The notes under the pieces were generated by a model. That model saw nothing but the letters and a program-made list of their open reading frames with translations. It was not told the DNA's origin and did no database searches. A stretch of 64,000 nucleotides of DNA from Akanthomyces muscarius (Eukaryota; Ascomycota; Sordariomycetes; Hypocreales; Cordycipitaceae). Every line of letters begins with the position of its first letter. The stretch's first letter is position 1. Of the stretch, positions 1 through 64,000 are shown piece after piece. The stretch spans positions 3,162,001-3,226,000 of the forward strand of contig NC_079243.1 of assembly GCF_028009165.1 (NCBI RefSeq). Reading direction: 5' to 3'. A program made the translations under genes and the position numbers.

Positions 1-1277
1 AGCTAGTTTATTGCAGATGTCTTGATTGGGGGTGTTACAGCGCTTGCGCCCGTGGCTGTGACCCGTGAACTAGAAACGCCGATACGAGCCGTACCACACG
101 GAGCCCTTTTCCAGGCAAGCAAGCATGATGAGACGATCTCGTCTGCTGCGCAGGGTCTTTGCTCTGATTCGTGGCGTCTGGCTCGGGACTGTGGCCAAAA
201 GAACGTACTTTATTGGGAGCATAACAACCTGGCGGCCAATTTACTGTTGCCTAATGACAGCCATACAGCAACGTTCGGCCTCATCACTCAAGAATACATC
301 GTGCACATATACTCGGTTTGCCCAGCGTCTCGTGTCACCTTGCCACCGTGGCGTAGCGAGCACGCACTGTTCGGCGGAGGTTGCCTCCACAAGTACTCAG
401 TACACCCGCGCCTGTTCTGTCTAACCCGCCGAATCATTGTGATGCGAAATTTAGTAACCTTTTACCCTATTTTGTCGCAGCCCTTTACACTTATCCCCCC
501 TCGCCGGCACCAGCCAAGAACCATCGTCGCCTATCGCCAAACCTCGTGGCAGGGCGCCCCTCGCCGTCCATCCGCCCTGGCACGCCACCGTAATCCAGAA
601 ATAACCAAGGATCAGCTAAAGAAACCCCGAGGATATCAAGATTTGGTCTAGTGACCAACATTCGCCCGACTAGATTGCTCAATTTGTCTTGAGGATCCTG
701 TGGCGTCAAGGCTGTGCTATGCTACACACCATTCCACAAAAGTCCCATACCTGCGTGGGCCAACTAATGACCAAGAAGTTACACGAGAGTTTGCGAGGAG
801 GATAATGAACAACGTTTCACCATGATTGACATCGCAAACATGACAAAAAAAATCACGATAAAATGATGAGATGCGACGAGCAAAATGTGGAAGAAAGCAC
901 GGCCGACACGAGCAATAAACCAGTCAGCGAGAAACAGACACAGTCATGTCTACCTAAGAAGAGTCTTGATCGCCAAATATGAAGTTCCAAGCTTAGTTAG
1001 AGCGAGCATGGTGTACGGATAGCCTGATTAGCATTTTCGCCAGTCATCGCCCAGCCGTCAATCGATCTTCATCCACGGCGCGCGCTTGCGTTGGAAGCCT
1101 GACATCATAATGCGTACGCAAGGCTCTCCCGGGCAACATAATCTCTTAGCGGCCAGCCACCGTGGCGGCCGCAACCTGCCCGCCCCGATTCTAGAATGGT
1201 ATAAGAACGCCTAGCATCACCCTGCTCCTCATCGGCGACACCCAACCTACATGCCAAGACAGATCGAATCTTGAACA
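1..1277. other. Intergenic, no gene seen
   Basis: Open frames here, including one of about 209 codons on the plus strand, have no recognisable domain, no convincing ATG and random-looking composition. The last part is presumably the promoter and 5' UTR of the gene starting at 1278. A gene truncated by the left window edge cannot be excluded. Confidence 0.5.
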
Positions 1278-3924
1278 ATGGGATCGGCAGACGACAAACC
1301 AGCCGTACCAGGCGCCACTCTGAACGTCGCGGCTCCGCGCAGCAGCAACGATAGCCTGCAGGACGAGCAAGTCCCAAGCTACCAGGCCGTTGCCGACCAG
1401 CCACAAGAACCCCCAGCGCCTTTGCCGGAAATCATTCTCGATGAGGACGCCATCTTGTTGCAAAGCAAAGACACAAATAATATGAATTATGGCTTTGACG
1501 TTACCGAGAGTCGATGCCTTGCGCATCTCAAACTGCTCCATGCCATCCATACAATGAAGGAGGATGTTGGCTACTCGGACGGGCTGTGGGGAATCTGGGA
1601 CAGCCTTGTGACTGATAGCAAGGGGTCTTTCCTGGATTCCAGCGGCGTCTTTTCTGACAACGAAAAGGCCAAGATGACTGACGATGAAGAGAGGAAGCTG
1701 ATGCTGAGCAAGCTGCGCGAAAAGAGGTGGGCCATTTTTGTCGCACGAGCTGTTGATCGCTATGAGGCCTGGTGGAATGCTCAGGAGATCATGATGCTCA
1801 CAGAAGAGGATATGACTGTTAAAGACGGCGACAACTACATGCGGTTCCCGAGCACAAACCGTAAATTTAACTGGCAAGCGTCCACGATGCCTCCTCTTGG
1901 TCAGTCGCCCCTGCTGAAAGCGTTCCATCGCACTGATGCTAACTCACAACACAGACGTTCTCATGGTCATGCACACACACATGCTGAACCCTCGCGCGTT
2001 CCTGGAGGATACCATGCGATATGGTCTGAGCAGTTTCTGGGCGAGTGGGATGCCCTGGGAGCTGATCAACACAGCGATCGCGAACAACTTCACCTACAAT
2101 GCCTCCTCCGACACCCAAGCGGCTTGGGTCGCCAAGACCGGACGCAGCTGGCAGAACCAGGATGATCCTCCGACGAAGACTCTCAAATGTCCATACTGCC
2201 CTGTTCGTTACGAAGCGCCGTGGACCACGTGCGGCAAGGACGACAGTGGCGGCTCCTACAGATCCAACGACTTGATTGGTGAAGGATATGGTGATGGCAA
2301 GTTCAGCTTCGTGTGCATGTCATGCGGCCAGCACAACTACAAAGAGCTGCTTTCGGTCTCCAAATTCCTCCACGACACCGCATTGCTCCTTAATAATTCC
2401 GTTCCTATGCCCGGGACGATTCTGAACCCGCAGCAAGGACGACCTGAGCGAGATGTCGTCCGTTCAACTGCGGACAATTTCCCCCGCACATTTCCCAATC
2501 GCATGATTCGCAAAGCACTCCGCATCAAAATCATGGAGCTCATCCAACCTGGAGGCGGTCATCCGCACCCGACAATGGATACTATAAAGTTCCTCATCGA
2601 GGAAGTCACCAAGGACAACGGCGCGATCCGCAGCATCGACAACGCTCCGGCGCACAGACGAAACTACGGCATGCAGCGCAACTCGCGGCTGTCCACGCGC
2701 AAGATGATGAGCCGATACTGGGAGAACTTTTCGCCTTTTGCCCTCGACCTCTGCGGCGCCGTCATGCGTCAGGGCATTTTTGTCGAGAAAATGGTCAACT
2801 TGGATTGGCTGCACAGTCCGTCGGCCAAATCAACGATGCAGCGCCTCATAAAAAAGTACCAGCGCTTCTTGTTCATCATGGCAGGCTATCCAGGCCAGAT
2901 TATCGTGCCGACCCTCGACGTCGACCTGGCCTGGCACACGCATCAACTCCACCCTCAATCCTACTATCAACACACGGTGCGCAAAATGCGCAAGTTCATT
3001 GACCACGACGACAAGATTGATGAAGGCGAACTCGGTGAGGCGTTTGCCTTTACCACCAAGAAGTATCAAGAATTTTACGGCGAAGTCTACAGCGAGTGTA
3101 CTTGCTGGTACTGTGAGAGTAAGTTGTAACGTGCATTGACTCGTGCTACCATTTAGACTAACACTAGAATCAACAGCTGTCCGTTCATCGCTCGTGTCCT
3201 CTATAAGCTCGCTGCTGAAAACCAAGGATCACAAGGTTTCCGAGAAATTCCACAGCTCTGGCGCTGCGAAGCTGTGTCCGCCTGACAACTCGGCGCACGT
3301 CTCCGCGCACAACGCCGTGCGCTTTGCTGGCATAGCCTCTGCCGTAGACCAGGCAAAGCGCGCTCGTCATGCACAAAAGGTCGAGGAGGAATACCAAAAA
3401 GCACGGAAGCGCGCAGCCAAGAGGGGTCGTGAGCTGCCACCCAAGGATGAATACTACAACCACTGGGGCTATGCATACTACGGTAGGTCCTGTACTGCGT
3501 CTTCTACAGCCACTGACAGTTTGCTAATTGTGTCTTGCTTCAGCCTACGGGCCATGGATGTATCCCATCTGGTTCACAGGCGGCATGTATTATGGTGCTG
3601 ATCCCTGCTACGTCGGTGCCGGCGCTGCATGTGCTGCTGGCACTTGCGGCTCAGCGGCCGTCGCGGCCGGCGCCTGCGGAGGGGCAGGAGGTTGTTCCAA
3701 TGGTGCTGGGGTAAGTCTAATTCTGGATTCAATAATTCGAGAGCCAAGTCTAACTGTGAATCTAGGGCTGTGGCACGGGAGGCTGCTCCAATGGCGCATG
3801 TGGCGGCGGCGCTGGCGGTTGTGGAGGAGGTGGTGCTGCATGTGGTGGTGGTGGTGGCGGAGGAGGCTGCGGCGGCGGCGGCGGTGGTGGTGGTTGTGGC
3901 GGAGGCGGAGGTGGTGGTTGCTAG
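1278..3924 (+). CDS. Glycine-rich domain-containing protein (GRDP/DUF1399 family)
   Basis: Five exons by inspection: 1278-1899, 1955-3118, 3177-3482, 3544-3710 and 3766-3924, giving 805 residues; every junction is GT-AG and keeps frame. The family signature is visible twice. Exon 1-2 reads through DVLMVMHTHMLNPRAF, and near the end of exon 2 is VDLAWHTHQLHPQSYY; both are the His-rich helices typical of DUF1399. Two CxxC pairs (CPYC and CMSC) lie in exon 2. The C-terminus, from about residue 680, becomes extremely Gly, Ala and Cys rich, and the last exon is almost only Gly with regularly spaced Cys. Plant members are linked to development and stress; fungal members are uncharacterised, so no function is assigned. 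The neighbouring glucanase is convergent. Confidence 0.85.
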
Positions 3925-4289
3925 TAACATTCAGCGATTGTAATTCTATATGTCTTGGTATTCTTGATTAGTCTGTAATCCGACGCTTTCGATAAGTCTC
4001 TCGCTGACATGTCGTAACCCTGGTTTTCCTTACAGCTGTTGTCGTGCAGCAACAGCGCATCATTACGTCTGCTGAACGGAAGCGCGACAGTCTTTACATC
4101 GATTGATTTATTCTATTTCGTTTTGCATCTTAGTCTGTTTGGCAGTGGAACTGATATGATTGACGGTGTATGTTTTGTATGTCTAATTTTGTATATATAC
4201 CAAAACCACAAGTGGTCGAATGAAGAAAAATATGTAACTGGAAAGAAAATATGTACTTTGAATGTCTCAGATCAACTGTGCACCCTTTT
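3925..4289. other. Convergent intergenic gap
   Basis: AT-rich spacer between the 3' ends of the glycine-rich protein gene and the glucanase gene. It should hold both 3' UTRs and polyadenylation sites. No coding signal is seen. Confidence 0.6.
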
Positions 4290-5160
4290 CTACTTAGGGC
4301 CATCACCGTTGCCGTAGGGGCTGAAAGTGTACTGGACGCCCAGGCCGGAGAGCTTGGGGCCACCGTTGTCGAGGAGTACCTTGGAGTTGTCGGCAGTGCC
4401 AAAGTACGAGTAGCGGTAGACGCAGTTGTTGTTGTCCAGGAAAGGAATCGCCTTGCGAAGGAAGTTGCTCTGCTCGTCAATGTTACCGGTGCCTTGGAAC
4501 TACAGAAAGTGTCAGTATATAGTGCCAGACAAAAGACTTGCGATGATGGTATCATCGTGCACCTACCTCAGTAACCCAGACGGGACGTCCACCGGCCATG
4601 GAGCAGACCTTGTTGATGTAGTTTTCAAAGTCGTGCTCGTACGCGGCGCCGCCGTACCAGTGCACGGGGACAAAGTCAATGTGGCAGCCGCTGCACTGGT
4701 TCAGGAAACTCTGCAGCCAGTTGAGGCCGGCGGCGGAGACGGCCGGGGCGCCGAGCTGCGCGTGGCCGCTGAAGGGTTCCATATACTTGCGCCAGGCGTT
4801 GACGGCGTCGCCGACCGACAGGTGCGCCTGGTCGGCGCGGTCGGGCTCGTTGAAGGCGAGGAGGTGGCCGCTGCCACCGTTGTTGAGCCAGTGGTTGGCG
4901 TTGTCGAACCACTGGTTGGTGTGGTAGCTCTGCGTGCCCCAGAGCATGGGCACGTACTCGGCAAAGTTTTGCTTCTGGTTCGTCGTGCTGTCCCAGTTGT
5001 ACTGCCAGTTGATCTCGGACTTGTGGCCCAGCCAGCTGCCGCCAAACTGCCAGATCGGGACGTCGTCGTTGGCGGCGAGGCCGCGCTTCGGCCACGGGTC
5101 CGCGGAGGCCTGGCCGGCCAGCAAGGCGCCGGCGATAACGGGAGCAATGAGAGAGAGCAT
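4290..5160 (-). CDS. Secreted GH128 family glucanase (glycosyl hydrolase catalytic core)
   Basis: Two exons on the minus strand, 5160-4567 and 4499-4290, with a 67-nt GTAGGT...TAG intron; 267 residues. The N-terminus MLSLIAPVIAGALLAGQASA is a good signal peptide. The body matches the Asl1-like/GH128 (beta/alpha)8 fold: the FNEPD motif after strand 4 carries the expected acid/base Glu, PVHWYGG follows, and VWVTE at the exon junction carries the expected nucleophile. The family cleaves beta-1,3-glucan, so a role in cell-wall remodelling or host-wall attack is likely but inferred. The size is normal for the family, and a TATA-like box lies about 115 bp upstream of the ATG. Confidence 0.9.
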
Positions 5161-5272
5161 TTTGCCAGGGACTTTTGCTTCTGTAGGGCTGTAAGGGAGT
5201 GTAGAAAGCCGAGGTAGCAGTGCTGGATGAGTCGAGCTGAGACACGACACTTCAGCAGCGAGATGGGCAGGA

Positions 5273-5280
5273 CTTATATA
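5273..5280 (-). promoter_or_regulatory. TATA-like box of the GH128 gene
   Basis: Reads TATATAAG on the minus strand, about 115 bp upstream of the chosen ATG at 5160. Position and sequence fit a core promoter element; it is inferred only from these. Confidence 0.45.
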
Positions 5281-6523
5281 CTACAATCTAGCACGCCATT
5301 TCCATCTCAATTTGAGGATTCTGCTCTTCCATCCTCCATGCTTCCTACAAGTCATTCCTTCTCGGCCCGAATGAGATGCTCTCAGCAATCGAGGTGCATT
5401 TCTCGCGCATTTTTCTCACCCTTTGGGCTAGAGTTGGCCCTGCTACCCACGATATCCACACGCCGTTTACACATCTGGAGGTTCTGATAGGGAGACGAGA
5501 GTCTTCAATGGAGCGAATCGGTAGGTGATTAAACTATTGTCCGGTAGGAGTGGGATGTAGCGTGTTCGGTTTGGTCTGGAACACTCTTGGCAGGTCAGCA
5601 TTGTCAGATGGCGGTACTTTATAGATCCAGGCACACCAGGTACCCGGCGGATTTTCGATGGAGGTATCCTGCAGGAACGTGGATATCCATAATAGGCAAA
5701 TCCTTTGCTGCGCTAACACCGGATGCTTTGGAAGCTGGTGGACCGCCCGCTTCTTGGCAGGAGGTCTTGGAGCTGCAGACCACGGAATTGTGTAGGGCTG
5801 CCATTGTTCCCTTGCTCACGTGTCGGAGATGCTGACATGGGCATGGTTGCTTCGTAGATTTATCAGTATTGCCTGCCCGCCCGCCGCTCTTGGCCTACTG
5901 CCGTCACCAACATCCTCAAATCGGGCCGTCGCGCCCCACGACAGGCGAGCTCTCGTCGCAACGTGGTGCACTACTCAGTTTTCAGACATCTCGTCGCATT
6001 ACATAACATTCCTTTGGCGCTATTGAAATTTTGTCCAAGGCTATTCCAAATTTCTCCAGCAAACTCGTGCCACTGCATAGCCGCCATACCTTTCGTGCGA
6101 GTGGTCGAGAGCAGTTGGGGGGGAGAACCTCGGTATGCACCTTGGTCAACTGCAGTCTAAACCGATGCTGCCCCTAATAAGCTGGCAATTACAAACTTTA
6201 TTTCCACTCGTTACATAAAGCGAACCGACGGCAAGCACGTTGATAAAGGTGTCGAGTTCGTTCAACCTCAACCATCCTATCTCGATTTGGCAGCTGCCGA
6301 GGAGTGGCGCTACTAATGCTGACGGCTCCCAGCCAGAGCTAGGCACAACCAGGCAAGGCAAGCTACTGTCTATTTGACAGTCAGCGCTTGACTTTGCGTC
6401 TAGCCTTTTTCAGAACGGTAACACGGCACCGTGATGCAATATATATGTTGACGTATCGCCCGAGCTGGGTAAGTGATTGTCAAAACCGTGACCGCTTGCC
6501 GGAACACTTCCCGTATCGATGGG

Positions 6524-6531
6524 TATAAATA
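6524..6531 (+). promoter_or_regulatory. TATA box of the small cysteine-rich peptide gene
   Basis: TATAAATA lies 103 bp upstream of the ATG at 6627, a normal spacing for a fungal gene with a short 5' UTR. It supports transcription of this very small gene. Confidence 0.5.
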
Positions 6532-6626
6532 GGTGCCTTTGTCCCAAGTATTGTGAATTTGCGTAGTCAAAACCCGAAAACTTGTTCAATACCGAATTAC
6601 CAACGTTCTAAAACAATTTATCCACC

Positions 6627-6834
6627 ATGTCCATCATTAGCCTCCGCCAGGCCGTTGTCGCCGTTGTTCTCAGCATGGCAATCGGTGCCGCTGCCTCTCC
6701 TCTGGAGGATCGCAGCACCTGCTGTGGCAGCCAAGCCAACTGCCCTTCCCACTGCGTCCGCGTAAGCAGTTCCGCCTGCTGATTCCGTAGTGTCATACCT
6801 TGCTGACCTTTTTATGCAGTGCTTCGAGTGCTAG
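6627..6834 (+). CDS. Small secreted six-cysteine peptide
   Basis: Two exons, 6627-6761 and 6820-6834, with a 58-nt GTAAGC...GCAG intron, encode only 49 residues. Residues 1-23 form a strong signal peptide ending in AIGAAA. The mature part has six Cys, at 32, 33, 39, 43, 46 and 49, in the spacing CC-x5-C-x3-C-x2-C-x2-C, with the last Cys as the C-terminal residue. Exon 2 supplies just four codons (CFEC) and the stop; without splicing the frame ends a few codons later without the last two Cys pairs' geometry. A single Arg at 29 just before the Cys block could be a processing site. The pattern suggests a disulfide-locked peptide such as an effector or antimicrobial. I recognise no named family. 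Confidence 0.65.
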
Positions 6835-7527
6835 ATAACGCTTGGCTGGAATGATCGCTTAGATAGTAAATCAATGTGAATCCATCCTCTGCAACACTCA
6901 GGCTCTACTTCGCGCATGATACCCCATTCGCTTCTCTCAGTTAAAGAAAGATTTTGAGCTTTTCAAGAGCATCACCCAGCAGTTTCTTGGCCTGTTTGAG
7001 TTTGGCTCTGGACACCAATCCAGCTCTGCGGGGTTCCTTGCGCAGTATCGATCGTGTACGAGCTGTACTCCTCACACTGGAGCTGTCCACCAGCTGCAAA
7101 ACTAGAATGTTCTCGCAAATATAAAAGGTGTCCACAATACTACGTCTACTATCTCTAACCGAGCCTTTGAGCGCAATGGCTGCTAACGAATTGGATTATC
7201 ATATCTTCGTGATGCATGCGTCAGTTTGCATCAGCTTGAGTCACGGTGCGCCAGGGGCCAGCACAGATACTGCATCAAAGTCAAAGATCAGCCCCAAAAA
7301 ACATTGCCGCATAGAAGGTAGCAGAAAACGGTATTCCTTAGTTCATGGCAACATTCTTATCCCGCGCCTATGTCGTGATGGTGCTGTGACTGTTCGCATT
7401 TGCTAGTCGTTGAACATCTTTTAGACCCCAGTGGCATGTAGGCAATTTGTTCCTGCCAAATTGGTAACCCTCAAATATTTCGTTACTCGCGCACTCAAGT
7501 TGCAAGTGAACCCCGAAACTGCTAGTG
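6835..7527. other. Intergenic, nothing supported
   Basis: Between the peptide gene and the 3' end of the MFS gene. A 64-codon minus-strand frame (7135-6941) rich in Lys and Leu and a 92-codon plus-strand frame are present, but neither has supporting features. Confidence 0.45.
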
Positions 7528-9217
7528 CTATCGTCTTAAAGTTGAATGAAGCTTGTGGTTCCTCATTGGAAGCACGCATATGAGAGTGAGCAGAGCCCAA
7601 ACAATCATTGTCAGCCAGGTGGCGTGGAAAGCGCCCATAAATGCCCTGATAGCGCCTTTATGCCATTCTGCTGGGAGCTGATCCAAGTAACTTAGATCGT
7701 CCAGGAGCCGACGAATCTCGCCACGCGCATTTAGTCTTCCCTCGAAGATTTCCCAAAGCCCACTGCTGAGCGTATTTTGATACACCGCAGATGCTACGGC
7801 GAGGCCGATGGTACCACCAAGACTGCGAGCCAGGTCTGTCGCTTGTTAGTGTACATCTCTATAGCTAAAATGAATTCACACACCGCGACTACTCACATAT
7901 CGTCGAAGTGGCAACAGCCTGTTGCGCATGATCCACCGCCGCAATGCACGCTATCTGTGTGGTGGTCAGCACCGCTGTGTACCCGCCCCCAAGCAGAAAC
8001 AGGCCTGTGTAAGTCAACCAGTCTCGGCTGCTCTCATGCTGGAAAGTAAATATGAGGGCACCGGAGCCCATGGCGATTATGCTTGAAGCAGTCAATCCGA
8101 CGTATCGCCCAGTCTGTTTCATAACATGTCCAACACCAAGTGCCCCCAGCGGCATGCTGGCGGGGGAAAATAGCAATTTGATCCCGGCCTTCGTCGCTGA
8201 CTCGCCCCGCACCTGGAGGAAGAGAGGTACGTAGAAGGTTGCTGCCATCATGATCATGACACTGAGAAAGCTGATGGAGAATGACGCAAAGACTGTCTGG
8301 TCTGAGAGAAGTCTCACAGGGATAATTGGCTGCTCTACTCGTCTTTCCCTTCTGATGAGAAGCGCCAAGATAGCAAGAGACATAGGCACCGCAGTCAAGG
8401 GCAACGGGTGCGTCCATGGTACTATACTCCCGCCGGAGCTGAGCCCTAGCGACAAAATCACAACGAATGCAACTGTGAGTAGAGCTCCGAGGTAGTCAAT
8501 GCGGGCGAGCAAGCATTTACTGGATTGTTTCGGCTGAATTTCTACCAGGAAGTATACCGCCACGGCACAGAAAACCGCGGGGGGCACCTGGATGAAGAAC
8601 GCCAGTCTCCAGCCCGTTGCTGTATGGTCGTGAAGGAAGCCACCAGCCACACCACCGACCATGCCTCCGATACCATACCATAAATTTGCGATCCCCTGGA
8701 ACAGACCCCTTCGGCGCAGAGAAACTAAGTCTGATGCCAAAAAGGTCGCGATGCAAACGAGACCTCCCCCGCCGATACCCGCAACGGCGCGCCCGAGAAT
8801 CATGGTATACTGATCCCGCGCCACGCCGCACACGAGATTCCCAGCGGCAAAAAGAATGTTGCTGGCCACAAGCCCAGGACCGCGCCCCAGGACATCAGTA
8901 AACCGGCCGCATAGAGGCTGAGATGCTGCGTTCCCGATCAGGTAGGCTGCAGCGACCCACGAAAACATCTGCAGCGAGTTGAATTCGCTGCTGATAGGTC
9001 CGGATAGGGTGGCAATGATTGTGGAATCGATGGCCGCAAGGAAAATACCCAACCAAGCTGTACACATTATAATAACGAGCTTTGCCAATGGCATATCTTG
9101 TTGAACTATCGTGGTTTCCTCGCCTTCATCATGCGTCGTTTGGTACTTGACCTGCGTCGCGCTACCTAACAGAGGAGTACTGGCATTCGGAGCCACAGCT
9201 GGTGGGTTGAGTACCAT
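7528..9217 (-). CDS. MFS transporter, DHA2 type (14 TM drug/amino-acid exporter)
   Basis: Two exons, 9217-7897 and 7835-7528, joined across a 61-nt GTGAGT...CAG intron; 542 residues. Helix 1 carries AIDSTIIATL, the DHA2 motif D1 (D-x-T-I). Motif A appears as GRFTDVLGRG between TM2 and TM3, and motif C as GIGGMVGGVAGG in TM5. The acceptor at 7836 was preferred to one 4 nt further upstream in the intron because the branch site ACTAAC then lies about 10 nt away and the protein continues YLARSLGGTIG. Relatives are vacuolar basic amino-acid transporters (Vba/Fnx1) and toxin or drug exporters; substrate cannot be told. An in-frame non-ATG extension upstream was not used. The neighbour upstream is a broken pyruvate carboxylase. 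Confidence 0.85.
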
Positions 9218-10617
9218 GATAACGAAGCTTTTGAAGAAAGAGAGGAATATAGAGGTGCAGTTTATTTCTGCCTCGAGCATTGATCCATACGTAGCAGCGG
9301 ACAGTCGCTGAAATATATTCCCATGGGCGCCACGGGCAGCCGGTCAAGACAGAAGCAATTAACACCCTACTACAGATAGCGTACATCAAATGCATGTCTT
9401 GGTCGAGTTTCACGTCCATGCGACAAATTAAGCCATTTACAGCACCAGAAATGCGGCATTCAAGAGCCATTTGAAACCTTGATTCAGGCAAGACCAGCGT
9501 GCAAGGAGGAAATTTCCCGTCCCGAGTACTTTTGAGGCGTCGTTTCGTTTATCCAGACACAGGTACGTCCGTCTATTGACAAACTGACTGAAGCGAGGTG
9601 GCCAGGCATGTGAGTGACAAAATATGACCCCGCTCGTCAACGCAACTAGCGGGCGGAAGTAGAACTACTTATCTTGCTTTACTAATAAGTGTTCTTTTTT
9701 TCTTCGCATGTCCTAGACACAAGTATTAAATTAGTTCCTTTTGGCTTTGTAGCATCTGACGAGGCAAACATCGGACACCAGTGAGCTGCGCGAAACCAAA
9801 GTAAATGACATCTCAACAAGATGAACTACCAGTGGCTTATTTGTGCAGAAGAGGACGTTGGAACAAATGTCCTCAGCTCTAGAATTAAGTACCCAGCTGC
9901 TGGGTAGGTAGTTAGTCAGTAGTACTGCGCGTGTCTCACCGAGGATGTTGTCTCAGACAGACCTCTGGGGAGCGCGGAGCTGCGAATCCGAGCCATAGCA
10001 TTCGAAAGATCTTCGTCAGTGGTATCTGTGGCTTCAGCCTCTCCTGTTTCCAGTCGCCCATCCTTTGCGGCCTTTGCAAGTCTGCGTGCCAGCGAAGCTG
10101 CAACGCGCAGGGTATGAACACTGGCAGGGACCAGGGGGCTGCGCGAAATATGACCAGGGTGCATGTATATCGTCCATACCAATTAGCAACATCCAGGACT
10201 ACACGGGATGTCGCAATTCTTGCTGCAAGGTAATGCATGCACCTACTAGTTCAGCTGGCTGCAACTCACACTAGCGCCTGCAATATGCCGCGCCAATGCG
10301 TTGCAATTACTTTCGTGTAACTCGAAATAAGCATTGTCGCAGACGGATTGGCTGAATTAGAACACAAAAATGGTATCCTAGCTATATTTCCCACCCTAGC
10401 CAGAAGATGAGCAACACATCTGCATGCAAATGAAGTCAATCCTTCCTCCTAAACGGCGCCTGATTTCAGCTCACGCTTTACGTGTAGAAACACAGTTGCT
10501 ACCTAGAGGTGGGAATTTAGAAAGCCAAGGGTTTCTCCGATTCTGCCTTTTATATAGCTAAGCTCCGCACCACATGAACAGGTATTCGCCTCCAATATCG
10601 ATACTGCTGATTCTGAC
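9218..10617. other. Divergent intergenic region with unassigned ORF
   Basis: Separates the MFS gene from the pyruvate carboxylase relic. A minus-strand frame at 10182-9916 has protein-like composition (Ala, Arg, Glu, Asp rich, 88 codons) and could be the 3' exon of a lost gene, but no upstream exon or family was recognised. A short perfect inverted repeat lies at 9890-9906. Confidence 0.4.
9890..9906. repeat. Short perfect palindrome
   Basis: TACCCAGCTGCTGGGTA: two 8-nt arms around a single central T. It could form a small hairpin or bind a dimeric regulator between the divergent genes; chance is not excluded. Confidence 0.4.
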
Positions 10618-13600
10618 ATGACACGCTTTGTGATCAACAATATGACCTCGAAGCCGCCTAAAGTGCTCGTGGCAAATAGAGGTGAAATCGCCGCCCGGGT
10701 CCTCTCAGCAGCGCGGGAGCTGGGCATGCCAACCGTTGCCATCTTTGCCGCTGAAGACAAGTCTGCAGGGTATCATAATAGTAGGTATTCTGAAGAAGAT
10801 GAAAAGATTTGGCGATCAACTGATGACTTTTCCAGAAGCCGACGAAGCGCTTCCCGCTTGCGCTGAAAGTGACCGTACTCCTGTGTACGCCGACACTATC
10901 AGCTGCCGATGAGTCGCATCTAATCATGGAGTAGTGATGCGTATTTGAACGCCGATCGAATTGTGAAAATTGCCAGAGAGCAGCGTGTGGACCTCATGTG
11001 CGCTTGAGGTACTCTTCTAAATACCCCGAAGAATTGCTGACAATGTGTCCTCCAGTCATCCCGGATACGGCTTCCTCTCCGAGAATGCGGGCTTTGCCGA
11101 GCAAGTTCGTGCAGCAGGCATGAAATGTACGTTGTATCAACTACTAGAACACCCCAAAGTGTTGACTGGGTCTGTGCAGTTGTTGGACCGCCGACCGAGG
11201 TGATTAAGAAAATGGGCGACAAGGTGGCCGCACGCAAATTCGCACAAAGCCTTGCTATACCAACAGTAACCGGAACTGAAGACGCTTTAAAAGACGTTGA
11301 AGAAGCTTATGCATTCGCAGAGAGGGAAGGGTGCTGACGGTTCATGTCCCGTGCTGTTTGTAAAATAGCTAAAACTCCTCCGTTCAGCTGTGGCTACCCT
11401 GTCGTGATCAAAGCGAGTCACGGGGGTAAGAACCCAAGCGAGGAAGAAAAGCTCTACGTCAACTATTTAACACATCACTAGGCGGCGGGCGTGGAATGCG
11501 AGTCGTCCATCGAAAGGAAGCGATGGCCGACGCCATCTCAGAAGCGAAATCCGAAGCGGGCGTGGCCTTTGGCAGCGACGTAGTATTTGTTGAAAAGTAT
11601 GAAACCGAAAGACTCACGAAACAGAAAATCGATCGCTAAAAATCTTCGAATAGGTACCTTGGCCGACCGCAGCACATTGAAGTCCAGGTTCTCAGCGACG
11701 GACAGGGCAATCATATTCATCTGCATGAACGTGATTGTAGTATTCAACGCAAACATCAAAAAATTATTGAGATTGCTCCTGCAATGGGGATATCCGAGGC
11801 AGTCCGTCAGGGCGTCACCGACGCTGCTGTTCGTCTTGCGCAAGGCCTAAAATACGGTGTGTCGTGTGCCAATTTCATACCCTTCAATTTCAAGATTTGC
11901 TAATAAACCGACTAGAGAATGCCGGCACCGTCGAGTTTCTGGTGGAGGGCGAGAATTTCTATTTCATAGAGATGAACCCACGAATGTAGGTCTTTCACAC
12001 GAGCTGAGAATTTGCGACGCGCATTAATCCGGACTAGTCAGGTTGAACACACCATCACAGAGGAACTGACGAGGGTCGATCTTGTTGCAGCGCAGTTGCG
12101 CATTGCGTGCGGCGCTACTCTTAAGGATCTCGGATTGGTTCAGGATAAAATACTCCCCAAAGGCTGCTCCATCCAGTGTCGAGTCACCACAGAGATTCCG
12201 TTGGACGGCTTTGGCCCCGACAATGGAACGATCGGTCGGTGTCGGCTACCCGCTGGAAATGGAGTGCGACTTGATTACAGCGAGTGCTTTATTGGTGCCC
12301 AGATTGGCTCCTCTTACGATTCCCTCTTGCTAAAGTGTATCTGCACAGGCTCTGATCGTGCCTCCGCCATCAAGAAAGCGATTCGAACGCTGCGTGAAAT
12401 TGATATCCAGGGTATCCAAACCAACATTGACTTCTTGGTTCGGCTTCTTGAGCACTCGACCTTTTTGAGCGGTGCTTGCTGGACTTCGTTCGTAGACGAT
12501 ACTCCAGAACTGTTTGTTGTGGGTGGCGAAGTTGTGCCCAAGCAAGGCGTCCTGCGATTTTTGGCCGACGCGGCCGTGAATGGCAGCCGTATTCAGGGTC
12601 AAACGGTGCGAGAAGAGCAATAATCTCAAGTCATGGCGGAGCTTTTCTAATCGTACGCGACAGAAACCGCCAGCGCTCAAGAAGAACATTTTCATCGGAG
12701 AATTGATCGATCGAACTACTGGAGAGCAGATATCGACTGAAGATCCGTGCCGCGACGGATGGCGCAGCATTCTCCTGCGCGATGGCCCGCGAGAGTTTGC
12801 GCGACAGGTGAAAGCTCACCAGAAGACACTAATTACAGATACAACATGGCGTGATGGACAACAGTCTCTTCTGGCAACGAGAGTACGGACAAGGGATTTA
12901 GAGGCCATAGCCAAGCACATGAGTTATGCCTACAAAGACGCCTACAGCCTGGAAGCTTGGGGAGGAGCCACTTTCGATGTCATGCTTCGATTCTTGTATG
13001 AAGATCCCTGGCAACGTTTGGTAAGCTGCACTATAATCCATGACTTCAACCGTGCTGATAATAGTTACACGCACAGAGAAAGTTGCGAGAGCTTGTCCCG
13101 TACGTCTGTGGCCGCTGTACCCTTTTTGGTTCACCTGCTAAACTTTCTCGTATGCAGAAACATTCCGTTTCAGATGCTACTAAGAAGTACGAACGGGTTG
13201 GCATACTCGGCGTGAGTAAAGCGTGCCTCAATGTGCGGCCGTTTCTAATGACATTTGAGACTCCCAAAGAATGCCCTCTTCCACTTCGTCAGCTTGGCAA
13301 AGCAGACAGGCATCGATATTTTCCGCGTTTTTGACTGCCTCAATGACTTGGAGAATTTGAAGGTAGGAATCGAAGCGATTCACGCAGCCGGAGGTCTTGT
13401 CGAAGGAGCCATCATGTATACAGGTGATATGCTTGCGCCGGGCACCAAGTACGGCCTCGAGTACTACATGAAGATTGTCGACAGGCTTGTAGAGTACGAC
13501 ATCCATATAATCTCCATCAAGTCCATGTCGGGAGTCATGAAGCCAGCCGCAGGCCGTTTGATCGTGAGGGCAATCCGTGCCAAACACCCGCACATACCTA

Positions 13601-13994
13601 TTCATATGCATACCCATGATACGAATGGCACTGGCACCGCAAACTGCGCTTCATCGAATATTTTTATTAATTCACCACAGCGATGGCTGCACGAAAGCGT
13701 GAAAAAGCAAGACCAGACGTCAATAAAGAAGTGGCTTCTCCAATGGTTGGTCGTATCGTGGGTATCAAGAAGAACCCGGGAGATGCTGTGGAGGCTGGTG
13801 ATGTTCTGATCGCTGTGAGCGCAATGAAGATGGTAAGCGAAACTTTTTCTTTTCCTTGGCTGAGAGCTGTAACTGGTGGCTAACTAGAACAGGAGGTTCA
13901 TGTCAGTGCCCCGGTGCGCGGTCGCATAGCTTCCATTGCGGTAGCCGTTGGCGACATGGTTGAAAAGGAAGACTTGCTGGCGCGAATCGAATAG
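10618..13994 (+). pseudogene. Pyruvate carboxylase paralogue, internally deleted
   Basis: Starts with KVLVANRGEIAARV, the biotin carboxylase N-terminus, and continues through HPGYGFLSENAGF, the ATP-grasp loop GGGGRGMRVV, HIEVQVLSDG and EMNPRIQVEHTITE across many small GT-AG introns. The carboxyltransferase domain begins normally (DTTWRDGQQSLLATRVRT, CWGG-like AWGGATFD, then HMHTHDTNGTGTA at about 13641). There it stops: the next codons are unrelated, and after an intron-like 3' end at 13680 the frame resumes in the biotinyl domain with VSAMKMEVHVSAP and ends at 13994. Roughly 370 residues expected in this family are absent. A second defect near 10905-10941 has no workable intron between YADTIS and YLNADRIV. 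The parent enzyme makes oxaloacetate from pyruvate. This copy looks inactivated; a shortened biotin carboxylase protein is the alternative. Confidence 0.8.
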
Positions 13995-14198
13995 TCCGCC
14001 AAGATATCGCGCGACCTGGTTACGACAACATTGAGTAGCAAAAAAAGCGCCGCTGCGTAAATGGGCTGAAAGATGAAATGTGGCGACTTTGTAAGAATGA
14101 CAGTCTTGCGCGCCAGGACAAAGCTTGCTGCGTGGTTCGGTCTGTACATTGACAGTACAATTTGAGCCCGGCTCCTCGAAAGAGCCAGTCTGAATGAT

Positions 14199-14870
14199 TC
14201 AATCCTGATACCTTTTTGTGACACCTCCAGAAACCTTGTCTCTTCTTGGACCCTTCAGTCCTTTTCTCTTCTTCCTTCGAGTTCCACGCCCCCGGGATCC
14301 AGGCACCCGAAGATGTTGCAGCAAAGATGCTAGGTATCCGCCATCTTCCTTTGCTTCGTCCTTGTCAATTCTATGCTCATCTTGTAGCGTGTAGGCGCGA
14401 AATGCTTCAAAGTCTTTCCAAACTTTGACCTTTGGCGGCGTCGGCCGCACGTCAATCATGCGCCGCACGTCAATCAGATCTATAATGTTGACCAGCGTCT
14501 TCTTCAATTCCCTTTTGCATTCTGGAATGGTATCGTAGCAAGGCAGGCCGACCTCGTCGCATAGAGCTCGGTACCCCATGAGTTCATCTTCTTCGGTGAC
14601 AACGGCTGATATCGATGACGCAGCGGGTAGCTGCGCTGAGGCTGCAGGTAATTGCGATGACGAAAAGTAGTGTGTCTTGATCTCGGCCCGCATAGCAATG
14701 GTACGCTCCGTGGTATATTGCTGAGAGCCCGGGACCCATTCCTGGGACGCGGCGAGCCGTTTGAACTCGTCGTCGAACGGCGCGGCATCGTCGGGGGTGA
14801 ATTTTTCGAACTGGGCGAAATGCGATTGAGAAGAGGGCGGGATTTTCATCTCTACCCCCGTGTCCGACAT
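14199..14870 (-). CDS. Conserved hypothetical ascomycete protein
   Basis: Single exon, 223 residues. The ATG at 14870 was chosen because an upstream in-frame start adds a poor extension. The N-terminus (HFAQFEKFTPDDAAPFDDEF, then QEWVPGSQQY) and the stretch around FEAFRAYTLQDEHRID resemble a family of uncharacterised ascomycete proteins that I recognise only as conserved. The C-terminus is strongly basic (Arg/Lys-rich, RGRGTRRKKRKG), suggesting nucleic-acid contact or nuclear localisation. No enzymatic motif is visible, and the function is unknown. Confidence 0.7.
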   Translation of the reverse strand: MSDTGVEMKIPPSSQSHFAQFEKFTPDDAAPFDDEFKRLAASQEWVPGSQQYTTERTIAMRAEIKTHYFSSSQLPAASAQLPAASSISAVVTEEDELMGYRALCDEVGLPCYDTIPECKRELKKTLVNIIDLIDVRRMIDVRPTPPKVKVWKDFEAFRAYTLQDEHRIDKDEAKEDGGYLASLLQHLRVPGSRGRGTRRKKRKGLKGPRRDKVSGGVTKRYQD

Positions 14871-15660
14871 CTTGTCAGTTGTCTCTATCGTGAACTCTGT
14901 AATTAATTGCAAGTCGCGAGATGTGAACAGGAGACGCGTTCACAGCCTGGCTCCTAATTTAACTTGACCCCTGTCCATCCAGCCCCGTCCCCATCCCGAC
15001 ATCGGATGCATACACGGCGTTTGCAGGGCAATTTTATGTTTTCAAAGACATCTTGCCATATCAATGAAAGAACGGACTTCATCCTTTCCCCAGCTGCCGA
15101 TAACATCCTCAGAATAGCTGCACTGAGGCAATGAGGGCATTGTGATAACGTTTCCCCACGCCCCCAACTACCCAGGAACTGCCGATCGCCAGCCTCGTTT
15201 GTTAGCGCGGGTGCCTACTTTAAGGCCGCAGTTGGCCATAACAAGCTAACAAAAAAGGTAATCGCCAAGTAGAAAGGGTGCGCGGCCAAGATTTTGTTCC
15301 TATGTTGACCGTTGACAGTGGTTGAATTGGCTCGCATGGTCTGTCGTTGTGCTCAGTGTGCCTGCGCAAGCCCGCAGGCCCCAAGCCTTAAACAGGCTTC
15401 AGCGGTCTAACTATGTCGTTTTGGGCGAGATCACGAGGCCATTCGGCATGCTCGTCAGTGCTTTTCTTCCAATCCGCCGAGGGCAGCCTGCTAGGCAGAG
15501 ACGTGTGGGGGGCGGCTGAATGCCTAGACCAGCCGCGAATCAGCCTCGCTCAGAAGTTTCCAGGGGGATAAATGAGAAACGTATTTCTTCATTTGAAAGA
15601 GTAGGAAAGGACTCAAGCTGATACTCTATCGCAAATCGAACCAGTCTCGAAAATTTGATC
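14871..15660. other. Divergent intergenic region
   Basis: Carries the promoters of the leftward hypothetical gene and the rightward DUF4246 gene. No other coding signal was found. Confidence 0.55.
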
Positions 15661-17827
15661 ATGGAACTTCAAGAAGAGAAGATGTCTACAGACAGCTTCA
15701 CAGAAGAGCAAGAGCAGGCGTTCAGAGCCTGGGTGGACCGATTCAACTGGAACTCACGGCCATCGCTGAAGCAGGCCAACGACTTTTTGAGACTCAAGTT
15801 TTCGCTATCGTTCCCCGAGGATGCATTGACTGCAATCATTGATGAGATGTTCATTGTGAAAGACCCTCCTTCAGCCCGGGAATTATCTCCGTCTCCCCCG
15901 CTCCCACTTCAAAGCATCGAGCCTGGTACGCCCCCTCACACGGGCAAAATCAAATTGCGCGGTTACGGTATGAGCATTACACATCGCTATCCAGGCCAGA
16001 AGGATGTCGAGTTCCCTGTCCTGGTCGCCGACAGAGAAGCCGGTTGGAAGGCGCAGACTCTCCTCATCCGAGAGTACTGCATGCTGGAGGCTATAGAAAG
16101 CCTCACGAACAAGCCAGAGTGGTGGCGCAAGATCCGCGATCCTGAAATTGCGGCAAAATGGAGGGCAGAGATGCTGGCGATGGATTGGGACGGGTTTCAT
16201 TCACACGCAGACTTTACGCCAAATATGGCGGATGCGGTTCGTTTCCTTCCAAGACTTGTTCGCGTAAGCCTTTTGTTAACACCATGTGCAGTGTATCGAA
16301 GAGTTGCTCTTAAAGGCAGACATGTACGAGAAAACTGGTCTGATTCCCGTCTTTGACTACTCGGCATGCGTTCTCAAGTCAGACAGCCTGCTTGACGCCG
16401 ATCTAACGAGTAAGCTTGCTGAACAAGTGAAGCCTCTGGAAGACGTGCCGGAGGCGGCAAAAGACTGGCATCCTGGAAGCGACAACAAGGTGCTTGATTT
16501 GGTTCACCCGTCTCTGTGGCCGTTGGTATTCGGCAAGACACGCATCATGCCGGATCACGAAATTGGCCTGAACGATTGCATGCGCTTCATCGGTGCCGGT
16601 GACGTGATCCCCAAGCCGAAGGAGAGCGAGAAGCAAACGTCCACCTTCTGGAACGACCGTAACGTTGCGACATCATCAGTCAACTTTCAGTGGCTGCCGT
16701 GCAATGTGGAAGTCGGCCAAGACGGCAACGCACGCATCACAAGCTACATCAACAACCTGCATCCTGTTGAGCACAAGGGTTTGTATCCGGTGATTGAAGA
16801 ATTCATCTCAAAATCGCTTCCTGCTTGGGACTTTGTGTATCGATGGCCCAAGGAGTTTCCGTACCAGCGTCTGTCAACCATGGAGGCCGGCCCTGAATGC
16901 ACAGTTCCCGAGCTGTGCGAAGCGTCGTATGAATGCACTCCGGCCAGCCGGCCCTTGGAAGAGGGCGAGGCGGAAAGGGAAGAAGACGAGGAATACGAAG
17001 ACGACTACGAAGGATCCGCACGCGAGCAGCTCGACACGAAATGGTTCTCCGAGACACATCCCTTGAAACTCCCCGACGACAAGTCTGATTTTCGCTCCAC
17101 CGACGCCTACAAGGGCAAGGTCAAGACGACGGGGTTCTTCGACAACGCCAGCCGCCTCCAGGTCATTGTCAAGCTGGCCAGCATCCACCTCACCCCCGAG
17201 AGCCCGCGCTACGACGGCGGCTCGTGGCACGTCGAGGGCCAGCACAACGAGCACATTGTCGCCACGGCGCTGTACTACTACGACAACGACAACATCACCG
17301 AGTCGCTGCTCTACTTCCGCACCTCGGCCGACTCGGAGGAGCTGAGTATGAACCTAAACTACATGCAGAGCGACGTGCGCTCCATCGCGCGGACCTTCGC
17401 CGTCGAGCAGAGCCACGAGGCCAGCACGCTGCAGGACGTCGGCTCGGTGACGACGCGCGAGGGCCGCGCCGTCTTCTTCCCCAACCTCTTCCTGCACCGG
17501 GTCGCGCCGTTTGAGCTGCAGGACGGGACGCGCCCGGGCCACCGCAAGATACTGGCGCTGTTCCTCGTGGACCCCAAGGTGCCCGTCATCTCGACGGCCA
17601 ACGTGCCGCCGCAGCAGCGCCACTGGTGGCCCGGGGAGGGGTATGTGAGGGAGCAGTTCCCGCTGCCGGCCGAGGTTGGGGAGATGGTGCTGGGGAATGT
17701 CGACTTTCCGTACGGCGAGGCCGAGGCGAAGCGGATCCGCGAGCAGCTGATGGCGGAGCGCAGGACCGAGCAGGCGGACTTTGTGAGCAACCTCAAGTCT
17801 GTGGAGTTTGGGTTCTGCGAGCATTAA
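15661..17827 (+). CDS. DUF4246 domain-containing protein, probable oxygenase fold
   Basis: Two exons, 15661-16236 and 16292-17827, give 703 residues. A GTAAGC donor at 16264 would also keep frame but leaves a 28-nt intron; I chose GTTCGT at 16237, which gives a normal 55-nt intron and the family-like join MADA-CIEELLLKA. The protein has the long DUF4246 architecture, with an acidic stretch (EEDEEYEDDYE) in the middle. Near the C-terminus SWHVEGQHNEHI, then FFPNLFLHRVAPF and RKILALFLVDP, look like the H-x-D/E...H and Arg positions of a 2-oxoglutarate/Fe(II) oxygenase jelly roll. That enzymatic reading is inference; the family has no assigned reaction that I know of. Confidence 0.85.
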
Positions 17828-18516
17828 ATGGTGTTGTGATGAGACGGCGACTGGTGTGAACTGGTAGCAAGTTGGAAACCAGGGAGAGTCAAGCAATAGT
17901 GACCCATCTTTGCCCACTGGAAGATTGAATAAAGAATGATATATTGTAGCTCCCTCGCGTAAAATAGTCCCCGGTGACATTGGACTTGAAAAATCGACAA
18001 GGCCCAGTGCCCATGTATGAAGATGCTAGTTTGAGGATTTCCGCCTCTCGATGTCGGAGCTGCTTTATGAACCGATCGCGTTTATGGTAGACCAAACGGT
18101 GCTAGTATCTTTGATTTGCTTTTGGACAGATTGTTCATCTTGGAATAGTTGCTATGCTAAATGAGTGGCGATAGCCACCTGCAGCCCACACGATGACCAG
18201 CGTAATTGATGTTACTAAATTCGGACTATTTTCTTTTTTAAGAAAAAAAAGTCACTTTATTTTTGCCCTTCACTTGACCTTCTTTACTTCGCAAGCTTTA
18301 CCATTTCTCCGACCGCCACCAGTACATTGGTGCGTGGCGTCCTTTAGGCCCAAATGCCCGCTATACTTTTCCAAACAGTTTCAGAGATAATCTCCAGACG
18401 TTAAATCGACATGCTGTTAACAAACCCTACACACTTTGTTCCAATTTCATCTCGTCTCCCCCCAGAATCTAGCCATGCGTCTTATTGTCGACAGTTCCAA
18501 CGACAGCGACCGCGGA
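17828..18516. other. Convergent intergenic region
   Basis: Lies between two converging 3' ends. No gene is seen; the stretch is AT-rich with short A and T runs and should contain both 3' UTRs. Confidence 0.55.
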
Positions 18517-21500
18517 TCATGCACCTCTTTGCCTTTTGGAATTCTTTATCTTGTCGTCGTAAATCTCTTCCTGAAGACGCCTGCTCCTCAGACTATTCAG
18601 TTCCTTCACCAAGCAAGCGGCAGCAATGACGCGAAAGCTCTGCAGCTCGCCCGTCCCGCGATTTGTCGACTTTACTCCTTCTCCAGCTTTGATGCAGCCT
18701 ACAACCAAGCACGCCCAGGACAAACGAATTGCCTTGTGCTCGTTGGGACTATCGTCGTCGCCTTCATCGCCGAAACTCGCCGCAGCTTCGTCGCCTTGGT
18801 CGATCCCGTCGCGCATGAGCTTGGTGATCCATGTCATGACCCTGTCGCTCTCCTCTTTCAGCTGGATAGACGTCTCGCGCTGCTGCCGGGACTGCACACC
18901 CTTTTTGTTGAGAATCGAGCCGCAAAAGGCCTCTGCTTCGGAAATGCAGTTTCTCGGATTATCGGAAAAGTGCCACATGCTGTCCGCTATTGAGTCCTCA
19001 TAACTGTCCAACGTCAGACTGAGCGCGTATGGCCGGGTGGATGGAAGCAGGCAGACTCACAGTGCTCGAATCTTCAAGGCTTGTTTAAAATGATGACTGT
19101 AGTAAGTCCTGATTCCGAATGAACGCATATCAGTACGAACTCGTCCCATCAGCTGCGCCCATACCGACGGACCGTCTGTCGTGGTGGGCCTGTGTATGTC
19201 TTCCTTCCAGATCTTCTTCTCATCAATGCCATGATACAGCCGGCCTAGTATCTTTTGCGATTCATGATACCTTTGTTTGACAATGCCCATGCCGTTTACG
19301 TCCTCATAATCGTCCTCTTCAGCTATATGGCTGATTTGGCCAAGATCGTAGACATGGAGTGGAGGCGCGGGGGCGAGGCTTTGCATCAACGTTAGCCATG
19401 GCCCAGTAGGACAGCTCTGGCCGTCAAGAGGATTGTCACACTTACAAGTCGGGACGCGAGCGCGGCGCCCGAGGCATCTCTCGCCAATCCACTGCAATAC
19501 CAGTCTTGGAATAGTCGACCGCAGTTGAGTGGAGCTCGGCGAGCTCAATGCATTCGAGGTCAGCAGTCCCTTCGTCTTGGACGTCTGCAAGAATCTGATG
19601 CCTGATTGCAATTAACCCCAGAATGTCTGACTTCATAAAGTCAATAAAGAAGTCCGCAATGTCATGGCGGGTAACTGCCCTATTAAGGGACGGGGCGACC
19701 ACGCGTGCATAATCGGCAGCTTCATAAACCCTCCCGGGTCGAGCGCGAGGGTCCCAAATGACATTGTACAGGTCTCCGTCAAGGTCTCCACCACTCAGCT
19801 GGCTAGGTAAATCGCGTGTACCTTTCTGGCTGAATACAATGCAGTTTCTCAGTCTCCTCAAAGGATGCGATTGGGGGGGCCTCACCATTTTCACGTATTG
19901 AATGTCGCCCGGGTGGAGAGCTGGGGATCGCGTGACGATAATGGGACCATCGGTCAAAGTGGCGTCCATAAGCTCGCCGCTCTTACCTCGTCTTTCGTCG
20001 AAGCAGACGTAAACTTCCTTTTCCTTAAGAAATCCAGTCTCGTCCATGACTCCAAAAAGCGTTACGCCTTTCGGGACCGGGATCCGTGCTTTGTGTTTGA
20101 GCAACCGCAGTTCACGCAGGACAACGTGCTCCACGACAGACTTGAGGAACGCATCGCAACGGTAGTCGATATCCATCTTGTCTAGCTGCTTTATGAACGA
20201 CGCTAGGTTGATGGCATTGCCGATATCCTGATATTGTAGGAAAGTGCTGGTATTGAGAGCCGTAGCAGTAACGCCGCGTAGAAACTCAAGCGCGTCATTT
20301 TGGAGTGCCAGGAACCATGAGTCGTTAGTCTCCATGTCTTCCAAAATTTTGATCATTTAGCGATTAAGGACCAGCCGCAATGGCCGCGACGCTACATCGC
20401 AGATTCCGAGCTCTCGTAGATCTCTGCTGGGAAACTTCATCATTGATTCCTTGCGCACGCAAATGACCTTGCCCTGCAATGTCGGATCAAACACAAGTAG
20501 TCCTTTGACGCCCGCCCAGCGAATTTGAAAGCATGTGGCGTCAACAGAACGCTTCGGCAGCGCATCCCAAAGTTCTTGCATGGCGCCCCACGATATCGTA
20601 CCGACGCCATCGCTAAAGACACGCTTGCCGTCTGGCGATTTGACGTCGGGAATATAACGAACGTGAATGTTGGCTTTGAACAAGTCAACAGCGTATGGGG
20701 TTTCAGAGAACGCTTGGCCAATTCGAGCTGCGCATTTTGCGGGAACGCGAATGTCGCTGAAGTCGCCCAGAACTGCGAGGATCGTGTCGCGGCTCTGAAG
20801 TTGGCCGTTTGCGGCGACAAATGGCGCCATGAACCAGGTCGAGTGGGAACGGAGCGATGAATGCGAAAATCCCAGAAAAGAGAACTGTCTTCCAGCAATC
20901 CGAATCCCATCCACGAGAACCTCGCGGTATCGCTTGTACACAGTGTCGTTTGAAACCTTTGGACTGAACGTAAGGTCTTGCCCATCTTCATCACAAAAGG
21001 AAACGCGGAGAAACATATCGTCGCGATCGGGAAACATTCGTAAAACTCTGTTTCGGCTCTCTGCATCGGGCCCCTGAAGAAAAACGCGCGTTGGAGTAAC
21101 CATGGCTTTGAAGACCCATGTTTGATGCCGCGGTAACGTTGGGCCATACAAGCCAGACCTGGACGAATCCTGATTGCGAAGATCAATCTCTGCTCTCACC
21201 ACACTCTCCACAAGGGCGTCTGGATCAACTTCCGTTGGGTCTGTACCCGGAACAGGATACGGTACTCTCTGTAGCAAACGCTTCATCGCGTCGACCGTGA
21301 ACAGTGGTGTCTCGCCTTTCCATGCGGAATTGCTGGTTCTTCTCTCAAGAATTTCGAGCACACGAATTCCACTGTATGGGTGTAGGTAGTTATTCCAAAC
21401 AAGGGTTTGAACTTGAAAGAGGATCGGAAATGGGACCATAGGTTTTCTGTTGCTCCCGAGGCTCTGTATTTTGCCCTCGAACGCTCTCATGCCTGTAGTA

Positions 21501-22399
21501 TAATCCTCTTCAATGGGCTGCAGGAGAGATTTGAGCGGTATGCTGTAGTAGTTTAGGGGCAGGATATCGCGAAGTCGGAGAGCACGGACTGCTTCGTCGT
21601 AGTCGCCAGAAAGTGTCAATTGGTAGACCAGGCAATGGGCCACATATTTGGAATGCCCTGCCCAGGAAGGAAAGCTTGTTTGTCGCTCCCACCTTCTACT
21701 ATCGCCAGAAGATCCCGTAATTTCGGCGAAGAATTTGGGCGGATCCTCTAGGATAAGCGTTATACTTTGCGACCCGCGGTCTAGGACGAGCTCTTGGATT
21801 GTGTGGTATGGTACGTCCATTCGAATGCTCTGCCCACTGTTCACCACCAAAGATTGAAGTCCAAACGTGGCATGGCCACTAATCTGATGGTGTGTCTGCT
21901 GCATATACTTCAATTCCATTCTTGGCTGCGCAAAGATGATTTTGCCACTGGAAAGTTGCCTGAGGCGACATATGATGGCTGATGCTCGCTGGCCCCTGTC
22001 CGGCTTCGTTTGTCGCTCTTTGGACTCGTGTCTAAGGTGTCCCAGCGTCTGGGGATTCACTTTTCTTCTGCTCTTCTCGACATATATTGGCGTCGAGAGG
22101 AGGAGCAGCCGCGCAACAGCTGGGGTGCGATCACGGGGCGGAGCACCATGACCATCACCAGGCGATGGCGACGCAGCAGACACTTGAGTTTGGCGTTGCG
22201 GGGCGCTGACCTTGCCGTGTTTCTTTAGGAACTTGACGCCATCGCTTGCCTTGAGAAATGAGATCCAGGCCACGGGCTTCCGCTTGGGCTTATCAACAAC
22301 CCAGTCGACGATGCCGAGAGCATTCAAGAGAGGCTTGAGCTCGGTTTGTAGATTGCCGTCCGTCAAGCTGAGGGGGACATTGCTCAAGAAGACCTCCAT
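18517..22399 (-). CDS. RNA-dependent RNA polymerase, interrupted by one in-frame TAA
   Basis: Exons 22399-19446, 19378-19061 and 19003-18517 give 1252 codons. The N-terminus looks like an RNA-recognition fold (MEVFLSNVPLSL then VAWISFLKASDGVKF). The cellular RdRP core (PF05183) follows, with SDGVGTISW, the RxxGxKG-like WAGVKGLLVFDP, and the catalytic DLDGD at 19786-19772 (codon 872). Such enzymes make double-stranded RNA for quelling or meiotic silencing. The oddity is codon 681, at 20359-20357: a TAA sits between LRLVLNR and MIKILEDM in the same frame. Families normally have NRQMIKILED here, so a CAA-to-TAA change explains it. No GT-AG intron can remove it. Everything else is open. It may be a recent pseudogene, a readthrough gene or a sequence error. 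The N-terminal RRM favours the non-QDE-1 group, weakly. Confidence 0.85.
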
Positions 22400-23433
22400 A
22401 GTCTCTCAGCGAAAGGTAACTGTTTCCAGCCCCGTTTGCGAGAGACTGACGAGTTCTCGAGACAAGGAAATATGTGAAAAGAAGAGCAAAGGAGAGAAGA
22501 GTAAAGGCTGCTTATCGAGCGACAAATGATGGGCATCAGGGATGCACCACTGCAGTCGGGGAAGGAGCCGAAAGCAGAGTTGCGCGTCGTTTATACCTCG
22601 ATGAAAACTGGCGATGGCTTGATGCTAAAGCTAAAAAATAGACATGTATACTGAGGCTTTGCTAATGATTTCTTACCCATCTACCAATATCTATTCGTTT
22701 GACCCCTGACAAGCAAAGCCCCACACAAGGCCCCTGCTCACCGCTGTGTGCAGAACAGTGACTGTGATGAAAATACGGATAGATGATGAGAAGTTACTGG
22801 CTCGGGCAGTCCAACTCCAGGATGCAGGTTGCCCGATTGAGCCGACTGGAATATTTGTCATGGTAGGTAGTCGGTACCTTCATGATGCTCGCTCCTTGCG
22901 TGCCTCTTTCGGCCGCCGTTGGTTGCGAAAGCTTGAATTCAGTTTCATCGTGCCTTGGATAGAGATGGAAAAGATGAAGAAAAACATGAACTAGAACGGC
23001 TGCTAGATCAAAATCGGTTATTTCCGATCGGTAGCGTGAAACCCCGTGTCTGTTGTTCTAGAATGACGTCCGATTCGATCGCCACGCGGTGGGGCCCGCG
23101 ATCTGGGCAGCAAGTTCACATCGACAATTACAGGCACGAGATCGCCAATAAATCATTTCAGGTCCCTGCATCGATGTTCTCTTCGATGGGTCCTGTTCAT
23201 TCATTTATCCTCGAAGTGTGTTTTCCATCTCCTGCATCCCCAATCGCTTCCTTACGACACATGTCCGCTTTTCAATAAAGTGATCAAACTTGGTAGCGTC
23301 ATCATTACATCGTCTGAGACAGCAACTGAAAAATCGCATGATATTCTTTCGTCGCACCCTTCATCGTTGTTGCGGTATCCAAATTGTTGCAAGGCCAAAG
23401 AATCGGCGGCCATTGACTCTGTCGTCTTCAATC
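22400..23433. other. Divergent intergenic region
   Basis: Between the 5' ends of the RdRP and UV endonuclease genes. Only short frames without features are present; the part just before 23434 is the probable promoter and leader of the endonuclease gene. Confidence 0.55.
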
Positions 23434-25205
23434 ATGGCGCCCAAGCGAAAGGCGGCTGTCATCGACGCGGTCGCAGCTGAAGCCGACGTGGTCGTGTCGA
23501 CGCGCCGCAAACTGCCGCGTCGATCTACCCAAAAATTGCAAGAGCAAGTTATCGAGACTTTGCCAGTCATAAAATCAGAGACAAAGATCGTTGAAAAGCC
23601 GGTCAAGATCCGCAATGCGCGCAAGTCGAGAGCCCAAGCCGTCCCCGCAGAGGACGAGGTTGGCGATGACGACAAGACACTGGTCGTTGAGAAGCCAGCG
23701 AAAGTCCGCGCCGCCAGGAAGTCGAAAACCCAAGACGTCGTCGCAGATGGCGAGGTTGTCGACGAGGATGAAGCACTGGCCGTCGAGAGAGGCGCCAGAC
23801 GCCTTCCGCCCGTCAACAGCGATATACTGCCGTTACCGTGGTCCGGAAGGCTGGGCTATGTAAGAACACCCATGTGTTCTTGACCACGCACAACTTGCAT
23901 CAACAGGGACTAACTACAAGCAAGGCTTGCTTAAATACCTATCTCAGGACAGCCAATCCGCCAGTCTTTTCTTCAAGAACATGTCGAATAGCATCGATCC
24001 TCGAGCATCGGCATCCCCTCCTCGACCCTTCACAGCCCGAGCATCCCACGAAGAACAGACCTGACAAGTCGAAGCCAGCAGATCCGGAGCGCGGACTTCG
24101 GTTTGTGCAGAGCCTGGGTGTCGCTAATGCCCAGGACATCGTCAGGATGCTGCGCTGGAACGACAAGTACGGCATCAAATTCATGCGCTTAAGCAGCGAA
24201 ATGTTTCCCTTTGCCAGCCACGCCGAGTACGGATACAAGCTGGCGCCGTTCGCGGCCAATGCGCTCGGCGAGGCAGGCAAGGTGGCGGCTGAGCTGGGAC
24301 ATCGTCTGACGACGCACCCGGGCCAGTTTACGCAAATCGGCAGTCCGCGAAAGGAAGTCGTTTCCGCGTCGTTTCGCGATCTCGCGTATCACGACGAGCT
24401 GCTGTCCCTGCTCAAGCTGCCGCCGCAGCAGGACCGCGACGCCGTCATGATCCTGCACATGGGCGGCACCTTTGGCGACAAGCAGGCGACGCTCGACCGC
24501 TTCCGCGACAACTACCAGACCCTGCCGCAGGGCGTCAAGAACCGGCTGGTGCTCGAAAACGACGACGTGGCGTGGAGCGTGCACGACCTGCTCCCCATCT
24601 GCGAAGAGCTCAACATCCCGCTGGTGCTCGACTACCACCACCACAACATCGTCTTCGACGCGAGCAGCCTCCGCGAGGGCACGCAGGACATCGTGGCGCT
24701 GTATCCGCGCATCGCGGCGACGTGGACCCGGAAAGGCATCAAGCAGAAGATGCACTACAGTGAACCCACGGCCGGGGCGGTCACGCCGCGCGAACGCCGC
24801 AAGCACTCGCCGCGCGTAAAGGTGCTGCCGCCGTGCGCCCGCGACATGGACTTGATGATTGAGGCCAAGGACAAGGAGCAGGCCGTGTTTGAGCTCATGC
24901 GCACCTACAAGTTGCCGGGGTGGGACCTCGCCAACAGTGTCGTCCCGTATGAGCGCGACGACGACGAGCCGAGGGCGGCGAAGAAGGCGGCTGATAAAAA
25001 GCTTAAGAAGGAGGCGAATGGCGATGGTGGAGGAGAAGAGAATGGTACAGGGGAGGAGAGTGTGAGTGCCGAGGATTTTGGCATGGGAGGGCCAGAGAAT
25101 CGCGTGTACTGGCCAGCGGGCATGGAGGAGTGGCTGAAGCCGAGGAAGAAGACCAGCGGAAAGGATGCGAAACAAGAGGTAAACTCAGACCTTGAAGATG
25201 AATAA
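23434..25205 (+). CDS. uve1: UV-damage endonuclease UVDE
   Basis: Two exons, 23434-23859 and 23925-25205, 568 residues. The 65-nt intron (GTAAGA, branch ACTAAC, acceptor CAAG at 23924) was chosen over an acceptor at 23906 because it restores the conserved GRLGYACLNTYLR. The N-terminal 130 residues are basic and acidic low-complexity sequence, typical of nuclear targeting in this family. The TIM-barrel core shows SSRTCRIASILEHRHPL, MRLSSEMFPFASH, HPGQFTQIGSP, HMGGTFGDK, LENDDVAW, LVLDYHHHN and KMHYSEP, which carry the metal-binding His, Glu and Asp. The enzyme nicks DNA 5' of UV photoproducts in an alternative excision pathway (S. pombe Uve1, Neurospora MUS-18). A charged C-terminal tail follows. 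The gene looks intact. Confidence 0.93.
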
Positions 25206-25792
25206 TTAGTTGATTATTGTGTTTAACTATCGGATATCAGGACGCTGAACGTCTCTCATTAATGTAAGACGCCATGTGAGTTACGAATGAATGGTTGCTC
25301 AATCGGATCTTGAACAGCCATGAATGCTAGTGACCTTTTCTAAGATCGTGACACGACACAGATGCGACTTGAATTTGAATACATGCTTCTTATTTATTCT
25401 AAAGTTCCAAGGCTTTATTTGGGAGACAAGGCATCGAATAGCGATGGCTTTTTTTGTAAGGCTGCTCGCCCGACGTCATGTGCACGGGCGTGTAAGCCCG
25501 AGCCTTGCCAATACTGGAAATGCCCGAGAATCAACACACAGTGAGGCTCGCAAATGGCCTCCTGCACAAGGCGCTAACTTAAGTCTTTTTCCGTTGACGG
25601 GTTGGTTGGGCGCGCGACAAGGCTATGGTCGCCTTCGCGCCGTTCACCCTATGACGCCACGGCAAGTTGCTAGCTTGCCTGCCCTAGTATTTAAAGATGC
25701 ACAAGTCCTGCGATGAATATATCCTACGAATTACTGTGCAAGTAGCAGAGAAATATACAAGCAATTCTTTTTTCCAAATTCAGCAAATAATC
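25206..25792. other. Intergenic with promoter
   Basis: 3' UTR of the endonuclease gene followed by the promoter of the secreted protein gene. A TATA-like element is listed separately; no gene is seen. Confidence 0.55.
25688..25695 (+). promoter_or_regulatory. TATA-like box
   Basis: TATTTAAA about 105 bp upstream of the ATG at 25793, a suitable core promoter position for the secreted protein gene. Confidence 0.4.
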
Positions 25793-26747
25793 ATGGCTAT
25801 CCAATTGGCGCCATTTTTGGCCGTCGTCTTGGCTCTCAGCCAAGCGGTCGCCGGCCTCAACTTGACCTTTACGGGCAACTGCTCCGAGAGCACCCGCAAG
25901 AGCAGGCTGGCCGACGTCCGCAACATTGCCTACTACAACGCCACGGGCACCACAAACTTCACCGCGCGCGCCGTCTCCGGCAACGACGAGCCCTGGTACT
26001 ACTACCTGACGCTGCAGGACGGCAGCCAAAACGGTGGCCGAACGTCCTTTATCCACCGCTGGCTCGGCGTGCCGGGGTCGTTTCTCGACAGCGACCAGGG
26101 TAACAGCACGAGCTTTTGCATGTACACGTCGGGCGGCTACGACAAGAGCTTGAAGAACAAGCAAGGCAACGACACGTGCGATGGCGTCTTGTCGAAGAAG
26201 TGCATCAGGGGGTTCAATGATGACATTGCGAGCCGGGCGACGGATGGTTGTGCGTCACTAGATCCGGACGTCAGTGACGAATGCGAACTTTCCGCTTCCA
26301 CAGGTACGTACACATTGAAAGAAGATGCCAATTCCAGTTTTTATACTAACTATGTGGGTAAAAAAAAAAGGCTCAGGCTCGCTTTCGAGAGAAAAGAGCT
26401 GTTTCCTCAGCAGTCTGCCCGGCGTGGACGTGCCCGAGGGCTACGGCGTCGTGTCGCTGGTCGGCGTCAGCTACGGCGACGAAAAGGATCAAGGCACGCT
26501 CAAGGCGTACGACAGGGTGGTCAAGGAATCAATCGCCACGTTCTTCACCTTTGTCGAGAATCAGGAGCAGAGTAATGGTGTGGTCATGTCCAAGGTGCTG
26601 GCGAGTCAGCCCGTGTGCGCCATCCCCAACGTCGTGCAGGGCGAGAGCAGGCCGGTGGGGAGCGCTGGTGAAAAGCTGTCGCAGCCTGCGTGGATTTCCT
26701 TGGCGTTGACGATGGTGTTTTTTGTTTTGAGCACCGTGGTGGTTTAG
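25793..26747 (+). CDS. Secreted, probably GPI-anchored surface protein
   Basis: Two exons, 25793-26303 and 26371-26747, with a 67-nt GTACGT...AAAAG intron; 295 residues. A signal peptide (MAIQLAPFLAVVLALSQAVA) is followed by several N-glycosylation sequons (NLTF, NCSE, NATG, NFTA, NSTS, NDTC) and many Cys. The C-terminus is a short polar segment then a hydrophobic tail ending LSTVVV, the layout of a GPI-attachment signal. The intron is unusual in ending in a run of ten A before the G. No named domain is recognised. The likely location is the plasma membrane or cell wall; the function is unknown. Confidence 0.75.
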
Positions 26748-26930
26748 CAAATGTGAGGAGACTGCCGACTTTGGCGTGGATTAGATACCCGGGACATAAC
26801 GGAATGACAGCATGAAGGATAGAGTTGGAAAGCCGATGTAGAACTGGCACTTTTTTGTAATCTGCAATGAATCATCGAAGTGTCATCTTCTGGTAGCGCT
26901 ATGTCTGTATGGTGAGCTGTGATGCAGTTT

Positions 26931-29173
26931 TTATGAATTCAAAATACCGATATAATCTGCGATTCCCAGCTCTTGATGAAAGGCTTCTGAACTGGGTTCG
27001 CGACCAAGGAATTCCGTTAAACCCTGAAGCTCATCCCGGCTACTGCCATACTCCAGAACAGATTGTCTATATTTCCTGCCTTGTCTTTCGTCCATTGGAT
27101 TCATTCTAAAAGCCGAGTAAAACATGTCCGTGGAAAAGACCTTGGAGTAGAGGTACCCATAGTAACCCGCGTCGTAGCCGCCCATGAGGTGAACGTGATT
27201 TGCGTAGCCATGGCTCCAATCTCTACCCCAAGTAATCAGCAAGCTGCCGTCAGCACATGTCATATTGACTCTTACTCATTCGTCAATTTTAAATCAGGGC
27301 CTTGAAGAAGAGTGGTTGAGGTAAGGAGCTCTTGGTACAGGGAGGTAGGACTTAGGCTCTCAAGCTGATCGTGGCTCTCGGGGTCGTGGCATTTCATGTC
27401 AAATAATGCAAGCTGAAGATCACGAAGATCAGCCAGAGCCGAATTGACGTTTTTGGTTGCCACCAGACCGTCAATTAGTGCATCGGGGAGATTTTGACCA
27501 GTGTTCCAATGCCGTGAAACTGATTTGAGAACACTTGGCGTCCAACACCAATGTTCGAGCATTTGCGACGGTGCCTCCACAAAATCGCGTGGGTTGGCTG
27601 TACCGTGCAGTTTGCAATACATTGTCTTGCTAGACAGATTATGAATCGCGTGACCAAGCTCGTGAAACAGGTTGACGACCTCGCTGTGCTTTAGCAGCGC
27701 CGGCTTATCGGCGGTGGGCAGGCTGTAGTTGCACAATAGCGCTGCTGCCGGGTAGTGCCTCGTTCCGTCTCTGAGCGTGAAGCCCGGCTGGAGATTGTAC
27801 TGAGCAAGGTGGCCATACTTTCCTTCGCGCGGATGCAAGTCCATGTACAAATAGCCCAAAAACTTTACCGTGTCATCCTGCTCGCAATCAATACCCCTTT
27901 CCCATGCGCTAAAAACCAGGTTATCTCGGTGCCATCTGACATCGTCAGCTTGCCCAGTAGGGCTCAATCTTGCCAGAGCTTGGCTTCCAAGCTTCTCAAA
28001 TGTGAGGCCCATGAGTGACTCGAAAATGTTGAGCATTGCGGAGACAGTGTTGTCAAGAGGGAAATATTCTGCGATTTGTAAGAAGTCAACGCCATGTTGT
28101 GATTCCAACATGAGTCGTTCGTAGTAGTCAAGGTCCCAAAAGTAGAAATTGCCGTCATTTTTTAGGCCTCTCGCGATGCAATCTCTCGCTTTGATGCCCC
28201 TCAAATTGCTCAACTCCTTCTCTGCCGCTAGCGTTAGTGGCGACTGAAGCTCAGTCAAGAACGCCCATACTTTCTCGGGGTTTTTGGCCATGCTGCCTCT
28301 GAGCTTCCGAGTCGCGTGGCTCTTGAAGCCCAGCATGCGAGCAGCTTCATCCCGCAAAAGAATGGTTTCGTTAAACAAAGCCGCATTTTCTGGGCACTGC
28401 ATCATGTTAAAAAACATCAGATCCGCGGTTTGAATATTACCTCGACTAACTTTGTTCTGATTGGCAAGCCAAACTCGCTGGCGAACGTCAGGATCTGTCG
28501 CATGTCCCAGCACCGGCCGCAGGTGAGGATACTTGAACGTAAGGCGCAGCTTCTGACTGTCCTCGCTATTGGCCTGTTCGAGAGTGCAGATGACATCTTC
28601 CGGAACGCCGTCAAGCTCGTGCCGTTCGAGCCAAATAAAACCCTTTTCCTCAACAAGATTCTTCTTGTATTTGGCTTGCAACGCATCTAAGCGTGCTCGT
28701 ATCTTTTTGAAATGATCACGTTTCGGGCCGGGGACTATGCCGAGGCCGTCTGAGATGCTTTGCTTATGCATCCTTTCGATTAAGCGCAGGTCTTCTGGGC
28801 AGAGTGATAATCGACCTCGCTTCGAATGAACAGCATCGATTAGCTGGAATACGTCTTCGCGCGTGGAACTGTCGATCTCGTAGTCGTCTAGTTCATCGTC
28901 AGCCTTGCGACAAGCGTCGCGCAGCTCCTCTGTCGACGCGGCCTTGGTACAAAAGTAGATCACCCGCGTATTTATGCTCGCATAGTCATAGTCACGAGCG
29001 ATAGCCTCCACCACATTTTCGAAAGTTGCTGTTTCCCGAGTAATTGTGGATGCTATTTTGTCGAGCAACTTGCGTCTTGTGTCAACGATGGAACGGGCAA
29101 GTCGATTAACAGTATCGGCAGTGTAATTGAAGAGGGGAGGAGCCTGCGGCGGCTCTTGAAAAACTGTAGACAT
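26931..29173 (-). CDS. M3 family zinc metallopeptidase (thimet-oligopeptidase type)
   Basis: Two exons, 29173-27276 and 27222-26931, 729 residues, the normal size for cytosolic M3 oligopeptidases. The zinc motif HELGH lies at 27664-27650 (residues 504-508) within VNLFHELGHAIHNL, and the downstream substrate loop reads GGYDAGYYGYLYSKVF. A 53-nt intron ending at 27223 was chosen over a 32-nt one; both keep frame, so a few residues near the join are uncertain. These enzymes cut short peptides. There is no signal peptide, so it should act in the cytosol or an organelle. It lies next to, and in the same direction as, the UstYa-type genes. Peptidases occur in fungal RiPP clusters, so a role in peptide maturation is possible but unproven. 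Confidence 0.9.
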
Positions 29174-29753
29174 GTTCGCGTCCTCGAGCAGAGCAAAAGT
29201 CGTTCAAGTTCGATCTTAGCTGGGTAACGCTTCAAAGCGACAACGATGCTAGCGGCCGCCAACTGAACCGCTTCGTGAAGGGCGCGAAATCGGGACAACA
29301 TCTGACGGCACAACAGAGAGCAGGAGCTTTCTCTGTAGAGAAATCCACAAGCCCCATTACGTTAGTTAGTTCAGGGAGCTCCTGCAGCCCATCGGAGGCT
29401 AGTTGCGTGACCCTACCACCCAAGGCTCATTAGCCTCTTGAGAGGTTGGTGGCGTACTCCAGTTCGAATCGGTCGGTCATCATGCGCACGCTAATAGATA
29501 GAGGCATAACGTAATGCCACTCACCTCATCCCTGATTAAAATCGCGGGGCTCACTCATCTACTGTTGTTCAAGCGGCCACCATACGCTAACGTCAAGCTA
29601 GTGCCCGGACTCTGGAAAGTTGGCTCGACGTCGGTTTCCATAGCCGAGCGACTTGTCAAACGCGTACACAATGCATAGCAATATGATGGTCCAAGCAATA
29701 CACAAACGCCCAAAAACGGTATATTTGATTTCTGTAGTAAGATTTCTGAAACT
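29174..29753. other. Intergenic, nothing supported
   Basis: Holds the promoter of the M3 peptidase and the 3' end of the first UstYa-type gene. A B-box-like GTTCGAATC occurs near 29460 but without a foldable tRNA cloverleaf. Confidence 0.5.
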
Positions 29754-30720
29754 TCACAGGTTGATAGTTCCCCCTTCGAATGTAAAGTCCGACTCAGTGC
29801 CGCGTCGCCACTCTATGTCTACATCTTCGACTATAGCTCGCTCACCAGCCCATTTTCTGATGGCTTCAAAATCTCGACAAGTGTGCTGAATATGCAAAGT
29901 CGCTTTGGGAAGCATTTCCGACCGATCATAGACCCATGTATGGGTAGATATATCAGAATGGCACATCACACTCATCCTGAGGCTTTCAATGCAGTGATTA
30001 AGATGATGTGCATCATGCGACGTATAATTCAACTGATGGCCTTCACCGTTCGAAGACAAAAGATCAGTGTAATAATCTGCGTAGCGAGCCGGGTAGAAGG
30101 CTTTGCGTAGGCTGTTCAAACAATGTAGCTGGTGGAAAACACCCAGCTCCACTGGGTACCGATCGGTACCATCAGGCAAAGCTGCTGTTTCGTTGACCAG
30201 TTTCGCGGCGAGAGAGGAACGAATATGAACAATCCCAACTATCTCTTGTTAGAATGGCAGAATTCGTCATCACGCGGAAGATCATTAAAACTTGCATTGA
30301 TACAGCTCATCCCACAGGCGGTCAGTCTCATCAGTCGGCAAACCACCCGCGCCGTCAGCCATATAGGGCGTCTTTGCGCTGAGACTGTCAGGCCAGAGTT
30401 CTTTTTTGTATCTAATTGCTCCTTGTGCCGGCGCTTCGAATCATCTCGTTTTAGCAGCTAAGTTGGAAAGTAGATCATGACGCCCTTTACTTACAATACA
30501 GAAGAGGGCTTAAGTTGGAGTGCATCAGTACTATGTTCCATGATAGAATGGCAATAAGGCAGTATAAAAAGCATAAATGTATGCAGTTGAAATGAATTTG
30601 TAGAACCGACCGCATACAGGACCTTGTGGTATTCGGCGGCTTGCCCCATTCCCCTTTCTCCAAGTGCTGATTCTCCAGCAGAGAGAACTGATCGGAACCT
30701 GTGGGCGTCATCCTGAACAT
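29754..30720 (-). CDS. UstYa-family (DUF3328) membrane oxidase, copy 1
   Basis: Three exons: 30720-30495, 30433-30296 and 30238-29754; 282 residues. A cytosolic N-terminus leads to one membrane helix at about residues 45-66. The luminal domain begins with YSPAQGAIRY, a family landmark, then LPTDETDRLWDELYQFGI. It carries both diagnostic H-x-x-H-C motifs, HQLHC at 157-161 and HLNHC at 200-204, the latter followed by IESLRMSVMCHSD. Intron 2 (30295-30239) starts with GCAAGT, a GC donor; only this keeps the conserved YQFG join. UstYa proteins are copper-type oxidases that cyclise or otherwise modify peptides in ustiloxin, phomopsin and cyclochlorotine pathways. All landmarks are intact. The divergent neighbour encodes a small secreted peptide, a plausible substrate. 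Confidence 0.85.
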
Positions 30721-31093
30721 TATCTGCTCGCGCACAAAATTGAATCGTAGAAAGGCGAGATTTTCAGGATTTGCAAACGTGGCGAGTAGTTGTCGGTCTC
30801 CTAGTTCCACAGGGGGAATACACCGATATTAAAATCGACAGCAACTCAGCGAATAATGACGTCAGTGCGTCTCGTTACGCAGATTCGAAGTTTTCCACAT
30901 TCTCTGGTCGAAGAAGATGTGTTGAGCTATTACGGGAGAACGGTAGATCACAACGTAAGGCATTATGGAACGCAACGTGTGGCTGCTCTAGAGCCTGTGT
31001 GGTATGAAACTATTATAAAGCGAGCCAGAGTCATAGCAGCGTCAATCCAGTTTTCGTTCTAATTCAAAAGTTTGAAGAGAATTCCTGCTTCCA
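30721..31093. promoter_or_regulatory. Bidirectional promoter region
   Basis: 373 bp between the divergent ATGs of UstYa copy 1 and the small secreted peptide gene. The arrangement predicts co-expression of enzyme and candidate substrate, possibly under the nearby bZIP-ankyrin regulator. No specific operator could be identified with confidence. Confidence 0.45.
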
Positions 31094-31323
31094 ATGAAAA
31101 CTACTGCAGTCTATCTTGCGCTCGTCACGATCGGTGCCGTCACCGCCGCTCCAGGGGGCAAGTTGCATGCATAATCTCTTTTCCACATGATAATTCTAAC
31201 CAGCACTATCTAGCTGGTGTTTTGAGCAATGTTGAGAGTCGAGCTCTCGAAGCGCGCAACATTGTCGACCGAGCCGATATGTACGACAAATGGAGCACCA
31301 CGGGTAGCGCGGACAAGAAGTAA
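31094..31323 (+). CDS. Small secreted peptide, candidate RiPP precursor
   Basis: Two exons, 31094-31157 and 31214-31323, 57 residues. Residues 1-18 are a clear signal peptide (MKTTAVYLALVTIGAVTA). The joined frame needs a GC donor (GCAAGT at 31158) and the acceptor TAG at 31213. The remainder is small and polar, contains SRALEAR, a common propeptide-like stretch, then a segment with Tyr45 and Trp48 (DMYDKW), and ends in KK. A GT donor four bases later (31162) would instead end the protein after the seven residues NWCFEQC. There are no repeats or KR sites, unlike known dikaritin precursors. Its place between two UstYa-type genes suggests a substrate role. The coding call rests on the signal peptide, splice signals and context. 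Confidence 0.55.
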
Positions 31324-31685
31324 GACACAAGACAGATGAAACGTTTGATATATACTTTAGATATGGAAAATTTGAGACTTTTTCAATGAAAATCACTATT
31401 TCATCTGGCAATGTGTCATCTTGCAGTAGTATAGTGCATATCCAGTTCTTCATCTTTAAAGGCGAAATGACATGTTTATTGACGACCAATTTCGCTTCTG
31501 CGACCCGTGAAACTACCATTGCTTTTGACTTTTATTTCTGGTCAAAACTTTAGGCGTTCTCGGCTCTTCATCATTGAAGACAAGGCAGGTATAATTCCTG
31601 TCCCTCGCGGCAAAGAGTGCAGTAAGCTGAGGTGAAGCAGAGCAAGAAATTCTTCAATTACTGTACTACTCTCGATAATTTTCTA
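31324..31685. other. Convergent intergenic gap
   Basis: Short AT-rich spacer between the peptide gene and the 3' end of UstYa copy 2. Nothing else is seen. Confidence 0.5.
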
Positions 31686-32466
31686 TCAGCAAAATGTACA
31701 GTGGTTTCGCTCTCTAAAAGAATAAATCTCTCCGATATTGCGGCATGATCTCAAGTCGTCGAACCCTGAAATGACTTTGCGGCTCGTACCATCAGGGCTA
31801 ACTCCTCGCTCAATAGTGTCATCTCCGTAGCACAAAATGGTCTAGATGTATTAAAAAAAGCCGAAAGAGTTCATGGCCTATGACGTACATTTCGTAAGTA
31901 GTCTAGACAATGTGGCCAATGGTCATCATGTTGTGAGTCGATTCCAATATCTTTGCCATCTCGAGAGTCTTGCAGAGCCTTGCGAATCGCGGTTAAGCAA
32001 TGAAGTTGATGGAACCTGCACAAATCTTCGAATGAGTTCGCGTAGAGTATGGTGTTGAGGCTCGAAAGAATTGTATGCCTTACATGCTTATTGCTCCAAT
32101 ATCTTCTTTTCCGTCAGACATTCCCCTAGAAGACAAGATGATTGAAGACGTCTCGGTCTCATTCCAGAGACCATCAAATTTATGGTCTAGAGATTGGTAG
32201 GTCGGGCTCGCTCCGTATCGACGCTCCACCATCTGAGCATAGCCTTGTCGCATATTTTTGAAGTGCGAGGAGGACTTGTGTAGATCAATAATCATGAGCA
32301 GCTCAAAAATGATTACTATTAAGGCTAGTGAACACACAGCGCCGAGGAGAAAATGTGCCTTCCGAAGGGGCCCCTGGGCCTCCTCATCAGTCGAAGACTC
32401 GGGAAAGTCAAGCTCCCGGTTCTTTAAAGGTATACGAGCATAGCCCGATTCGAGCCACCGATACAT
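31686..32466 (-). CDS. UstYa-family (DUF3328) membrane oxidase, copy 2
   Basis: Three exons: 32466-32084, 32015-31889 and 31841-31686; 221 residues with introns of 68 and 47 nt. The N-terminus (MYRWLESGYARIPL) is cytosolic, followed by a membrane helix at about residues 39-62. The luminal part shows YGASPTYQSLDHKFDGLW, then AISMFHQLHCL with H-x-x-H-C at 130-134, HWPHCLDYLR with H-x-x-H-C at 160-164, and LCYGDDTIE after the last junction, all family landmarks. The first motif is split by intron 1, inside the Met codon. The three unspliced frames hide the gene from simple ORF scanning. It is distinct from copy 1, so two different modification steps are likely if both act on one peptide. The substrate is inferred from context. 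Confidence 0.83.
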
Positions 32467-32881
32467 TGCTGTTGTCAAGATGGAATCGAATTTGAATTTT
32501 GGCAAACGCATTCGGTGGGATGGCGAGCCGAATATTCTGCCGCTACCAATGATCGTAGAACACGCGGATAAAGAAAAAGCGCAACAAAACACGGCGGGCG
32601 ATTGGAAAACGTACCAGTGAATTGTGAGAGTGCGAAAATTTGGGTTGAGTTACGAAATACTAATAATTCCACTGCTGGTTATAGAATTACCTGATCATTT
32701 TCTCGTGTCAAGACGCCGCGGCAGACCCAGTTGCCCACCACTAGTAACGTAATCAGAACTGCTACACGCGTCGGAATAACGTCAGCCGTCCGAAAGATGA
32801 GAATCTAACATAACTATATGCGCTATCAGAAGATGATTCGTATTTATCTAACGTAAACAACAAAATTCGCAGTCGCAAGTG
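32467..32881. other. Intergenic
   Basis: Between UstYa copy 2 and the 3' end of the bZIP-ankyrin gene; an in-frame non-ATG extension of UstYa copy 2 reaches into it but adds nothing family-like. Confidence 0.45.
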
Positions 32882-33731
32882 CTAGGAGCCATCGACATGA
32901 GCGCCACACTCTAGTAATAGTTCCGCCATGGACTTTGAGCCACTCTCCGCTACGTGATGAAGTGCCGTACGACCCCAAACATCCTTCAGGTTCATGTCTA
33001 TATGTGAGCTCGCGAGTAATCTGACTTTATCCTCGCTTCCCGCCTTCACCGCGTAGAACAGTGCTGTTTGGCCATTGGCGTCTTGCGTGTTCATGTCAGT
33101 GAGATTGCATATAATTAGTTGTAGCAAAGGAGCTTTGCAGCACTGCGCCGCGATGTGAAGGGCGGTTAGCCCATCATCGTCTGTCTTGGTCAGATCAGCG
33201 CCTTTCTCCATCAACAGTCTGACAATAGGCTCGTTTTGGGCTCTCAGGGCAACGTGAAGCGGCGTCTGAGTTAGGGAAGGCTGGTGTGCTGCACCTTCCA
33301 GCTCGTGCTGAATAGACGAGTCTGTGTCGTTGGTCCATGTGTAGACATCTAGCAAGCTATCGGGAGGAGCCAAGATGGGCCCGGAATCTTTCTCTTCTAT
33401 CGCAGCTGCCAGGGCGGCTAGAGGTAGTGTTGTCAATGGCAATGGGGAGCTACCAAGGCCTGCGAGCAGTGGTTGCGCTGCAGTCTCTTCTAGGTTCCAG
33501 CTCATCGTCGTTCGGCTCACGGCTGCCTCGAGTGCTCGCATTTTTTTCTTCTGGTTGATACCTACACGTTGTTAGGCCGCCTCTCAAAGTGCCAAGGGTT
33601 TTGGGTATATGGCACTACGTACGGTAATTTCTCTGCGCAATCCGGTTCTGGGTTTTTTTGCGCTCTGCTTTTCGGTCGTTATCTCGGCATGCTGTTGTGT
33701 CGCGGTTCGCAGCTGCCAGCACGCTAGTCAT
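32882..33731 (-). CDS. bZIP-basic-region plus ankyrin repeat regulator (TOXE/bANK type)
   Basis: Two exons, 33731-33623 and 33561-32882, 262 residues. Exon 1 carries a bZIP basic region, ERKKTQNRIAQRNYR, continued after the 61-nt intron by INQKKKMRALEAAV. No clear leucine zipper follows. The second half has about four ankyrin repeats, visible as QTPLHVALRAQNEPIVRLLMEKGADL, then DGLTALHIAAQ, NGQTALFYAVK and WGRTALHHVAE units. This bZIP-basic-with-ankyrin layout is that of TOXE, the HC-toxin cluster regulator, and of other pathway-specific cluster regulators. It sits directly upstream of UstYa copy 2 in the same direction, so it probably controls the adjacent genes. The first exon is too short to show as a long frame and was found by splicing. 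Confidence 0.82.
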
Positions 33732-35257
33732 GATGCTTCCGGAGCTGGCGTGCAGGCGAGGCGTATTGTTGGGCCAACTGCCAAAAAAAGAGGTGCCACA
33801 ATATATTTCGTGAAACGATGGACGAGAACAGCATACAGCTGCTGTCTAAGAAGAATTGCTCTAAGCGTCCCTGTTAGAGCTTTCCTATACAGCGCCTCTT
33901 GGGGGAAATTGCTGGTAGCGGGGGGTCTTCCTCAGTCGCTTCGTAGCTCGTTGGTAGCAAGGTCGGCAGGCATCCTGTGGCGCGGCACACGACTCATCTC
34001 ATGCACGCGCTAGTTAGTACTCGGGAGGGTGGCGCGGCCAGCTTATCAGTAGTTAGCGAAGATATGAGAACATTGTGCTGATTGACAGTAAGCAGCTGTG
34101 CTTCGGTGCTATCTATTTTCTCGCCAAGCGGCAAGCGCCCGTACTCATGCGCTTGAGGTTACGCAAGATCTCCTCTCTTCATACTGTGTCGGTCAAGCAA
34201 CCAGCCTCGTAGGTTCTATGAAGCTGAGCCCCAAATAGAGGAACGATCATCTTTGCCAAATCCACTTGAGGAGAGCAGCACCTTGCCTTGCGATCCTGCC
34301 CCGCCTCTTAACAGTGCCAAGTGCCAACCAGTCAGGCGTGTTGACGCAGTATCAGTGAGTGGCAAGCGCTATGGCAAAAGTTCCGCTCTCTATCGCGATT
34401 TGAATGCGGAGAAGATAGCAGTCGGTCTTTAGGGCCGCCAGTAGAGTAACGCTTGCAGAAGCGGTATTGGCCAACTTGCAGCTACTGCATGGCGAGAGTG
34501 GGCTCGAAGCGTTTCTGCAGCTAGCCCAATATGGAGACATGCAGAAAAGATGAGCTTGAATAGTGCGCATACAGATGAGGGACTATTGACCTACATCTCA
34601 TTTTATTACATTGCGACTATGCTGGGCAGGTGGGCAAGACTCCCTGCAGTGCGGGCGGCCCGTTGATGTTGGCCGCCACGCCGCGTCGCGGATGGCGATG
34701 GGACGGGAGCCGCCGCCTCATTAACCCCGCGTCACAGGCGCAATCCCGGTCTCGCTTTGCGCGATATTTATATCTCTCCATGCTTGATTATCTGAACTGA
34801 GTCGAGGCTGTTCTTGAATAGGCCATCGCAAAGAGATGATTGATGTACGGAGGATCTCGGAATCTGGTGGTAGCCAATTGGCACCCGACTTGGTGTCATC
34901 CGCGAATTGAGTGACACACGTGCTTCTCGCGATGAGATCTCGCATTCAACTAGCAGAAGGGTATTTCCGCAATTTATAAAGTCATTGTGCCAAAAGAGGC
35001 AGTTCCGCAACTGATAGAGGAAGAGGAAAAAAGTGTTTAATTGCTGCGCTGTTGTGTCACAGCGGCCTTCCATCGCCGTTACCCCACGTGCGGTTATCGG
35101 AAGGCGTCTCGGCCCATAAATCGCCAGGCAACACTCAATACTCAGCATCATCACATTTCGATCACATTTCGACAAAGGAGATTCGCTTGAAGCCTCCCGA
35201 GCGTGTTTCTCATAGACGGCAGAAACTGTAATCTCAGTCATAGAACCAGTTTCCAAG
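33732..35257. other. Divergent intergenic region, right edge of the UstYa cluster
   Basis: About 1.5 kb between the bANK regulator and the AIG2-like gene. Several open frames of up to about 168 codons exist on both strands, but none has a domain, signal peptide or convincing start. No mobile element is recognised. Confidence 0.5.
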
Positions 35258-35829
35258 ATGAGCGGCGATCTCACCGGCTTCTTCTATGGTAAGCGACTAG
35301 CCCACCACCAAACAGAGGGGTCCCCTACTAACATCCTCCGAGGCACTCTGGTAACTAGCACTGAGGATTTTTGCAGCAAGTCCTTGTTTATAACTCTAAC
35401 CGAACGGAGCAGATGGCCCCAGAAGTCTTCTTTAGCGTGTGCTACGGCACAAAGTCCCCTCCCGCCGCCATCCAGGCGCTGCACTCGTTCGCGCCGGCCG
35501 TGCTCGACGACTACTGCCGGCACCGAGTGCAGTACGCCGATTACCCGGGCATCGTGCCGCAGCCGGGCCAGTCGGTGCGGGGCGTCTACGTGACGGGGCT
35601 GACGACGGCCAACATGCAGAAGCTCGACGACTACGAGGGCAAGGAGTACCGGCTGGACACGGTCAAGGTGCGGCTGGACGGGGACGAGGAGGTCAAGGAG
35701 ACCAAGACGTATGTGTTTTTGTTCCCCAAGGAGCTAGAAGATAGAGAATGGGACTTTGAGGAGTTCAAGAGGGACCGGATGAAGCTGTGGACGAGGAATG
35801 GGTACTGCGAGGGGGACATTAAAGAATAG
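35258..35829 (+). CDS. AIG2-like / gamma-glutamylcyclotransferase-fold protein
   Basis: Three exons: 35258-35288, an 8-nt micro-exon 35343-35350 (GCACTCTG), and 35413-35829; 151 residues. The micro-exon is needed to make the conserved FFYGTLMAPEVFF; both flanking introns are GT-AG, 54 and 62 nt. The family fold continues with VCYGTKSPPAAI, HRVQYADYPGIVPQPGQSVRGVYVTGLT and LDDYEGKEYRLDTV, where the Glu of DYEG is the expected catalytic acid of the cyclotransferase fold. Members act on gamma-glutamyl or related amines; substrate here is unknown. An internal ATG at 35413 would give an N-terminally truncated protein lacking the nucleotide-like YGTL loop. Confidence 0.88.
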
Positions 35830-38800
35830 GGGCTGGGCTGGACAATGGTCGGCGTCTAGAAACTGCACGTCTCGTGCTCAAATACATGGGAAATGATATA
35901 GCATTGCGCTGTTATAGATGCTAGATGGCTTGTTGAATAGATAACACAATGAATATCGGTTGTCCGAAACCACGGGCCTTTGAAGCGTACCGTTCTTAAC
36001 GTTGCGTCGTATTGCATGGTGTCCAATAAAGTATACGTCTGTGTTGAATCAAGCAATCCCGTTGCTCGGGTCGCGCTAGCATTGCTCTGTAGCCTGGCGC
36101 TATGCTGTATGGCCATCAAGTTTGAAGAAGATGATGCTTCGTGGTACAGGGTAGTTACAACTTTGGCTCATGGCGCGAACGACGGGCTTCAGAAACAGGG
36201 GGGCAGAGGGCATATACAGATTAGCAGTCGCTTGATGTTTAATTACGAAGGATTAGCCCGGTATAAAGTAAATAGCTCATGGCATGATTGATGCCATGAA
36301 AAGGGCGATGCCGAGAATCATGCGCCGCGGTGTGCATCATCGACGGCTAGGTTTTTTCGTGGGCCGTTGAATCCAAATTTTGGGCGAAGCGCCGAGGCTG
36401 GGGTGTAGCTATCTGCAGCCAAGCCACAGGTCTTGTAATTATTACGGACTAGATATTTGAAGTGTAATTATTTCATTGTCGCGCTGGCATTGGGCCGTCA
36501 CGCATGAGATGTCGTCTATTGAGAGCGGCCCGTCATGCGACCCGCAGCCTTGTGCGAGGAGAGCTGTAAACGGGGCGTGCCTGCAAGCACCAGCTATTCC
36601 GGGAATAAGTCCTGCAGCAGCAGAGTACACAAGGGCATGTCGTGTCCAGGGCCCGAGGGATTGGAAATGGATGGGCCGCAGGAACTGGCCGGCGTTACAC
36701 ACGGCCACAGACGCGAGCACACGTGGCGGTGGTTGAGCTGGCGATGTGCGGTGAGGCCGTGGCTAGGGGGATTAGCTGGTTTTGTATTGTGTTTAGTCCA
36801 GAGGCAAATTTCGGATGAATGCTGTTGGCTTGGAGAGGAGACGGCCATGCCCGAGGAGCGACATCACAGGCTGCGTGCCTAGGCGCCGTGGATGAGAGCT
36901 AGCACACCGCCACCGTGAGGCCGGCCGCAGACATCGTCGTAAACGTGATGGAGGCTATTATCCCCTTTAAAGGCCATTGATAGTACCGCAGCCCATGCAT
37001 CTTCCTTTACGATGTATCTTCGGTCAAAAGAACAGGAAAGGCAAGAAATGTATGAATCTGAAACTGGTGCGGGTTTCAGAAGAGCCAGCCAGAAGCTGCG
37101 AGCAGCGACGAATACCTGTATGGGGACTTGGAAATGCACTACTGGTAAGTAACAAAGAGATGTGGCACTGCTGGCCAGTGGCCGCGCGAGAGGCCCGATG
37201 GATGCAACGTCAGCTAACCAGATCGCTGTGTTACTGGACGACAGGGCCTCGGTCAGCCACTGAACCACGCTAGAGACGCCACTGGAGGCGACCCCTGCAG
37301 GGAACTGCAACGTCTGTAGAAAAGGGAGCAGAAAAGCAGTCAGAAACGAAGGACAGGGCTAAAAAAGAAAGAGGAATAACTAGAGTTGCCCCTGCATCGA
37401 AGAAACAAGCTTTCCACACGGCACTGAGCATGTTTGGTTTACTGCGTGTGATGAGGTGCCATTGACTGTTTCAACACCTTGTTTGCGAGCCTCGGAATAG
37501 CAGACAGTTTAAATGTGTTTCGAGTCGTGCACGCAGACGTCCAGGTGCAACATTCTCCCAAGAAGATAAAGAACCAGTCAAAGATGGGCTAATAATCTGA
37601 GAATCATGCTGAAACTGGCCTGCTGCGAGGAGCGGATTACCCCACGATGGGAGCATGTCGCTTACCCGTCGAGGCCAAGGCACGAGCGGTTGGGGGATCA
37701 CTGGCGTGTGACTAAAATAACCAAGACAATAGAAAACATAGCAGAGAGATGGGAAAACCAGCTACGTACACGGAAGGGCCTGTGAGCGGACGCTAGATTG
37801 TTTTCCTCGAGAGACGGTTTTCGCACGGCCCGGTCAGTGCTGGTCGATGACTTTGGCGAGATGTGTCAGTCTGCCGGTCTGCAAAGACGGCCGCTCCCAC
37901 AACCAAAGACGACAAAAATTGATAATGACGGTGCTCCTGATAATAAAGCAAAACTTTCTTTTTTCAATATAAAAAAAAGAGAAGAGGGAGGTGTATAGAC
38001 GAGGCGGGCCTGGAGCGTACAAGCGAGACGACCTTGTGGAGCAAGAACACATTGTCGACATCTTGGCGTCAAGTGATTGATTATGTAGTCGCCGTGGCTT
38101 TCAGGACGAAACGGAGGCCGTTGGCATGAAGCCATATATGTATCTTCGTCTTTTATGTTGGGCATTGCTATTGCAATCGGGGATGGGCTAGTCTTCGGTG
38201 TCAGAGAAGAAAAGCGGGCCTGTGCCAGTTGGCAACAATGGCGGTCTGCATTCCTCCCACTGGCTGGCCCTTTTCTGCTAGTTAGTCAAGCTCCTTTCCG
38301 CCATTCGCATCAACTCCTCCAAGCCATTGGCTACACGCTCTCGTGTGTCAGCCCGCCATTGAGAAAGATGATAGGGCACCTCGGCAGCATCCTGCGACTT
38401 GATGAGCTGCCGATACAGGTCGTACAAACATGCGAGCAAAACTCCAGTCACAAAAGAAGTCGGTGGTGACCAGTAACACTGTGTTTCGGAGCTTTGTTTG
38501 AATCACGGCATCATCGTCTTCATCATCAACAACACTTGACACGCATCGTCATCCCGGCTGCATACATTCTTCAGCGTCGCTGGCCAGTCACCTGCATTCA
38601 CCACCGCTCAGCTAAAGAATGCGTCCGCCGGGCATTGTTGTGCTGGGCTGGCGCTGCCTGTGTCTGGTCTTCCCCACGCCGCGCGAACCCCTGTCTCTGC
38701 AGATCCCTGACTAGTTGGCGTCCGCCCGAATCGATGTGAATGGTGAAAGAGGCAATGGCCAAAGGAAGCAGACGATGCGCCGTAAAGAAGGAAAGTCGCC

Positions 38801-40236
38801 GGAAAAAACAGCAGAAGAGGAAATACAAGAAATCGCGGCAGAGAAGCTTCCGTCGATGCATTTTGCAAGAGATCGGGCAAGAGATACCGCGAAAAGCAAG
38901 GGCAAAGGCAGAGCTGGCTCTTCAGATGCAGTCCCCTGACGGGACTTGACGTCTCCTCAGCCCACTTGGCGCAGGTTGGCATGAGGCTCTGAAACCGCAG
39001 CAGCCCATCAACACCAGCCAGTCACCACCATCTCACCTTGACCCTTCGGGCCCTTTTCTTCTTCGGCCAACAGGGGCACGCACCACGACCTCTCCACCCG
39101 CCCGTTGCTTCGAAACTGATAGGTTGAAAGGGATTCTGCTCACGGCCCACTGTGCCTGTGCGTTTTTTTCCTAATCCGTTCTCGACGCCCACCCAAGCCA
39201 CTGGCATACAGCCATCGACTTACCAGTACATCCATGCCACTGGGCTGCGTGACTGGTACCTCCGCCGCCGCCAGTATCGGATCGCCAGGAGACGATCTAC
39301 CGTCCCAAGGACAGAACCGCGCCCCTCTCGTTGCTAGCTTCTCGGGCCACCGCCATGAGCTCCACGACTTGTTTCTCCTTGGCCGCTCGCTAGCCAGTGG
39401 ATGCCGCCCCGTCCCTTGCTTCTGCCTGTTCTGGTTCGGTAGAACGGCCGCTCCCTGTCTCTCGTTTCTTCCATCTTTGCCTGTAGTCTGTAGGTGCTGC
39501 TGTCATACGTCGGCCTCGTGCCTCGACTAGGCATGTGTATACCGTCATCGCCGTATAAGACCCTTTGGCGCCACCTCGTCTGAGTCCTTCTCTTCCTTGC
39601 CATCTGACTCACTCATCACTTTTCTTTCTTCTCTAGAAAAGAGCCAATAGTTGCTCTCCGTTTCCTGTTCTCTTTTCTTTCTTCTTCTTTACAGGCTAGA
39701 CCTTTGCTTTCATCCACTCTTTACAGCACTCTTTTGCTGCAGTGACACGCCTGGTGCTCGTTACACATTTTCATTTGATACCCACGAGAACTCGATACTT
39801 TCATCACGAGCGCAGTCTGCCTTTGCTTCTACAGACGCTGGCCATTTGGTAAGTTTCAGCCGATGTCTGCTACTTTTTCCTCAAGTGTTGGCTGTCTTGG
39901 TTGTCAAACGGTACACGTGCAACCCTGCACAACTCCCGTCTTTGAGCCATCTCAGTGACTGCCTGCATTCCTATTTCTTTGCGCTGCAAGCGAGATGAAC
40001 ACATATATGCACAAAGCCTTTTGTCACTCTGCACAAATTCACGACTCCCATGGTGCGCATTCCACTAACATGATATTCCTACTTAAGACAGAGACTACTC
40101 CCCGAATAATCCAACCAACCCAACCAACTCAACCGACTCTGAATCTCCGTCTGGAACGTCTGATTCTCACTTTTTCACCACCAGCCTCAATACAATCCTT
40201 ATACGCAAATTTATAAAAACCGAAAAAAAAAAAACC
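35830..40236. other. Gene desert, 4.4 kb
   Basis: No ORF in this stretch has a recognisable family, signal peptide or splice structure. The part from about 39590 to 39990 is pyrimidine-rich, typical of a strong fungal promoter or long 5' UTR, and probably belongs to the LPMO gene at 40237. Unannotated non-coding RNAs cannot be excluded. Confidence 0.5.
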
Positions 40237-41418
40237 ATGTTCACCAAATCTATCGTCTTATCTGGCCTGGTTGCCATTGCCAGTTCCCACATTATAATCA
40301 CCAATCCCGTGCCATATGGCAAGAGCTCACTCACCAACTTTCCTCTCAAGGAGGATGGCGGCGACTTTCCATGCAAGATGCGCGACGGTGTCTACGACGC
40401 TCAGGGTGCAAGCAACGTTTATGCTCAGGGCAGCAAGCAGCAACTCGAATTTCAGGGCACTGCCGTGCACGGTGGTGGCTCTTGCCAGGTCTCCATCACC
40501 ACCGACCTCAAGCCCACCAAGGACTCCGTTTGGAGGGTTATCAAGTCTATCGAGGGTGGCTGCCCTGCAAAAGACCAAACTGGAAATATAGGTAACAGCG
40601 CCGAGGCTAAAGTCCCATACACGTATGATTACACCATACCCAAGGAGCTCGCCGCCGGCAACTACACTCTTGCCTGGACTTGGTTCAACAAGGTCGGCAA
40701 CCGAGAAATGTACATGAACTGCGCCCCCTTGTCAGTCACTGGAAACGGTGGCTCCCAGAGCTTCATGAACGGTCTTCCCGAGATGTTCACTGCCAATATC
40801 TTCGGTCCCGCCGGCTGCAAGATTGCTGCAGACACTGATGTCAAATTTCCGTTTCCCGGCACAGACGTTGACAGGTTCGGCGAAAAGACTAGCAGCGCAT
40901 TACAGGCTCCTACTGCTGGTTGTGTTAAGTCCGGTACTGGTGCCGCACCCTCTACATCAGCTGCTGGCGGTGAAAGCGCTCCCGCGCCCACTGCCTCTGC
41001 CGCACCAAGCCCCTCTATGCCTACAAACGATGCCGGCGCACCTAGCGCCAGTGTTCCTGGTGGCGTCTTCATTACGTCCCAGAACCCCCAACCCGATCCC
41101 ACTCAGGTGCCCAGTACTGGCAACTCTTCTGTCCCTGCCATGAGCTCTATGCCACCTGCCATGAGCTCTATGCCCGTTCCCACTTCGGCTCCCGCCAACC
41201 CCAGCCCTGGCGGTGGCCATGCGGCGGGCTCGGCCTGCTCTACCGAAGGCCAATGGAATTGCATCGGCGGCAAGTCTTTCCAGCGCTGCGCCAGTGGCAT
41301 GTGGTCTGCTGTCCAGGGCATGGCTGCCGGTGTCTCCTGTGAGGCGGGCGAGTCTAGCGACCTAAAGATGGCTGCCTCTCCAGGCAAACGAGCCATGCGC
41401 CGCGCTCTCCGCGCCTAA
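40237..41418 (+). CDS. AA11-like lytic polysaccharide monooxygenase with C-terminal Cys module
   Basis: Single exon, 393 residues. Signal peptide residues 1-17 end in ASS, so cleavage would expose His18 (HIIITNPVPYG), the N-terminal half of the copper histidine brace. The second His is His78 in TAVHGGGSCQVS, and SIEGGCP, AWTWFNKVGNREMYMNCAP are AA11 hallmarks. AA11 enzymes oxidatively cleave chitin. A Ser/Pro/Ala-rich linker (about 240-330) leads to a small Cys module (CSTEGQWNCIGGKSFQRC) like those attached to fungal chitin-active enzymes, probably for binding. The last residues are basic. It is predicted extracellular; the role in wall remodelling or attack on chitinous hosts is inferred. 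Confidence 0.88.
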   Translation: MFTKSIVLSGLVAIASSHIIITNPVPYGKSSLTNFPLKEDGGDFPCKMRDGVYDAQGASNVYAQGSKQQLEFQGTAVHGGGSCQVSITTDLKPTKDSVWRVIKSIEGGCPAKDQTGNIGNSAEAKVPYTYDYTIPKELAAGNYTLAWTWFNKVGNREMYMNCAPLSVTGNGGSQSFMNGLPEMFTANIFGPAGCKIAADTDVKFPFPGTDVDRFGEKTSSALQAPTAGCVKSGTGAAPSTSAAGGESAPAPTASAAPSPSMPTNDAGAPSASVPGGVFITSQNPQPDPTQVPSTGNSSVPAMSSMPPAMSSMPVPTSAPANPSPGGGHAAGSACSTEGQWNCIGGKSFQRCASGMWSAVQGMAAGVSCEAGESSDLKMAASPGKRAMRRALRA

Positions 41419-41508
41419 GCAGCTCTTGTATTTGGATGGACACAGCATTATGAAGCATTCTTGCCGTGTGTCAAGCGGATCGTTTCCGGCGGGCAGGGTT
41501 GCGATTCC

Positions 41509-41522
41509 TATATATATATATA
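41509..41522. repeat. (TA)7 microsatellite
   Basis: Seven TA units in the 3' flank of the LPMO gene. No further significance is seen. Confidence 0.7.
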
Positions 41523-41678
41523 GCTTTCGTTTGCATGCATCCACCTCGAAGTGGGTTTTAGCTATTTGTGATGAGATTTACACATCGTCTATACCACTGC
41601 TTAGAGCATCAATAAAGAGTAGGATTCGACAGTTAGTTAAGCATTGCATCGTGAATTACGTGAATGTAGCTGACACAT

Positions 41679-44600
41679 CTAAAGCCATGTCTCTGCTCTA
41701 CTTGGCGGCCTTCTGAACCGTAAATTTGACCACTTCCTGGGCCGCGTATCTCCATCGTTGAGCCTCTTTATATCCAGCGGCACGATTCTATCAGCGTAGT
41801 CGATCCCGATTTGCGCCCTGCCGTTGTGTCCAACATAGCGCCCAAACAGCACACGCATGCCCTTGCGCATATCCGCCGCCGTGGCCATGCTGCTTGGCGC
41901 AATGTACGACAGCTGGGACCCAACCGAGGACGGCATCCTCGGCAGGAAGATCTTGACGGCCAAAGCATAGTACGCCACCGCCATGGCCACGTAGACGCCG
42001 AGAACCACGCCGCTGACGGCAAAGGCCGACGTCGATATGAAGACGCGCTGCTCCTGCCGCGCCTCCGTGCCCGTCGCGACGGCGCCGGGCGGCGCGCCTG
42101 CGAGGAACATGTCCGGGTTAAGGCTCAGCACCGCGGCAAAGATGGTCCGGTAGACGGCCGCCACGGACGGAGCCATCACGGCGGGGTCCGGCAGCGGCGC
42201 GGCGGGATCGGTCACGGCATAGGTGCCCGGGCTGTAGACCTTGAGGAGGTAGTTGAACCAATCGTGTGACACTGTGTCGTTGTGCCAGCGGAGCTTCGCC
42301 CCGCTCCGGAGCATTCCATGCAGAGACGACAGGAGCGGCTGCGTGTTTGCCAGTGAGCGGTTTTGGTACGGCCAGACGGAGCCAAAGTCGCCCACGGGGA
42401 CTGAGTCGAAGACGTGGCCGGCCCGGTCAAACGAGATGCGGAACCGCGCGGTGCGGAGCGTCGGGCTGCACGCCACCAGCGAGGTGTGCATCTCGCCGGT
42501 GCGGTTGCGGAGGGCAGCCCGCGCCCAGCCGACGAGGAGCGTCTCATCGCAGACGGTGTGTCTGTAGCCCGACCCAGCGGTCTCGACGATTTCGAGGGCC
42601 AACAGCTCCGTCGGCATCTCATAGCCCGTTGTGTTGAGCAGCGGCGACTGGAGTCGGTACGTCGCCGGGCAGAGCGCGGCGGCGACGGCGGCGGGGTCGG
42701 CATTGAGAAACGAAACAGGCACCTCGGGAGGCAGGCCGTCCGACTTGTACGTGCCGACGGCGCGGCAGTTGGCGTCGACGCCGAAGCCGACGGTCTCGCC
42801 CGAGAAGAGACTCGAGTCGGATGAGGAAGAGGAGCCAGACGCACGGATACCGCCCAGAGGCAAAAAAGAAAAGTCAGACGTCGTCCAGGCGGGCAGCGGG
42901 GTGCCGTAGCTGAAATTGGCCATGACGACGTAGTACGGGTCGTCGTACAGCGAGGAGCCGCGCACGGCTGAATTCCCGCCCCCCATCTGGAGGTCAACCA
43001 GAACAGGCTGGCGGAGCACGGCAAAGGTCCGCGGCAGGGTGATCCTCTTTGGCAGCTCCTTGAAGAGCGCGCCGAGCCCGACGGCGAGCACGTTGCCCAG
43101 AAGCGCCGTCATGCACACGGCCGCGAGGAGGAGGTGCCGGGCCCGGATGGCGCGCCAGAAGACGAGCTGCGGCGGGAGGGCCATGTAGCGCGACTGCATG
43201 GCCGGCTCGGTCGACTTGCGCTGCCGCGGGGAGACGAGGTCGTAGAACGGCTGCAGGATGCAGTAGTACCGGTTCAGCAGCACCCACACGGGCTCGACGA
43301 GGGTGGAAAAGACGGTCGGCAGGTAGCTGGTCAGCATCGTGTTGACCTCGGGGTTCATGGATGGCAGCGGGAGACCTATGACAGCACGACATGTGAGTTG
43401 GTGTTCTTGCTCGGGTCAAGAACCGAGTTCTTGCCGTGGTTGTCGGGGCATCGTGAATAGCTCACCACCTAGCTCCGAGTCCTTTTGCTTGAGGCAGACC
43501 AGCACGCCCGTCGCCGTCGCAATGACAACCCAGAAAACGACGCCGGTCCATGTACGCAGCACGACGGGCTTGATCGGCGCCAGATACCCCGCTGGTCTAA
43601 ACTCGTCTTTCAGACGCCCGCTCTCCTCCGTCTGCTGCTCCTCATAGTCTGGGCGGCCCGTGACGCGCATCGTCGGCATCCCGGACGACAACGACGACGA
43701 CCCGTCATGACAGCCACACCGCAGTTGGAACCGATACCCGCCCAGCCGGCACCGCAGCTCATCCTCGCCCATGTGGCCCGTCCCGGCAAACACATCCTGC
43801 AGCTCTGTGCCGTCGTCGCCGCCACCGCCGCCGCCGCTTTGGCGGACAAGCGCCACCAGCGAACTGAGCGACGACATGTCCTCGGAGAGCATGCTCGGCG
43901 CGCGCCGGCACGTCCAGAGCAGAAGCAGCGTCATGACGGCAACGAGGCCCAGGACGCCCTCCACGAGCGCCGAAAAGGCGCGGCTCACCACGACGCCGTA
44001 GCGGGCGACATGTGCCTGCCCCCCAGCGACGCCGGGCGTGCCAGTCGAGTTGACGAGGAGGCGCTGGAACGCGACGGAGAAGAGCATGCGGTGCGCCGCG
44101 CCAAACGCCGCGCGCACGACGTCCAGGTCGGCAAACCGCGCCGTGGAGACGTTGCCGGCGCGCGAGAGGCCGATTGCGAAGCCGAGCATGGGCGACAGCG
44201 GAAACGGCAGCTCGGCGTCGACCAGCCGCGCAAACTGCTCCAGCAGGGTCGTGAACGGGTACTCGCGCGGCGCGCCCTCGACCGACGAGACGCCCGCGCC
44301 GAGGAGGAACTGAAACGCCGAGGCGTTGAAAACGCTGTCGTCGTCGGGCAGCCGCTCCGGCGCGGCGAGCGGCGCGACGGTGCCGTCGAGGGGCCGGAGC
44401 GTCGCGGCGTCGACGGTCGCCGTGACGGGCTGCCGCCAGTACGACGTCTCGCAAAAGGCGCCGCGGACCTCGGAGGTTCGCGGCGTGGTGCTGTTGTCCC
44501 ACTCGGACCAAGTGGCGAGAAACTCGTTCCAGGCGCCGCCGGCGCCGGCGCTGCCGCCGGCGCCCGGGCGGCCGCGGCACCCTGGGCTGGTGTCGAGGGT

Positions 44601-45814
44601 GACTTCGGCCCAGGCGCTGTCCTGGTAGCCGACGTACAGCATCATGTAGCGCGGTATGCCCCGGAGGCCCGGGTGCACCATGATGTTCGAGGCGTTGCAG
44701 CCGCGGCCGTCGAGAAAGTCGGCCACGACCGGCCCCCACGAGAGCGCCGGATGGCGCTCGACGATGGCGGGGCGGCACGCGAGCTCGGTCCAGTACCGCA
44801 CGGTGCGGCCGGTCCAGTTGGCGGCCGGCGCGGGGAAGTGGCTCGCGGTGCAAGGCGAAAAGGGCAGGAGGGCGTAGTCGGGCGTCGTAAAGGCGGGATA
44901 CTCCTGGCTGAGCCAGGTGATGGCGTAGCCGGCGTTGAGGACGGCTGGGTCCAGGAGCTGGGCTTGCTGGGAGGCCTCAACGAGGGCCATGGGATGCGAC
45001 ATGTTGGTCGTGTGGCTTACCATGACGGGTGCAGTGCCGAAGACGGCGCCCTGCATCGGGGTAAGTAGCCAAAAGACGAGAACGACGATGGTGCCAGAGT
45101 AAAAGACTGCCCAGTGCCTGGATCTCGGTGTTAGTCGGGACGTTGTGCAAGTGAAGCGTTGGACAACACAGACCTTTTCTTTGCCGCTTTAAAAGGGACA
45201 AAGGCCACGAAATCCACGGGATAGTCCAAAAATAAGGAGTCCTTGCCGAGCGCGCCCTTTTCTCTACTCAGCTGCAGCCAAGGCTGCATGCGCTTCACGT
45301 CCAAATCGACCCAGTTCCACGCCAGACTGTAGAGGACTGCTACGATCGTCGGCAGATACAAGTATGAAAAGCTGACGAGTGGTGGTATGTCCTCGGCGGT
45401 GGCCACAATGGAGAGCGCACCATCAGTGGCGCTTTTCTGCGCAAGAATCTCGAGGAGAGCGGCGATGAGCAGGGAAGCGAGGGCGAGGGCGAGGAGGACG
45501 GGGGACTGCATCGTTTCTGGCTTCCAGCCGTGCGTGTGAACTGTGCCCGTTAGAGAACAGGGCAAAAACTTGTCGGGTTCTGAAGAAACAGTACCTATCG
45601 GGTCGGGATTGGCGTATGCATCATGGGGATTCTCTTCCACGAATGTGACAGAACTGGCCTTGGACGAGGACGGCGGGACGAGAGCAAGACGTGTACTCTC
45701 ACCAATCGTCGTTTCATCATCGTCCTTGTTTTCGACAGGGATGCTATTAATCTTTATGAGCGGCGGTTTAAAGGAAAACGTCTTGATGACGGTGCGGATC
45801 GGGCCGTCGTCCAT
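41679..45814 (-). CDS. DUF3433 domain large membrane protein
   Basis: Three exons: 45814-45174, 45117-43466 and 43375-41679; introns of 56 and 90 nt; 1329 residues. The protein repeats a layout of membrane helices and large luminal loops typical of fungal DUF3433 proteins. Hydrophobic segments are seen after residue 100, at the start of exon 2 (FYSGTIVVLVFWLLTP), around ALVEGVLGLVAVMTLLLLW, at VVFWVVIATATGVLVCL, and again in exon 3 (LLLAAVCMTALLGNVLAVGLG and a near C-terminal helix). The extracellular loops have sequons such as NWTG and NASN. The coding sequence is very GC-rich, producing long antisense open frames. The function is unknown; the family is fungal-specific and presumed plasma-membrane or endomembrane. 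Confidence 0.85.
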
Positions 45815-47323
45815 GGTTCATGAGACACTTGCGAGGGCCAGCAGCGCAGGACCCTTTCTATCGCATAGGCTCTGGGGTAACGACGGGGTTGGAAAAGAAA
45901 AAGGCTCAAAATAGCAACCAGAAAGCAAGGAGGGAGAGGTTGTGAAATAAGGAGAAAGGGTCGAGGGAAAAAACGAAAAGGATGTATGGGGAAAGAAGAG
46001 CGTGTAAGAAAAGACGAGCCGCAGGGGAATACTACTCTGCAGACGCCCTACACCTAATAACTGACGCTACCCAACAAGTCTCGTCTTTACACTTTATTTT
46101 GATAAAACTAGACAAACAAGAAAATTGCCAGCAAGTTCCGCGCCGGCGTGGCCGTAGCCGCTTCAACGGATCCCTACCTTGGGAGGCCTGCAGATCCGTC
46201 CCGTTGGTGCGCCATCGCAGGGCTTACAACGGAAAGCCATCTTTACTTTGTTTGCTGGTGTCTACTTCCAAAGCTCCATTGGGCAGCTAAATGGTGATTA
46301 TTGGGCCGACGATACGGCCCTAGACATCTAGTGTTTACCTAGACCTGCATGTGGCGGTCTCAAGCGGCCGTCCCATTTACACAGCCCTACTCACAACCTC
46401 CAAACGACGATGCCAACTTGCAGGAATTCATATCCCCGACACTTTCATTTTCCTGACTGTGAACCACTCATCGTTTTTCTTCCTTCCCGCTTTTCTTTTT
46501 CCCCCTTTTTTTTTTTTTTTTTTCTCCTTTCCCGCGCAGAACTCGACAGACCCTGTCAAACATGATGTTCTTCGTATGCTGCGTACATGTTTCAATCCGA
46601 GATGGCATGAGACAACAAGGCTGAACAACACACGCCTGCAGTAGCGTGGGCGCGTACCACACCGCACTAGCCAACTACTTACTGCTCCGTCTCATCGCCG
46701 CCACATGTTGAAAGCTTGCGGCTTCTTGGGGTGGGACACACAAATCGGCTTGCTCGAATAGCCGCCGAGGTTCCACCAGCCAGGAATCCTCTTCAGCCTC
46801 GAAAGGGCCCTGTGCATGAAAAAAAGACCATGTGAATCAGGGCAATGAACAAATTCAACCCATTCGCGAATTTAATACCCAAAGTTTAGTATTTCCTGGT
46901 GAAAGTGTACATGTCCTCTGGATAGCTGTCACATGAAACCAACATTCACAAGGATGATGTTAAGGATAAAGAATAACGTGATTATTGTACAGACTACTTC
47001 AACAAGCATCAATGTCCTCATACAATCCAGCCCTCAGTCGGGCCGTTAATGCCACGGTAAATAATATTCACCTGTCGTGAAAACCAGATGGCCTGCCCAG
47101 TCTTGCAAGGCCACTATACTAGATATAAAATAACAAAGGTAAAAAAAACAAGAGGCAATCAATTACCCCCAGGGCAAGTCAGCGACACCGTAAACGCCAA
47201 AAAAAGAGCAGTTGGTACTAAACGTCCGGGCTCGAGAAACGAGTCCCTGCCTCAGACACCATCAAGTCATGCAATCGTATTGTTCAATGCCTCCTCCCAA
47301 TATGCTGCTTGTGTCTTTACACT
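45815..47323. other. Intergenic with poly-T tract
   Basis: Promoter of the DUF3433 gene and 3' flank of the SMI1 gene. An 18-nt T run lies at 46506-46523 inside a wider pyrimidine tract. No gene is supported. Confidence 0.5.
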
Positions 47324-49050
47324 TTAAATCTCAATCGTCTTCATGGCGCCGTCGGCAACCTCGGGCTGCTTGCCGTTGGCCTTGGGAGGCTCGTTCTCCT
47401 TGTCCTTGAGGAGGTCGGATTGGCGGCGGCCCGCGAGCGGCATCGCCGTCGCGCTCATCGGGCTCTTGAGATCCTGGCTGCTTCCGGGTGAGTCGGGCTC
47501 CTCCTCGACCTCGACCAGCGTCGTCGGTTCTATCTCGGCGTCGGCCAGGATGGGCATCACCATCTCCTCCGTCACCCTACTCAGAGGCGGGGGCTTTCCG
47601 AACCCGCGGCGGCCGGGGCTGGTCAGAGGCGACGATATCTTAAGACGCTGCATCGAGCGGCCGCGGGCGTCGCCGTTGGGGGCGTCAACGGGGCTGGCGT
47701 AGGGCGAGCCGGACCGGCTGCCCAGGGGCGATCCGGCCTTGGGAGAGGCCATGGACCTCCTCTTGCCGGCGGCGGCGGCGCGGCGTCCGTATTTCTGGTC
47801 CATGCGCCATCGCAGAATGTTAAAGTACGACGGCTCAATGCGAGTCTCCTTGAATTCGCGAAGCTTGAGCTCGTTGGTGTCTTCGTCGACGTACCACTTG
47901 CCCGAGTTGAGGTCGTCGGCAACAAGGGCCAGGAACGCACCCCAGGAGCGGGCGACGACGTACTTGGTGTCGTAGTCGCGGCCAAACAGGATGATCTGAC
48001 CCCAACGGCCGGCAGGGCCAGGAGCCAGGTCGACCGCCAAGTTGTTGCCGCCCCAGTCGCGGACGAGGGGGATCCAGCCCGCGTGGGCGTACGCCTTTCG
48101 GATGCTGTTGGCAGGCACGCAGTCCTGCTTCTGGAGCAGGTTTTCTTGCCAGGCGTCGGGGTTGGAGGAGGAAGAGGGAGGTCGTTGGCGCGAGGAGCTC
48201 TCGCCATTGTCCTGGCTAGAAGGACGAGGAACAGGGCGGTTGTTGGCGGCGTCCAACAAGTACTGCTCGTTGACCCGCCTCCAAGTCTCCCACTCCTGGA
48301 CAACCTCCTCGGCGTCCATGAGCATACCGCTAAAGATGATGCCGGTGGGAGTGCCGCCGCGTTCTTGGCCATCGTGAACCATGAGCGAGTCGCGGACATC
48401 CTGGGGCAGTGAGCAGTCGAGCTGGTGTTCGAGGTCGTTGAGGTCGTTGATGGTGCAGCCCTCGCCGAGCTGGTCAAAGAGCTCAAAGTAGTTTTCCTCG
48501 GCCCAGCTGTCTATGCGATGCCAGGAGTGCTGGACAGGAGGGGGCGGGGGCAAGCCGTCGGAAAAGGCCTGCATCTGGACATCGCCCTGGCCTTGGACCT
48601 CGAAGCCGTCGGCGTTGGCCTGCTTGGCGACCGAGGAGCGCAGGCCGGGCGAGTAGGAGCCGTTGGGGGTGGAGGGGCCGCCGCCGCCTTCGTAGCGGGT
48701 GGAGGAAGCGCCTTCGTCAAAGTACGAGTTGGAAACGTCGGCGCGGGAGTCAGAGGCCGTGGCGACGCCGGTAAGCATGCCGGATCTGCTGTCCCGGAGA
48801 GGAACGTGGCGGCCGGTTCGTTGGGGTGAGTCAAAGGAGGAATCTATCAACCGGCAGGTCTGTGATTAGCAGTCGCAGAGTATGCGGTCGTCCGAGGTCA
48901 CTCACGTCTGTCATAAGTGGTCATCGTGTGCCAAAACGACTTTAATGCGGTACTGAAGCTGCTGGTGGTATGGTTAGCGGCCGACACAGTAGCGGTTGAT
49001 GCGCTGCGCGGATCGCGAGGGCGGCCAGGGGGTGCGTACGAATTCGCCAT
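47324..49050 (-). CDS. KNR4/SMI1 homologue, cell-wall synthesis regulator
   Basis: Two exons, 49050-48906 and 48843-47324, 62-nt intron; 554 residues. The acceptor TAG at 48844 gives the family-like join TTYDRHSSFDSPQR. The SMI1/KNR4 domain spans about residues 130-330: SWAEENYFELFDQLGEGCTINDLNDLEHQL, LPQDVRDSLMVHDGQ, GIIFSGMLM, then WIPLVRDWGGNNLAVDLAPGP and WGQIILFGRDYDTKYVVA. Low-complexity, Ser/Pro-rich flanks are presumably disordered and regulatory. Knr4 links the Slt2 cell-integrity kinase to glucan and chitin synthesis in yeast; the same role is likely. The N-terminal exon (MANSYAPPGRPRDPRS) is conserved in ascomycete members. The gene looks intact. Confidence 0.92.
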
Positions 49051-49508
49051 GGCGGGCGTCTGGTGCTCGCGAGGTCGCGGCGAAAAGTGACTGTGATCGG
49101 TTGATGTATCTCGCAATGGCGGAATTTAGAGAGCGACCCAAGCAGAGGATGCCGAATGCGCGTCAGGGTCGCCGGCAGATCGCAAGGGGTGCGTGTGTGC
49201 GTGCTGGATTCCTTTGTCGCGGTCGCGTCACAATCAGGCGGTCGATGTGTGCGGTTGTGTGTGGGGGGAGTGGAAGACGACAAAGAGTAGCGTAAGCAGA
49301 TAATTCGAGCGGCCCGAGACAGTGTCAGGCAATTGCAGAATAAAACCGGGAAGACGATGGGCGAAAGGGGTCGGCGGTTTCTGTCAATAAACAGGTACTG
49401 GTAAGACAGGATCAGGGCCGGTGGCTCGATGCTATCTGGCGGGCAGACAAAGGGGTCAAAACGAGGGTCCTGGGCGCACACCAAGCGATTTGTCGGGTTG
49501 GATGGGTG

Positions 49509-49528
49509 AGTGTGTGTGTGTGTGTGTG
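49509..49528. repeat. (TG)n microsatellite
   Basis: An uninterrupted GT/TG run of about 20 nt upstream of the SMI1 gene. Confidence 0.8.
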
Positions 49529-49685
49529 CTTGCGTTGGCGCGATAAGAGAGGGGAACTGGCCAAAGAAGAGAAAAAAGAATGAAGACAAGATGCAGATGG
49601 CAGCTTTGGAAATTGATGGCACAGGGATCCGTCAAAAGTCAGAAGCCAGATGGAAGACGCAGAAGGCGGCGGTAACAGTGGACAG

Positions 49686-49719
49686 TGGTGGTGGTGGTTG
49701 TGGTGGTGGTGGTGGTGGC
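49686..49719. repeat. (GGT)n microsatellite
   Basis: Imperfect GGT/TGG triplet run of about 34 nt with one TTG interruption, upstream of the SMI1 gene. Confidence 0.75.
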
Positions 49720-49920
49720 ACCAGGGGAAGCAGCCAAGGCCAAGGTGGAGGATTATGGGGATCGTTCGATAGGGGGGTACTTATCTCCGCCGTGTGATTT
49801 TGGTGGTGACACAAGTATCTTGGTTTTTTTATTTTTTATCTTTTCTGTCTGGTTGAAATGACGGGGTCGTGTCTGGGTATCTGGGTACTTGGTTGCGCCG
49901 CCAATTACGCCGCTGACAAA

Positions 49921-49996
49921 GGTACCTAGGTAGCCTTTTTTTTTTTCTTAGACGCCTGGCTGCCTCAGCCGGTAGCCTACCACGGCCTAGGTACCA
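49921..49996. repeat. Short inverted-repeat element (GGTACCTAGG / CCTAGGTACC)
   Basis: GGTACCTAGG at 49921-49930 is the exact reverse complement of CCTAGGTACC at 49987-49996. The 56 nt between hold a T run and two copies of GGTAGCC. The left arm overlaps the palindrome TACCTAGGTA. Together this looks like a small foldback or MITE-like element, though no target-site duplication was confirmed. Confidence 0.45.
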
Positions 49997-51294
49997 GTAT
50001 TTCGCGAACAGGGCGCTGTAGCCCCGGCGCTCTACCCGCTGGGCCACGCTGTGGGCACGGAGGAGCAGGCTCTCATAGCGGTCTCTTACTGGACGAGCCA
50101 CTGCCACGCAGCTAACAGCGCAGTGGACTGTGGATGACGCCGTGGGGTCCTTGCCAGGTACATTGTGCCTGGTGCCTCCACTGCGGATATTGCATGTACC
50201 TCCTGGGCTACTACTGGTATTCTTCTGCTCTCCGTTTCCTCGTCATTATTTCCTCTTTATTTTCCGACTTTGCTGGGTGCCGGGCCGTGTGCCGGCAAAC
50301 TGTAATGTGAATAGGAGACCAAGTGTCCCAGGCGTGCTGCGAGCTACTCCTCACGATGCCATGGGCGCTGTGCACAGGTGCCTGATAAATAAACAAAAAC
50401 AAGTTCTTCTCCATGAGAGGAAAAAAAAACACAGCCCTGCCAAGAGATGAGACCCTCGTCAACATTCTACATTGACACCAGAGTCCATGATGCAACTGCC
50501 TGTAAACGGCCATGTGCCGCCTCTCGTGTCCGCCCACTGCCTTGCTGCTGGGCCTTGCTGGGTTGATGCAACCCTCCTGTCGCAAAGAAAAGCATGCACC
50601 ACGTAGGTACCGGCCTCGTGGCGGTGCTTTGCAACCTATTCCTGGGTACGGTGCTCTATTTTCAGCGCAACCTGGCCATTCATTCTACCAGTCAGTACTC
50701 TGGCAACGGCAGAGCCTGTTTTCGGCCTTTCTGACGTCGTCGCAAGCCACACTCGACCGTTGCCCCAGGGGCCGTTCTACAGACCTGCACCTCGACGCCA
50801 TCACGCTGCAGAGCCCGCCGCCACGGCTGGTTCCTTGGCAGCAGCCATGCGAGGCGCACTGCCAGTTGTCCGAAAAGAGGCTGCAGCGCCGTCCATACAC
50901 GTAAACATGAAGCTATCAAGCCAACGTGTGCCGGGGGATCTGATGAACACCACTTTTGGCCCATCCTCCAATACCCAACTCTGAAACGGCCCTGGCCATC
51001 TGTCATCCATCCGGTACTTGATTTCAATTTTAGTCTTGACGAGAGAGCCCGTCAATGAACAGGGCTGCGAGTTGCAACGCATGACGGCTGGCCTCCCCCA
51101 GCGGACATGATATCCCGCTTTTATACAGATTACCTACACAAATAATCCACTCTTGGCACCGTGCATAAACAACTGGCCGGTGGTATGCACAACACTGGGG
51201 ACGACGTCGCCATCCATACCTACCTACCCGCGAAGGCTCTTGTCAATGATAAACGATGAGAAGCCTACGGCCAGATCTGTGTATGCAAAAGGTT

Positions 51295-51314
51295 TAAAAA
51301 AAAAAAAAAAAAAA
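51295..51314 (+). repeat. Poly-A run
   Basis: About 20 consecutive A between genes. It could be a relic of retrotransposition, but no adjacent coding relic was found. Confidence 0.6.
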
Positions 51315-52004
51315 CGTGGCCAACCAAGCGACGCTGCTTTGAGAATAGCTCACCTCCGTGCGCAGACTCTCCGATTTCAGCTTTGTTGGTCCCGTCGCCA
51401 ATGTACCCGCATCGCTTATTCTTCGCCCAACCTTATCCCACCCCTTCCCCCATCGCCGGCCAACATGCAGGCTACATACAGCAGACAAGAGAAATTCACG
51501 TTCAAGCGTGTCTCCGATGCAATATCATGCAAGATGAAAGCAATCACAAACATCCTATGCGTTGTGGAGTTTTTGACACCCTGATTCGCGTGACCCCCCG
51601 TCTTGTGCCGTGTTTCATCTGAGATGAGACGGACCAGGGGCGCACCTCGGCTTCCAAATTAGACGCAGAGCCAACGACTAGTCAAACGCCACACGCCGTA
51701 ACAAGCTATCAGTAATGTAAAGGCTGAATGAAACGTTCAATGTTCAGAGGGACATGCTACTCGTCGAAAAGGAACGGGCCTGGTTCATCTGTCTCCTAGC
51801 CTAGAGTCACTGTCACCAAATCGGTGTTGAAGCGTTGAATAGCCAGTTCATCTCAATGTCTATCTTGGCTCTCTTACTTTAACGTTATAGAAGAAGAAAA
51901 AAGGGCAAATATCTTCATCACAACGTAACAATGACCGTGGTAGCATCACATCACAAGCCATCGCACAGTCTCCGCTCGTACACGTCCTGTTCACGACTGC
52001 CCCC

Positions 52005-55000
52005 TCACGCCTTCTCGCTAAACTCCTGCAGCTTATCCGCCAGCTGCCTCTTTGCCGCCGCCGCCAGGCCCCTGTCCGGGCTCGCCACCTGCTCGCTCAT
52101 GCACAGCTCCAGCAGCACCCGCAGCTCCTCGTACGTAAACGTGTTGCTCGCCTGCGTCGCGCCCGCCTCCTCGCCCATCTTTTTGTCGCGGTCCGCCTCG
52201 GCCTTGGCAATCACCGCGTCCGCCCCGCGGTCCAGCAGCGCGTAGTAGTTGGCCGCCCGCGCCAGGTCCACGCCCTGCTCCACGTTCTTGAGGTTCTGCT
52301 GCAGCACCAGGATGTTGAGCTGCATCCGCCCGCTGCCCTTGGCGTTGATGGGCGCCACCATCCCCGCGTTGCCCACCAGGTACGAGCTCGTCAGCAGGCC
52401 CAGCCCCGTCCGGATAAACGACACCTCCCTGGCTCGCAGGTACCGCGCAATCGTCTCGTCAAAGAGCACCAGCTCCAGGTTCAGGCTCAGGATCTGCGGG
52501 TCCGGCTCCCGCACCTCTTGCTCCAGCAGGTACGGCGCCACGTCGGGCGACAGCGCGTTGCGCAGCGAGTGCACAATGCGGCACCGCACTTCCATGTGCA
52601 GCGTCAGCAGCGCCGTCCCCGCGAGCTCTTCGTACGACGACACGATGTTGTCAAACGTCCTGTGTACATGGTTAGCACTTGACACGTCCTAGGTGGCGTT
52701 TCAGATTTGGCAGAGACGTACTGTACAGTTTCCACCGTCAGTGGTAGCACAACTGGGCCGGCCTCGTTCGCCGCCTTGTTGGGGTCGTTCATCAACGTCC
52801 AGCGCCTGTTTCCTTGTCGCGCCATTGTTTGCCGCGACGAGTCCGTCTCATGCGCGGTAATGTGTCGTAGACCCGTAATCCTCGTCGCCAGCCACTTCAT
52901 GCTCGTGTACAGCAGGCATAGCGACGTAATCGTTTCTCTGTCTTGAATAATGTCGTTCGGCTCCAGCCTCGACTCGTTGGTGTGCTCAATTAGCAGATGA
53001 ATCTCCTTTTCACCTAGCGACTTGTCCTCTTCGTCTGACAGCCACATCTTCTTCATGACCTCGTGAATCTCGCCGGGTTGCACCGCGAACCGTGCCGCCG
53101 CACGCAGGTTGTTCGCGTCCTTTGTTTGCTCCTGCGTCTTGGTCACGAGCAGCTTGTACCAGTCGAAGCACCGCTCATAGTATCGCATCATCTGTGTCAC
53201 CAGCAGCGAGCTCAGAGCCTGGTCAGGCGGGATTGTGCCCAGCATCCTGCAAAACGCCGTGACGATTTGAAAAAATGCAGTGGTGCCTTTGAATACAGGT
53301 ATTTTTGAGTATTGGGCCAAGTTCGCATCTTGCGCAAACGAGTCCATCTCTGCTAGAATACTGTCGCTAAGCTTGGTCAGTGTCTCGTCCAGCTGCGGTT
53401 GGAAGACATTGACCAAGAAGTTATCCAGGAATGTTGTCAGCGTACTCGTCGCAAGGTCAGACCCCGGCGGCACAATTGTACGCAGACGTTGCAAGAAGAT
53501 GAGTGTTGGCGGCAGAAGCAAACTCATGTTGAATACGCTGGGTTCAACCAAGGGCTTGTGAGAGCCTAGTGGCTTGCTCTCGCTCGAGTGGCCACCGATG
53601 GTGTGTCGGCGTGAGCTTCCTTCATCCAGGGCCAGCCTATCTCGCCGTTTATCGGCGCCTTGCTTGCGGTCATTGCCAGTCAGTCCAGGCACAGTGGCCT
53701 GCACAATGCCCTCTAACGCGTCGTATTCTGTGCTGATATCGACCGACTTGGCATCAATCTCGGCAAACTTGAACAAATGTTCCCGTGCCACGTCTTTCTT
53801 GCCGTGTAGCGCGCCTCCTGGGGTCGGCGAGTCAAACTGGAACACGTCTGCGTCGGTTGTGACGTAATTGCGCAACAGCGATCGAATTTCGTTCTGATAT
53901 AGATTCCAGAGCTCCTTGAAGCTGCCCAGCAAAGCAATATTGTTGCCCGCTCCTTCGCGTCGGATTAAGGCCTTGATCGACTCGTGGAACACGCGATGGC
54001 CTTCGCCAATGGCTTCGAATTTACCATAGAGACTCCATAGCAGGTCATGGATCACCTCGGCACGCATTTGTGTCTCTCGGGAGTTGTAAATGTTGAGACC
54101 CTCAGACTTTGTCGTTCCTCCTCGGAGCGAACTGGGATGGCGCTGGTCAACTTCGTTGTTTGTCTCATTGGCAATGGCAAAAAGCTCGACGGGCATTCGC
54201 TGCTTCAGAGTCTCGACGGCGTTTTGTAGTCGGCCCAGCTTGTTAAGAGCCTCGACCAGCAAAGCAATGTAGGAGAATGTGTCGGCCTCTGGGTTCTTCA
54301 TCGGATCCTCTGTCACTGATTTCTCAATGTTCATACTTTCCAGAATGGTATGGAATGGCGTGATCGAGTCTGTATCCGTAAATTCATCCGTAAAGGCGCC
54401 CTGACTCCTGTACAGACTCTGCCAGCGCTCCTGGCAATACGGTGACTTGAGGTAGAGATGTTCGTGCAGTTCCTCCACCAGAATATCCATAAGTGCTGTT
54501 TCCTGGTTCACCAGATAGCTGCGCAATTCATTGAGGGCACCGATATCATCCAGTTCCGGACGTCGCAGCTTTCTCAGTGCATTCTGTAGCACATCCACCG
54601 CCGTCAGAAACCGCTTCTCCGAGATGCGCGCCTCAAGCTGATCTGGCACCGCCCTCAAGTCATCTAGCTCGTTAAGCGTTTGCAACAAATCGTCATACGC
54701 CTCGGACGACTCGGACAGCTTCTTGAGCTCGGGGTCGGTGGAACAGAGGCTGGACGTGGCGCTAGCCAGCGACTCCTTGAGCGCGCGCACACGCCGCTGC
54801 GAGCCCTGGATGCTGCTCTGGATCTTGTGAAAGGTGCCGATGGACGAATTGAAGCCCTGGTGATGCTCGTGCACCGTGTTTTTGAGCGCATCCTGAAGGT
54901 ATGTGTGCGTGTCCTGGAACTTGCGGTAGTCGTGCGCGCGGCCCACGGAGCTCGCGTCAAGCAGCTGTAGCGCCAGCTGCACCGGGACGCAGTCCTCGGT

Positions 55001-55306
55001 ACATAGTGATGGCCACTCGATGCGGATGTGCTCCAACACTTGGGTAATCTGCCTGTCTGCCGTCGACTGCGTCATCCGAGGGCGCGAGGGCATACTGCGC
55101 ACCACGGGCGGGGGGCCACCTCCGCTGTTGCTGCCGCCACGGTCGCCGCGCGGTGGAGGGGGACCTTGCGAGGGCAAGCCGTACCGCTCGCTTCGGCCGT
55201 TGTTTCGGGGGTCGCCGGTATACGAGTCGTATTCTTCTTCCGATCTGCCAAAGTTGCCGTAGCCGTTGGCGCCGCGGCTCGGCGGCGCTCCGTAGCGATT
55301 CGACAT
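52005..55306 (-). CDS. sec8: Exocyst complex component Sec8
   Basis: Two exons, 55306-52722 and 52659-52005, joined by a 62-nt GTACGT...ACAG intron; 1079 residues, the usual fungal size. The start MSNRYGAPPSRG is the family-typical disordered, Gly/Pro-rich N-terminus. The Sec8 exocyst domain follows (HIRIEWPSLCTEDCVPVQLALQLLD, then a coiled-coil region around FNSSIGTFHKIQSSIQGSQRRV). Long helical bundles make up the rest, including YYERCFDWYKLLV and the C-terminal EVRCRIVHSLRNAL and FTYEELRVLLELCMSEQ. Sec8 tethers secretory vesicles to the plasma membrane at growing hyphal tips with the other exocyst subunits. The gene is intact. It lies between SMI1 and Hid1, both in the same direction. Confidence 0.93.
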
Positions 55307-55832
55307 GGTGAGCGTGAGATGGGTGTTGTCAGGGGTCGTGTCGCAGGTGTCACGAAAGGAGTGAGGATGCGGCTCGCATGATCCTCCCGAATCAGCCCAC
55401 GGAGAATGCGACCAGCTATAGACGTCTGCGCTGCGTTTGAATTCTGGCAAATCGCAAGAAATTTGGAGAAAATAAAGGTGACGTTGACTAGAGCTCAAAC
55501 GTGGTGGTTGGTGTCTGTGGAATGAAGGTCGCCTGTTCTTAGCGCGAGCCGTTCCACTGCCGCATGGGCTCGGCTACACCCCGCATCGGAGCTGTCACTG
55601 GTAATGGTCATGGAGACAAGTGCAACATGGCGTTGACACGAATAATACAAAAAATTGTTGGCTCAGCTTCTAGTACTTTGAAAGAGTTTTCAGGTGCTGG
55701 TGATTTCTCAATTGAGTAAGTGTTGGGCAAATACGGCTAAATTAAGTGCTATTCTCTGCTTGCGACAAGAAACGACTTCACACAACGCCAACCATGAGAG
55801 TAAAACTGAAGTATACGTTAAATCATTATCGC
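55307..55832. other. Intergenic between Sec8 and Hid1
   Basis: Contains the promoter of the Sec8 gene and the 3' UTR of the Hid1 gene, which are transcribed in the same direction. Nothing else is seen. Confidence 0.6.
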
Positions 55833-58570
55833 TCAATTGCCCCCTGTCTGAGGAGCACTCCCGCCCGAGGCACCGCTCGAGGCGCCACCGCCACCGCCTC
55901 GCAGATTCATTTGCCCAATGCGAGATACAATGTTGCTGCCAACAGCATCAACTGCGCCGCGTGGCGAAGACAGCGTTGGACCGGTAGGTGCGGTTTCTTG
56001 AATCCGGAAAAGCTTGACACCGGTTCCAGTCCAAATGCCAGAGGTACCCTTTGCAATCTGCATCTCGCTCGCGTAGACTACACCCCATAGCATTGACTCA
56101 TACCAGCCAAGTGACAGCGGCGACCATTCAAAAGACTGCACCTTAACTGGCGACGCTTCGACACCCACAAGATCAATCTCCCGAATGCGTTGAATGTTTT
56201 CCGCCGAAAACATGTCCTGACCTGCTTTTCGTGGCAACAGACTCGATACTTGCTGGATGATTGTGAGAAATGTATGCAAGGGCAGCTCTGGTAGCCAGCT
56301 TTCGATCCAGTATGTTGACGGCTCGAAGTTGCCGCTGCTACTTTGTCCGGCGACAGAATAGGCACCCAAGCTTGTAGTACTGTTTTGTCTGGAAAAGGAC
56401 CTAGTACCAGCCGGCAGCTTGCCTCTTGCCTTCTCTGACATGCCACGCAGCTGCACTGGTACAGAGTCATCGGCGTTTGGTGTCGAAGACGCTTGTGAAC
56501 GGCTTTCACTCGTGGTCGATGCTGCAGGTGTCGCTTGCGGTTCATCGTCGCTATCTTCTTCATCGCCGATGGCAAATGCACTGTCCTCCACGACTTCCTC
56601 GAGAGGGTATGTTTGACCCACAACGGGGCTCCTGCCAGATGCGTGGCTGTCGACTGATGTTCGACGAGATGCAAAGTCAGTAGCATCATCATTTCCATTT
56701 GCGTCTTTGCGCCGTCGGTTGCGCCGCTCTATTTCTTCTAGGCCGCTTTCGAGGGTAAATGTTCGCAGGTTCTCGATTGGCTTCTTGTTTTTCATAACGG
56801 CCACCACAAGTTGAATGTTCTCTTTATACTTGTGCTCAATGATCGTATTGATAGATTCCAGCAGAGATCGCAGGAGTGTGTGGTTCGTTTCGTTCGCTAG
56901 AAGAAACGAGGGCGAAGACATGAGAACAAAGAGATGCATGAGCTGAGAGCTACCTGATGCTCCCAGGTTCTCAATGTACGGCGCAATGTTGTTGATGATT
57001 GCTAGTAGCGCCGGATATATTGCAGTGAGGCCGCCTTGGCTGGTGGTGATGACGGTGTATATGGAGTGGATGAGGAAGTCGGCATATGAGCCGTCGAATG
57101 AGTTGATTCTGATACCGGGCGGGAGACTCTCTTGGCCAACAAACTTTTTGTTCAAATGAAGGCCAAAGTTCTTCTCCACACTCATGGTCTGTAGCAAAAA
57201 AGCGCACATGCGAACGATGCCTTGCTTTGCCGGGTCATTCTTGTACTCGATTGCGTAGAAGAGCGTCAAGACGATAAAGTCATGTGCTCTGTCCGTATCG
57301 ATGACAAAGGCGCGGAATCTTTTGTTGCATTGGATCATTTCCCAGAACAGCATCAACATCTCTGCTGATAGGTTTATTGATGTGCTAGCCCCAGGTAGAT
57401 ATGATGTTTTGTCCTGTAGTGGCTGAGTGAGGATTCGCGAAACGCCATCCACTATGAATTGGAAGTCTTGGGGTCGATGTAGTCGGCCGAGGAAATGGCG
57501 ATAATGGTTTTTTCTTGATGACGGGTCAACATGCTCGGGGACAGTGTAGACGAGCATTGCAAGCAGCAAGTGCAGAGACTGCGTAACGAGGAGCTGCTTG
57601 GTGTCTCGAATGACTAGCGAGTTGTAGGGTACGCGCCAGCTCGCTGGGTGATACTTAAGAGTCTATACCATGTTAGCTTAGTCGTACGAGCTGCAGAATT
57701 TGGCATACCGTATTTAGTAAAGAGCAGAGCACCGAAAGCACAACCTGCTTGTCCGAATTTGTGCAAAGGTACGTCAGAGTTCGCACTCCGTTTTGCGTCA
57801 AGGTCGGGCTGCTCATATATAGTCCGCGACCAGCAAACGCCAAGATCAATCTTAGTAGTTCGCATCTATTGCTTTCAAACTCCTTTGTAGTTGGCACTGC
57901 TGTGTTGCAGCCCACGCCACTCTGCCAGATCGCAAACGTCACTTTTGGTCGTCCGGGTTGCTGTTTGGGTATGGTGAACTCGGAAAAGAAGAGCATATCA
58001 ACCATGGTATCTAACAACTCCTCTGCCAGTGGTTTTGCATCTTCAAAAACTTCCTTGTCGCCTTCCGTATTTTCCTTGTCGCCTGTCGATTCATCAAAAA
58101 GCACTTCGTTTGCGATAACAGCCTGACGGGTTCTCCTCTTCCTCGCTCCCCAGAAGAACTTCTCCTCCCACTGATGCAGCGATTCTTTTTCATAAAGATA
58201 GGGCAGTATACGAGTCAGCACTCGTACGCAGTTGAGTGCCTCCCTTTCGGGGGCCAGTTCGCTATCTGGAAAGGACGGGTGGTGGCGCAGAACGAAGAGA
58301 CGAGATGTCAAGGCGAGGATAAGGGTTTCGATATTTTCAAGGGCCTCGTCGCGACTTCTTCGTATATCGGCGGGGGAGAAAAGACTAAATACATCCTCTG
58401 AGGACTCGGGAAGTTCCCAGAACTGTCTTTGGGTTAGCCAGGTACGCAGCCATGCACCGAAGAAGCCGGCGTACCGAAGTCCAGTATTCATCGTCAGCGG
58501 GGATATCCCGCTCCTCGGAGAGTCGGAATATCCCCCGTTTGAAGACGATCTTAGAGTCGCTGGCGCCCAT
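55833..58570 (-). CDS. Hid1 family protein (Golgi-associated)
   Basis: Three exons: 58570-58475, 58422-57709 and 57662-55833; introns of 52 and 46 nt, both in phase 0; 879 residues. The N-terminus MGASDSKIVFKRGIFRLSEE has a myristoylation-type Gly2. The join YWTS-FWELPESSEDVFSLFSPADIRR is highly characteristic of Hid1. Later landmarks are FLGRLHRPQDFQFIVDGVSRIL and FIVLTLFYAIEYKNDPAKQGIVRMCAFLLQTMS. A Ser/Pro-rich insert precedes STYWIESWLPELPLHTFL near the C-terminus, and the tail is Gly-rich. Homologues act at the trans-Golgi in secretory-granule sorting in animals; S. pombe has ftp105 and hid3 in this family. The fungal role is not settled. Its ATG is 320 bp from the divergent PET127 start. 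Confidence 0.92.
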
Positions 58571-58890
58571 GGTTGCGGAGAGTGGGCTAGGCGAAGATTG
58601 GAGGTTGATCAAGCAGATTGTCGTCAGTTGCTGCAGCTCCAGGTAGCACGGCCGACGCTACCAAGATAGACTACGTGGATTCGGCGGAGCTCAAGCATCT
58701 GACCAATCATGAGCCACCTCAGCACCCCACTCCGTCGTCGCCCAATATAAACCGCCCAATTTCAACCAGAGCTCCCAGGGAATATCGATATCGATAAGCT
58801 CCGTGAAGCATTGGAAATTTGTGTCCATGGAACTCGGTTCTTTGTAGCCTCCCGCAACACCAACGCACGGAGCACTGAATTGGCATCGCA
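58571..58890. promoter_or_regulatory. Compact bidirectional promoter (Hid1 / PET127)
   Basis: 320 bp separate the two divergent start codons, so both promoters must lie here. No TATA box was found, in keeping with housekeeping genes. Confidence 0.55.
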
Positions 58891-61392
58891 ATGTATCGCG
58901 CGAGGTGCCAGGCAGTCAACCATGCGCGCCTTACGAGTATCCCCGGGTGTCGCGGACGGTTGCTGTCTCCCGGACGCGTCGCGTTCTTCACGACGACACG
59001 GCCATGCCATGCGACAAAAGCCGAAAAGAAGGTCGCCGACCAGGAAGCCGATGTCCCAGTCAGCAGCGGCGAGGCAAAGGCTCTCAGCACTTGGACCACG
59101 CTCCAAGAAAAGCTGCGACAATCCGTCACATCGCCTGGAGAGTCTTCAGAATCCAAGAACGAGCACAACCCGAAGACACAGTCGCAAAAGTCCGCAGCAA
59201 AGCCGGCGAAATCCTCCAAGTCGATAAAGAAAAGGAAGAAAAAGGACAAAGAACCAGTCGAGTTTGAAGTCATCATCCCCAAAGCGCTAGAGCTGAAACC
59301 CATCGATCAAGAAACGCCCGAAATCCCAAAGTTGAGCTACGGCCTCGACCGCGTGCTATTCAACGGCGGTGTATATCGAATGCAAGATACTCGAACAAAC
59401 GTCTACAACTTCGATCCATACCTCGCTTCCATCATGCCTGTGGACGAGTTTGATTACGATGCTCTCAAGGAATACGTCACGTCATCAAAGGATACAAAGC
59501 TGTACGACCTCGCCAAGCAGCATGGCAAAAAATATAGTGGCTCGACGTCGAGCATGACGGCCGTCCTCTCCCACCTTCATTTCCTTGTCTCGGGCTGGAG
59601 ACCTCCCAACTTTGACCATTTATCGAGAGGGTGGACTCCAGAGTCGAATAACTTTACCATCTTGACTCGAGGTCCTGTTGCTACGTTTATAAAATACAAA
59701 GACGGAGTCTACTCTATTGACTCGGATAAAGAATACGACAACGAAAATATTTTGAGTATGCTTGGAAAGTCAATGGAAAAGCTGCTTACCCTGCCCAAGG
59801 AAGAGTTTGAAAAGTATAAAAAGACAAAGTCGCACCAGTTGACGGAGGAGGAAAAGAAGGCCGACGAAGCATATCACTACACTACATTTGGTGACTTTAT
59901 GATGCGATCACAGCTGGATGCTCACGACCCGAGACTACCTGGCACTGGTGTTTTTGACCTAAAAACGAGAGCTGTTGTGACGATCCGAATGGATGTTCAG
60001 GGCCATGAAAAGGGCGTTGGCTATGAGATCCGCAAACAGTTTGGCCAGTGGGAGTCGTTTGAAAGGGAATACTATGATCTTATTCGATCCGCTTTCTTGA
60101 AGTATTCCCTTCAGGTGCGCATGGGGCGCATGGATGGCATCTTTGTCGCATACCACAACACACAGCGAATATTTGGTTTCCAATACATTCCTCTCTCAGA
60201 AATGGATCATGCCCTCCATGGACAGTCTAATACTACCCTGGGCGATCAAGAATTCAAAGCCAGTCTAACGATTTTGAATGATCTGATGAACAGAGCTACG
60301 AAAAAGTTCCCGGGCAGGTCACTGAGGCTCCATGTAGAGACTCGACCAACAACTGACCCCATCACATACTTTTTCGTGCAGCCCGTTACTGATGAAGAGA
60401 TGCAAGCGATCCAAGAGTCCAAGAAGGCATCTGTGGACAAGCTAAAGGAGGAGATCGACGATCTCAGCAGCCACGAAAAGGCTGCTGAAACTGCCGCCGC
60501 CGAAGCTGCCGCTGCAGCCCAGAACGAAAGCATGGAGGAGCCAGAATCTGCCGAGGAAGATGAGCTGGATCAGGAGATCCAGAACGAAATAGCATGGCAA
60601 GAAGTCATGGATCGGGTCAGCGAGGCGGTAGATAGCGAATCGCTTGGCATACGTTCGGTACGGGACGCAGTCCAAGATGCGTTGACTCACAGTGGCCTCT
60701 TGGAGGGCAAAACGGAAATCGAAAGCACGAAGCACATTGATGACCTGGTAGCTGCCCTGACAGCACACTCACACGAGAGCAAGGAGTTGCAGAGTGCCTC
60801 GGAGGAGGAGCCGGCCGATGTTCAGAACGGTGACGAGACGCCCCTGAAAGACCTGATCTTGCGCGTGACCGAGGGCATTGACGAGAATACCGCCAACCTC
60901 AATGAGTTTCAACGCATGTTTGCCGGCTTGTCCGAAAAGCCCGCCGCGGGTCAAAACGTCGACTCTGAGGGTGCAGACGCCGATGCCGACACCGACACCA
61001 CAGCAACCGAAACAGCCCAAGAATCATCCAAAGATCAGCCCTCGCCGCGTGAGCTTCTGGGCATGTACATTACCGTCCGCAACAAGGTCGACGGGAAGTT
61101 TGTGGCCCGGCCGGAGCGCCTCGGACCCAACAGCAAGTGGGAGGTGCAGTACGCGGTCAAGGAGATCAACAACGAGCGCGCGCAGCGGCTCTACAAGCAG
61201 ATCAAGGCGCGTCGGCGTAAGATTCTCGACATTAATGCCGAGATGCGCGCGCAGTCGTGGCACCGCATGTTTGCCGGCAGTCTGCCGACGCTGAGCAAAC
61301 GCGGCGCGTCTTACAGGGCAGAGAGGGCCAAGCAGGAGGAGGCCTCTGGCATCCGCGTGGCCTGGGACCGAGACTCCAACACATCGACATAG
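58891..61392 (+). CDS. PET127-like mitochondrial RNA-processing protein
   Basis: Single exon, 833 residues. The N-terminus is rich in Arg, Ser and Ala with few acids, as expected for a mitochondrial presequence. After a charged linker with a Lys-rich run (KSIKKRKKKDK) the Pet127 domain begins at about residue 140: LSYGLDRVLFNGGVYRMQD, FDPYLASIMPVDEFDY, SGSTSSMTAVLSHLHFLVSGWRPPNF, LTRGPVATFIKYKDGVYSID, LDAHDPRLPGTGVFDLKTRAVVTIR and QVRMGRMDGIFVAYHNT. This domain has a nuclease-like core in the family. Yeast Pet127 is needed for 5' end processing of mitochondrial RNAs. The C-terminal third is acidic and low in complexity, then basic. It looks intact; the Hid1 gene diverges from its promoter. 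Confidence 0.9.
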   Translation: MYRARCQAVNHARLTSIPGCRGRLLSPGRVAFFTTTRPCHATKAEKKVADQEADVPVSSGEAKALSTWTTLQEKLRQSVTSPGESSESKNEHNPKTQSQKSAAKPAKSSKSIKKRKKKDKEPVEFEVIIPKALELKPIDQETPEIPKLSYGLDRVLFNGGVYRMQDTRTNVYNFDPYLASIMPVDEFDYDALKEYVTSSKDTKLYDLAKQHGKKYSGSTSSMTAVLSHLHFLVSGWRPPNFDHLSRGWTPESNNFTILTRGPVATFIKYKDGVYSIDSDKEYDNENILSMLGKSMEKLLTLPKEEFEKYKKTKSHQLTEEEKKADEAYHYTTFGDFMMRSQLDAHDPRLPGTGVFDLKTRAVVTIRMDVQGHEKGVGYEIRKQFGQWESFEREYYDLIRSAFLKYSLQVRMGRMDGIFVAYHNTQRIFGFQYIPLSEMDHALHGQSNTTLGDQEFKASLTILNDLMNRATKKFPGRSLRLHVETRPTTDPITYFFVQPVTDEEMQAIQESKKASVDKLKEEIDDLSSHEKAAETAAAEAAAAAQNESMEEPESAEEDELDQEIQNEIAWQEVMDRVSEAVDSESLGIRSVRDAVQDALTHSGLLEGKTEIESTKHIDDLVAALTAHSHESKELQSASEEEPADVQNGDETPLKDLILRVTEGIDENTANLNEFQRMFAGLSEKPAAGQNVDSEGADADADTDTTATETAQESSKDQPSPRELLGMYITVRNKVDGKFVARPERLGPNSKWEVQYAVKEINNERAQRLYKQIKARRRKILDINAEMRAQSWHRMFAGSLPTLSKRGASYRAERAKQEEASGIRVAWDRDSNTST

Positions 61393-63435
61393 AGGAAGCG
61401 CATGCTTAGACGAGTTGTTTGCGTCGGCTGGGATGCTACAAGCTGAACCTTCTTATTTCTGTATCACGATATATGTACACTACTTTGTATTTCTCCACAC
61501 CAGCTAATTCCCTGCATTCTTGGACACATAAACCAAGGTTCAAAAAGCGATTCTGTTAAACTGCTGAATGAAATTTTTAATTACACATGGCGTCTTGACA
61601 TAAACTAGGTACTTGCGGTCTTATTAAAACTACCATCGCGTACTATCTCGGGACTGGTGCTTCTGCATTGAAGAAAGGTAGCAAGCAGTCAGACTTTTTG
61701 ACAGCGCCAGTGAAATCTACTCAAGAATCAAGGGACTTTGGCTGTTCTACCTCTCTTCTGCTTCGCGTCCTCATATCAAGAAATACCAATGGGGAGTACA
61801 AAAGCTCGCCCGAAACCTAGAGTACACATGCTGTTGGGACCGGAGTGCACGGTTCCATGTCAAAATGCGGGGGATACTGCAGCCCAGCTTGTTAGCATGC
61901 AGCTCAGCTTGTAAGCCTGCAGCTGGCGTCGCGGTCGTATAGTAGCTCGTGACTTGTCATCTTTTCCAAGCAGACATTGTCAGGACAGAGGCGCGGCCAA
62001 ATGCCGGATTACATCGGTGGCGGCATTGCGCACATGCACCCCGGCTTCTTGCTGCAGTTGTCAAGTTGCTCTTACTGATGAACCTTCTCGGAGTCTTCGG
62101 CGGTCGAGAGCCTAGCATCGGCATACGACCAAGAGAAAAAACGTGGCCATTCCGACCTCGGTGTGGATTATACATTTATTATCAATCTTGCGCCAATTGA
62201 CAAAGCCTCATTGGATCATCCAAAACATCTGTCGGCAACGTGCTCAATCGTCGCTCCTGATATGCTCCCCCAGCTATCCTATACCGGCCCCGAATTAATC
62301 CATGGGTATTCCTCTGGTGGGCTTTCGTTTTTTCTCGGTCAACTTTTTGGGGGCTTATCTATGCGTATGGAGCTGGAACCCGCCGCCACAGCGGACAGAG
62401 GAACGATTCGCTTTTGCTCTCACATGTAGACACAAGAGCGGGAAGGGCTTCGATTCCTGTTCTTGTTCCATGCAATGCAGCAGAATCCCACTGAGCTGAG
62501 GTCCGTCGCCGCGCTAAAACCGGACGCCCGTACGAGCCCACCAACAGACTAGTGCGGTGGACAGCGTGTTAGCGGAGCGCCTGCGCATCGCACAGATCGT
62601 TCTCCTCTGTATGTTTCCTCGTCTTCCCTCGTAAGGCTGTCTGATTATTTCTTCTGTCTATCCCGCCGGGGGCTACAGTTCGTCCAGTGTAGTGGAAACT
62701 GCAACATGATAGGCCCGAAGGCGTGGCGTCTGCTAGACATTGTCGCTTGCCTGATTGTGCCACCGATCTGCGGGCCAAGATCATATTATGCACTCTAAAT
62801 CCGACTATATCTCGAGCTCGGCACTATTGAACGTGCCAGTGCCCGGGAGGGACAGTGTAGCACGAGGTGAATACTCTCGAATGCTTGGTTGATCACGTAT
62901 TTCTCTAGTCGTGGCCCGTTAGTCACAGTGGGCGTGGCAGAGGGCACGGGTGCTCGTGTTGCCTAGGATTTGCTGATGTATGAGGTCGGCCACGGGGCCG
63001 AGCCCCCGCTCAGAGAGATGCTGGAGCTCGTAAAGGGAGATAAAGATGAAAGATGCAGGGGCTTGATCATGGTATTTGGAAAGAGGATGGCACGGTATAA
63101 GGTTAGGCTGTCAGTGGGTGCCGGTGGGTGGTAGCGGCCCGTGGGTGCGTCCGGGCCACACCACCATGTCTCTACCGTCTACTCCAGCTTCCTTTTCCGT
63201 GCCGTTTCCCGTTTCTTTTCAGCTAGCTAGCCGTGCAGATTGCATGGATTTGATTCTGAAGCTCCGCATGTGGAGGAGCAGACTAGTGGGCGGTCGCTGC
63301 CATGGTGACTTCGTTATAAGTATGTCGCGTGCGCCTCGCACTTCTTATTTGTTGAAGGGCAGCAGGTCACTTCATCCTTTCAGCTTATTTGTCAGAGAGA
63401 ATTAGATCGGCAAAGTCCATCCTCTGCGAGACAAT
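61393..63435. other. Gene-poor stretch, 2.0 kb
   Basis: 3' flank of PET127, then sequence with only short frames, none with family features. The part upstream of 63436 is the promoter of the sphingomyelinase gene. Confidence 0.5.
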
Positions 63436-64000
63436 ATGCGTGTTACTAATCTTGTCCCGCTGCTTGCCGCAGCTGCGCCGGTCGCCAGGGCAGCCCAGGG
63501 TGACAGCCAGCCAGTAGCCCGTGCTGAGCTCATGTCTTTGGAGCACTCACTTCATCAGCGAGGTCTCGTCGATGATATCTGGAACAAGATCAAAGGAGCG
63601 GCAACTTGTGGCGGCTGCGAGGTGAGATGCGTTCTTGCTCTTACACCATGAGAGCCTAGACTGACAGTGTGACAGAGCATCCTAGTGCTGCTGAAGGGTA
63701 TCGCCTTCTTTGGTGATGGTGCTTTTGTGGGCGCAGCAAAGACTCTTTGCAAACTTGGCAAGGTACGCCTTCACCAAGAACAAGGCACTTGCGACCTGCG
63801 AATCCCGACTGACAATACGTAGATCCAGGACCCCGACGTATGTGACGGCCTGCTGGATCGCGAAGGTCCGACGGTTGCGAGAGTGATCAACGAACTCTCC
63901 ATGTACGGGCGGACCCAAAAGTTGTTCTGCGGAGCAATTCTTGGGCTCTGTGATATCCCCGCGGTGCAGCCTTTGGACCTCAAGTTCCCAAGCGAGAAGC
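63436..64000 (+). CDS. Acid sphingomyelinase-like phosphodiesterase, 5' part
   Basis: Truncated by the window end. Exons 63436-63621, 63676-63762 and 63823 onward, with introns of 54 and 60 nt. The signal peptide (MRVTNLVPLLAAAAPVARA) is followed by a saposin-B domain: CGGCESILVLLKGIAFFGDGAFV, then LCKLGK, DPDVCDGLLDREGPTVARV and LFCGAILGLCDI, giving the six-Cys pattern expected. In the family this domain precedes a metallophosphatase catalytic domain, which would lie past the edge. Such secreted enzymes hydrolyse sphingomyelin or other phosphodiesters. The catalytic domain, and hence activity, cannot be checked here. Confidence 0.82.

What the first reader, a model, noticed from the sequence alone, without database searches (positions are those of the whole stretch)
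29754..33731. Compact candidate RiPP cluster: two UstYa-type oxidases, a secreted peptide and a bANK regulator
Four genes in 4 kb combine the parts of a fungal peptide-modification pathway. The two enzymes each carry a membrane helix and two H-x-x-H-C motifs, as UstYa/UstYb do (seen). UstYa-type enzymes modify ribosomal peptides in ustiloxin and phomopsin pathways and non-ribosomal ones in cyclochlorotine (established). The regulator has the TOXE layout. No NRPS, PKS, tyrosinase or methyltransferase is visible in the flanks, so a ribosomal substrate is the simplest reading, and the small secreted peptide between the oxidases is the only candidate (inference). A cluster this small with a non-repeat precursor would be a new type.
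Basis: partly seen in the sequence, partly recalled or inferred. Interest (0 to 1): 0.9.

Follow-up and report, generated by a model that had tools for sequence, protein, structure and literature searches.

The report
Candidate fungal modified-peptide gene cluster
An insect-killing biocontrol fungus carries a small gene group that probably makes a chemically altered peptide from a precursor without the repeats usual in such systems; the parts are present and intact, but the peptide has not been shown to be made.

Summary
The four genes are there. Two UstYa-type oxidases, each with two HxxHC motifs, and a TOXE-type bANK regulator splice into complete proteins. Between the oxidases lies a 57-residue peptide gene with a signal sequence and a GC-AG intron; no homologue was found, and evidence that it is a gene is moderate. 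The M3, divergent oxidase/peptide and second-oxidase promoters each carry TGACGTNA, close to the published bANK "Api-box"; the regulator's promoter does not. In the same genome 8 of 19 other UstYa loci read have a repeat frame with KR sites nearby, three of them between an oxidase pair as here. Best reading: a small UstYa RiPP cluster with a single-core precursor without internal dibasic sites. Against it: no expression data, no conserved peptide, no M3 seen with the nearest UstYa relative; single-core UstY RiPPs were already suggested in print (PMC12048977). New variant of a known kind, unproven.

The parts
26931..29173 (-). M3 oligopeptidase, 729 aa model, exons 27276-29173 and 26931-27222, HELGH active-site motif intact, no signal peptide evident by eye; public annotation LMH87_002409 (690 aa, two further stretches spliced out)
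   Evidence: Pfam PF01432 288.8 and 75.8 bits on the two exons; gene model; P0027 confirms the 53-nt intron
29588..29595 (-). TGACGTTA in the M3 promoter
29754..30720 (-). UstYa-1 oxidase, 276 aa, exons 30491-30720, 30296-30411, 29754-30238 (second intron GC-AG)
   Evidence: 50% identity over 95% to Beauveria P0001
30721..31093 (.). Divergent promoter shared by UstYa-1 and the peptide gene, with palindromic TGACGTCA at 30857-30864
31094..31323 (+). Candidate precursor peptide, 57 aa, exons 31094-31157 and 31214-31323; signal sequence, GC-AG intron with CTAAC branch site; one Tyr (45) and one Trp (48) in the mature part (MYDKW); only dibasic site is the terminal KK
   Evidence: no homologue
31554..31635 (+). 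Possible third exon of the precursor (83-aa model, intron 31320-31553), which would create a KKR site
   Evidence: GTAAGA donor, weak branch site, neutral codon score
31686..32466 (-). UstYa-2 oxidase, 221 aa, exons 32084-32466, 31889-32015, 31686-31841; long branch in the tree
32777..32784 (-). TGACGTTA in the UstYa-2 promoter
32882..33731 (-). bANK (TOXE-type) regulator, 262 aa, exons 33623-33731 and 32882-33561; basic region KTQNRIAQRNYR, four ankyrin stretches, no zipper
   Evidence: of 106 matches in the genome only its own covers the basic region (146 of 231 candidates scored)

Best explanation
A five-gene cluster for a ribosomally made, UstYa-modified peptide. The bANK protein activates the M3, UstYa-1/peptide and UstYa-2 promoters through TGACGTNA sites (inferred). 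The 57-residue precursor enters the ER by its signal sequence (predicted). UstYa-1 and UstYa-2, anchored in the membrane, oxidise one short core in its C-terminal half, most likely joining the only tyrosine and tryptophan of the mature part, in MYDKW (inferred from family chemistry). The core is then freed without internal dibasic (Kex2-type) sites, by single-basic or terminal KK cuts plus trimming, in which the neighbouring M3 oligopeptidase may take part (inferred; its lack of a signal sequence is a difficulty). Shown: gene content, intact motifs, frames, promoter sites. Not shown: expression, modification, product.
For: Both oxidases intact, with two HxxHC motifs. A spliced signal-peptide frame lies between them, expected 0.033 times in shuffled sequence, with codon use above the 95th percentile of non-coding stretches and a GC-AG intron with a CTAAC branch site. 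In this genome 8 of 19 other UstYa loci read have a repeat frame with KR sites nearby. In L019, L020 and L032 it lies between two UstYa genes; the plus-strand UstYa genes of L019 and L020 are the nearest paralogues of UstYa-1 (42-44%; same 19-row group at 81/85). Every other M3 match over the cut-off lies 90 kb or more from any UstYa match; chance adjacency over 23 UstYa loci, 14 M3 loci and 12,347 genes is about 5%. TGACGTNA (1 per 14.6 kb genome-wide) occurs in all three non-regulator promoters, product of chances 2.8e-5 before a charge for motif choice. The regulator's own promoter lacks it, as reported for APF2 (PMC4109984 passages).
Against: No transcript evidence; neither UstYa-1 nor the peptide came back as an A. 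muscarius protein, although that annotation used RNA-seq, including from infected insects (PMC10323777 passages). The codon score does not tell UstYa-1 and UstYa-2 from non-coding sequence, so it is weak support for the peptide. The mature peptide is not similar to any of five precursors of the genome (p 0.10, 0.77, 0.10, 0.15, 0.94). The five dikaritins known in 2022 come from Kex2-repeat precursors (PMC10512285 passages). TGACGTNA is not enriched in the window as a whole (8 matches, 6 expected), an unbiased k-mer test of the three promoters is not significant (14 shared 8-mers with a wildcard, 9.9 expected), and I had seen two of the sites by eye before choosing the pattern. M3 has no evident signal sequence, and no M3 of the Beauveria annotation that has the UstYa-1 relative was among the 120 rows shown. 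UstYa-2 sits on a very long branch.
Confidence: 0.45

Rival explanations
1. The UstYa pair and regulator are a tailoring module for a substrate made elsewhere (a non-ribosomal or other peptide), and the peptide frame is a chance reading frame or an unrelated secreted protein.
For: UstYa enzymes also act outside RiPPs: DUF3328 proteins hydroxylate and chlorinate in cyclochlorotine clusters (PMC12048977 passages). bANK regulators are best known from cyclic-tetrapeptide NRPS clusters (PMC4109984 passages). The peptide has no homologue, and such frames occur 6 times in 64 kb of real sequence.
Against: No NRPS or PKS domain in the 65 ORFs scanned in the window. Codon score above the 95th percentile of non-coding stretches, a good intron, and the divergent promoter shared with UstYa-1 carrying the motif.
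Confidence: 0.25
2. The precursor is the three-exon, 83-residue form: the core lies after a KKR site in the third exon, so the cluster is an ordinary dikaritin with one core.
For: The stop codon of the 57-aa model sits inside a GTAAGA donor. Splicing 31320-31553 adds 26 residues, 25 of them past a KKR site, and ends before the UstYa-2 stop codon.
Against: The intron would be 234 nt, against 47-79 nt for the other seven in the cluster, with only weak branch-site matches (two of the other seven also lack a clear one). The third exon's codon score is neutral (-0.03) and it contains no tyrosine.
Confidence: 0.12
3. The M3 peptidase is a bystander; the working unit is the four genes the first reader named. 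(Not exclusive of the best explanation.)
For: Expected chance adjacency about 5%. The genome has 14 M3 loci over the cut-off. M3 lacks an evident signal sequence. The best M3 relative outside the species, in Lecanicillium saksenae (76% over 79%), comes from a fungus not named among the 26 UstYa-1 relatives.
Against: Same strand, 580 bp from UstYa-1, and TGACGTTA in its promoter. antiSMASH's fungal RiPP rule itself looks for a peptidase beside DUF3328 (PMC12048977 passages).
Confidence: 0.4
4. The cluster is decaying and inactive, which would explain the long-branched UstYa-2 and a precursor without repeats or dibasic cut sites.
For: UstYa-2 branch length 2.49; no repeated unit in 29-35 kb beyond short two-copy matches; UstYa-1 and the peptide not found among annotated proteins.
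Against: All five frames and their splice sites are intact, and the oxidase motifs and the M3 active site are kept.
Confidence: 0.15

Closest known systems
Dikaritins (ustiloxin, phomopsin, asperipin-2a, epichloecyclin, victorin)
   Same: UstYa-family oxidases beside a secreted precursor; asperipin-2a shows that four genes can suffice (PMC6514808 passages)
   Different: No repeated cores and no internal dibasic sites; M3 rather than S41 peptidase; no tyrosinase or methyltransferase found; bANK rather than zinc-finger regulator
UstYa-pair/repeat-precursor loci L019, L020 and L032 of the same genome
   Same: Precursor frame between two UstYa genes; L019 and L020 hold the nearest paralogues of UstYa-1
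   Different: Precursors carry repeats with KR sites (2, 9 and 3 units); no M3 or bANK within the 9-10 kb fetched; mature parts of L019 and L020 not alike (L032 not compared)
Lichen RiPP clans R1 and R2 (PMC12048977)
   Same: UstY genes with signal-peptide genes that lack repeats; a single core already proposed
   Different: Clan R1 has an O-methyltransferase and clan R2 a single UstY with an acetyltransferase; the words ankyrin, M3A and metallopeptidase do not occur in the main text
APF2/TOXE bANK regulators
   Same: Basic region plus four ankyrin stretches, no zipper; TGACGT core in target promoters and absent from its own; one copy in a divergent promoter
   Different: Known ones control NRPS cyclic-tetrapeptide clusters; the site here is TGACGTYA, not TGACGTGA; binding untested

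Membership tests
UstYa (PF11807 / DUF3328) | Profile match above the curated cut-off | tested here: met
   125.2 and 69.4 bits vs 25
UstYa (PF11807 / DUF3328) | Two HxxHC motifs | tested here: met
   both proteins (UstYa-1 also in the alignment)
UstYa (PF11807 / DUF3328) | Metal-dependent peptide oxidation | not testable with these tools
   no assay; a copper-dependent case is known to me only as a reference title in PMC12186524
Dikaritin (original definition) | Precursor with signal peptide | tested here: inconclusive
   own rule-based prediction and codon score; expression unknown
Dikaritin (original definition) | Repeated cores with Kex2 sites | tested here: not met
   no repeat array in the cluster; one dibasic site, terminal KK
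Dikaritin (original definition) | Tyrosinase and methyltransferase | tested here: not met
   no such domain in the 65 window ORFs of 110 aa or more; most shorter exons not scanned
Dikaritin (original definition) | Transporter or peptidase in the cluster | tested here: met
   M3 peptidase adjacent; M3, not S41
bANK transcription factor | bZIP-type basic region without zipper plus ankyrin repeats | tested here: met
   the basic region is a sub-threshold bZIP_1 match (14.8 bits), judged also by eye
bANK transcription factor | Binds and activates cluster promoters | not testable with these tools
   motif only
Peptidase M3 (PF01432) | Profile match and HExxH | tested here: met
   (HELGH)

The most novel reading that the evidence does not exclude
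A new layout of fungal UstYa RiPP cluster: a single-core precursor without internal dibasic sites lying between two UstYa oxidases that together make a Tyr-Trp (or other single) crosslink, matured with an M3 oligopeptidase and switched by a TOXE-type bANK regulator until now known from NRPS toxin clusters.
Probability: 0.3. Interest if true: 0.75.

Novelty: new variant of a known kind. Interest (0 to 1): 0.5.

Why it matters
Genome mining for fungal RiPPs leans on repeats and Kex2 sites. If clusters with one unrepeated core exist, some UstYa loci now without a recognised precursor may have one that is being missed, and this locus gives a small, testable case. It would also link bANK regulators, so far tied to non-ribosomal toxins, to ribosomal peptides.

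Tried and rejected
Peptide against the 5.8-billion-protein set and the own genome: nothing but itself. Homology of the mature peptide to repeat precursors of the same genome: not significant for the five tested; the signal sequences resemble those of L019 (p 0.004), L020 (0.022) and L023 (0.03), as signal sequences tend to. Tox-box ATCTCNCGNA: not enriched (46 matches with up to one mismatch vs 54 expected). Unbiased promoter motif search: not significant. Tandem repeats in the window: only short arrays, none in the cluster; those elsewhere were not examined as precursors. Rfam (26-36 kb) and tRNA (whole window): nothing. Solved structures related to UstYa: none by sequence or fold (71 matches at E up to 10, none at or below 0.001; model of P0001, mean pLDDT 72). 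S41 peptidases: two places in the genome, none within 60 kb of a UstYa match. My recollection that ustiloxin and phomopsin clusters hold a protein called oligopeptidase could not be confirmed: the phomopsin, victorin and copper-DUF3328 papers are not held, so it is not used. I considered the GGACT gene at 35.3 kb and the RdRP and UvdE genes on the left as cluster members and rejected them as ordinary families.
Full report
What the window is. It lies on contig 3 (5,134,024 bases) of a 36.2 Mb genome in 12 contigs. The M3 gene at 26931-29173 matches Akanthomyces muscarius LMH87_002409, on a contig of exactly that length. The species is in the Cordycipitaceae and is an insect pathogen used in biocontrol (PMC10323777, start of abstract and passages).

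The genes. Reading the sequence and joining exons gives complete frames for both UstYa genes, the regulator and the peptide, and for the M3 peptidase. UstYa-1 is supported by a Beauveria bassiana protein of nearly the same length, 50% identical over 95%. The M3 intron is confirmed by the public protein. Pfam scores are 125 and 69 bits for the two UstYa proteins, and the regulator has four ankyrin stretches after a sub-threshold bZIP basic region. Of 106 matches to the regulator in the genome only its own reaches the basic region (146 of 231 candidates were scored). UstYa-2 has both HxxHC motifs but sits on the longest branch of the tree. All 65 non-overlapping ORFs of 110 aa or more in the window were compared with Pfam: no NRPS, PKS, tyrosinase or methyltransferase.

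The peptide. Between the two oxidases, on the opposite strand and divergent from UstYa-1, is a 57-residue frame: a classical signal sequence, a 56-nt GC-AG intron with a CTAAC branch site, and a mature part with one tyrosine and one tryptophan three apart. UstYa-1 also uses a GC-AG intron. In the 8.5 kb around the cluster a strict scan gives only this frame and one false start inside UstYa-1; shuffled sequence gives 0.033 per 966 bp, and the whole window holds six hits. Its codon score is above the 95th percentile of 330 non-coding stretches, but the two UstYa genes score like non-coding sequence, so the test is weak. No homologue was found and no paralogue. The stop codon overlaps a donor site, so a three-exon form with a KKR site cannot be excluded.

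An intact M3 oligopeptidase lies 580 bp from UstYa-1 on the same strand. The genome has 14 M3 loci over the cut-off, the others 90 kb or more from any UstYa match. None of the 19 other UstYa loci read has an M3 or bANK match within the 8.5-9.9 kb fetched. Chance adjacency somewhere in the genome is about 5% (gene number 12,347 from PMC10323777). The peptidase has no signal sequence by eye, so a role in the cell's interior, on the peptide before export or in breakdown of the product, is as possible as leader removal.

The same genome as a control. Of 19 other UstYa loci read (3 more were not), 8 have a repeat frame with regular KR sites nearby: L019, L020, L023, L025, L029, L032, L033, L034. 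A signal sequence passes my rule in L019, L020, L023 and L033 and is seen by eye in L025; in L029, L032 and L034 the first exon was not resolved. L026 has three GHSWY repeats without regular dibasic sites. In L019, L020 and L032 the precursor frame lies between two divergent UstYa genes, and the plus-strand UstYa genes of L019 and L020 are the closest paralogues of UstYa-1. So UstYa genes in this fungus often sit with peptide precursors, which raises the prior for this one. The mature sequences are not alike for the five compared.

Regulation. In apicidin F the bANK protein APF2 is thought to work through TGACGTGA, found in all cluster promoters but its own and once in each divergent promoter (PMC4109984, passages). 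Here TGACGTNA occurs in the M3, divergent and UstYa-2 promoters and not in 1,529 bp before the regulator. The genome-wide density is 1 per 14.6 kb, so the product of chances is 2.8e-5, about 2e-4 to 5e-4 after charging for one-wildcard variants of the two published boxes. By the looser TGACGT core the chance is about 0.003 (product of the real-segment rates) to 0.012. The pattern is not enriched in the window as a whole (8 vs 6 expected), an unbiased k-mer comparison is not significant, and two of the sites had been seen by eye first. I treat this as suggestive.

Conservation. Sparse. UstYa-1: one relative at 50% over 95%, the other 25 at 45% or less over 45-79% of the length. M3: 76% (over 79%) in Lecanicillium saksenae, 54% in Pochonia, then generic enzymes at about 50% or less (120 of 753 rows seen, and only the 7,997 best candidates were scored). 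This is the main gap.

Literature. Umemura's survey found DUF3328 genes most often right next to Kex2-repeat genes (PMC7329392, passages). Five dikaritins were known in 2022, described as products of Kex2-repeat precursors (PMC10512285, passages). Lichen clusters with UstY genes and no repeats were suggested as possible single-core cases (PMC12048977, passages). Three UstYa genes of Beauveria are raised during insect infection (PMC12142624, passages). The two A. muscarius genome papers contain no RiPP, UstYa or DUF3328 wording in their main text (PMC10323777; PMC11354060; the latter's antiSMASH table was not seen). Searches for single-core UstYa RiPPs in the held library listed no title or abstract opening that reports a demonstrated case; subscription papers are mostly not held.

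Verdict. A plausible, compact UstYa RiPP cluster with one more gene than reported and an unusual precursor. It would work like a dikaritin pathway but fails the original repeat criterion, so I do not file it as one. The confidences given for the rivals overlap, since the M3-bystander and decay readings do not exclude the main one. Expression data would settle most of it.

Noticed in passing
L034 3377-3985 (G000 C1 near 1,214,400): Repeat frame KSVEDYTIGPEKR, about seven copies, beside a UstYa gene: a YxIG core like ustiloxin's, in a biocontrol fungus.
   Followed up: partly
L020 4437-5096 and L019 4201-4485: Two related UstYa-pair loci about 93 kb apart on contig 5, with DILY...GWGKR precursors of nine and two units.
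   Followed up: partly
L032 4568-4870: Frame with three KFG(D/E)I(S/D)TLIETNY units and KR sites between two divergent UstYa genes.
   Followed up: no
L033 6872-7351 and L029 6142-6531: Related DADAATAY repeat precursors on contigs 1 and 11, each by UstYa genes.
   Followed up: no
L026 5511-5903: Secreted frame with three GHSWY repeats and no regular dibasic sites beside a UstYa gene: another candidate precursor that is not Kex2-type.
   Followed up: no
G000, 14 loci: M3 oligopeptidase family of at least 14 loci; the closest to the window gene is at C8:172339-174199 (57% over its longest piece).
   Followed up: partly
window 29754-30720 and 31094-31323: Neither UstYa-1 nor the peptide came back as an A. 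muscarius protein in the searches, so both are probably unannotated.
   Followed up: partly
window 30001-33000: GC content falls to about 0.45 across the cluster core, against 0.53 for the window.
   Followed up: no
L030: Three UstYa genes within about 5.5 kb with no recognised precursor.
   Followed up: no
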